Source: Deltaproteobacteria bacterium CG11_big_fil_rev_8_21_14_0_20_49_13 (GTDB lineage Bacteria; UBA10199; GCA-002796325; 1-14-0-20-49-13). From it: DNA of 40,229 nucleotides. Both the position numbers and the translations under genes were made by a program. The stretch is taken from contig PCWZ01000086.1 of the NCBI GenBank assembly GCA_002796305.1, forward strand, positions 1 to 40,229. Direction: 5' to 3'. Under the pieces are notes generated by a model. That model ran no database searches and was not told where the DNA came from. It worked only from the letters and a program-made list of their open reading frames with translations. Below, piece by piece: positions 1-40,229 of the stretch (positions are counted from its first letter, which is position 1; each line of letters begins with the position of its first letter).

Positions 1-97
1 GGATCTTTACTTAATTGCTAATTCCTATTATATATCCAATAGATATCCCACTTTATTAAATTTGACTCAAATTTATCTTCAACTTCCGGCCGGTTAT

Positions 98-127
98 TTA
101 GCAACTTTTTTGGAAAAGATGCGATAA
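98..127 (-). repeat. solo end of a MITE-like element
   Basis: Read on the minus strand, this 30-bp stretch starts TTATCGCATC and ends AAAAGTTGCTAA. It resembles the left end of the inverted-repeat element at 24185-24383, which starts TTATCGGCAGA and continues CCAAAAAGGTTGCTAA. No second arm is visible inside the window on this side. It lies just upstream of the small gene at 138. The relationship is by eye over about 30 bases. Confidence 0.4.
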
Positions 128-137
128 CCACAGTGAA

Positions 138-476
138 ATGATACTGAAGATGATACAGTCAATATTGACAGCTGAGGACGGTGTCTCCAAAGATTCGTCC
201 GCTACCGATTCCAGAGCTACCGCTACGAATATCGATCCGCCGTTCGACCTTGTGCATGAAGCTCTAAAGCGTGATGCCAAAAGTTTGAACGGGCTTGTTT
301 CCGTAGGCCAGCCAGTTGTTGAAAGAAAAAAGCTGAAGGAGAGGGTGAAGGAGAGGGTCAAAAGGAGCCTATTGCCCGATTTCGATACCGAAGAGATAAC
401 CGAAGAGGTGACCGAGCGCATTATGGATGCCGCGGAGTATGATTCCCACTACCGTAGCGTGTTCGACGATAAATAA
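138..476 (+). CDS. small hypothetical charged protein (112 aa)
   Basis: I do not recognise this protein. It is 112 residues, hydrophilic, without signal peptide or membrane segment. The middle (about residues 60-80) is a basic Lys/Arg/Glu-rich helix, and the C-terminal third is acidic and helix-like (DFDTEEITEEVTERIMDAAE). It could be a small cytoplasmic adaptor. The ATG at 138 has no strong Shine-Dalgarno; an ATG four codons later is an alternative. It converges on the VWA lipoprotein gene, with about 20 bp between their stops. The opposite strand is also open through most of it, but that reading (Ser/Leu-rich, ending in a basic run) looks like a shadow. Moderate-to-low certainty that it is expressed. 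Confidence 0.45.
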   Translation: MILKMIQSILTAEDGVSKDSSATDSRATATNIDPPFDLVHEALKRDAKSLNGLVSVGQPVVERKKLKERVKERVKRSLLPDFDTEEITEEVTERIMDAAEYDSHYRSVFDDK

Positions 477-485
477 GAATTCCTG

Positions 486-507
486 TTAGACTCTAATTAG
501 AATCTAA
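486..507. terminator. 22-bp near-perfect palindrome between convergent genes
   Basis: TTAGACTCTAATTAGAATCTAA is self-complementary except for one position pair. It sits between the convergent stops at 476 and 497 and includes the stop codon of the minus-strand lipoprotein. It is AT-rich without a T-run, so it would be a weak bidirectional terminator or a protein-binding dyad. Confidence 0.25.
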
Positions 508-2875
508 GGATTTGCTCGACTATCTGGTTTTCGTCTATGGAGAGATTGATCCACTTTTTGAGGAATTGTTCTTCCACCGGATCGTTCCAGCCCGCTTCCA
601 TATAATATTTTCCGGGCGGTATATCGAACTCTTTCCAGTCATCTGTCGTTGTGCCTGAGAAAAGGGCGATATCCGAACCGTAAGAGAAGACGTTGAACTC
701 GCAGGTAAGGACGACATTGTTCTTACCGCGGCAGAGGAGCTTCAATTTGCCCGAAGTGAAAACGGCCTCGCTAGTGATAGAGGTGCCTTCTTTTATCTCC
801 ACATCATAGAACCACACGTTCGGTTTTTGATCGGTCTTTGCCAGCGTCTCTTCGGCCCTGATATCATAGAGGCCCGGGGTGAGTGTAAAGGTTGTCCATT
901 CACGTTCCGATTCTTCGGATACCAACGCGTCATCGGTTCCGCCGCGGTATACGGTAAAGGTTGTGGGTATGGTCTGCTGCTTTGCGTTCTTTCCGATGAG
1001 TTTTATTGAGCCGAGCTTAAATACCGCATCAAGTGTCTTGATCTCGCCTTCTTTGACAGTGGTCGACTCCCATGCAACGCTCGGGGCGGGTACTATCTTT
1101 GATGTGGTGTTGGTGGCAGTGATATCGTAGACGCCAGGGGCCAGCATGACCATTACCGGTTCGGTGTCGGCAACCACGGTTATAAGGGTATCCTGCGTTT
1201 TTTCTTTATTGATAGCGAACTCGGTGTAAACGTATTTGCCGGAACTGTCCTTGCCCGAAAGCTTAACGGAACCGGTTATAACGGTGACCAGCTGTTCCAG
1301 CGTCTCGCCGCCGTTGATCTGTATGTTAGAGAGCTTTGCCTCGGCGCTTCCGTGGAGTACGGGATCAGACCACATTACATATACATCATAATTCCCCGGA
1401 GGAAGATCGATGACCGTTCCTTCCGATATCGATTCGCCATCTAAGAGCGATTCGGTCAATTCAGGTTGTGTTATCTTGTATGTGAACGGAATGGGTTCTT
1501 TTAAGACGTTCTGAGCCTTGAGCGAAAGTTTGCCCGTCTGGAATTTAAGTGTCAGCTCCGTGGTTTCGCCGGTCTTTACTTCAACCCCCTTGGCCTGGGT
1601 CGTGAGCGCGGCTGTTCCTTCAACAGCCGTCTCGGCATCAATATCGTACAAGCCGGGGGTCAGATGGACCATTTGAGGGGACGTTACAGCGTTAAGCTGA
1701 CCGACGATATCTTCTGTTCCAGCCCTTCTTATATAGATGTTGGTCTTCGTATCCTTGCCGTCCTGGTCAAGCGCTATTAAGTTAAGGTTTCCGAGATCGA
1801 ACTGCACTATCTGTTCCGTCTTTGATGTCGAGGTAACATCGACGCCTTTTATTATCTTTGCAGGTTTTGATGCCTCGATAGAATCCGTATATTCGACCTG
1901 AATATCGTATGTTCCGGGCGCCAGTCTGAAGAACTTGAATCCGGGTGATTCGCTTCTGTCGACGACCGACTGGGTGTTCGCGCGGAAGATCGTTATCAGG
2001 GAATGAACGGGACTTGCTCCGCTCAAAACCTTTACGCGGAGATTATATGGAAGGTTGGCGCTTATCGCCTGATCGAGGGCCGACGCCAGTTCGGCGTCCG
2101 AGCGTGCAAGATAGAAAGTTCCGCTCCCTGCCTCGGCTATCTTTTTGAAGGCGTCTGACGTTGCCTGATCTACATCAAAGCCGATGATATCGACTATCAC
2201 TCTTCCCGGTCCATTGTGCAGCCTTTCAACCGCGGCCATTATGTTTCCATTGCAAGAATCAAGTCCGTCCGCGATGAGTATTAAAAGGTTGTCTGTTGTT
2301 TCCGCGCTCTCCGTGAAATCCTTGTTCGCCTCTTCAAGAACGAAGGCGATCGGAGAAACTCCCTGAGGTGTTATCCTGCTAAGCGCCGCGTTAAAAGCCG
2401 TACTATCATATTTTCCCATGGGGAATTCAAGAAAAGTGTCTGCGCAATTTTCCTTGTCGGATGGAGAGCCGCCTCCGTACGTTCTTATCGCAATCTTGCG
2501 TGTTCCAACCTCCGCAGGGACCGGGGCGGTGAATATCTCCTTAAGGGCCGCTCTTACGGCGTCGATCTTTATTGTCTGGCTGATAGGAGAGCTCATGCTT
2601 CCCGAGGCGTCTATTATTAGCTCAACATTGGTCGCGGATTTAACGATGGTGGGGGATGCAGGCGACGTCGGTATCTGCTTACCCTCCGGAATTGGCTCCG
2701 TCGGTTGGTCCACTCCCGGCATTGCTTTGGTGACCTGAGCAGGTTCCGCCATCTGCATCACGGGGGTCTCTATCGTCTGCTGAACTGATGTCTTCTGCTT
2801 TTGCGGCTTTTTGCAGGAAGATGAAAGGACAACTGTTAGAGAGGCGATCAAAATGAGTGACAGTAACTTTTTCAT
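497..2875 (-). CDS. VWA-domain lipoprotein with six C-terminal beta-repeats
   Basis: Predicted surface or periplasmic lipoprotein of 792 residues. The ATG at 2875 gives a proper signal peptide (MKKLLSLILIASLTVVLSSSC); an upstream in-frame start at 2953 would add 26 non-signal residues and is less likely. The residues before the Cys (SSS) are a relaxed lipobox. After a Pro/Thr/Gln-rich linker comes a von Willebrand factor A domain (about residues 83-265) with the MIDAS motif DASGSMS. The remaining ~520 residues are six related modules of about 85-95 residues. Each carries a [LI]-x-P-G-x-Y-[DY] turn (LAPGTYDI, LTPGLYDI, LPPGNYDV, LAPGVYDI, LTPGLYDI, IPPGKYYM), as in small carboxypeptidase-regulatory-like or Ig-like beta sandwiches. 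VWA domains bind metal and protein ligands, so an adhesion or complex-assembly role is plausible, but no partner is evident nearby. The gene is divergent from the kinase at 2981. Confidence 0.85.
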   Translation of the reverse strand: MKKLLSLILIASLTVVLSSSCKKPQKQKTSVQQTIETPVMQMAEPAQVTKAMPGVDQPTEPIPEGKQIPTSPASPTIVKSATNVELIIDASGSMSSPISQTIKIDAVRAALKEIFTAPVPAEVGTRKIAIRTYGGGSPSDKENCADTFLEFPMGKYDSTAFNAALSRITPQGVSPIAFVLEEANKDFTESAETTDNLLILIADGLDSCNGNIMAAVERLHNGPGRVIVDIIGFDVDQATSDAFKKIAEAGSGTFYLARSDAELASALDQAISANLPYNLRVKVLSGASPVHSLITIFRANTQSVVDRSESPGFKFFRLAPGTYDIQVEYTDSIEASKPAKIIKGVDVTSTSKTEQIVQFDLGNLNLIALDQDGKDTKTNIYIRRAGTEDIVGQLNAVTSPQMVHLTPGLYDIDAETAVEGTAALTTQAKGVEVKTGETTELTLKFQTGKLSLKAQNVLKEPIPFTYKITQPELTESLLDGESISEGTVIDLPPGNYDVYVMWSDPVLHGSAEAKLSNIQINGGETLEQLVTVITGSVKLSGKDSSGKYVYTEFAINKEKTQDTLITVVADTEPVMVMLAPGVYDITATNTTSKIVPAPSVAWESTTVKEGEIKTLDAVFKLGSIKLIGKNAKQQTIPTTFTVYRGGTDDALVSEESEREWTTFTLTPGLYDIRAEETLAKTDQKPNVWFYDVEIKEGTSITSEAVFTSGKLKLLCRGKNNVVLTCEFNVFSYGSDIALFSGTTTDDWKEFDIPPGKYYMEAGWNDPVEEQFLKKWINLSIDENQIVEQILRF

Positions 2876-2980
2876 ATAAAACTTTTTACCATGAGCGCCT
2901 TTTTTAGGCAAATTATAATTTTTCGTACAATTTACATTAATTTCAGTTGCCAACTTGTTGATTTTCTAGTAGAATAATAA

Positions 2981-4417
2981 TTGAAAGTTGGAAGAGTTAT
3001 TCGACCTTTGACATTAAATGGGGGAATTGTGGGAAATCCTTTGGGGGGATATCAATTTTTAAGCGTTGCGGCGTCTACATGGATGGTAGGCTTTGCCGTT
3101 GCGCTTTTTCTTTTTGCGGCGAGTTATATCTATACAAAATGGAGAAGATGTTCGACCCTTGCCAGAAGATATATCCTAAGAAGGTCGGAATATGATTACA
3201 AAGAGATATTCAAACACTATCTCCATCATATAAATTCCATTCAAGATAAGAGAAGTCTCTACCGCGCCATATTGCAGGTGGTCTGTGAGATAGTAGGAAG
3301 CGATGACGCCTCGTTGCTCCTCAAGGACAACGGCGAATATACGGTCAAAGAGTCGCTCGGTTCCAAACCATCCTCGTTTAAGGTCGACGGCATCAATGAT
3401 TTTTTGAAATGGCTTAAGGATTATCACCGCACGATATCGCGCACTCAGCTTGTTAACAGCCGCGATTTCATAAAGGTGAAAGGCGACGGGCTTCAATATT
3501 GCGTTCAGTTCCACGCCGAGGCCTGCGTTCCGATATTTACAGGAGGGCTTCTTTTAGGTGTCATCAATATAGGTAGTAAGAAGTCAGGCGATATATATGA
3601 CAGGCCCACGAGAGAGCTGTTGAATATTCTGGGCGGACAGTTTGCGATCGCCATCTACAACGCAACCCTTTATGAAGATATCGTGAGAAGGAACGTGAAA
3701 TTACAGGAAGTAGGAAGGCTAAAGAGTCAGCTTCTTTCGAACGTGTCTCATGAACTAAGGACGCCTTTAAGTAGCATCATAGGGCTTGCCGATCTCATGG
3801 CCGAGGGCGGGGACGGTCCCATTAGCTCAGAACAAAAAGATCATCTTAATATGATAGGAACGTCGGGCAGAAGACTTCTCGAAACCGTCACTTCCATGGT
3901 GGATCTTGCAAAACTTGAGGCGAACCATCTTTCTCTTAATGTGAGAAGGCTTAATATTACAAAGATTCTGAACAAGATAGCCGATGGCGTTTCGCCTAAC
4001 AATGATACCAAGTTAAGGCTTACTCTTACCGAGAATACGCCTTCGATCTATGGCGATGAAGAGTGGCTGGGTAAGCTCTTCACGCACCTGCTTGCGAATG
4101 CGGTCAAATATACCGATAACGGAGAGATAGTCATCGACGCCGAAAAGGCGGGCGAGATGTTAAAGATAAGTGTTCGTGATACAGGCATAGGGATAGCATC
4201 CGATAAACATGGCCGTATTTTCGAAGGTTTCTCGCAGGCGCATGACGTTATCACCAAGCCGTTTGACGGGCCCGGCATAGGTCTCGCCATTTCCAAAAAA
4301 GTGGTTGAGCTGCACGGTGGGCGCATATGGCTGACGTCGACGCCCGGCAAAGGCTCTAATTTCTTCTTCACGCTTCCCCTAAAACCCACGACCGTCAAGT
4401 CCGTCGAGCTCGCCTAG
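2981..4417 (+). CDS. membrane-anchored GAF sensor histidine kinase
   Basis: Two-component sensor kinase of 478 residues. One membrane segment lies at about residues 35-50, followed by a short basic linker. A GAF-type sensor domain spans about 75-230, and a coiled linker leads to the HisKA dimerisation domain with the phospho-acceptor His257 in SHELRTP. The HATPase_c domain follows: N-box LANAVKYTDNG near 371, G1 box RDTGIGI at 399-405 and G2 box GPGIGLAISKK at 430-440, so it looks catalytically complete. No response regulator is adjacent, making it an orphan kinase. The start used is a TTG at 2981 with no clear ribosome site; a GTG at codon 17 or the ATG at codon 35 are alternatives. It ends about 20 bp before the 70-bp dispersed repeat at 4438. 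Confidence 0.9.
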   Translation: MKVGRVIRPLTLNGGIVGNPLGGYQFLSVAASTWMVGFAVALFLFAASYIYTKWRRCSTLARRYILRRSEYDYKEIFKHYLHHINSIQDKRSLYRAILQVVCEIVGSDDASLLLKDNGEYTVKESLGSKPSSFKVDGINDFLKWLKDYHRTISRTQLVNSRDFIKVKGDGLQYCVQFHAEACVPIFTGGLLLGVINIGSKKSGDIYDRPTRELLNILGGQFAIAIYNATLYEDIVRRNVKLQEVGRLKSQLLSNVSHELRTPLSSIIGLADLMAEGGDGPISSEQKDHLNMIGTSGRRLLETVTSMVDLAKLEANHLSLNVRRLNITKILNKIADGVSPNNDTKLRLTLTENTPSIYGDEEWLGKLFTHLLANAVKYTDNGEIVIDAEKAGEMLKISVRDTGIGIASDKHGRIFEGFSQAHDVITKPFDGPGIGLAISKKVVELHGGRIWLTSTPGKGSNFFFTLPLKPTTVKSVELA

Positions 4418-4437
4418 AACCACCCGTCACGGAGCAA

Positions 4438-4507
4438 ACTGTCCGGTTAAATTGGGAATAGCGAGAGCTGAGATGATATAGATTTGACGCGTCTTTATTT
4501 TGGTGCA
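4438..4507 (+). repeat. 70-bp dispersed 3'-flanking repeat, copy A
   Basis: This stretch starts ACTGTCCGGTTAAATTGGGA and matches the reverse complement of 20888-20957 with about four mismatches in 70 bp. In both copies the repeat starts 20-30 bp after the stop codon of a gene read in the same direction (the kinase here, the 1044-aa protein at the other copy). It might be the terminus of an insertion sequence or a conserved 3'-UTR element; no transposase is attached to either copy. Confidence 0.7.
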
Positions 4508-4985
4508 GCATCCCAGATGCTTCTCAGTGTTCTATTTGCAAAGAGCGTAACCGTCAAAACCGCCATTATGGACGGTGCGCCTCAACCCAAGCTCATAATG
4601 AACACTCTACCGGCTTCGACTTGTGGTGAGTAGCTTTTAAACATCCCCGCGCCAGCCCGTAAGGAGCTGGTGCGCGGGGGATATATACCCCAATTGATTA
4701 TTAAACGATGCTCAAAGCGGTGTGAAACACTGCTTTGCGAAGGTTGCCAACACCGGCTACAAACTTTCAAAAATCAAATCCTATCCCGGTCTAACAACGT
4801 GTCATACCCTCCAATTCTCTTCTGTTACCGGCCGGTCAAAACCGACAATTACCTTCCCTTATATTATATTGGCACATATCCCCGGTAAACGCCCGTGGCG
4901 ACACCCTGTCGCTTATTGGAAATTAGCGTTCAAAAACAATCACTTGCGCTTATGACGTTCAAGTTTTGGATAATGGATGTCAAAC
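4508..4985. other. gene-free, structure-rich spacer
   Basis: No coding region is supported here: the short open frames have no recognisable protein character. The stretch is rich in inverted repeats, including strong hairpins at 4643-4682 and 4713-4737, a small GCGACA/TGTCGC hairpin at 4898-4912 and a long-range TTACCGG/CCGGTAA pair (4825-4831 with 4882-4888). Part of it may belong to the left end of the IS110 element. The rest may be relics of earlier insertions. The missing part of the radical-SAM gene on the far side of the IS was not found here. Confidence 0.5.
4643..4737 (+). ncRNA. two consecutive strong hairpins, possible structured RNA
   Basis: Hairpin 1 (4643-4682) pairs ATCCCCGCGC and CAGC with GCTG and GCGCGGGGGAT around a 9-base loop, with a 2-base bulge. 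Hairpin 2 (4713-4737) pairs CAAAGC-G-GTGT with ACAC-T-GCTTTG around a GAA loop, about 11 pairs including one G-U. Neither is followed by a T-run, so they are not classical terminators. They could be a small structured RNA or the ends of a lost mobile element. No family is recognised. Confidence 0.3.
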
Positions 4986-5030
4986 TCATAAGTGTTTTTT
5001 TGAAAAAACACGCAATAGAATAGAAAAAAA

Positions 5031-5130
5031 GGTCTCCCCCTAAAGCCGGAAGGCTTTATGGACACTAACCTGTTTTAGCAGGATGGTCATTTTGCTGGCA
5101 ATGAAGCCAAGCAAAAAAAGGGGGGAGACT
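5031..5130 (+). ncRNA. candidate IS110 bridge RNA / tnp leader
   Basis: The 100 bases just before the transposase ATG fold into a compact multi-hairpin structure. The outer stem pairs GTCTCCCCC (5032-5040) with GGGGGAGAC (5121-5129), nine perfect pairs. Inside are TAAAGCC-GGAA-GGCTTTA (5041-5058, 7-bp stem with tetraloop), CCTG-TTTTAG-CAGG (5069-5082) and TCATT-N8-AATGA (5087-5104). IS110-group elements are known to encode a bridge RNA in the non-coding end upstream of the transposase, with target- and donor-binding loops. The position and architecture fit that. The 3' arm of the outer stem is also the ribosome-binding site of the transposase, so the fold would hide it. A further hairpin, GTGTTTTTT/AAAAAACAC (4992-5011), lies just upstream. 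Confidence 0.55.
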
Positions 5131-6048
5131 ATGAGCAAGGAGTATAATCACTACATCGCGGTCGATTGGTCAATAAAAAACATGGCGATCGCCCGAATGA
5201 CCGGGAAGTCGAACAAGGTGACCGTTGTGGATGTTCCGTCAGAGATTGAGGATCTAAAGTTATATTTAGGCATTTTACGAGGGAGCAAGATACTGGCGCT
5301 GGAGGAGACAACGACATCACAGTGGCTATACACAGAGCTGAAGGGTCACGTGGATCGTTTGGTGATATGTGATCCAGTACGGAACCATTTATTAAGCGAA
5401 GGAGCCAAGACAGACAAGATAGACGCAGTGAAGTTAGTGCAGCTGCTTCGGGCAAATTTATTGAAGGAAGTATATCATTCGGCAGAAGGTTTTTTGGAAC
5501 TGCGGCGTTTAGTGAGCGGATACGATGATCTGGTGAAGGCGATGGTAAGGCTGAAGAACCAGCGATATTCATTGTTAAAAACAAGCGGTTTGACGGGAGA
5601 GGAATCGACCGGAACTCGGTTGAAGGGCACAGTTAAACAGAGGGTTATCGAGGGAATGGAGAGGCAGCTTGAATGTTGCAAGAGGGAGAAAGATATCTAT
5701 GAGGAGGATTTTGAGAAGCTGGCTCGGAAACACGCGGAGATAAGACATCAGAAGAGTTTGCCTGGTATCGGGATAATTGGGGCAGTAAAGATAGTTTCGC
5801 GAGTAGTTTCACCTGGGAGATTTATAGATGCGGGGCATTATTTAAGTTATGCCGGATTAGTAAAACTTGAGAGGACAAGCGGCGGCGTTGTGTATGGGCG
5901 AAAGAACTCGCGTTACAGCAGGGGATTAAAATCAGTTTATAAGATGGGGGCTGTAACCGCGATAGGCGGAAACAATACGATCCACGATTATTATGAGCCA
6001 AATTATCGGAGGAAAAATAATGTAGACGAAACAAGTCAGGGGAATTAA
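5131..6048 (+). CDS. IS110-family transposase (DEDD recombinase), C-terminus probably altered
   Basis: Transposase of 305 residues from the ATG at 5131, preceded by a perfect GGGGGGAG ribosome site; an upstream ATG at 5083 lies inside the structured leader and is not preferred. The N-terminal RuvC-like DEDD domain shows AVDWSIKNMAIA, an EETTTSQWLY acidic motif and a CDPVRNHLL...AKTDKIDAVKL block. A central coiled coil follows, then the C-terminal Transposase_20 domain with LPGIGIIGAVKIVSRV and ERTSGGV, whose Ser is the expected nucleophile. Family members normally continue some tens of residues beyond the DYYE motif. Here the frame ends about 15 residues after it, while the +1 frame reads QIIGGK directly after YYE, so a one-base frameshift near 6000 is likely. 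Activity is doubtful. Confidence 0.85.
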   Translation: MSKEYNHYIAVDWSIKNMAIARMTGKSNKVTVVDVPSEIEDLKLYLGILRGSKILALEETTTSQWLYTELKGHVDRLVICDPVRNHLLSEGAKTDKIDAVKLVQLLRANLLKEVYHSAEGFLELRRLVSGYDDLVKAMVRLKNQRYSLLKTSGLTGEESTGTRLKGTVKQRVIEGMERQLECCKREKDIYEEDFEKLARKHAEIRHQKSLPGIGIIGAVKIVSRVVSPGRFIDAGHYLSYAGLVKLERTSGGVVYGRKNSRYSRGLKSVYKMGAVTAIGGNNTIHDYYEPNYRRKNNVDETSQGN

Positions 6049-6109
6049 ATATCCAGGCCTGTGCCCATTGTTTCAAAGAACTCTTTTTTAAAAAGAGGAA
6101 CAACGGTTT

Positions 6110-6649
6110 TCACAAGTGGCCGCTTTTCAAGTGGCCGCCGGGGAATTTCTCATTTGAAGTATCAGCAATGCCACTGGCACAAACATTCTTTATAAACTTT
6201 TCATAGACAACCTCGGCCTCTCCTACGCCTAGAAAAAGACTGTCGTTTAAAACATCTTTGAATCGCTCATTAAGAAAGCTGAATAAATGTTCGTAAACTA
6301 GAGTCACCTGCGGCCCACCTAAAATCACCTTCGACCTTGAAAATCTGCTGCGAAACAATCTATCCAAAATCCTATAGCAGAGACCTTGATTCCAGTGATT
6401 GATCGAAAAGGTTATGATCTTTGGGGCAATAGCGATAATTTGTGAAAAAATATTATCTATGCATCTTTCCGGAATAGAAATCTTCTCTTGAGGCATCTTG
6501 CAAATGTCGGAATATATCCTGCTTCCTTCAACATATAAGCATGATAGGCCATTTGCCTTAGATATTGAACCTAAGATAGCTGATGCCAAAGGAAAGCAGG
6601 GCTGGTTCCACGTGTCTAACATCGGCATGTCTACATGAATAACGTTCAT
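6110..6649 (-). pseudogene. B12-binding radical-SAM protein, 3'-truncated at the IS110
   Basis: The 179-residue product matches only the N-terminal cobalamin-binding part of a B12-dependent radical-SAM enzyme: a Rossmann-like start (MNVIHVDMPM...PCFPLASAILGSI), a central strand with KIITFSIN, then VILGGPQVT and GVGEAEVVYEKFIKN. In intact members the Cys-x3-Cys-x2-Cys radical-SAM domain follows within about 30-60 residues and the total is 450 or more. Here the frame ends in PGGHLKSGHL, coded by the AAGTGGCCGC direct repeat at the IS110 edge. The catalytic half is missing and was not found beyond the IS. Its ATG is 12 bp after the dipeptidase stop, so the two formed an operon. The gene is AT-richer than the neighbouring core genes, suggesting acquired DNA. 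Confidence 0.65.
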
Positions 6650-6661
6650 ATAATGTCCATA

Positions 6662-8095
6662 TTACTTCATCACATTGTCGATCACTCTCAGAATATTACC
6701 ACCCATTATATTTCCGACGCTTGCATTTGAGTAACCACGAGTCGCTAACAGCTCGGCCAGATTATCTAACTTTGATACATCTTCCAAGCCTTTGCAGAAA
6801 TAGGGAACGCCATCGAAATCAGAGCCTATGGCAACATGTTTATCACCGACCAGTCGCGTTATGTGATCGATATGTTTAAAAACAGCATCCAGCCCCGGAA
6901 CAAATGAAGGCACTTTGTAGTCGTTATATAGAACACGGTGACTTAAACGAGCTTTCTCTGCGGGAAGCAGATTTTCATTACCTTCTATTTCTGCCAATTT
7001 GCCCAACATCTTAGTCATGGCATCTTTTTCAATAAATGGATTAGACGTGAGCTGTTCGGGAAAAAATGTTATGCCTATTACGCCTCCACTTTTAGCAATT
7101 GCTCTTATGGCATCATCAGACAGTGCCCTATCCTTGTCATAAATAGATTTAGAACTACCATGACTGCAAACAAATGGCTGTTTGGAAACTCTGGCAACAT
7201 CAAATATAGTTGGCTCCGAAACGTGTGCAACATCTATTATCATGCCAAGTCTATTCATAGTGGCAATAACATCTGTTCCAATACCACTTAATCCTCTTTC
7301 TCTACTTTCGTGTGCGCTGCCGGCCCATTCTGTTGCATTCCAATGTGTGAGCGTTAATAATCTTATTCCTTCTCGGTACAATGCTTCTAGGTTATCCAAG
7401 CTATTATTGATAGAGTGTCCACCTTCTACAGCAAGTACCACAGCCACTTTTCCGCCGCCTATAGCGCCTTCAATGTCGGATCTCGTTGTTGATACTTGAA
7501 GTTGTCCTTCATGGCGTGCCAATGTTTCCTTTAAGGTTCTTGCGATATCCAACGTATTTGTAAAACCCTCTTGTCCACGAAAGACAGGATCGCTCCAGAT
7601 CGAAAAAAATAACGTTCCAAGTTTTCCTGAAGCCATAATTTTGGGCAGATCGACCTGCATTTTAGCGCTTCCGACACTAAAATCTCCATCACCATTAACG
7701 ATCCGGAGTGCCGTATCATCATGAAAATCTACAAACACATTCTTTTTTCGGGCAGGTTCTGTTTCCCTATCTGACGTGTTTCTAACGCCACTCCCACTAC
7801 TTAGATACACCGTCGGCATATTTCTTCCTTTTCCCATCATGGCCTCCTTGATAGCTTCAATCGTACCCTGTGGCAAGGCAAGAGTTATCGGCCTTCCAGT
7901 TACTGGACCACGACTTGGCGCCTCCATCACAGGAACCGGACCGCCGCTTCCGCGTTTGCCAGAAAACGCGGCTAGTATTACTAATGCTGCACTCACAACC
8001 ATTATCGTTGTATCAATCGCGTCGGATCCAAATCCAGCCATCTTCATTGACGTTGGCAAGAGTTGCCTTTGGTTCAGCTTCTGTTTGGAATACAC
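6662..8095 (-). CDS. membrane dipeptidase (peptidase M19 family), N-terminally anchored
   Basis: Zinc dipeptidase of the renal-dipeptidase family, which cleaves dipeptides including some with D-residues. It has a hydrophobic segment at about residues 28-44 (an anchor or uncleaved signal), a low-complexity linker to residue ~115, then the M19 barrel. Metal ligands are visible: His125-x-Asp127 in FVDFHDD, Glu224 in AVEGGH, His291 in DVAHVSE, His312 in CSHGSS and Asp426 in IGSDFDG. The frame opens with a GTG at 8095 preceded by GGGGGC; the ATG at 8047 (codon 17) is an alternative that keeps the anchor. The left edge of the IS1182 element is 38 bp upstream, so the native promoter has probably been displaced. 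Downstream and co-directional is the truncated radical-SAM gene. The pairing hints at a lost peptide-modification or natural-product locus. Confidence 0.85.
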   Translation of the reverse strand: MYSKQKLNQRQLLPTSMKMAGFGSDAIDTTIMVVSAALVILAAFSGKRGSGGPVPVMEAPSRGPVTGRPITLALPQGTIEAIKEAMMGKGRNMPTVYLSSGSGVRNTSDRETEPARKKNVFVDFHDDTALRIVNGDGDFSVGSAKMQVDLPKIMASGKLGTLFFSIWSDPVFRGQEGFTNTLDIARTLKETLARHEGQLQVSTTRSDIEGAIGGGKVAVVLAVEGGHSINNSLDNLEALYREGIRLLTLTHWNATEWAGSAHESRERGLSGIGTDVIATMNRLGMIIDVAHVSEPTIFDVARVSKQPFVCSHGSSKSIYDKDRALSDDAIRAIAKSGGVIGITFFPEQLTSNPFIEKDAMTKMLGKLAEIEGNENLLPAEKARLSHRVLYNDYKVPSFVPGLDAVFKHIDHITRLVGDKHVAIGSDFDGVPYFCKGLEDVSKLDNLAELLATRGYSNASVGNIMGGNILRVIDNVMK

Positions 8096-8132
8096 CTAGG
8101 CCCCCGGTAACCGCAAGATTCGCCTCATACAA

Positions 8133-8173
8133 GAGCCCGTTGCGCGAGTCCTGTAAATTTCGTTTTATCTGAC
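8133..8173 (+). repeat. IS1182 left terminal inverted repeat
   Basis: Begins GAGCCCGTTGCGCGAGTCCT and continues to about 8173. It matches the reverse complement of 9742-9781 with only a few mismatches. Confidence 0.85.
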
Positions 8174-8250
8174 TTTAATTTCAATTTTCAAAATACTTCG
8201 CGGATATTTCGGCAAATAGTTTCAAATTGTGTCTCTGTAGGCTACTCCAC

Positions 8251-9549
8251 CTAACACATGACCAGAGCTGTCTGCCACTTTCCAAGAACCTTCTGCATCC
8301 CGCTGCGCCAAAGTTTCAACAGGTTGTGCGAAGCGCACATTAATCGCCACTCGCTACTGACCGATCTCATTCCGCGCACCATGAACCGTCTAAAACCTTG
8401 TCCATCTTTCATTTGTCCAAACGGCGGCTCAACAATTATCTTTCGCTTTCCGTACATCTCTTGCCCCGCCTTTGTCATCAGTTTGCGCTCCATCCGCTCT
8501 CTCTTCGTCAATCCCCTCGGCATCCTTCCTCGCGGACTCCCACAATCCTTCTGCGCCTTCTGCTGTTTCCAATCCTTCGTCGTCGCCACAAATACCTCAG
8601 GCCCGTCTTTTGCCAACTTCGATAAATTATCTTCGCTACAATATCCGGCGTCAAACAACGCGTGTTCCATCTCTCCCGCTATCCCAGCCGCTTTCAATTC
8701 CTTTTTCGCCTTGCCAGGCATCGGATGCATCTGACCCACGTCGTTCTCTTCCTGCGTTACCCCGGCTGATATTATAATCTGCCCCTCCGCTACCGCCGTC
8801 TGCGCGTTGTATCCCTGAACGTAACCCTTTCGCGTCTTCATGATTCGACTCTCAGGGTCGGTCACGTTTGCCTTCGCTTCAGCATCAGGATTCTTGTCTG
8901 GCTCCTTGGGCTTACGCCCACTCTTTTTCTGGCCGCTCTCCCGCTCTTCTTCTTCGCGCTTTGCTATCTCCGGCAATTCGTCTCCGCGTTTGCCTTCGCC
9001 ATATAAAGCATCTTCTGCTTTATCTATCGCATCCGCCTCGTCCAATATCTTCTCAACCTCGTTCCGCAAACGGTCGTGCGTCCGATTCGCCGCCAACGAT
9101 GCGTTCGCCTCTATCTTCGTCCCGTCTATTGCCACGACCCCCACTTTTACCAATCCAGCTTCCCCGCATATCCGGAGTATCTCGGTAAATAACTTGCCAA
9201 TAGCTTCCCGGTGATCTTTCCGAAATCGACTGATCGTGCTATGATCAGGTGTTAGATTCGCCGCAACTACCCGAAACGCCACGTCTCGTTCGCACAGTCG
9301 TTCGATCTTTCGCGATGATCGCTCTCCTACGCAATACGCGTACAATAATATCGCTACCATCACCGAAGGATCAAAGCCCGCTGCACCACTGCCATCTGTG
9401 CGATAACCTTTGTAATATTCGCTTAGGTCCATCTGCTTCACAGCATCTAGAACAAACCACGCAAGATCGCCCTTTGGAACCCACTCCTGAAGTGACGGCG
9501 GCAATAAATACCGTTGTTCCCGATTGTATTCAAAAAAATTGTATCCCAT
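8251..9549 (-). CDS. IS1182-family DDE transposase
   Basis: Transposase of 432 residues. The ATG at 9549 is chosen because GGAGAT sits six bases upstream; an in-frame start 11 codons earlier lacks one. Order of domains: an N-terminal DUF772-type helical domain (YRTDGSGAAGFDP...LLYAYCVGERSSRKIERLC; LTPDHSTISRFR), then the RNase-H fold. The first Asp is in VAIDGTKIEANAS and the second in ALFDAGYCSEDN. The catalytic Glu is in KIIVEPPFGQMKD, followed by the typical GFRRFMVRG. A Lys/Glu-rich linker of about 70 residues separates the first Asp from the second. The triad and length are intact, so the element may still be active. Confidence 0.92.
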   Translation of the reverse strand: MGYNFFEYNREQRYLLPPSLQEWVPKGDLAWFVLDAVKQMDLSEYYKGYRTDGSGAAGFDPSVMVAILLYAYCVGERSSRKIERLCERDVAFRVVAANLTPDHSTISRFRKDHREAIGKLFTEILRICGEAGLVKVGVVAIDGTKIEANASLAANRTHDRLRNEVEKILDEADAIDKAEDALYGEGKRGDELPEIAKREEEERESGQKKSGRKPKEPDKNPDAEAKANVTDPESRIMKTRKGYVQGYNAQTAVAEGQIIISAGVTQEENDVGQMHPMPGKAKKELKAAGIAGEMEHALFDAGYCSEDNLSKLAKDGPEVFVATTKDWKQQKAQKDCGSPRGRMPRGLTKRERMERKLMTKAGQEMYGKRKIIVEPPFGQMKDGQGFRRFMVRGMRSVSSEWRLMCASHNLLKLWRSGMQKVLGKWQTALVMC

Positions 9550-9741
9550 GGCATCTCCTTCCTTCGCAACACTGTATGCCATAAAACCACCGCTTTGTCA
9601 AATTGCCGCCGCCAGCAAAACCACGCTACACATACATTACAAACCAATTTATTTATGCCAACTTTCCTCTCACTCCCAAACTCTTACTTCAAAATGACCG
9701 GCTGGAATATCTGCTGGCAATCTTGAAAACCATGACCAATG

Positions 9742-9781
9742 TCTGATAAAATGAAATTTACGGGACTCGTGCAACGGGCTC
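9742..9781 (-). repeat. IS1182 right terminal inverted repeat
   Basis: Partner of 8133-8173; ends GCAACGGGCTC at 9781. About 190 bp of non-coding sequence separates it from the transposase start and should hold the transposase promoter. Confidence 0.85.
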
Positions 9782-9937
9782 ATATGACTTTGCTATCGCA
9801 TACTCACTCTCAACGCAAAAAATCCTGGCAATCTCCCTATGCACCCTGACCGTCATTTTCCTGATCAAATATATAGCCATCAGGCGGGTTTCATTCCTTG
9901 CACCGGGATAACGGAAATCGTTTGCATTTGGGGGCGT
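9782..9937 (-). pseudogene. RayT/DnaA-like C-terminal helix-turn-helix remnant
   Basis: Read on the minus strand, the stretch just beyond the IS1182 right end gives an open frame with GARNETRLMAIYLIRKMT, then REIARIF and EYAIAKSYE. This resembles the DnaA-like C-terminal HTH of REP-associated tyrosine transposases (R-N-E-A-R-x-x-A-I-Y-L-x-R-x-x-T, E-I-G, then A-V-S/A-K), or domain IV of DnaA-type proteins. The frame has no upstream domain, and the IS1182 cuts it at 9781, so it is a fragment. The rest of this spacer, to the tolC-like start at 9967, shows nothing else. Confidence 0.4.
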
Positions 9938-9966
9938 TGTTTGCTAGCTACTAGCGCGCTAACAAA

Positions 9967-11505
9967 ATGGCCTTTAGAATTTTAAAAATATCCTTATTTT
10001 CCGCTTTGTTGGTGGTTCTTTTGCCGCTTGCTTCTTCGGCGGCAAAAGAAGATGCCGCAGCCCCTTCTCCATCGCAAAATACCATTCATCAAACGCCGGC
10101 TACAGAGGTCTCTCAAGAGACAGCCTACGACGGTGATTCGCTGGGTGACGAATTTGATTATGATGGAGATGAACAAAGCCCGTTCTTAAAAGGTATCTTG
10201 GCCGAACCGGCGACCCTGATGGAGACGGCCCCGTTAAAGCTTACCCTTGAAGACTGTTTGAGGATCTCGCTGGAACACAACGCCAAATTGCAGGCGACAG
10301 GTTACGGTATTGATGCCGCAAAGGCGCAGTTAATGGAGGCGTCAGCTATCGGATGGCCCATACTCAACTTTGAATATCGCACGGCGCCCGTTCCGCAAAA
10401 CGCGCAGAGAGCCGTCGAAAGCTTCTTCTCAGGCGAATGGTCATGGTGGAATAGGGTGAAATTTGACATGGGCATTCCCATTTACTCTTTCGGCAAACTT
10501 TCTCTTGCGGAAGAGATGGCCAGGAGCGGGATCCAGGCCGCGCAGACATATGCCTTTCAAGAGAAGAACTCGCTTGTTTCAAAGGTCAGGCAACTCTATT
10601 ATGGTATCCTTCTTGCGGAAGAGGTGGGAAGGCTCCTTTCCGAAGCGCACAAACGTCTCAGCGATGAAATAGCAAAGCGCGAGAACAAGGACGAAGAGAG
10701 CGAAGAGGTAAGCTCGCCGATGGATAGCCTTAAAATGAAGGTCTTCCTCTACGACCTTGAAAGGCGCCTTGCCGATGCGAGACAGAAGGAAACTTTGGCC
10801 CTAGAAGGACTGCGGGTCCAGATGGGGCTTGCTTCGGGAACGGTCTTTACCGTATTCTCAAATAAGTTAAGACCCGTCGAAGCGAACCTTAAATCGTTTG
10901 CCGACTATGTTACAGTTGCTATGGCCAACAGGCCGGATGTTAAGTTGCTCAAAGCGGGGCTCGATGTAAAAAGGAACCAGTATCTTTTGGAGAAGAAGAA
11001 ATGGTTCCCGGACCTTGGCGTCGGTGCATTCTTCGAACTGGGACGTACCGTGGGCCCCATGTATAATGTCACGACAAAGGACGATTTTGACGATCCATTT
11101 AGCTTCACACGCGCCGGTTTTGGCGTTCAACTTTCAAGTAAGTGGGATTTTCACGGGAATGTGGCAAGGATAAGCAAGGCAAAGAGCGAGTATTATAAAC
11201 TTAACCTTGAACAGATGATAGCAAAAGAGGGGATCAAGCTTGACGTCAGGGACGCATTTTTGAGGGCAAAGACCTCAATGGGTAACTTGAAAGCGGCGAG
11301 GGACGCGGAAAAGGCGGCAAGGCAACTACTCTTTCTGTCGCAAAGCAACTACGATATAGGGGTTGGAGAACAAAAGGATATAGTGGATGCGCTCCAGCTT
11401 GTCCTGATGACGCGCGGCAGGTATTTTGAAGCGGTCTTCGATTATAACGCCGCGCTGGCTCAGCTGGACGAGAAGATGGGATTGCTTCCGGAGGTGGCGA
11501 AATGA
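9967..11505 (+). CDS. TolC-family outer-membrane channel protein
   Basis: Outer-membrane efflux channel subunit of 512 residues. A Sec signal peptide (about 1-25, ending SSAAK) is followed by an acidic linker to about residue 90. Two outer-membrane-efflux repeats then follow, each starting with the alpha-barrel pattern LTLEDCLRISLEHNAKLQATG / LEKKKWFPDLGVGAFFELG, with long amphipathic helices between beta strands. TolC-type trimers form the exit duct for efflux or type I secretion. No inner-membrane pump or adaptor is adjacent. Instead the stop codon overlaps the start of the MlaC-like gene (ATGA), so the two are translationally coupled and may act together in envelope lipid transport. No clear ribosome site is visible before the ATG at 9967. 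Confidence 0.85.
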   Translation: MAFRILKISLFSALLVVLLPLASSAAKEDAAAPSPSQNTIHQTPATEVSQETAYDGDSLGDEFDYDGDEQSPFLKGILAEPATLMETAPLKLTLEDCLRISLEHNAKLQATGYGIDAAKAQLMEASAIGWPILNFEYRTAPVPQNAQRAVESFFSGEWSWWNRVKFDMGIPIYSFGKLSLAEEMARSGIQAAQTYAFQEKNSLVSKVRQLYYGILLAEEVGRLLSEAHKRLSDEIAKRENKDEESEEVSSPMDSLKMKVFLYDLERRLADARQKETLALEGLRVQMGLASGTVFTVFSNKLRPVEANLKSFADYVTVAMANRPDVKLLKAGLDVKRNQYLLEKKKWFPDLGVGAFFELGRTVGPMYNVTTKDDFDDPFSFTRAGFGVQLSSKWDFHGNVARISKAKSEYYKLNLEQMIAKEGIKLDVRDAFLRAKTSMGNLKAARDAEKAARQLLFLSQSNYDIGVGEQKDIVDALQLVLMTRGRYFEAVFDYNAALAQLDEKMGLLPEVAK

Positions 11506-12263
11506 AGAGACGAGACACAAAGCGTGAGGCAAGAAGCCCATCGACAAAGCTCGGAGCAGGCAAGGAGCAAGAAGCAAGAAGGTTTTATCATGTTTCCTGC
11601 TTCCTGCATCTTGCATCGCCTTTTATCGTGCTTCTTGCCTCTTGCCTCTTGCCTCTTGTTTCTTCTTCTGTCATGGCGGCAAAGGCTTCGGTTGGAACAC
11701 CAACCCGGGCTATTCAGGACCTTGATGATAAGCTTGACGACTATAAGACAGGCGCTCTTCCCCCCGCCGATGAGGAGTTCAACAGGAGCCTTAAAAAGGA
11801 GATCCTGCACGGAACCTTTAATATTCGGGAACTTTCAAGGCTTGCCCTTGGTAAACACTGGACCCCGCTCACAGAGAAAGAGCGCAACGATTTTGTCCAA
11901 CTAATGACCGACCTTCTTGAGAACAGGGCTATACTTTCAAAGGAACAGGGAAAGAAGAAGGCAAAGAGTCAGAACGTCTATACTGTATCATACAGGGGAG
12001 ACAAGCTCCTTAACCCCGAAAAGACCAGAGCCCTGACAAGGACCTCTGTCTTTGTCAAGTCCGAGGATATCAGGGTGAGCATCGACTATAAGCTGAAAAA
12101 AGAGGCCGACGAATGGAAGATATTCGACGTCATTCTGGACGGTGCCAGCCTTCTTGATAACTATAAATATCAGTTCGACTCCATCATTAAAAAGGGTGGA
12201 TTTCAGGACCTTGTCGGCAGGATGCAGAGAAAGCTCACATCGATCAGGAACGAGAAGAAATAA
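11502..12263 (+). CDS. MlaC/Ttg2D-family periplasmic phospholipid-binding protein
   Basis: Periplasmic lipid carrier of 253 residues; the family shuttles phospholipids between membranes with an MCE-domain ABC importer. The MlaC fold runs from about residue 65 to the end, with FNIRELSRLALGKHW and TEKERNDFVQLMTDLLENRA as the recognisable block, then the beta-sheet section (YTVSYRGDKLL...) and EWKIFDVILDGASLLDNYK. Its start overlaps the tolC-like stop. The N-terminus is odd: about 60 residues before the fold, with a basic lead and a Cys-rich hydrophobic core (SCFLHLASPFIVLLASCLLP). This is encoded by 7-bp tandem repeats (11560-11661), so the signal peptide appears to have been rebuilt or extended by repeat DNA. 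No mlaA, B, D, E or F is within the window. Confidence 0.8.
   Translation: MKRRDTKREARSPSTKLGAGKEQEARRFYHVSCFLHLASPFIVLLASCLLPLVSSSVMAAKASVGTPTRAIQDLDDKLDDYKTGALPPADEEFNRSLKKEILHGTFNIRELSRLALGKHWTPLTEKERNDFVQLMTDLLENRAILSKEQGKKKAKSQNVYTVSYRGDKLLNPEKTRALTRTSVFVKSEDIRVSIDYKLKKEADEWKIFDVILDGASLLDNYKYQFDSIIKKGGFQDLVGRMQRKLTSIRNEKK
11560..11661 (+). repeat. inverted pair of heptamer arrays inside the mlaC-like signal sequence
   Basis: The 5' array is gcaagga-gcaagaa-gcaagaa (11560-11581). The centre has ttcctgc twice, then atcttgc and atcgcct (11594-11621). The 3' array is cttgcct three times plus cttgttt (11634-11661). The arms 11560-11581 and 11631-11652 are reverse complements at 19 of 22 positions and can form a stem with a 49-base loop. 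All of it is coding. Confidence 0.8.
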
Positions 12264-12269
12264 CATTCA

Positions 12270-13706
12270 ATGTCATTTAAACGTTGTATAATCCTTTTAG
12301 CCGATGGCTCAAAGCACGATGTCTTGAGCGAGCTTATCGCTCAGGGCCAGCTTCCGAACATCAATAAAGAACTTTTGGCCGAAGGGTCGATAAGGCGCGC
12401 AGTGACCGTCTTTCCGTCTACCACCGGCCCGGCTCACATTCCGTATCTGACTGGGTGCCTTCCCGCAACATGCAACGTTCCAGGCATCAGATGGTTCGAC
12501 AAAAAACTCTACCACAATTTCGGTCACGGCTCCGTTCTTTCTTTCGGTTCTCATGGAAGGTATAGAAGCTACGTTGGGGTCGAGACCTTCAGGATCAATT
12601 CAGACATGCGTAACGACATATATAATGTCTTCGAGATCCTTCCCAGGTCCTATTCCATATTCAATTCGATAAACAGAGGTGTTGGCAAGAGGAACCTGAC
12701 AAAGATAATGCGCATGTGGTATTGGTATTACGGTCATCTTACCGACAGATGGAAATTCGTTGACGGTTGCGGTTTTAAAAAGGCGATGAAGGTGGCGAAG
12801 AAGGATATTGATTTTCTCTTTGCGGTCCTTCCGGGGATAGATGAATATTCCCACATGAATCATCCGAAGCACGGATCAACGATAGAACAGTATAAATTCT
12901 TCGATAATTGTGTGGGGGAGCTCATCGGTCAGCTAAAGGCCGATAATAAATGGGACGACACGCTCTTTTTCATCGTCTCAGATCACGGCCTTTCCGCGAC
13001 CCATACACATTTCTGCGTGAACACGTTTTTGGAAGACCGCGGTATCAAGACCTTTTATTTCCCTCTTATCTACCGGAAGGATTGCGCTGCTGCCAGCATG
13101 GTCTCCGGGAACGGCATGACCCATATCTATTTTAGAAAAGAAGAAGGTTGGAGCGGACACGCAACCATAGAGGACATCAATTCGATGTATCCGGGACTGC
13201 TCAAAGAGCTGTTGGCCGAACCGGCCGTTGACGTTATCGCCATGCGCGATCGTGAGAATAACATAGTTGTCTGGACCAAGAGAGGAAGGGCCAAGGTCAA
13301 GATGGAAGGGGACCGAATAAGCTATTTCGTAAAAGAACAGGACCCGTTCGGTTATCCATTTGACGCTGCACGAACCACGCTTCATTCTTCACGAGAGATG
13401 CTTTCATCGACCATTGATTCCGACTATCCCGATGCCCCATACCAACTTGCCCATATATTCACTTCGCCCAGGTGCGGAGATCTTGTGGTCAGTGCGACGC
13501 CGGGGTACGATCTGCGTGTCAAATATGAGAATCCGGAGCACAGGTCGAGCCATGGAAGTTTGCACAAGGAACATATGATTGTGCCTGTGATCTCTAATAT
13601 TAAGCTTCCGGATGTTCCCATGAGAACGGTCGATATATTCCCGACCTATCTAAAACTTATGGGATACGAAGCTCCGGAAAATATAGACGGAATTAACTTG
13701 AATTAA
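12270..13706 (+). CDS. alkaline-phosphatase-superfamily phosphodiesterase (nucleotide pyrophosphatase type)
   Basis: Metal-dependent phosphodiesterase/phosphatase of 478 residues, six bases after the mlaC-like stop and so in the same operon. The alkaline-phosphatase-superfamily two-metal site is visible: Asp12 in ILLADGS, the Thr nucleophile in FPSTTGPAH (about 51), Asp191 and His195 in GIDEYSH, Asp238-His239 in VSDHG, and a C-terminal His in RSSHGSLHKEH near 430. This matches type I phosphodiesterase/nucleotide-pyrophosphatase enzymes, which hydrolyse nucleotide, sugar-nucleotide or phospholipid phosphodiesters. There is no signal peptide, so it appears cytoplasmic. The substrate cannot be read. 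Its placement after a lipid carrier makes a phospholipid-type substrate attractive, but that is inference. Confidence 0.8.
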   Translation: MSFKRCIILLADGSKHDVLSELIAQGQLPNINKELLAEGSIRRAVTVFPSTTGPAHIPYLTGCLPATCNVPGIRWFDKKLYHNFGHGSVLSFGSHGRYRSYVGVETFRINSDMRNDIYNVFEILPRSYSIFNSINRGVGKRNLTKIMRMWYWYYGHLTDRWKFVDGCGFKKAMKVAKKDIDFLFAVLPGIDEYSHMNHPKHGSTIEQYKFFDNCVGELIGQLKADNKWDDTLFFIVSDHGLSATHTHFCVNTFLEDRGIKTFYFPLIYRKDCAAASMVSGNGMTHIYFRKEEGWSGHATIEDINSMYPGLLKELLAEPAVDVIAMRDRENNIVVWTKRGRAKVKMEGDRISYFVKEQDPFGYPFDAARTTLHSSREMLSSTIDSDYPDAPYQLAHIFTSPRCGDLVVSATPGYDLRVKYENPEHRSSHGSLHKEHMIVPVISNIKLPDVPMRTVDIFPTYLKLMGYEAPENIDGINLN

Positions 13707-13712
13707 TTTGAT

Positions 13713-13741
13713 TTGACACATTAAGACCTCTTATGTAGGTT
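13713..13741 (+). promoter_or_regulatory. putative sigma70 promoter of ndk
   Basis: A perfect -35 TTGACA (13713-13718), a 17-base spacer and a weak -10 TAGGTT (13736-13741) lie about 30 bp before the ndk ATG. A clean AGGAGA ribosome site follows. The -10 match is poor. Confidence 0.35.
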
Positions 13742-13773
13742 ATCCGCCGGTCAAACAAAAAGGAGAGATATTT

Positions 13774-14208
13774 ATGAACACCGAGAGAACATTGGCAATA
13801 ATCAAGCCGGACGCGGTCCAAAAGGGAGTGATCGGAGCGATCGTGAACCGGATCGAAGAGAATGAATTAAAGGTAGTGGCCATAAAGATGCTTCAGCTGG
13901 ACAAGAGGCGCGCAGCAGGTTTCTATGCCGTTCACAAGGTAAAATCCTTCTTTGAGCCGCTTGTTGGTTTCATGACATCAGGCCCTGTTGTTGTGCTGGC
14001 CCTTGAGGGGAAAGAAGCCATCAAGAAATGGCGTGATGTAATGGGCCCGACGGATTCTACAAAGGCGCCTGAAGGAACCATCAGAGGCGACTACGGTACC
14101 GACATACAGAACAACGCAGTTCACGGAAGCGATGCTCCCGAGACCGCAAAGTTCGAAGTGAGCTATTTCTTTGAGCCGCAGGATGTCGTTGAATACGAAT
14201 GGATGTGA
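13774..14208 (+). CDS. ndk: nucleoside diphosphate kinase
   Basis: Transfers the gamma phosphate from ATP to nucleoside diphosphates through a phospho-histidine, keeping NTP and dNTP pools balanced in the cytoplasm. The 144 residues are full length for the family. It starts ERTLAIIKPDAV, has the FMTSGPVV nucleotide-binding region and the active-site histidine at 117 in NNAVHGSDA, and ends in YEWM. The start at 13774 has AGGAGA eight bases upstream. It follows the phosphodiesterase gene by 67 bp, and a strong terminator sits at 14241, so it is probably its own transcription unit or the last gene of the preceding one. Confidence 0.97.
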   Translation: MNTERTLAIIKPDAVQKGVIGAIVNRIEENELKVVAIKMLQLDKRRAAGFYAVHKVKSFFEPLVGFMTSGPVVVLALEGKEAIKKWRDVMGPTDSTKAPEGTIRGDYGTDIQNNAVHGSDAPETAKFEVSYFFEPQDVVEYEWM

Positions 14209-14240
14209 TCGGCGAAGGATCCAGCAAAACTCATTTTTAA

Positions 14241-14273
14241 AAAGTCCTGTTCGCAAGAACGGGGCTTTTTTTT
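14241..14273 (+). terminator. intrinsic terminator after ndk
   Basis: A ten-pair stem AGTCCTGTTC / GAACGGGGCT (two G-U pairs) with a GCAA tetraloop is followed by eight T. It lies 33 bp after the ndk stop. Confidence 0.85.
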
Positions 14274-14303
14274 GCCATTAAAAAGACGGATAGACACCTT
14301 GAT

Positions 14304-14331
14304 GTAACTGTGATATTTGATATTTCACTAT
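14304..14331 (+). repeat. short heptamer array at the AI-2E permease start
   Basis: Four 7-bp units (gtaactg, tgatatt twice, tcactat) run into the ATG at 14330. This is the region where a ribosome site would be expected. Confidence 0.4.
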
Positions 14332-15373
14332 GGAAAACAGACCGACAAAAATCGCTTTTATCATCCTCTTTTTAGTCCTTATCGTGGCATTCGCCAGGAT
14401 ACTTAAACCGTTTTTCATCCCGGCATTCTTGGGGCTCCTTATCGTCATTATCTTTAACCCTATTTACGGCCTCTTTTTAAGACTGGTCGGGGGAAAGAGG
14501 TATCTCGCCTCGTTCTTTACAACTATACTGGTCTCTTTGTGCATTATTACGCCGTTCGCTATCATAGTAGGGATAATAATGGCCAATATGAACAGCGTTA
14601 TACATTATATTTCGATCCAGCTACAAAGCGGAGAGTTCTCCGGTGTCGTTGATCAGGCTAATCTTTGGGTTGCGGCAAAGGCCTCCGAATATTCCGATTG
14701 GCTTCCGTCGGATTTCAACCTCCGCGCCGAGCTCTTGGTAGTTCTTGCGTCGCTCAGCAAGGTCTTCTATCAATATTCACCGAGAGTAGTCGCGGCAACG
14801 GCAAGCATGATAAGCGGCGTTTTTTTGATGGTTATCTTCATGTTTGCCCTTTTTGCCCAGGGGCCGAACATCTACCGCACGATTATCTCGCTCACGCCGC
14901 TCAAGGACGAACATAAAGACATACTATCCGAAGAGATAAGACGGGTGATTTCAGGGACTTTTCTTGGAATGGTGGCGACAGCTATTGCTCAGGGCATCCT
15001 GATAGGTATCGGTTTTGCGATAGCGGGGATATCGAACCCCGTTGTCTGGGGACTTGTTGCCATAGGTGTAACCATGATACCCGTGGTTGGCGGACCCTTG
15101 ATGTATGTCCCCGCCGCGATAGGTCTTATTATAACCGGGGACGTTGGGTGGGGGATCTTTATTCTAGTTTATGGGATCGGGCTGGTTTCCATGGCCGATA
15201 ATTTTATCAAGCCGCTTGTGATGCGTGGCGCCGTGCATGTGAACCCGTTACTTCTCGCACTTTGTCTTGTCGGAGGCGGTCTGTGGCTCGGGCCTGTCGG
15301 CATTATTATCGGGCCTCTTGTTGGCGTGCTTCTCCTTTCCATGATCGACATCTACCAGCGCGAATTCACATGA
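14330..15373 (+). CDS. AI-2E family (PerM/YdiK-type) membrane permease
   Basis: Polytopic inner-membrane protein of 347 residues, with about seven or eight hydrophobic segments. The family arrangement is visible: two N-terminal helices (IAFIILFLVLIVAFARIL; FIPAFLGLLIVIIFNPIYGL), a third around 60-90, a long soluble loop, then the C-terminal helix cluster with GIGFAIAGISNPVVWGLVA, PVVGGPLMYVPAAIGLI and the conserved ADNFIKPLVMRG. Relatives include exporters proposed for autoinducer-2 and Na+/H+ antiporters; the substrate is not deducible. A pair of TGATATT heptamers (14311-14324) abuts the start codon, and there is no Shine-Dalgarno. It converges on the symporter gene at 15445. Confidence 0.88.
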   Translation: MENRPTKIAFIILFLVLIVAFARILKPFFIPAFLGLLIVIIFNPIYGLFLRLVGGKRYLASFFTTILVSLCIITPFAIIVGIIMANMNSVIHYISIQLQSGEFSGVVDQANLWVAAKASEYSDWLPSDFNLRAELLVVLASLSKVFYQYSPRVVAATASMISGVFLMVIFMFALFAQGPNIYRTIISLTPLKDEHKDILSEEIRRVISGTFLGMVATAIAQGILIGIGFAIAGISNPVVWGLVAIGVTMIPVVGGPLMYVPAAIGLIITGDVGWGIFILVYGIGLVSMADNFIKPLVMRGAVHVNPLLLALCLVGGGLWLGPVGIIIGPLVGVLLLSMIDIYQREFT

Positions 15374-15389
15374 AGAAGAGGCAGAGAAG

Positions 15390-15410
15390 TCAGATATCCG
15401 ATTTCTGATC
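15390..15410. repeat. three degenerate heptamers between convergent genes
   Basis: tcagata, tccgatt and tctgatc run consecutively in the 71-bp spacer between the permease and symporter stops. It is a weak example of the heptamer class. Confidence 0.3.
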
Positions 15411-15444
15411 GATGGTGTCGCTTTTGGGTCGCTCCAAAAAACTG

Positions 15445-16836
15445 CTAAGCTTGTTCTTCTTGGGGTGATAAAGGGTTGAGGCGATGGGTTGTTTCGCGCG
15501 AACTCTCTTCGATGTTACCGCTCCACAGATATTTTCTGGTCTCTGAAACGAGCACCCCGTTTAGCACGATAAGAGATAAAAGGTTAGGTACCGCCATGAG
15601 GCCGTTGGCTATATCTGCGAAGGCCCATACCGCAGGAAGTGTAGAGACGGAGCCTACCATCACCGCCATTACCCACATGACTCTGTAAGGTTTTATTGCG
15701 CCGGTCCCGAAAAGATACTCTGCCGCCTTTTCGCCGTAATAGGACCATCCAAGGATGGTCGAAAATACAAAAGTGAGAAGTCCTATGGTCAATACGATCG
15801 GACCTATATAGGGTATCCCCGAAAAAGCCTCCTTGGTGAGCTTTGCGCCGTTTAGCCCCTGTTGCCAAAAACCCGAATTGATGATAACAATACCCGTTAT
15901 CGCGCAGACCACCACTGTATCCCAGAAAGTTCCGGTAGATGACACAAGAGCCTGCCTTATCGGATTCTTGGTCTGTGCGGCGGCGGCCACGATAGGCGCG
16001 CTCCCGAGGCCTGATTCGTTCGAAAAGAGGCCGCGCGCAACGCCGTATCTCATGGCCTCTCTGATCCCTGCGCCCACAAAGCCTCCCATGGCAGCGTGTC
16101 CGGTAAATGCGGAATTTATTATGAGCATTATCGAGTCCGGAATGGTCGAATACTTAAGGCCTAAAAGTATAAGACATCCGAACACGTATGTTATTGCCAT
16201 GAAGGGTACAAGCGCTTCGCAAACCTTGGCTATCGATCTAATGCCACCCAAGATCACAAACGCCGTGAGAATGGTCAGCGCTCCGCCAGTTATCCACGGC
16301 GATATGTGGAAGGTCTCATTTACAAGGTGCGATATGGAGTTCGCCTGGACCATGTTACCTATGCCGAACGCGGCCACTGCCGTTAGTCCTGCAAATATCA
16401 CCCCAAGCCATTTTGCGTTCATTCCCCGCTCAAGGACATACATCGGTCCGCCGGCCATCATCCCTTGTTTGTTTATCACGCGGTACTTAACGGAAAGAAG
16501 GGCCTCCGAATATTTTGTGGCGATGCCGAAAACGCCCGTCAGCCACATCCAGAGTATCGCCCCAGGGCCTCCCAGCGCTATCGCCGTGGAGACGCCCACA
16601 ATGTTGCCGGTTCCCATGGTCGCGGCCAGAGCGGTCACGAGGGCCCCGAACTGACTTACGTCTCCCTCTCCTTCTTTAGAGCAACTGAAGGATATCTTTA
16701 TGGCCTTGAATATATACCTTTGTATGAAGCCTAATCGAATCGTCAGGAATATGTGTGTTCCGCAGAGAAGGATCAAAAGGGGAGTCCCCCAGACGAGGTC
16801 GCTTGCACTTACCAGAAAATTTTCTATTCCCTGCAT
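15445..16836 (-). CDS. sodium:alanine symporter (AGCS family)
   Basis: Na+-coupled alanine/glycine importer of the inner membrane, 463 residues, with about ten or eleven helices. Family signatures are present: LVWGTPLLILLCGTHIFLTI at the N-terminus, the GALVTALAATMGTGNIVGVSTAIALGG block, MWLTGVFGIATKYSEALLSVKYR, GGPMYVLERGM and RGLFSNESGLGSAPIVAAAAQT. The start at 16836 has AAGGGGG seven bases upstream. It is transcribed away from the protease gene behind it (71-bp gap, same strand) and converges with the AI-2E permease. A long antisense open frame (15833-16654) is only a shadow of the GC-rich helices. Confidence 0.95.
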   Translation of the reverse strand: MQGIENFLVSASDLVWGTPLLILLCGTHIFLTIRLGFIQRYIFKAIKISFSCSKEGEGDVSQFGALVTALAATMGTGNIVGVSTAIALGGPGAILWMWLTGVFGIATKYSEALLSVKYRVINKQGMMAGGPMYVLERGMNAKWLGVIFAGLTAVAAFGIGNMVQANSISHLVNETFHISPWITGGALTILTAFVILGGIRSIAKVCEALVPFMAITYVFGCLILLGLKYSTIPDSIMLIINSAFTGHAAMGGFVGAGIREAMRYGVARGLFSNESGLGSAPIVAAAAQTKNPIRQALVSSTGTFWDTVVVCAITGIVIINSGFWQQGLNGAKLTKEAFSGIPYIGPIVLTIGLLTFVFSTILGWSYYGEKAAEYLFGTGAIKPYRVMWVMAVMVGSVSTLPAVWAFADIANGLMAVPNLLSLIVLNGVLVSETRKYLWSGNIEESSRETTHRLNPLSPQEEQA

Positions 16837-16907
16837 GGTTGACCCCCTTGTTTAAGCGGTTCAACCTCTATCACGCAGAAAGATTAAATCAAAATAAAAA
16901 TATTCGT

Positions 16908-18479
16908 TTATTCCGTACGGATAAGGACTCCCTGAAGTCCGGCGCTGGAGGAGCCGCTCAAGGTTACGGTCGTTGGAGGAGATGCTATTGAATAGAAGGC
17001 AGTCGCCGTCCCTGAGAGGGATAGGGAAATAGAGCTGCCAGTCAGCGATTGCATATAAGGACCTGTAAGCGTTGTGTTCCTGATTGCGCCGTCTTCGGCG
17101 GCGCAAATAACGCACACTCCCTGCCAATGAGATGTGGTGGAATTCCATGTTCTTGGATCGTATTGGTATTGTGCGGTCGATGATATCCCGGTATCGGTAA
17201 GCGCGAGGGCGACACCCCACCTGCGCATGAATTCGCTCCATTCATCAAAATTGGCATCTGCTCCGGCAAAGGATGTCTCTATGTTCGTCTTTCCGGTATT
17301 GCTTGTATCGACAAGCGCGGCAAGGAACCCGTTGGGGTCGTCCGCCTGCTCATAAAGGTATTCCAAAAAGAGATACTCAGCGCCTCGTGAATTAAGCCCC
17401 GGTGATGAACTCGGAGATAGTGAAGTTGAGCCGGGGGAATTAAGGAACCCTTCGATGCGCGACGGGTTTTCCTGCCCAAATCCGACCACATCTTCCATTA
17501 GATGGCTCATTCCTTCGTTGAGCCAGCTGTTTTCGGAGCTTCCTCCGTTGATAAGAACGTGCTGATTGTAGCTGATGGCGTGTTGAAGCTCGTGCGGGAC
17601 CACGGCAGTCAGGAGTTGCTCAGTGGCAAAATCATTCGATATGGCGACCGCCCCGTATTCATTGTCGGGATCGGGCGCAAGTACATAAATGATCTCCATC
17701 TCGTTGGATGTTGGATTGCTACCGGCATTATATGCGTACAGATCGTCCGAGTAGAAATAACCGGTGATGATTCCGCCGCCACTGGCTCCCATTTTGTTCA
17801 CGGAAAGCGTGATAAGTATCGCAACATGACCGTCGCCGTCAACGTCCGACGGGCCTCCTATTATTGTCTCCTCCGTAGCTGCGGCATATTCGAAATTGCC
17901 GCACAGCGAGGCTATATCGGTGTCAGACATGTCCGACGATGGGACCCTTGAGTCCAGATAGACGATGATATGATCGTCTCTGCACTTTTCCACTGCATTG
18001 ACCGTTTCATAAGTGGTGCCGGATATGTTCGTGAGCGATATGAAAGATCTCGTATCGCCCACCGATTTGCCCACCGAAAATGACGTATCGTCCCTTGCCA
18101 CCGGCAGATCTCCGTCCTCGGCATGGATATTCTCCTTTTGTCTCAGTACAAGGTCAAATGTATCTGCAAGGTTCATCGAAATATCGGATTGTGCTATTGA
18201 AACGCTTGATGAAATTTGGTTTGTTGACTGAACCATCAGGGTATATTCCGTGCCTGCGCTTGCTCCGGTGAAATCGATGGCCGCATCGCCGTTGGAATCG
18301 AACGTAACATAATAAAGATCACCCTTGGTCATCGCAGAAACGGAAGCCACCACATTACTATCCTCTGCGCCGCCGCTGGTCTGGGCCTTTGAATCTATGC
18401 TAGGACCGGAGGTTGAGCTTCCACACCCATATATTCCAACCAGAACGGATAACATTATTACCCCCCAATAACGCCTCAT
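16908..18479 (-). CDS. M30-like (hyicolysin-type) metalloprotease lipoprotein, paralogue 1
   Basis: Putative exported zinc protease of 523 residues. From the ATG at 18479 the signal peptide reads MRRYWGVIMLSVLVGIYGC, with lipobox IYGC. An ATG eight codons further in has GGGGGG six bases upstream but would drop the charged n-region; a TTG at 18509 adds ten residues. A beta-rich N-terminal domain runs to about 140, and an EF-hand-like DVDGDGHVA lies near 212-220. The zinc site is HELQH (296-300), with the third-ligand motif WLNEGMSHLMED 23 residues later. The H-E-x-x-H...N-E-G-x-S-H layout fits peptidase M30. The start, signal type, catalytic block and C-terminal CVICAAEDG segment are shared with the neighbour at 18655, so the two are tandem duplicates. 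Confidence 0.78.
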   Translation of the reverse strand: MRRYWGVIMLSVLVGIYGCGSSTSGPSIDSKAQTSGGAEDSNVVASVSAMTKGDLYYVTFDSNGDAAIDFTGASAGTEYTLMVQSTNQISSSVSIAQSDISMNLADTFDLVLRQKENIHAEDGDLPVARDDTSFSVGKSVGDTRSFISLTNISGTTYETVNAVEKCRDDHIIVYLDSRVPSSDMSDTDIASLCGNFEYAAATEETIIGGPSDVDGDGHVAILITLSVNKMGASGGGIITGYFYSDDLYAYNAGSNPTSNEMEIIYVLAPDPDNEYGAVAISNDFATEQLLTAVVPHELQHAISYNQHVLINGGSSENSWLNEGMSHLMEDVVGFGQENPSRIEGFLNSPGSTSLSPSSSPGLNSRGAEYLFLEYLYEQADDPNGFLAALVDTSNTGKTNIETSFAGADANFDEWSEFMRRWGVALALTDTGISSTAQYQYDPRTWNSTTSHWQGVCVICAAEDGAIRNTTLTGPYMQSLTGSSISLSLSGTATAFYSIASPPTTVTLSGSSSAGLQGVLIRTE

Positions 18480-18564
18480 ACTGACTGTAGAAAGCAATTC
18501 TTGTGCCAAGATTTGGGTCTACAAAAAGTTATGAGCCGTTATAATAATTCAATAATATTGAGAT

Positions 18565-18606
18565 GTTACTGATTAACCACTTATCGATCACCGATTACTG
18601 TGGCCA
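18565..18606. repeat. six degenerate heptamers upstream of protease paralogue 1
   Basis: Consecutive units gttactg, attaacc, acttatc, gatcacc, gattact and gtggcca lie between the two protease genes. Read on the minus strand they resemble the array at 20385-20419 (cggtgatc, ggccac, cagtaatc words), which is upstream of the other paralogue. Confidence 0.6.
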
Positions 18607-18654
18607 AAATAGCGGGTATGTTTTCACCCAGTGGGTGTTTTTTTAACGTTTTTA

Positions 18655-20334
18655 CTACTTAAATCTTATAAGCGTGGCGCCGTAGGAGCCGGTCGAATTG
18701 GATGAGATATCCATTTTATTTGGGAACGAGGTCACCTTATAGAATTTGGATGCCGTCGCTTCGATACTTGTCTGCGAGACCCAGTAGTAGGTGGCCAATG
18801 TCATTCCGCTGAGGATAGTTCCCCGGCCGTCTTCCGTATCGCAGTCAAGGCATACGCCTTCATAGTGATTGGTTGATGGATTTAGCACCCTCTCTTTGTA
18901 CGAGAACCTGGCATCTTTGCTTAGGTTGAAGCTCGACATGACCATTGCAGAAGCCCATCTCAGCAAGAATTCGGATATCTGATCGAAGTCGGAGGATGTC
19001 CCGGCAAACGCCGCCTCGAGATTTTCCACTCCTGTTTTGTCGGAATGCAGAAGGTTCCATACGAATTCTTTCCCGTTCGCCGACTGTTCATACAGATAGC
19101 GAAGGAACAGGTAAGAGGCTCCGCGTTCCGCAAGATTGGGAGAGCCGGCGCTTATCGGTCCATAGGACCCGGTATTGTTCAAATAGACCTCGATGCGCGA
19201 AGGATTTTCCTGATTGAATCCGACAAGGTCTTCCGCTAGGTGAGAGAGGCCTTCGTTCATCCAGTTCTCTTCGGCAGAGATTCCCGACTCAAATACTTTC
19301 TGGTTGTAGTTTATTGCGTGTTGTAGTTCATGCGGGAGAACGGCGGGGAGAAGATTGTCCATTGCGAAGTCCTTTGGTATCGCTACTCCGTAGGTTCCTT
19401 TCGAATCGGGGACGAGGACATATATTATCTCTCTGAAGTTCGAGTTGGAGCCTGAATAGAGGTCGTTTGCAAAGAAGAAGCCTGTTATTATACCTCCGCC
19501 CATAGCTCCCAGACGATTGACCTGAGGCGTCATGAGAACTGCAACGCGACCGTCGTCGTTGACATCTGAAGTCTCGCCGAACAAATCGAACTCCTCTGCT
19601 ACGACGGCGTCAAACGATGCACAGAGCGAGTTGACATCCGAATCTGTAAGATCGTCCGGATTGTATAGTTCAACCTGTGTATCAACATAGAATACAACAT
19701 TGTCAGCAACGCACTTTGCCTTGGCCTGAATCGTCTTGTATGAACTGAGCGATGAGAGTCCCGCCAGGACCTTGAACGATTCCGAATCTCCCACTGCCGG
19801 CGCGACCGTTCTTGAAGCGCCGACCATAGCCTTCATAGCACCGGCCGCTTCGTTTATTAAAGGGGATGCTTTTGAAATATCAGGATCCAGCGACAGTTCC
19901 ATCTCAGCGCCTCTTAGCCTTTGTTCCAGCGCGTCGTTCGCGCTGATATCTGTCCAATTTTCACCGCCAAGTATCTCTTCGGGGGCTTCGGTAATATCCA
20001 TCTCGGCCCCTTCGTCTGCCAGCTGAACCGTCTTCGATGTCTGGATCGTGTCTAAGGACCCAATGGCTAGGATGAACTGAGCCGAACTGTCTGTTCCTTC
20101 AAAATCTATAACGCCATCCTCCTTATTATCAAAGGTCACTGTATATATGTCCCCAACGTTCATTTCGGCGGGGCTGTTTGCTGTGTTGGTGACGCTTGCG
20201 GGGTCGCCACCCTCAACCGCGCTATTTGCCTTATAGCTCCCGTAGGATGATGGATTGGAGCCACATGCATGGGTGATCAATAACCCAGCTGTCATAACTA
20301 TCACTAACCATTGATTTTTTTTGGTGGGTTTCAT
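18655..20334 (-). CDS. M30-like metalloprotease lipoprotein, paralogue 2
   Basis: Predicted exported zinc protease of 559 residues. The ATG at 20334 is preferred because GAGG lies about five bases upstream and the n-region KPTKKNQ follows; a GTG at 20352 is the alternative. The lipoprotein signal ends LLITHAC. An N-terminal beta domain resembles that of paralogue 1 (NVGDIYTVTFDNKEDGVIDF against TKGDLYYVTFDSNGDAAIDF). It is followed by an extra ~60-residue acidic stretch, an EF-hand-like DVNDDGRVAV, the HELQH zinc motif (335-339) and WMNEGLSHLAEDLVGFNQEN. Identity to paralogue 1 is highest around the catalytic site. A possible weak hairpin (CACCCAGTGGGTG) lies after the stop near 18626. Both are probably surface proteases; substrates unknown. 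Confidence 0.8.
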   Translation of the reverse strand: MKPTKKNQWLVIVMTAGLLITHACGSNPSSYGSYKANSAVEGGDPASVTNTANSPAEMNVGDIYTVTFDNKEDGVIDFEGTDSSAQFILAIGSLDTIQTSKTVQLADEGAEMDITEAPEEILGGENWTDISANDALEQRLRGAEMELSLDPDISKASPLINEAAGAMKAMVGASRTVAPAVGDSESFKVLAGLSSLSSYKTIQAKAKCVADNVVFYVDTQVELYNPDDLTDSDVNSLCASFDAVVAEEFDLFGETSDVNDDGRVAVLMTPQVNRLGAMGGGIITGFFFANDLYSGSNSNFREIIYVLVPDSKGTYGVAIPKDFAMDNLLPAVLPHELQHAINYNQKVFESGISAEENWMNEGLSHLAEDLVGFNQENPSRIEVYLNNTGSYGPISAGSPNLAERGASYLFLRYLYEQSANGKEFVWNLLHSDKTGVENLEAAFAGTSSDFDQISEFLLRWASAMVMSSFNLSKDARFSYKERVLNPSTNHYEGVCLDCDTEDGRGTILSGMTLATYYWVSQTSIEATASKFYKVTSFPNKMDISSNSTGSYGATLIRFK

Positions 20335-20384
20335 ATTACCCTCATTGTTCACTCATTGGTGAAGCAAGGGGCGTGCCAAGACGT

Positions 20385-20419
20385 GCGGTGATCGGTGATC
20401 GGTGGCCAGTAATCAGTAA
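20385..20419. repeat. five heptamers upstream of protease paralogue 2
   Basis: Units gcggtga, tcggtga, tcggtgg, ccagtaa and tcagtaa run in phase. A further short piece (accagta, atcggta) is at 20450-20463. Same word family as 18565-18606. Confidence 0.65.
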
Positions 20420-20721
20420 AAGCTTAAATATCAACTAGTTGTCGATGATAACCAGTAATCGGTAAGACAGGTTGGGTTGCGGATAAACTTATGAAACGTT
20501 ATCAGTTTGATAAAAAAACAGTAATGTGCTAAATAACAGATAGTTAGCGCATGACAGAATTTTGGCGGTCTGCGATGTTGCCGATTAAAATGATAAGTTC
20601 TCATTTTGTACAAATTTGCGGGCCATTTTTGTATCTTTGAGACTATTTTAAGGATTTTTTGAACAAATTTTGGGCAAGTGTTTATGAAAATACGATTTTT
20701 TGAATAATGGGAAATTAGCTA

Positions 20722-20750
20722 TTGCAACATGGGACGAGTTTTGTTATAAT
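20722..20750 (+). promoter_or_regulatory. near-consensus sigma70 promoter with no gene downstream
   Basis: -35 TTGCAA (20722-20727), exactly 17 bases, then a perfect -10 TATAAT (20745-20750). The next plus-strand gene starts 3.6 kb away, so this should drive only the short hairpin transcript that follows. Confidence 0.55.
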
Positions 20751-20756
20751 TACCAC

Positions 20757-20820
20757 CAGAAGTTGGGAAGCGGGCTGGATCCTAGAAGGTAAAGGAATTC
20801 CAGCCCGCTTCTTTGTTTCT
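20757..20820 (+). ncRNA. candidate short RNA: promoter-driven hairpin
   Basis: Starting about seven bases after the TATAAT, the predicted transcript has a short 5' lead and then a perfect 13-bp stem, GAAGCGGGCTGGA (20767-20779) with TCCAGCCCGCTTC (20799-20811). The 19-base loop is purine-rich with GGTAAAGG. After the stem comes TTTGTTTCT, so the stem can serve as its own terminator. The loop includes a Shine-Dalgarno-like AAGG. No known RNA family is recognised. The surrounding 20335-20983 spacer has no supported coding region: it holds heptamer arrays, this unit and the 70-bp repeat. Confidence 0.4.
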
Positions 20821-20887
20821 AACTCTTCGTCGATGGTGTTTCCATTATATGCGCTTGGCTCAACTTTTGGCATTTTGGAATAGCAGA

Positions 20888-20957
20888 TGCACCAAAGGAA
20901 AGACGTGTCAAATCTATATCATCTCAACTCTCGCTATTCCCAATTTAACCGGACAGT
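20888..20957 (-). repeat. 70-bp dispersed 3'-flanking repeat, copy B
   Basis: Reverse-complement copy of 4438-4507 with about four mismatches. It lies 26 bp after the stop of the minus-strand 1044-aa gene, in the same relative orientation as copy A has to the kinase gene. Confidence 0.7.
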
Positions 20958-20983
20958 AGTGTAGCCCAATAGCTTTTTAAGAT

Positions 20984-23900
20984 TTATTCCGGGACCCTAA
21001 ATGTCTTCTTTTCCCCGTGGTAGGTAAGGGTTTGCGTTAGGGAGAGCTTGAACAGGATGTCGGCATATTCCTGTGACAGCTCCACCCCGAAGTAAAGCCC
21101 GTCCTTACCGAAGGAGAGTCTTTCAAGCCCCAGAACTTTGAACTGGTCGAGGCTTACTTCCTTGGGAAGGTCGAACTTTATCGCGTTCTTTTCCTCTGCG
21201 AATATATTGATCCCGTAATTTATCTTTTCGTAAAGCGCCGATATGAGACTCTTGTCGGAGATAACGGTCGTGTTTCCGCCTTGGATCTGCCTGAAGAATA
21301 TCTTGGAGAGCGCGGGGTCCGTCCTTAGCGTTATTCCAAATTTGGATGGATCATCCTGGTCCGTGAAGATCTTGGATATCTCAAGTGCTATAAGGGCAGA
21401 CAGTTTGAACTTCACGATCGGACCGTTCTCCGGATCGGGATCGGTAGGGTTCATGGAGCGGATCACGGGATCGCCATTGGCATCTACTTTGATCTGAAGG
21501 TTCCCGTATCTATCGGGCCCAAGCGTGTTCTCTGTCTCAAGCGCGTAGAAGATAACGTCTACCTCGCCCAGCTGGATATCGAAATATTGTTTGTCGTCCT
21601 TGCCGAAAAACCCGACCCTTGGGGTGAGGGCTCGGTTGCCGCGTATCCTCATCATTATGGGCTGTTTCTGCTGAAAATATCCGTTCGCTGTCAAAGCGCT
21701 TCCGAGAAGCTCGCCCACGCGCGGACGCAGATTGCAGATGGTCGGAGGCGAATCTTCTTCAGGTGTAGGCTTGAACTCGTCACACTTTGTGACGGTGTCA
21801 AATTCCAGCTTCTTAAGGAATATGTCGTGGTAATCCCAGTCTAAAAGTCCATTTCCCGCCTGTTCGGTCAGCACAAAGAGAAGACCGTTGATGAAATCTT
21901 CACCTATGCCTATGCCGAAGTCGTAGCCTCCGCTGAGCGCATCTTTAGATGCAATGGACGGCGGGGCAGAGAGATCGGGTTTTTTAATAAAGCCGACACC
22001 AGCATTCTTGAATCGTGGGTCGAATGAGGAATAGAAACCTTCATTTCCTACAACTGCAGGCACCTTTCCCCATATCCCTTCCTTATCGACGTTGAATTGA
22101 TTGCTTAAGAGATCTATACCTGTGGGAACGCTCCATTCTCTGTCGCCAAGGATATTTAACGGTATTTCCAAGCCCTTAATCTTTTCACGGATGATATAGG
22201 TGACCAACGCGCTCCCTTTGCAGTATAAAAGATCATTTATAGTATCCAGCACGGTCATGCTTATAAGCGCGGTCTGGCCGTTCAACATGTTCACCCCGAT
22301 ACAGTCCTTGTCAACGCCCTCGTCGCAGGCGAGAAACGAGCCTCCTTTCGTGGCGTTGCCTATGAAATCTTTGGGGACGAGTATCGCCGGTTTGTGCTCG
22401 CATGCGTTGCCGGATTTATATTCGCAATCCGTAGAAGGGCCGGTAAGCAGAAAGAGGGGAGCCTCTTTGCTTCTGTCCACCTTTATCTCAACGGGTGAGA
22501 ATATTTTTCTGAACCCTATTATGAGAGGAAGTACCCGCTTATCGGGAACGCCGTCGCTATTGTTATCTACGAACGTCTGTGCCCAGACCTTGAGATTCTC
22601 AGCGTTTAAGATGAAGGATATCTTGTCCTGGTCGAACTCAACGCTTGGAATATCAATAAGGTCTAGAACCGGCCATCTTGACATCTTAAAGCCGAACTTC
22701 TGCGCGTTCTTGTCTGTCGTGTCACTTTTGCATCTAGGTATCTCCTGTTGGATCCTTGATATCTCTACCGAAGAACTGTCGGGGCTGTCAGACGCGCTGT
22801 TGCTGCTATCCATCATTTGAGGGATCTTCTTTAGAAGGTCCTTGAACTCGTCGGACCTGAGATAGTTGTTGGCCAATCCCCTTATCGCACCGGTCCAGAA
22901 CTTCTGGCTGAGCGAAAAACCGCCGGCGTTGTTTATCGTATAGCCCTCTTTACCTTTGACGTTACCGCTCTTGTCGAAGGGGCTCACTATCTCGCCCCAG
23001 CCGAAGGCAAATGGATATGAATCTTCGCCGACCTTAATGACGCCGACGTTCATCCCCGTTTCAGGGCTAAGGTTGATGTTGAATGTTCCGTCGGAACCGC
23101 CGGGAGCGAGGGTCAATTCTTCATCGCGATTAAAGGCAAGCTTTACGTCGGAAGCAACATCTGCAAGGGAAAATGACAGAGCGACCGTCGGATTGATATC
23201 TGCGCTGTAAAATAGTTCGACAGGTGTCAGCCATTTTATGCCGGAGTTTCCGCCGCCGGCGGATATCGGGTCAAGCTTTACCGTGGGACATTTTGATCTA
23301 TCGTATCCTGTGGTGGCGTTGCATACGCTTACTGTCAGATCATTTGTGCCGTTTCCCGCCGGAAGACAGAGCGAAAAGATGCCGTTAGAAGCGACATTGG
23401 ATCTTTCCGTTGCCTGTTTTACATCTCCGCCCGAATCCGTAATAGTGTTTACTACCGTTGTCTCAACGCCGCCGGTCGATGTTCCTATGAAATCACAGAA
23501 CTGACACGAGTGAAGCAGGTCTATCGTTACGTTTATGCTTTTGTCCGAAAGGGTGGTTTTTATATCTTCTTTCGAAAGATCGAGATCGGTGACCTTTGAA
23601 AGTCTCACCTTTTCCGTTGCAGGATTTCCGTTCACCCTTGTTGCAGAGACAGATACTGCATAGGGACCGAACTTATCGCCTAGCGAGACCTTGATGGAAT
23701 AGAACCCGTTATTATCCAGACAATAATCGGCATCGGAACTCCAGCAGCTTTCGCTCGCATTTGGTGAGGCGAACTTTAGTTGTTTATATTCGTTCGTATA
23801 TTCATTTTGGACAGAGGCCGCAAGTGACGAAATCTGGTTGTTTCTGAGATCTATCGTCCCCTTTATCATTATAGTATCTTCGGTGATGCTAAGAGGAGGG

Positions 23901-24118
23901 GTGTTCACACATAGGAAACCGGAGCCTATTTCACAGATCTTTGCGGGAACCATTGCGCCGTGTGAGCAGGCAGGCGCGTTAAGGGAAACCCCATCATTAT
24001 TTTCCTGGGGCGCCTCCGCCTTGCCGCTGAGTATATCCATTATATGAAGGGCGTCGAAGGCCTCCACAGACCTTGCAGACCCAAGGATCAGCAGTAAAAT
24101 AGCTATGTAATATCGCAT
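20984..24118 (-). CDS. large secreted protein of unknown function (1044 aa)
   Basis: I do not recognise this family. It has a clear signal peptide (MRYYIAILLLILGSARSVEA, cleavage before FDAL) and a good ribosome site (AAGGGG) before the ATG at 24118. The N-terminal third has two Ig-like modules with a shared pattern (NNGFYSIKVSLGDKFGPYAV and SNGIFSLCLPAGNGTNDLTV, each ending in a [SV]-x-[SV] strand and NATTG/TRVNG turn). They contain several Cys pairs, as in periplasmic or surface proteins. A Ser/Asp-rich linker (about 430-450) leads to a long beta-rich C-terminal region with EF-hand-like DNNSDGVPDKR. It is mixed-hydrophobic throughout, without membrane helices. It is divergent from the 1218-aa lipoprotein gene across a 275-bp spacer; the pair may act together. 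The 70-bp repeat follows its stop. Confidence 0.8.
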   Translation of the reverse strand: MRYYIAILLLILGSARSVEAFDALHIMDILSGKAEAPQENNDGVSLNAPACSHGAMVPAKICEIGSGFLCVNTPPLSITEDTIMIKGTIDLRNNQISSLAASVQNEYTNEYKQLKFASPNASESCWSSDADYCLDNNGFYSIKVSLGDKFGPYAVSVSATRVNGNPATEKVRLSKVTDLDLSKEDIKTTLSDKSINVTIDLLHSCQFCDFIGTSTGGVETTVVNTITDSGGDVKQATERSNVASNGIFSLCLPAGNGTNDLTVSVCNATTGYDRSKCPTVKLDPISAGGGNSGIKWLTPVELFYSADINPTVALSFSLADVASDVKLAFNRDEELTLAPGGSDGTFNINLSPETGMNVGVIKVGEDSYPFAFGWGEIVSPFDKSGNVKGKEGYTINNAGGFSLSQKFWTGAIRGLANNYLRSDEFKDLLKKIPQMMDSSNSASDSPDSSSVEISRIQQEIPRCKSDTTDKNAQKFGFKMSRWPVLDLIDIPSVEFDQDKISFILNAENLKVWAQTFVDNNSDGVPDKRVLPLIIGFRKIFSPVEIKVDRSKEAPLFLLTGPSTDCEYKSGNACEHKPAILVPKDFIGNATKGGSFLACDEGVDKDCIGVNMLNGQTALISMTVLDTINDLLYCKGSALVTYIIREKIKGLEIPLNILGDREWSVPTGIDLLSNQFNVDKEGIWGKVPAVVGNEGFYSSFDPRFKNAGVGFIKKPDLSAPPSIASKDALSGGYDFGIGIGEDFINGLLFVLTEQAGNGLLDWDYHDIFLKKLEFDTVTKCDEFKPTPEEDSPPTICNLRPRVGELLGSALTANGYFQQKQPIMMRIRGNRALTPRVGFFGKDDKQYFDIQLGEVDVIFYALETENTLGPDRYGNLQIKVDANGDPVIRSMNPTDPDPENGPIVKFKLSALIALEISKIFTDQDDPSKFGITLRTDPALSKIFFRQIQGGNTTVISDKSLISALYEKINYGINIFAEEKNAIKFDLPKEVSLDQFKVLGLERLSFGKDGLYFGVELSQEYADILFKLSLTQTLTYHGEKKTFRVPE

Positions 24119-24140
24119 GATTACCCCTTTTTACCCCTAC

Positions 24141-24172
24141 ACACTTACGCACTTAGATACTTACGTACTTAC
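24141..24172. repeat. octamer array in the divergent spacer
   Basis: Four consecutive 8-bp units, acacttac, gcacttag, atacttac and gtacttac (consensus RYACTTAC), lie 23 bp upstream of the 1044-aa gene's start. They fall in the likely promoter or 5'-leader area of that gene. Confidence 0.7.
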
Positions 24173-24184
24173 GCACCGCAGTTC

Positions 24185-24383
24185 TTATCGGCAGATCTCC
24201 AAAAAGGTTGCTAAGTTTTTACATATTCGTTTTTCGTGCGGATTCAATGCGCAGTGCGTTGGCGGAACGCGTATTGATATTGGACCGATCCCTCGACAAG
24301 CTCGGGAAAAGGGCGCCTAAACTCGGAGCCCTCGCTAAGGCGCCCTAAAAAAGTACGCAACTTATTCGCCGTTCTGCCGATAA
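24185..24383. repeat. MITE-like element with terminal inverted repeats
   Basis: The ~200-bp stretch is bounded by perfect 11-bp inverted repeats, TTATCGGCAGA (24185-24195) and TCTGCCGATAA (24373-24383). The similarity continues imperfectly inward for about 25 more bases (AAAAAGGTTGC against AATAAGTTGC, then T-runs). Inside are a strong AGGGCGCCT/AGGCGCCCT hairpin near 24310-24345 and the palindrome-like TCCCTCGACAAGCTCGGGA near 24290. It has no coding capacity. It fills most of the spacer between the two divergent large genes and would carry or separate their promoters. Confidence 0.6.
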
Positions 24384-24393
24384 ATGACTAGTT

Positions 24394-27300
24394 ATGAGAA
24401 TAGTGTCAAAATCACGGATCATCGCTTATTTTTTACTGTTTACTGTTTACTGTTCACTGGTAACGGGGCTTTTCTCTGCCTGTGCGGGACCCGATTACAT
24501 GCCCCAATATTTTCCGGCAAGCGACAGCAAGGAGGGGATGACCGTACAGGAAGAAGGGCCAAGCGAGAACGTGGCGACCGGAAGCTGTACGGTCAAATTC
24601 ACAGCGCACCTTTGCGTATCCATATACGGCGAGTTTGTTAAGGTGGGGGTGGACGGTGAAGAGCCCCTCTGTGCCGATATCGACCCGATCCCTTTAGAGA
24701 TAATGGGGGGTACGAATATAGTAGTTCGCGGAAATACGTTTCCAGATGTTCCGTTTGAAGGGCACGGTCTGCCGGCCCCAATCACCCTTAACGGAAAGGG
24801 TAATACTGACGGTGTTAATAATGTAGGAAATGGGAGCATTGACGAATCAGGCAACATAGAGATCGAAGGCTATTCGTTCTTTATAAACGCCCTTGGAATG
24901 GTAGGTGAAGTTCCGGACCTTGCGTTTACGACCGGTTCTACCGAGGATCTCGAAGGCTTGGGCGTAATAGAAGGTTCGCCTCTGACGGATGACGGCAAAT
25001 TAACGCTCGTCATCGGCACAAAGATAGGTCATCTATTTCCCGCGGCGGACGAAAAACTTTACGGCGCATCTTTGAGCGCCATATTTGAAGGGGAGGTCAG
25101 CCCTTCTCTCTCTCAGTGTAAGGGCGGTGATTCAAAGCCTCAGTCAACCTTTGTTACCAAGATTGTCCTAGATGATACCGGACATCAGACAGAGGCGATG
25201 CTTCCGGGTCTTAACAGTATGGAGATCGGAAAGGCCTATATTTCACAGGGTTCGCAGGATATCGGCCCCGATTTCGAGTCTTCTGCAAAATTCAGGATAG
25301 TGAACGCCACAGCCAAGCCTATTTCGATCGATATACCGCAGATACAAGGTCCTTTCATGTTCGAGGCGCTTCAGGGAGCTTCTTTAAAGCAGGAGCTTCC
25401 GTCAAAGAGACCATTGATACTGAAAGTGACCTTTCACCCCGAAAAAAATAATGTAGAAGGTCCCGGCGAGATCTCACGGATGCTGATGCTGGGGCCCGAT
25501 GTTTATCAGCTGGTCGGCGAGGCGATGAGCCCTTCCGGAAAGATGCTGATGGATGTGGAGGACGCGGACGGCAGATTCCAGCAGGCGTCCGATACTCTCA
25601 AACTGGGTGAGGTTGCGATATCCACGACGGGAAGACGCGAATTCTTCAGTTGCAGGATCATTAAATGTGATGGGGCCGAAAAACTTTCGCAGTGTATTCC
25701 TTGCGTAGATGTCCTTCTCAATATCTGCCAGCTCCTTTCCGTGGACAAGAACGGAGCTCCGATCGGCACCGTCGACCCGTCATGTGATCCTGTAGGGAAC
25801 GCCAAGGACCTCTTTTCGATCGGGCTTGGCGGTCAAGGAGGCGTTACTCCCTCAAAAAGAACGATAGAGATAAAGAACGAGGGCGTTAAGCCGCTTACTA
25901 TATCCGCCGTTGATATCGAAGAGCTCCCCGGTTCCAAGTCGGTGGAACAGTTCCAAGCCGTTGCGAACACTGCGCTCCCTGTGACGCTTAAGCCCTACAA
26001 TATTTCAAAGGAGACCTTTAGGGTCACCGCCGTTTATGAGCCGAGCGATCTCATTGGTTTTGACGGGAGCGAGGCGGTCGTTGGTCGTCCGGCTAAAGAC
26101 AGGGCCATGCTGAGGGTATCATCCGAGGGAACGAACAGAACAGTCGAACTTTTAGGAATGACCTCCGTAAAAGAGGTCCCTTCGCTTCATGTGTATTTCA
26201 AGAGCGCTACCGGCACCAAGGAACAGACCGACGGCAGCGAGTTCGCGTTCAGAGGTCTGACAACGGAGACAAACGATCTTGCGGCCCCCGTCTTTATAAA
26301 ACTTTCGGACTCTGCGGTTAAATCCGTAAGGGTCACCAAGATATCGCTCGATGCCGGCTCTGCATTTGAATGGCTCGATACAAAGGACAAAATAGACGCA
26401 AAGCCGGAAAACGTAAGATGTACGACGCCCATTTTTGACGCCGGCGGCGGAGTTTCGGGCAGGATAACAGATCTCAAACCTGTAGGTCTGCTTCCCAACG
26501 GGTTTGATGTTAAGCCGGGCGCTTATACCGCAGACTCGATGCCTCTTTTTGGTTGCGTTAATTTTCATGCCGGTATGGAGAAGAAAAAACAGTATAAGGG
26601 CGGACTTACCATTCAGACAGTAGAATTAGAAAGTTCAGGCCAGCCGGTCCGCAATCCCGACGGCTCGTTGAAGCAGACAATGTTCAATATAGGCCTTCTG
26701 GCTGTCATCAATCCCATAAAGGGCAAGCTTATCTTCCGCTTGACGCAGACGATGGCGGGCATAATGAATCCGCAGTTCCCGGGCGTTTCGGCCGCATCTT
26801 CAAAAGAAGAGATGGATGTCCAGATCGCCGACGGTCTTGCAGAGGAGTCGGACAAGTTCGTCATGCCTGGCGCGATCGTTCTCGATCCGTTCGATGAAGA
26901 GACGATAAAAGACGAAAAGGGCAATGTCGTCACAACTCCGGGGGACGGTATCACGATGGTCTATCGCAAGATCGATACCCATCCGGTGAAAAATGTTTAC
27001 GATGACCCTTTGTTGCCGGTTTATACCAGCCTGGTATACGATGGAGAAGCGCCCGAAGGTAACAAAGGCGTTTTCTTTGATTATCCTAACGTTCCCGAGA
27101 CGCTCAAGAATCCCGGACTTAGGATCTATACGGCATCGCTTTCATATCCGGGTCCGCTGGCAACGCCGGACGAGCGCGCTGAAAACATCTCTCTCTGCCA
27201 GCAAGTTGATCCGTGCGGCGAGGAGGAACAGAAACTTTACGGCAAAGGACCGACCGATAAGACCAAGCGCGGCGTTTGCTCATTTTTCTACTGTTCTGCG

Positions 27301-28050
27301 GGCGGCTGGGACAAAAGCCCTTCGATGCACCTCTCCGAGGAGTTTGAAGGCGGCGAACGAAAGGATATGTGCAAGACGGTAGGCGAGCCTCAAAAGCTGT
27401 CCGATATCCCGGGATATTATCAGCTAAATGGACGGATTGATATTACGAACGTTGGTTTCAGACTCTGGGGCCCCACATATTTTAATAATCCCGCCGGCCC
27501 ATTAGGTCCCGTTCCTCCGATGGATGCCATATTCAACCTCTCATTTACGACCGGAGTTTTATTGCCGGGCGGCGAGCACGATCTGATACCTGACAAGAGG
27601 GTCAATATCGCAAAACAGGAATATAAGATAAATCTTACCGATACTACATTGGAGACCCCGCGGCTTTGCGATACGTCCGTTAAGAACAGGCCGATAAGGG
27701 GCGAGGTCTACAGCTCGTGGAAATATCTGGCGCCGCTTTTGGTAAAAGATGAAGAGGGTGCGATGCCGGCAGGATGCCCGGAACCCGGAAATAATTTCAC
27801 CGGCGGTTCCGCGTTCCTTAGGGGAAGGCCTCTTGATCAGGAGACCGGATCTATAACTTTGGTTGCCACGGCAAAGTTCGCCTCCGACAACAATCTAACG
27901 TTCGCTTTCAAGGACGTAATGTTCTTCGTGGTCCTTAACGGATGGATGTGCGACCCCGAAGGCTCCGAAGATAACTTCGAGGGAGTGCGTTGCTATGACA
28001 ACGTTCAGAACTCAAGGGATGCGAACAATACCATCAGCATGATGGAATGA
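24394..28050 (+). CDS. large lipoprotein with ASH/choice-of-anchor-like domains (1218 aa)
   Basis: Exported protein of 1218 residues. The signal peptide (RIIAYFLLFTVYCSLVTGLFSAC) ends in a lipobox-like LFSAC at Cys30, with Phe at -3, so processing by either signal peptidase is possible. Its hydrophobic core is encoded by a heptamer array (24432-24466). Two Ig-like segments resemble ASH/SPD-2/hydin 'choice-of-anchor D' domains: about residues 288-379 (AKFRIVNATAKPISI...LILKVTFHPE...YQLVGEA) and about 474-590 (RTIEIKNEGVKPLTI...VTAVYEPSD...VELLGMT). The rest is beta-rich with scattered Cys pairs and no membrane helices. Such proteins are usually surface or periplasmic scaffolds. Function unknown. 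The next gene begins four bases after its stop, so the two are coupled. Confidence 0.8.
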   Translation: MRIVSKSRIIAYFLLFTVYCSLVTGLFSACAGPDYMPQYFPASDSKEGMTVQEEGPSENVATGSCTVKFTAHLCVSIYGEFVKVGVDGEEPLCADIDPIPLEIMGGTNIVVRGNTFPDVPFEGHGLPAPITLNGKGNTDGVNNVGNGSIDESGNIEIEGYSFFINALGMVGEVPDLAFTTGSTEDLEGLGVIEGSPLTDDGKLTLVIGTKIGHLFPAADEKLYGASLSAIFEGEVSPSLSQCKGGDSKPQSTFVTKIVLDDTGHQTEAMLPGLNSMEIGKAYISQGSQDIGPDFESSAKFRIVNATAKPISIDIPQIQGPFMFEALQGASLKQELPSKRPLILKVTFHPEKNNVEGPGEISRMLMLGPDVYQLVGEAMSPSGKMLMDVEDADGRFQQASDTLKLGEVAISTTGRREFFSCRIIKCDGAEKLSQCIPCVDVLLNICQLLSVDKNGAPIGTVDPSCDPVGNAKDLFSIGLGGQGGVTPSKRTIEIKNEGVKPLTISAVDIEELPGSKSVEQFQAVANTALPVTLKPYNISKETFRVTAVYEPSDLIGFDGSEAVVGRPAKDRAMLRVSSEGTNRTVELLGMTSVKEVPSLHVYFKSATGTKEQTDGSEFAFRGLTTETNDLAAPVFIKLSDSAVKSVRVTKISLDAGSAFEWLDTKDKIDAKPENVRCTTPIFDAGGGVSGRITDLKPVGLLPNGFDVKPGAYTADSMPLFGCVNFHAGMEKKKQYKGGLTIQTVELESSGQPVRNPDGSLKQTMFNIGLLAVINPIKGKLIFRLTQTMAGIMNPQFPGVSAASSKEEMDVQIADGLAEESDKFVMPGAIVLDPFDEETIKDEKGNVVTTPGDGITMVYRKIDTHPVKNVYDDPLLPVYTSLVYDGEAPEGNKGVFFDYPNVPETLKNPGLRIYTASLSYPGPLATPDERAENISLCQQVDPCGEEEQKLYGKGPTDKTKRGVCSFFYCSAGGWDKSPSMHLSEEFEGGERKDMCKTVGEPQKLSDIPGYYQLNGRIDITNVGFRLWGPTYFNNPAGPLGPVPPMDAIFNLSFTTGVLLPGGEHDLIPDKRVNIAKQEYKINLTDTTLETPRLCDTSVKNRPIRGEVYSSWKYLAPLLVKDEEGAMPAGCPEPGNNFTGGSAFLRGRPLDQETGSITLVATAKFASDNNLTFAFKDVMFFVVLNGWMCDPEGSEDNFEGVRCYDNVQNSRDANNTISMME
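24432..24466 (+). repeat. heptamer array encoding the lipoprotein signal core
   Basis: tttactg is repeated three times (24432-24452), then ttcactg and gtaacgg. Less regular heptamers extend upstream. The array encodes FTVYCSLVTG of the signal peptide. Confidence 0.85.
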
Positions 28051-28054
28051 TATT

Positions 28055-29764
28055 ATGAACGATGTCGACAAATTTAAACTAGGGGGCTCAGGTTTTTGGT
28101 GCGGGAACGTTCTGGTTCCCACTACCGGCACGTCGTGGGGATACTCCTATATATGTCTCGGTGCGGGTCTCGATGTCAATTCGCTCGATCAGAGCTTTGG
28201 TATCGACCTTGGTTTTGAGCAGATCAGGAAGTTCGGAAAGCTCATGCCGGCGGGCGGCGAAGGGACAAAGGCATCGTACGATTCGAACCTTTTCAGGCTG
28301 AACATTCGGAGCTCTAACAAGGACGTAAATCTTGGAAGCGACGGGCGATTAGGTTATTCCATCAACCGGATATCCGGAAGGGCTTTAGGCGGCGGCTGGT
28401 CGGTATTTGGAAGCGATAGAAATGGCGGCGGCGCTTCCTATCACGTTTCCGGGAACGACAGCTGGCCGGTCCTTTTCTTTGAGACGACGACAGGCTACGG
28501 GCTCGAGATCTATTTTGGCGATCTATACCTTCAACCCGAGGTGCTTTTTAGAAAGAGGTCATATATCCCTCTTGTGAACGATAGCAGGCTCAAAGATCAG
28601 GCATTTGGGCCGTTGGACCTGGGCCTGGAATTTAAGCTCAATTTCGGCGGCGGCGTTCGCAGCGACGATCCCACCAGGGAAGGGCCACCGTCGCCATTTG
28701 CCAATACCTATGCCATTATCGGAGATGTTCTGGAAATGGTGCAAAGGGGAGTACAGCTCCGCCAGGACAGGCTGCTTGCCAAAGGGAACGGACTTTTGAA
28801 CGGCGCCGGTTTTGATGCGGGAGGGGTGAGCCAGCAGACGGAAGACTTAGGTGTTCTTTACCTCTTCGAAGGGATCCTTGGCGGTGTAGGAATGGGAAGC
28901 TTCGCAGAAGAGATCAACGCATCATATAAGAGCGAGCAGTTCGATGTCTATGGCGCAAGATTGGGAATCAGGGGAGCGGGCGGACTTGTATCAATGATAG
29001 GAGGCTTCGTTGCCGGAAAGGATGGCGGCGGGGAGTCGCTACTTGCAAGCGGCACGTCAGATCTTTTTATGTTAGCGGACGGCCTTTTTTCGATGTCCGA
29101 TATGGACCCGCGGCTTGAGATGGGGATAGGGATGTTGCTTGGAAGCCTGGCCCAGACGGCCGGCACGTTCATGGATAATAAGGGCCTGATGATGGGCGGC
29201 ACGCGTTTTATGGTGAGACAGACGTTTTTTCCGGATGCCAAGAAAAGGAAATACATTAAATCCACAGAGGTGGCATTGCGTCCGTACAACAAGATATTAG
29301 CTGGGCCGGGGAATGCCACGGCATCGATAGCGGTCAGAAGTTATGTCGATAGCGGCGAGCTCTTTCCGGAACGAGATGAGGGGATGTATGTAGAAATGGA
29401 AGCTGAGACACACGCTTTATATCCCCCAAATATCGGGAAGCGAGTCTCCAACGCCGTCGGCGAACCGGCCGCATACGATAATATAAAAGCGGCCAGCAAG
29501 TTAAGGACCGGATTGGGTGTTAAGAAGAATATCCCCTTGAAGGAGGGCGCCGTTTCGCTGAGCTTTGCCGGGCAGGTGTATAGCGTCCAGCAGTTCAGCG
29601 GGGGGGGTACCGCCGGAGGAGGGGTTAGCGGTGAGATAGGAGTTGGTATTAATCTGACGGAAGATGTAAAAATGGGATTTTCCGGAAGGGCCGGAGTTGA
29701 GATACTTGCCGGTCAGAAGATGACCGCCTACGCAGGCCCCGGTCTTAGCATCTCCTGGAAATAA
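28055..29764 (+). CDS. beta-barrel-like protein without signal peptide (569 aa)
   Basis: I do not recognise the family. The composition is that of an outer-membrane or surface beta protein: Gly/Ser/Ala-rich, alternating hydrophobic strands, many GG turns, and a C-terminus with amphipathic strands (VKMGFSGRAGVEILAG, MTAYAGPGLSISWK) ending near an aromatic residue. Yet it starts MNDVDKFKLGGSGF with no signal peptide, and in-frame stop codons upstream rule out an extension. The start is four bases after the 1218-aa gene's stop, with no good ribosome site, so translation probably depends on coupling. It may have been separated from its signal region by a mutation, or was once continuous with the upstream protein. 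Export by another route is possible. Confidence 0.7.
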   Translation: MNDVDKFKLGGSGFWCGNVLVPTTGTSWGYSYICLGAGLDVNSLDQSFGIDLGFEQIRKFGKLMPAGGEGTKASYDSNLFRLNIRSSNKDVNLGSDGRLGYSINRISGRALGGGWSVFGSDRNGGGASYHVSGNDSWPVLFFETTTGYGLEIYFGDLYLQPEVLFRKRSYIPLVNDSRLKDQAFGPLDLGLEFKLNFGGGVRSDDPTREGPPSPFANTYAIIGDVLEMVQRGVQLRQDRLLAKGNGLLNGAGFDAGGVSQQTEDLGVLYLFEGILGGVGMGSFAEEINASYKSEQFDVYGARLGIRGAGGLVSMIGGFVAGKDGGGESLLASGTSDLFMLADGLFSMSDMDPRLEMGIGMLLGSLAQTAGTFMDNKGLMMGGTRFMVRQTFFPDAKKRKYIKSTEVALRPYNKILAGPGNATASIAVRSYVDSGELFPERDEGMYVEMEAETHALYPPNIGKRVSNAVGEPAAYDNIKAASKLRTGLGVKKNIPLKEGAVSLSFAGQVYSVQQFSGGGTAGGGVSGEIGVGINLTEDVKMGFSGRAGVEILAGQKMTAYAGPGLSISWK

Positions 29765-29894
29765 GCGGCCACCGGTCACGGAGCAAGTAAGCTAAAAATA
29801 TATCTAAATCCATAACTTTTATCATATCTGCTCCATGACAAGTGGTTTCGGCTTGACGGCGCTCCGGGAGCACTGTAATTTACATTCCATATCT

Positions 29895-30320
29895 ATGCGA
29901 GCAATGTCACTTGATGTTGGTACGAAACGAATAGGTGTTGCCCTTACCGATCCGCTTTGCATCTTTGCCCAACCGTTAAGTGTTATAGAACGCAAAGACA
30001 TGTTTTCTGATTGCAAATTGATATGTCAGCTCGTTCAAGAGAACGATATCACCAACCTCATATTTGGCGTTCCCCATAACGATGAAGGAGAGGTCATCCA
30101 TCAGGCAAAATATATACTTGACCTTAAAACTAAGGTGGAGGCCTGTTTGAAACAGAAGTGTTCAAACGTTGTAGTTGAAACGATCGATGAGACCATGACC
30201 ACGCGTGACGCCCACGAAGAGCTGAAGGCGGCCGGCGTAAAACATTCCAAACGAAAATCGGTAATTGATAAAGTGGCGGCGGTCATGATATTAAGGGATT
30301 GGCTGGAGGGACGCAGATGA
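29895..30320 (+). CDS. ruvX: RuvX/YqgF Holliday-junction resolvase-like nuclease
   Basis: RNase-H-fold protein of the YqgF family, implicated in 16S rRNA 5'-end processing and proposed as a Holliday-junction resolvase. It has 141 residues from the ATG at 29895, close to the usual ~138. A frame extension back to 29835 adds 20 residues not found in the family. The motif LDVGTKRIGVALTDP gives the first catalytic Asp, then IFGVPHNDEGE, then the DETMTTRDA block, and the last acidic residue is in IDKVAAVMILRDWL. The usual G-L-P-x-N motif is G-V-P-H-N here. Its TGA overlaps the mltG start (ATGA), a conserved neighbourhood in many bacteria. Confidence 0.92.
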   Translation: MRAMSLDVGTKRIGVALTDPLCIFAQPLSVIERKDMFSDCKLICQLVQENDITNLIFGVPHNDEGEVIHQAKYILDLKTKVEACLKQKCSNVVVETIDETMTTRDAHEELKAAGVKHSKRKSVIDKVAAVMILRDWLEGRR

Positions 30321-31318
30321 AACTACTGATAAAGCTCATTGTTGTTACGGCCGTGATCGTTTGTGTTTCATTTGGGGCGTTCGCCTATTTTGCATTGAGT
30401 CTTCCCATTATCCATGAAGAGGCGACTTTTGTCGTGGCTCGCGGCACCCCCATGATAATGATAGCGGAGCAACTCTCAAGGGCCGGCGTAATCAAGAATC
30501 CCATAATATTCTCTATAGCTGCAAGGCTTCTTCGCTATGACCGAAAGGTAAAGGCAGGCGAATATATCTTTGATAATGGTCTTTCTTCGCTGGACATCCT
30601 TAAGAAAATGGTGAGGGGAGAATGTAAGCTCTACAAGATAACCCTGATAGAGGGTTGGAACAATGACCAGATGGCGGAATATCTTGCAAATCAGCCATTC
30701 GCTACCGAGTATTTCAAAGATAACTTTCTCGCGGCGACGGGGGATAAGTACTTCGTCAATTCGCTTAAGATAGACAATTCAACCGCAGAAGGTTATCTTT
30801 TTCCCAACACCTATTTTATACAGAGGCCCCAAACCGGCGAATGGCTTGTATCTTATCTTGCAGGCGAGTTCTTTAAGAATTATACTTCTGAGTTCGAGGC
30901 GCGGGCAAAAGAACTGGGGATGACCACAAATCAGGTGGTGACGCTTGCGTCCATCATAGAAAAAGAGGCCGGTAACGATGCCGAAAGGCCTCTTATCTCT
31001 TCAGTATTCCATAATCGCCTGAAAGAGAATATGCTTCTGCAGGCCGACCCGACCGTTATTTACAGCATGAAAGCATTTGACGGAAATATCAGAAAATCAG
31101 ACCTCTCCATAAAGAACCCGTATAACACCTACATCAACACAGGCCTTCCCCCGGGACCGATCGCCAATCCCGGAGTAGCATCGCTCAAGGCCGCTCTCTG
31201 GCCAGCCGAGACCGGTTATTTCTACTTTGTGGCAAAAGGCGACGGCACCCACCAGTTCAGCAAGACCCTTGCCGAACACAACATGGCAGTCGCCAAATAT
31301 CAGCTAAATAAAAAATAA
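30317..31318 (+). CDS. mltG: endolytic murein transglycosylase MltG
   Basis: Inner-membrane lytic transglycosylase that cuts nascent peptidoglycan strands and terminates their elongation. The ATG at 30317 has GGAGGG nearby and overlaps the ruvX stop; a TTG at 30299 would add six residues. It has 333 residues: one N-terminal membrane helix (about 5-27), a LysM-like region with VARGTPMIMIAEQLSRAGVI, then the YceG domain. The catalytic Glu is in ASIIEKEAG (about 215), with VFHNRLKENMLLQADPTVIYS and the NPYNTYINTGLPPGPIANPG motif all present. It is full length for the family. Confidence 0.95.
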   Translation: MKLLIKLIVVTAVIVCVSFGAFAYFALSLPIIHEEATFVVARGTPMIMIAEQLSRAGVIKNPIIFSIAARLLRYDRKVKAGEYIFDNGLSSLDILKKMVRGECKLYKITLIEGWNNDQMAEYLANQPFATEYFKDNFLAATGDKYFVNSLKIDNSTAEGYLFPNTYFIQRPQTGEWLVSYLAGEFFKNYTSEFEARAKELGMTTNQVVTLASIIEKEAGNDAERPLISSVFHNRLKENMLLQADPTVIYSMKAFDGNIRKSDLSIKNPYNTYINTGLPPGPIANPGVASLKAALWPAETGYFYFVAKGDGTHQFSKTLAEHNMAVAKYQLNKK

Positions 31319-31328
31319 TATATGGGTG

Positions 31329-31351
31329 ATCCTTCGCTCCGCGCTCAGGAT
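31329..31351. terminator. REP-like hairpin between convergent genes
   Basis: The sequence ATCCTTCGCTCCGCGCTCAG(GAT) pairs ATCCT with AGGAT around a GC-rich loop. It lies between the mltG and apbE-like stops. It resembles the widely dispersed 'TCCTGAGCGAAG...AGGAT' intergenic repeat of many bacteria. No T-run follows, so it may slow transcription rather than end it. Confidence 0.4.
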
Positions 31352-31361
31352 GAACATGTGG

Positions 31362-32339
31362 CTACAATCCGGGAGATTTGAGAAATTCGCCGTTGCTGCC
31401 AACGATGATGCCTCTTATAGTCTGGAGTTTCTTTATAAGGTCCATCCCGTTATCAGCGCCCAGAACGAAAATTCCGGAGGCAAGGGATTCTGAAACGGCG
31501 GCATTTCTGGATATTATGGTAACGCTCCTGCAAGACGGGGATATGCTTGTTCCCCAGCGGGGGTCTATCTTAGGGGCGTTCTCGTTGATAACGGCCGATG
31601 CCACCGAGACGTTGGAAATATCAAGCGTCATGCCTCGCTTTGCGTAGCGGCCTTCGGAATCGTTGACCTCTGTTCTCCAGTTGCCGGCAACGCTCTGACC
31701 AATGCCCCTTTTTGCAGGGCCGACGTCCGCAAGGGCGTTATCGATGTTGGCGTTATATGCGCCGCGGATAAGGAGGTCCGCCAAATATCCGTGGATTATA
31801 TTCTTGAAACTTATCTTCATTCCCTTTTTCTTGAGATAGATAAGGTTCCCGCCGTTCCCTTTTACCTTTATCTGGTTGAAATTGCCTATCTCAGGGGTGG
31901 TCGTGATATCGAACGCCCCGTTGGTCCAGAGAAAGGACTTTTTTACGGCCACCATGAGTTGGGCGAACTCGGGCCCCACTTCCACAAAGCCAACGCCGGC
32001 GTTGTCGTTCACTTTTGAGACCTCGCTGGACGGATTGTTCTCGTCAAGAAGAGATGCCACCCTCCTTATATCTTCGAATATATAATTGAAGAGTTTCTCA
32101 ACATCCCCGTTAAAGCCTCCTAGAGAGACCACTTGAAGCTCCGCTGGAATATTTCCGGGAAGCATTTCTCGTCTTGTGAACGTACATTTGCCGTCGGCCT
32201 TGCAGGTATTGCCTAGTGTGTCGTATTCACTGTCTTTTACCACGGCGGTTTTTTTTGAAGAAGGCGGTTTCTTGGCAAGGGGAACGTTTGGAAATAAAAG
32301 CGCCGCCGCTATTGCGGCTGATAACAGTATTTTTATCAT
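31362..32339 (-). CDS. ApbE-like flavin transferase homologue, active site altered
   Basis: Related to FAD:protein FMN transferases, which attach FMN to Thr of flavoproteins such as NqrC/RnfG. It has 325 residues with a signal peptide (about 1-22). Family blocks are seen: SEVSKVNDNAG (about 105), NGAFDITTTP (140-149), the NIIHGYLADLL region (180-190), ALADVGPAKRGIG, SVASAVINENAPKIDP (244-260) and ESLASGIFVLG (284-294). Two catalytic features deviate. The conserved Lys of the G-x-A-K-G-Y motif is His183. The metal-binding D-x-x-x-T is E284-x-x-x-S288. No flavinylation target is nearby. It may be weakly active or a pseudoenzyme. It starts two bases after the uvrA stop, forming an unexpected operon. 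Confidence 0.78.
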   Translation of the reverse strand: MIKILLSAAIAAALLFPNVPLAKKPPSSKKTAVVKDSEYDTLGNTCKADGKCTFTRREMLPGNIPAELQVVSLGGFNGDVEKLFNYIFEDIRRVASLLDENNPSSEVSKVNDNAGVGFVEVGPEFAQLMVAVKKSFLWTNGAFDITTTPEIGNFNQIKVKGNGGNLIYLKKKGMKISFKNIIHGYLADLLIRGAYNANIDNALADVGPAKRGIGQSVAGNWRTEVNDSEGRYAKRGMTLDISNVSVASAVINENAPKIDPRWGTSISPSCRSVTIISRNAAVSESLASGIFVLGADNGMDLIKKLQTIRGIIVGSNGEFLKSPGL

Positions 32340-32341
32340 AG

Positions 32342-35152
32342 TTACAGAACCTCTTTTAAGTACATTCCCGTATATGACCTTTGGTTCCGTGTCAACTCTT
32401 CGGGGGTGCCTTCCGCTATTATTTCACCTCCGGCGTTGCCCCCTTCCGGACCCAAGTCTATTACCCAGTCGGCGAACTTTATAACTTCAAGGTTGTGTTC
32501 GATGACAACTATTGTGTTCCCCGACTCGCCGAGCGTTTTTAGCACATCGAGGAGCTTTTGTATATCGGCAAAGTGAAGGCCGGTGGTCGGTTCGTCCATT
32601 ATGTAGAGCGTTCGGCCGGTAGCGCGCTTGGACAGCTCGCGTGAAAGCTTTATCCTCTGCGCCTCACCGCCGGAAAGGGTCGTGGCCGATTGGCCCAGCG
32701 CAATGTATCCAAGCCCCACATCAAAAAGAGTCTGCAATTTGTTCCGTATAAGGGGAATGTTCTCGAAGAACTTATATGCCTGCTCGATGGTCATGTCGAG
32801 GATCTCGGCGATATTCGCCCCTTTATATCTTACCTCCAGAGTTTCACGGTTAAAGCGCCTGCCTTCACACTCTTCGCATGTGACGTAGACGTCGGGCAGG
32901 AACTGCATCTCTATCTGCAAGAGGCCGTCGCCTTCGCATGTCTCGCACCTTCCGCCTGCCACGTTGAAAGAGAATCTTCCCGGCTTATAACCTCGGGATT
33001 TTGATTCGGTAAGATTTGCAAAGAGGTCGCGAATATATGTAAAGACGCCGGTGTAGGTCGCGGGGTTCGAGCGGGGCGTCCTGCCGATGGGCGACTGATC
33101 TATATTTATTACCTTGTCGATATTATCGACCCCCCTCATTCCTCTCATCTTTCCCGCGGTTATCTTTGAACGATATATGCGTTGAGCAAGGCCGTTAAAA
33201 AGGGTTTCGTTAACAAGCGTTGATTTGCCGGAACCGGAGACCCCGGTGATGCAAGTAAAAAGTCCCAGAGGTATCTTTACATCTATGTTCTTAAGATTGT
33301 GTTCGCTGGCGCCGATCATCTCAAGGAATTTTTCTTTTGGGGCCTTTCTTTTCTTTGGTACCGGAATAGACTTTCTGCCGGTCAAATAAGCGCCTGTCAG
33401 GGACCTTGGGTTCTCCAAGATTTCTTTTGGCGAACCCTGCGCGATGATCTCGCCCCCATGGATGCCGGCGCCGGGACCCATGTCTATTATATTGTCGGCG
33501 GCAAGCATCGTATCGCGGTCGTGCTCTACAACAAGTACCGTATTGCCGAGATCACGAAGGGATTTTAACGTCTCCAAAAGCCTGTGATTGTCCCTCTGGT
33601 GGAGTCCGATGGACGGTTCGTCCAGCACGTAAAGAACTCCGGTAAGGGCGCTTCCAACCTGCGTTGCAAGGCGTATTCTCTGGCCTTCTCCGCCGGAGAG
33701 GGTCGCCGAGGCCCTATCGAGGGTCAAATATCCTATCCCGACATCGTGAAGGAAGTTAAGCCTCGCCTTTATCTCTTTAATGATACGGTTGGCGATGCCT
33801 AGTTCTTTTTTAGTGAAGCTTATACTATTAACTATCTCAATCAGCCCGTCTACCGACATTTTTGTGATATCGTTTATGGTGTTTTCGTGTATCTTTATAT
33901 GAAGCGCCTCTTTTTTGAGTCTTGCCCCCTTGCAGGTGGGGCATGGCTGAATGTTCATGAAACGCTCAAGTTCGTCCCTTATATAATCCGAAGCGGTTTC
34001 TTTGAACTTTCGCTCCATGCTCGGCAGAACACCTTCGAACGGGGCGGAATAGCTCTGTTTGTGGCCGTGATGGTCGAGCTTAAAGCGTATCTCTTTGTCA
34101 TCGGAGCCGTAGAGGAGGACATCCTGCACCTTTTCGGAAAGCTTCTTCCATGGCGTGTAGATGTCGAACTTATAATGGCTGGAGAGGTTCTGGTATATCT
34201 GGATATAGTAAGTGGAGGTCTTGGTCTGCCATGGCGCGATAGCCCCCTCACGAAGCGACAAATTCTTGTTGGGCACGACAAGGTCGGGATCGAAATACAT
34301 CTTTGTGCCAAGGCCTGTGCATTCTTCGCAGGCGCCTATGGGGTTGTTGAACGAGAACATCTGCGGCGTTATTTCCGGATAGCTGATACCGCATTCGACG
34401 CACGCGGACTTGGAGCTCAATAGAATGGTATCGCCGCCGTGCTCTATTTTGATTATTCCGCCGCCATATTTCAGCGTCGTCTCCAGCGAGTCCGGAAGCC
34501 TGTTCCCCATCCCGGGCTTTATCACGAGCCTGTCGACGAAGAGGTCTATGTCGTGCTTTTTCTTTTTGTCGAGTTTGATATCCTCTGCGAGCTCTTTTAT
34601 CTCACCGTCGATCCGCGCCCTCACAAAGCCGGCCTTGCGTAGCGCGGTGAGTTCTTTTGTGTATTCACCTTTGCGGTTCCTTGCGATCGGGGCAAGGATA
34701 GATATCTTAGCCCCTTGCGGCAACTCCATTATTTGGTCCGCCATCTGTGTTACGGTCTGCGACGATATTATTTTACCGCATTTGTAGCAGTAGGGGATGC
34801 CTATCCTTGCAAAGATGAGCCTTAGATAGTCATATATCTCAGTAACGGTTCCGACGGTCGAGCGCGGGTTCCTGCTCGTTGTCCTTTGTTCTATGGAGAT
34901 GGCGGGCGATAATCCGTCTATCGAATCTACGTCAGGTTTGTCCATCTGTTCCAGGAACTGCCGAGCGTAGGCCGAGAGAGACTCCACGTAGCGGCGTTGC
35001 CCCTCAGCGTAGATGGTGTCAAATGCGAGCGTCGACTTGCCGGACCCCGAAAGACCTGTAACGACCACCAGTTTGTTGCGCGGGATGGTGACGTCGATAT
35101 TCTTTAGATTATGTTCACGGGCGCCCCTAACTATGATGTCTGTTTGCGGCAT
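32342..35152 (-). CDS. uvrA: excinuclease ABC subunit UvrA
   Basis: DNA-damage sensor ATPase of nucleotide excision repair; the dimer scans DNA and loads UvrB. It has 936 residues, full length. The first ATP site is GLSGSGKST (33-41), with its signature [15 protein letters not shown] and Walker [12 protein letters not shown]. The second site is GVSGSGKST, with [13 protein letters not shown] and [11 protein letters not shown]. Zinc-binding Cys pairs are visible at CVECG...CEECTGLG in the first half and at CETCEGDG...CEECEGRRF in the second. The start is at 35152 ([19 protein letters not shown]). One small deviation from the usual is Gly instead of Ala in the first signature (SGGEGQ). It is followed by the apbE-like gene. 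Confidence 0.98.
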
Positions 35153-35167
35153 AAATAAAAGTCTTCT

Positions 35168-35197
35168 ATTATGTACGGCATTTTTCTTAATTTACAA
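35168..35197 (-). promoter_or_regulatory. putative uvrA promoter
   Basis: On the minus strand, TTGTAA (35192-35197), an 18-base spacer and CATAAT (35168-35173) lie about 15 bp before the uvrA start codon. The leader would be very short. Confidence 0.35.
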
Positions 35198-35259
35198 CTG
35201 ATTTTTAATTGCTGATTTTTTTGCTATAGTCCGCCACATGGAAAAAAGGGGGGTCGGAA

Positions 35260-35397
35260 ATGATAGATACCATAATGAAAAGACGCAGTATCAGGAAATA
35301 TACCGATCAAAAGGTGACCGATGAGCAGATAGGGATGCTCCTCGACGCCGCAATGGCGGCACGGCTTAGCCTTGCTGTCGGGATCATGGGTTTCTAA
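35260..35397 (+). pseudogene. nitroreductase-family N-terminal stub (45 codons)
   Basis: A good ribosome site (GGGGGG nine bases upstream) and ATG start a frame reading MIDTIMKRRSIRKYTDQKVT, then DEQIGMLLDAAMAA. This is the FMN-binding N-terminus of nitroreductase-like proteins. Where P-S-A-x-N-x-Q-P-W should follow, the sequence changes to RLSLAVGIMGF and stops. The rest of the gene is absent, so this is a deletion remnant that kept its expression signals. Confidence 0.75.
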
Positions 35398-35453
35398 AAA
35401 CAAACCAGTTTATTGTTGAAATGATGTTCTTTGTGAGTGTATAGGTTCGCCAT

Positions 35454-35771
35454 ATGTCAATAATTGGCGAATCGTTAAAGCTTGCAGGGCTTATCAATTA
35501 TCAGAAAGGCTCCATTGTCTCCAAGACCATAATAGACAAAAAGGTCGGTTGCGTAACTCTCTTTGCATTCGACAAGGGCCAGAGGCTAAGCACACACACG
35601 GCTCCGTTTGACGCGATGATATTCGTCCCGGATGGAGAAGCGGAAGTTGTTATCGCAGGTAAATCAAATATGGTCGGTACCGGCGACATGATCATCATGC
35701 CGGCCGGCAGGCCCCATTCGGTCGAGGCCAAAAAGCGCTTCAAGATGCTCCTTATAATGATAAGGGCCTAA
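35454..35771 (+). CDS. small cupin-domain protein
   Basis: Single-domain cupin of 105 residues. The beta-barrel motifs are visible: motif 1 around GQRLSTHTAPFDAMIFVPDGE (about 46-66), and motif 2 GTGDMIIMPAGRPHSVEA (about 79-96), with His51 or nearby, Glu66 and His92 as possible metal ligands. Such small cupins are often of unknown substrate (dioxygenases, sugar isomerases, binding proteins). No partner gene is evident; the nitroreductase stub lies just upstream. There is no clear ribosome site, so the ATG at 35454 is accepted from domain length. A hairpin terminator at 35829 follows. Confidence 0.85.
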   Translation: MSIIGESLKLAGLINYQKGSIVSKTIIDKKVGCVTLFAFDKGQRLSTHTAPFDAMIFVPDGEAEVVIAGKSNMVGTGDMIIMPAGRPHSVEAKKRFKMLLIMIRA

Positions 35772-35828
35772 CGCTCGTTTCCCCATGAAAACGGGTGGAG
35801 AAAGGCCTTTCCAACTTGTCGTGGACCG

Positions 35829-35891
35829 AAAACGGGTCACCCATTAGCTCGTCTCAAGTCTTGCGTTTGGCGTTTTTGACCCGTTTTTTCG
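35829..35891 (+). terminator. hairpin with T-run after the cupin gene
   Basis: AAAACGGGTC (35829-35838) pairs perfectly with GACCCGTTTT (35878-35887), which runs on into further T. The 39-base loop is long for an intrinsic terminator. Confidence 0.45.
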
Positions 35892-35900
35892 TTTATTTAC

Positions 35901-36062
35901 TTATTTCAAAATATACTTTGTGGCCCTTGCCATGCCAATGACAACCAGTTTTTCCCATTCGACTAGCTGTTTCAGATCGCGCGTGGCCATTCTGGCAGAA
36001 ATACCGAATCGCTTGGCATATTGTGCGGCCGTAATATGAGACACCAAAAATATGGGGGCTGG
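35901..36062 (-). pseudogene. winged-helix (HTH) C-terminal remnant, in frame behind ettA
   Basis: The minus-strand frame directly after the ettA stop codon stays open for 53 codons and encodes HITAAQYAKRFGISARMATR, then DLKQLVEWEKLVVIG and a basic end. This is the DeoR/Fic-type winged helix (I-T-x-x-Q-Y-A-x-x-x-G-I-S-x-R-T-A-x-R-D-L-x-x-L). A TTG at 36047 is the only plausible start. It lacks the rest of its parent protein (a Fic-domain protein or a transcription regulator). It shares ettA's reading frame, separated only by a TAG. Confidence 0.6.
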
Positions 36063-37760
<1,698 letters not shown>

Positions 37761-37855
37761 ATGGCGGGCTCTCTTAGAGGAGTGGCCGGATAAATGCAAC
37801 GGTAAATTTTTGCGTCTTCCCGAGGGACTTGTCATATTGGACAATATGTAATGTT

Positions 37856-37990
37856 CGAGACTGTTGAAAAAGTATCAATTTAGGTGTCATTGTGGGTCCA
37901 AAGGGCGAAACAATCCAGCGCTAAACAGCTGATTTCACGAGATTGCTTCGCCGGCAACGCCTCCTCGCAATGACTTTTTCAACAGGCTCG
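37856..37990. repeat. 135-bp REP-like inverted pair
   Basis: 18-bp ends, CGAGACTGTTGAAAAAGT (37856-37873) and its near-complement at 37973-37990, match at 17 of 18. Inside each end is a degenerate copy of the common GTCATTGCGAGGAG...GCGAAGCAATC repeat, in opposite orientations. The arrangement is a BIME-like hairpin. The same GTCATTGCGAGGAG word begins again at 40210. Confidence 0.7.
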
Positions 37991-37994
37991 TAAT

Positions 37995-38046
37995 CCCGCG
38001 CATAATATGGTGGCGTGGTGGCGTATATTATGTTACAAAACGCGGG
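37995..38046. repeat. bulged hairpin with a tandem octamer in the loop
   Basis: CCCGCG-CATAATAT (37995-38008) pairs with ATATTATG (38025-38032) and, after an 8-base bulge, CGCGGG (38041-38046). The loop holds two copies of GGTGGCGT. It lies in the spacer between ettA and the response-regulator stub, which otherwise shows no gene. Confidence 0.5.
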
Positions 38047-38127
38047 CGAAAGAGGGGGCTTTGAAGGGGCGCAGTTCAAGAACCTTTCAAGGGAAAGAAG
38101 GTTGCTGATCAGTAAATAGAAGCTGGG

Positions 38128-38211
38128 GGCCGATGACTATGTAACCAAACCCTTCGACCTTGAGTTCATAAAAAACGTCGTGGCGAATGCGATAAAAGAA
38201 AATAACAAATG
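38128..38211 (+). pseudogene. response-regulator receiver-domain C-terminal stub
   Basis: The frame encodes KLGADDYVTKPFDLEFIKNV, then VANAIKENNK and stop. This is the end of a CheY-like receiver domain with its conserved Lys-Pro. An in-frame TAG lies just before it, and the upstream sequence to about 38030 does not resemble a receiver domain. Its stop overlaps the kinase start (ATGA), so an intact regulator-kinase operon once stood here and most of the regulator was deleted. Confidence 0.75.
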
Positions 38212-40182
38212 AAAGCCAAAAAAACAGCAGTCTCGAAATATATCCTCTCCGAGATCTTGAGCGAGATGGGGCATATGGTCCTTGGTTCGAAGAGGCTGGA
38301 CCATTTCCTCAAATACTGCGTCTTGGCCGTTCCGGAGGTACTCAAATGCGACTTTGTGGCGATATCGCTCAATAGGCTTGATACTGTCCATGTAGGCGTT
38401 GGCGTAAGAAGGTCCGGATTGCGTCTTAAAGATGACTTTCAGAAGAATGTGAAGAAAAAGATCGAAAGGCATCTGAAAAGGCCGGTGATCTGGACCGAGG
38501 CCCAGCTTATCACCCTCGAAGAGAAGGGAGTGACAAAGGTGAGCGCCAAAGCCAAGGTGGTGTCGTTCCATCTGCATCCGCTGACCGTGTGGGGAGAGAG
38601 GATAGGGAGCATTTCGGTGGGCGCTGTCTCAAAAGACGCGTTCGCAAAGTATCATCTGAACATGCTCGAGTCCTTTGCGGAACAGGTTGCTTTGGGCCTT
38701 CAGAGCTTTCTCGACAGGAACGTGATAAAAGAACAGTCCTCAAAACTTGAGGCGGACAAGAAAAGGTTCGAGACCATTATCGGGGGAATGAAAGAAGGCC
38801 TTATACTTCTCGACAAGGATGGAATGGCCATCGCTGTCAATAGCGCGGCCTCCGCCCTTATGGATTCTAAGATAGACGAAGGCGCAGATGCCAGGGACTT
38901 CTCTATCAAAGAGCTTCAATCCGATCTGGAAAAGAAACAGGCCTTTGAAAAGGTCGTCTTTTTGAGCTCTCCGGCAAAGTCCACGATACACGTGAGAGCG
39001 ACCCCCATCTTCGATCCATCTAACCAATATCAGGGAATGGCCGTTATCCTTATAGATGTTACGAGAGATCGCGAGATAGATAAGATGAAGTCCGATTTTG
39101 TGAGCGCCGTGAGCCACGAGCTTAGGACCCCTCTCGCGTCCATCAGGGAGGCCATTGCCCTTGTCTTTGACGGCGTGGCAGGAGATCTGACCGAGAAACA
39201 GAAGAAGTGCCTTGAGATCGCCTTAAGGAACTCGGACCGTCTGACAAGGCTTATAAACGATCTATTGAACCTTTCAAAGATAGAGTCCGGAAAGATAGAG
39301 ATGAAGCGCACCTCCGTTTCCCTCGAGCAGGTGGTCGGGAATGTCATCTCCACCTTTGAACCTCAGGCGCAAAAGGCAAAGGCCGCGCTTAAGACCGACC
39401 TTGATAAGGACCTTCCTCATGTATTTGCCGATCCAGATCAGCTGACGCAGGTCCTCACCAATCTTATAGGCAACTCCATGAAGTTCACGCCTGAGGGGGG
39501 GGAGGTTCGTGTTGCGGCATGTGACATGCGATATGCGCAAGCGTCAGAGCTCATGACTCATGACGCACAACTCATGACGGACAGATGCTTCGTAGAAATT
39601 TCCGTGACCGACACCGGTCCCGGTATTTCAGAGGCCGATCAGAAGCTCCTCTTCCAGAAGTTCAGCCAGCTCGATACGGGTCTCACAAGAAAGCCGGGCG
39701 GTACGGGGCTGGGCCTTGTCATCTCAAAGGAGATAGTTGAAAAGCATGGCGGTCGAATATGGATAGAATCGGAGGTGGGGAAGGGAACGAGCTTTAAGTT
39801 CACCCTTCCGGTGTTCAGGATTGAAATGGTCTATCTGGACATCATTTCCCAGCAGATAAACAGGGTGAAGATGGTGCACGGTCATTTTTATCTGGTCGTA
39901 GCCAAGCCTCTTTCACCGGAGAGCGATAAAAAGGCCCATTCCGCAGAGCTCAGCCGTATCGAATCAGGGCTTAAAGATGTATTTGGCGAAAAGGCGGTCG
40001 TCTTCAAATATGGCTCCAGATTAGTGATAGCCGTACTTGACAGCGATCTTAGGAACACTGAACCCTTTATGGACGCGCTTGATAAGAAGAAAGAGGAAGG
40101 GTTCCAAGTGGAGATCATCTCCTATCCACAAGATGGCATAACATCGGAAGAACTTATGGAAAGGGTGCTCGCCAGATATTGA
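38209..40182 (+). CDS. GAF/PAS sensor histidine kinase with degenerate GGDEF-like tail
   Basis: Soluble sensor kinase of 657 residues. Order: a GAF-like domain (about 15-170), a short coiled coil, a PAS domain (about 183-290), HisKA with His303 in SHELRTP, then HATPase_c with N-box LTNLIGNSMKFTPEGG (416-431), TDTGPGI (467-473) and GGTGLGLVISKEI (498-509). Inside the ATPase domain, between strands GGEVRVA and FVEISVTDTG, an extra 24 residues (437-460, Met/Asp/Ala-rich) are coded by a heptamer array. After residue 535 comes a ~120-residue tail whose end (EIISYPQDGITSEELMERVL) matches the last helix-turn of GGDEF domains, while the G-G-D-E-F position reads KYGSRLVIAV. It is probably a non-enzymatic regulatory domain. 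The kinase looks complete, but its response regulator upstream is a stub. Confidence 0.9.
   Translation: MKAKKTAVSKYILSEILSEMGHMVLGSKRLDHFLKYCVLAVPEVLKCDFVAISLNRLDTVHVGVGVRRSGLRLKDDFQKNVKKKIERHLKRPVIWTEAQLITLEEKGVTKVSAKAKVVSFHLHPLTVWGERIGSISVGAVSKDAFAKYHLNMLESFAEQVALGLQSFLDRNVIKEQSSKLEADKKRFETIIGGMKEGLILLDKDGMAIAVNSAASALMDSKIDEGADARDFSIKELQSDLEKKQAFEKVVFLSSPAKSTIHVRATPIFDPSNQYQGMAVILIDVTRDREIDKMKSDFVSAVSHELRTPLASIREAIALVFDGVAGDLTEKQKKCLEIALRNSDRLTRLINDLLNLSKIESGKIEMKRTSVSLEQVVGNVISTFEPQAQKAKAALKTDLDKDLPHVFADPDQLTQVLTNLIGNSMKFTPEGGEVRVAACDMRYAQASELMTHDAQLMTDRCFVEISVTDTGPGISEADQKLLFQKFSQLDTGLTRKPGGTGLGLVISKEIVEKHGGRIWIESEVGKGTSFKFTLPVFRIEMVYLDIISQQINRVKMVHGHFYLVVAKPLSPESDKKAHSAELSRIESGLKDVFGEKAVVFKYGSRLVIAVLDSDLRNTEPFMDALDKKKEEGFQVEIISYPQDGITSEELMERVLARY
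39514..39583 (+). repeat. ten-unit heptamer array inside the kinase ATPase domain
   Basis: Ten degenerate 7-bp units run in phase, starting gcggcat, gtgacat, gcgatat and ending actcatg, acggaca; actcatg occurs twice and gctcatg once. It encodes the insertion at residues ~437-460. Confidence 0.75.
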
Positions 40183-40206
40183 AGGGCACCTCTATAAACC
40201 CATTGT

Positions 40207-40229
40207 TATGTCATTGCGAGGAGCGTCCA
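40207..40229 (+). repeat. start of a REP-like repeat cut by the window end
   Basis: TGTCATTGCGAGGAGCGTCC matches the inner part of the 37856-37990 element and the common TCATTGCGAGGAGCG intergenic repeat. It lies about 25 bp after the kinase stop. Confidence 0.55.

Follow-up and report, generated by a model that had tools for sequence, protein, structure and literature searches.

Two exported proteins with repeat-derived signal peptides

The window, by which we mean the whole analysed stretch of 40,229 nucleotides, holds two genes for exported proteins in which tandem 7-bp units encode part of the predicted signal peptide (SP). The features concerned are as follows.

24394..28050, + strand: predicted lipoprotein of 1218 aa without a Pfam family, from the ATG at 24394 to the stop at 28050
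24394..24480, + strand: predicted lipoprotein SP, MRIVSKSRIIAYFLLFTVYCSLVTGLFSA, followed by Cys30 (codon 24481-24483)
24432..24466, + strand: heptamer array encoding the h-region ..LFTVYCSLVTG, made of TTTACTG x3 (24432-24438, 24439-24445, 24446-24452), TTCACTG (24453-24459) and GTAACGG (24460-24466)
24357..24383, + strand: promoter-like GCAACTT...TGCCGATAA just upstream of the lipoprotein ATG, putatively of sigma-28 type
11502..12263, + strand: MlaC gene with a heptamer-derived N-terminus
11560..11581, + strand: inverted purine-rich partner array (GCAAGAA) in the MlaC n-region, pairing with 11626-11667
11588..11667, + strand: two pyrimidine-rich heptamer arrays (11588-11617 and 11626-11667) forming the MlaC SP h-region

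The 1218-aa product begins MRIVSKSRIIAYFLLFTVYCSLVTGLFSAC, with the repeat as the core of its SP, which confirms an initial annotation that had assigned this hydrophobic core to heptamers. Only three of the units are perfect copies of TTTACTG, the preceding CTTATTT (bases 24425-24431) is a degenerate unit at most, and TRF returned a period of 7 with 4 copies at 95%. The array translation, ...FLLFTVYCSLVTG, lies upstream of the lipobox FSA↓C, and the N-terminus has the features of an SPase II lipoprotein SP, namely K/R in the n-region, an h-region, a lipobox and a Cys conserved in orthologues; we presume that this predicted SP is functional. The AGPDYMPQYFP that follows the Cys is conserved in relatives, with orthologues retaining both the Cys and the next motif (CAGPDYMPQYFP, CAGPDYTP, CAGEDYHPVYFP). 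Because this post-Cys sequence is conserved and no in-frame ATG, GTG or TTG occurs between the array and Cys30, the array truly lies inside the SP; a start further downstream, which would leave the array intergenic, was ruled out since the conserved lipobox Cys has to be preceded by an SP. The lipoprotein is present in 19 of 60 sampled relatives, and a scan of genome contigs for it yielded one orthologue only.

The same annotation had pointed to another exported protein in the window with a repeat-derived SP core, and MlaC, which is probably the protein that was meant, has exactly such a core.

Other short repeats and motifs were seen around these genes. The element GCAACNTTTT..TGCCGATAA stands upstream of both divergent genes, at 24357-24383 (+) for the lipoprotein and at 24185-24211 (-) for its 1044-aa neighbour; it is similar in orthologues of several families and resembles a sigma-28 promoter, whose position would make the lipoprotein mRNA nearly leaderless. 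A REP-like word (CTCGACAAGCTCGGG / ATCGACAAAGCTCGGA) occurs at 24287-24320 upstream of the lipoprotein gene and at 11541-11556 inside the MlaC n-region, and a period-8 array (TACGCACT) occupies 24138-24176 between the divergent genes.

Period-7 arrays across the genome

The genome to which the window belongs (G000) is a MAG of 1.96 Mb in 92 contigs, and our sample of it comprised the window plus 40 stretches (662,893 bp, 34% of this one MAG). Scoring arrays by self-match at a fixed lag, with a threshold of at least 17 of 21 matches, revealed 62 lag-7 arrays in the 663 kb. The counts at lags 4-6 and 8-13 were 0-11, which excludes chance at the genome level; lag 14, being 2x7, gave 20. By a longest-ORF criterion 44 of the 62 arrays are genic, and the intergenic DNA (12%) is still over-represented. 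Genic arrays were found in frame in many housekeeping genes (ValS, MtaB, RarA, HemN, PrmC, CarB, RlmN, IspF, MurF, MurG, ThiC, PyrK, MiaB, PheT, CysS, a PcrA-type helicase, FolC and HemC) as well as in the essential-type TolB and BamD.

These in-frame arrays bear on the proposal, also made in the initial annotation, that the lipoprotein array is a frameshift-prone switch, in which gain or loss of heptamer units would turn a surface lipoprotein on and off. A switch of this kind could physically operate: 7 is not divisible by 3, a single unit gained or lost brings a stop at aa 20 or 84, changes of one or two units in either direction would end the protein after 20-84 aa, and phase variation through repeat number has been discussed for other bacteria (PMC4692102, PMC4679880). 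We nevertheless regard it as very unlikely, as the units are imperfect with only three perfect copies, the genic arrays examined are in frame in the assembly, the array carriers are not specifically surface antigens, and switching would be expected to be lethal in ValS, CysS, PheT, MurG, MurF, TolB and BamD.

A TACGAGA array recurs at matching N-terminal positions in two similar [2Fe-2S] subunit genes (L061:7543-7574 and 11018-11049), and this shared array may be older than the duplication of the two genes or may have been carried along in it.

Enrichment of arrays in signal peptides

SPs were called by a crude home-made rule, generous in that it covers 35% of genes and 2.3% of coding bases, on genes from a home-made caller with predicted start codons. 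Under this rule 9 of the 44 genic arrays overlapped an SP where 0.77 were expected, a count reached in none of 2000 random in-gene placements and conservative because the rule misses MlaC. Genic arrays also clustered at gene starts, with 15 beginning within the initial 130 nt, where 5.7 were expected, against 5 in the last 130 nt. These counts bear out the suggestion of the initial annotation that arrays are enriched genome-wide at the starts of exported-protein genes, and the genome does not display the contrary pattern, tested here, of arrays lacking enrichment and otherwise lying in intergenic DNA.

A whole-genome search for one family, using three and a half units of the pattern TGCNTYN, returned 35 matches (~31 distinct arrays), while the reversed-pattern control returned 0. 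Among 29 of these arrays examined, 3 were intergenic and 26 genic, with 12 of the 26 lying in SPs as judged by eye, although this pattern was picked after SP cases had been seen, so that the unbiased test is the lag-7 sample only. SP carriers in this family include a TonB receptor, DctP, TolB (TolB_N), DUF3047, MlaC and a BamD-like YfiO, along with a Peripla_BP_6 lipoprotein, a DsbA-like lipoprotein, TPR proteins and lipoproteins, and one unknown. Taking census and sample together, at least 16 genes of the genome have heptamer-built SP segments.

Sorting of arrays by strand

Whichever of the three frames is used, a heptamer array encodes one and the same cyclic heptapeptide, because 7 = 1 mod 3, and thus only the strand matters. 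TTTACTG yields the hydrophobic FTVYCLL on one strand and a stop on the reverse, and TGCTTCC yields the hydrophobic LLPASCF on one and KQEAGSR on the reverse; that pyrimidine-rich arrays read as hydrophobic, as first supposed, holds in every frame for the main SP families. SP location followed this sense: among genic TGCNTYN arrays, 12 of 17 in the hydrophobic sense lay in SPs against 0 of 9 in the hydrophilic sense (Fisher P = 0.0007, SPs judged by eye), and distinct arrays of an unrelated heptamer, GTCCNTN, pointed in the same direction in other genomes (2/4 against 0/13). The sorting is not absolute, with 5 of the 17 hydrophobic-sense arrays lying outside SPs and some SP arrays being non-hydrophobic, such as LITDNRSPFTS in the c-region at L062.

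Arrays might instead be nucleic-acid elements, that is hairpin regulatory or protein-binding repeats, whose occurrence in SPs is either fortuitous or helps to control the mRNA close to the start codon. An inverted partner array lies within 120 bp of 14 of the 62 arrays in G000 and of 11 of 22 in another genome of the class (G019), against 0 in controls, the fold of the MlaC inverted pair is more stable than that of shuffles (z = -2.4), and the over-representation of arrays in intergenic DNA is likewise in keeping with such a role. However, a search for an inverted partner of the lipoprotein array found none, its fold is ordinary relative to shuffles (z = -0.13), and a nucleic-acid role alone does not predict sorting by encoded hydrophobicity, all of which make this account unlikely.

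Comparison with relatives

The GTCCNTN heptamer is abundant in three relatives (198 matches in G019, 178 in G024 and 161 in G029) and absent from most of the 46 class members. Matches number 198 in G019 and 0 in its congener G007, a contrast within one genus that implies that an invasion by heptamers can reach the whole genome and be of recent date. No genome outside the class was added when the TGCNTYN search was extended to the phylum, and no congener of G000 was present among the genomes searched.

In G019, GTCC heptamers, which are unrelated to TTTACTG, make up the SP core of the orthologue of the 1218-aa lipoprotein (MHKFLKKVLGPWSIVLGLFLSAC), and its divergent neighbour there has a 46-aa SP, also with a GTCC-heptamer core, whereas both counterparts in G007 are ordinary (MKNASKFIFLLPLTIFIGC for the lipoprotein and a 19-aa SP for the neighbour). 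TolB repeats this recurrence with unrelated heptamers, as its SP is built from TGC heptamers in G000 and from GTCC heptamers in G029 and is ordinary in the other relatives compared. Further GTCCNTN SP arrays occur in L248 and L255, and the SPs of lipoprotein, TolB and MlaC orthologues in array-poor relatives are without arrays. Because G007, which lacks GTCCNTN, keeps ordinary SPs and TolB is ordinary in other relatives, we conclude that the arrays invaded existing SPs. The initial proposal that arrays create or replace SPs is therefore supported for replacement or extension and not for creation, since the carriers that could be checked either come from families of exported proteins or have orthologues whose SPs are ordinary.

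Other kinds of insert were observed at these genes in relatives. In L012 (G014) the SP n-region of the lipoprotein orthologue holds an insert of another, palindromic kind (GGTGAAAAAGTGG...CCACTTTTTCACC), and in L007 (G024; ORF from 5306) a repeat that encodes VIPAKAGIQ, together with an inverted copy, lies in the SP region of the divergent neighbour.

Another reading is that arrays, especially purine-then-pyrimidine inverted pairs, act as combined n-region and h-region cassettes that create SPs on proteins without one. The arrangement itself recurs, with a purine arm as charged n-region and a pyrimidine arm as h-region in MlaC, the L043 cytochrome, L155, the L029 TonB receptor, and L066 and L070 of G019, and a cassette would combine these two properties because complementary strands encode opposite hydropathy. 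As an origin of new SPs we give it hardly any credence, replacement or extension being what is seen instead. The broader idea that inverted heptamer pairs are mobile, self-contained SP cassettes, repeatedly rebuilding and sometimes newly conferring export signals across the class, is a speculative one that we consider doubtful.

A proposed explanation

We think it likely that heptamer arrays spread promiscuously, that selection sorts them by strand, and that SP cores are the main tolerant home of the hydrophobic strand. Several families of 7-bp tandem arrays would have invaded the genome, partly as inverted pairs, both between genes and in frame within them, moving or expanding perhaps by insertion or slippage. 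SPs tolerate sequence change, and because an h-region needs hydrophobicity but no particular sequence, it would be the main coding site able to accept hydrophobic-strand arrays. Purifying selection would then do the sorting, leaving hydrophobic-strand copies mainly where only hydrophobicity counts, while hydrophilic strands would persist as gene-body insertions and in termini and n-regions. The lipoprotein array would be one such event, in which the core of a pre-existing SP was taken over.

Read in this way, promiscuous spread followed by strand sorting amounts to a natural experiment on SP tolerance that can be counted across a genome, and to a clean example of how loosely SPs are constrained, and it suggests that repeats survive particularly often in SP cores. 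It also cautions annotators to expect repeat DNA at the gene starts and in the SPs of such genomes.

Relation to known repeat systems

Heptameric short tandem repeats (STRR, TAACTGA, GGGAATC) are described, in the accessible parts of the reports, from cyanobacteria and Xanthomonas (PMC4692102) and from Beggiatoaceae (PMC4679880), the latter with a few ORF cases, mostly at protein ends. Our arrays resemble these in being tandem 7-bp units with many copies per genome and a patchy distribution among clades, and they are dispersed and multi-copy by the same standard (62 in 663 kb; 35 matches of one family). They differ in location, as STRR-type heptamers are mainly intergenic, a usual though not strictly defining trait, whereas 44 of the 62 arrays here are genic; neither SP concentration nor strand sorting was found in the accessible parts of those descriptions. 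From what is accessible of the Geobacter metallireducens report, that genome has heptanucleotide elements of four or five tandem heptamers within and between genes that were proposed to be regulatory (PMC2700814), but their sequences differ from ours and no SP link is described there.

In the open-access literature searched, we found no direct link between heptamers and SPs, no SP concentration of repeats with strand sorting, and no case of natural repeats repeatedly taking over SPs with a built-in strand-orientation control. The single precedent located there for a small repeat as part of an SP is a Yersinia MITE that partly forms the SP of YPO1552 (PMC2229807), and Rickettsia palindromic elements and other bacterial MITEs are likewise known to insert in frame in conserved genes (PMC2229807). 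MITE-type elements are mostly 100-200 bp with terminal inverted repeats, whereas those described here are simple 7-bp arrays of several families, of which 14 of 62, the lipoprotein array not among them, have inverted partner arrays.
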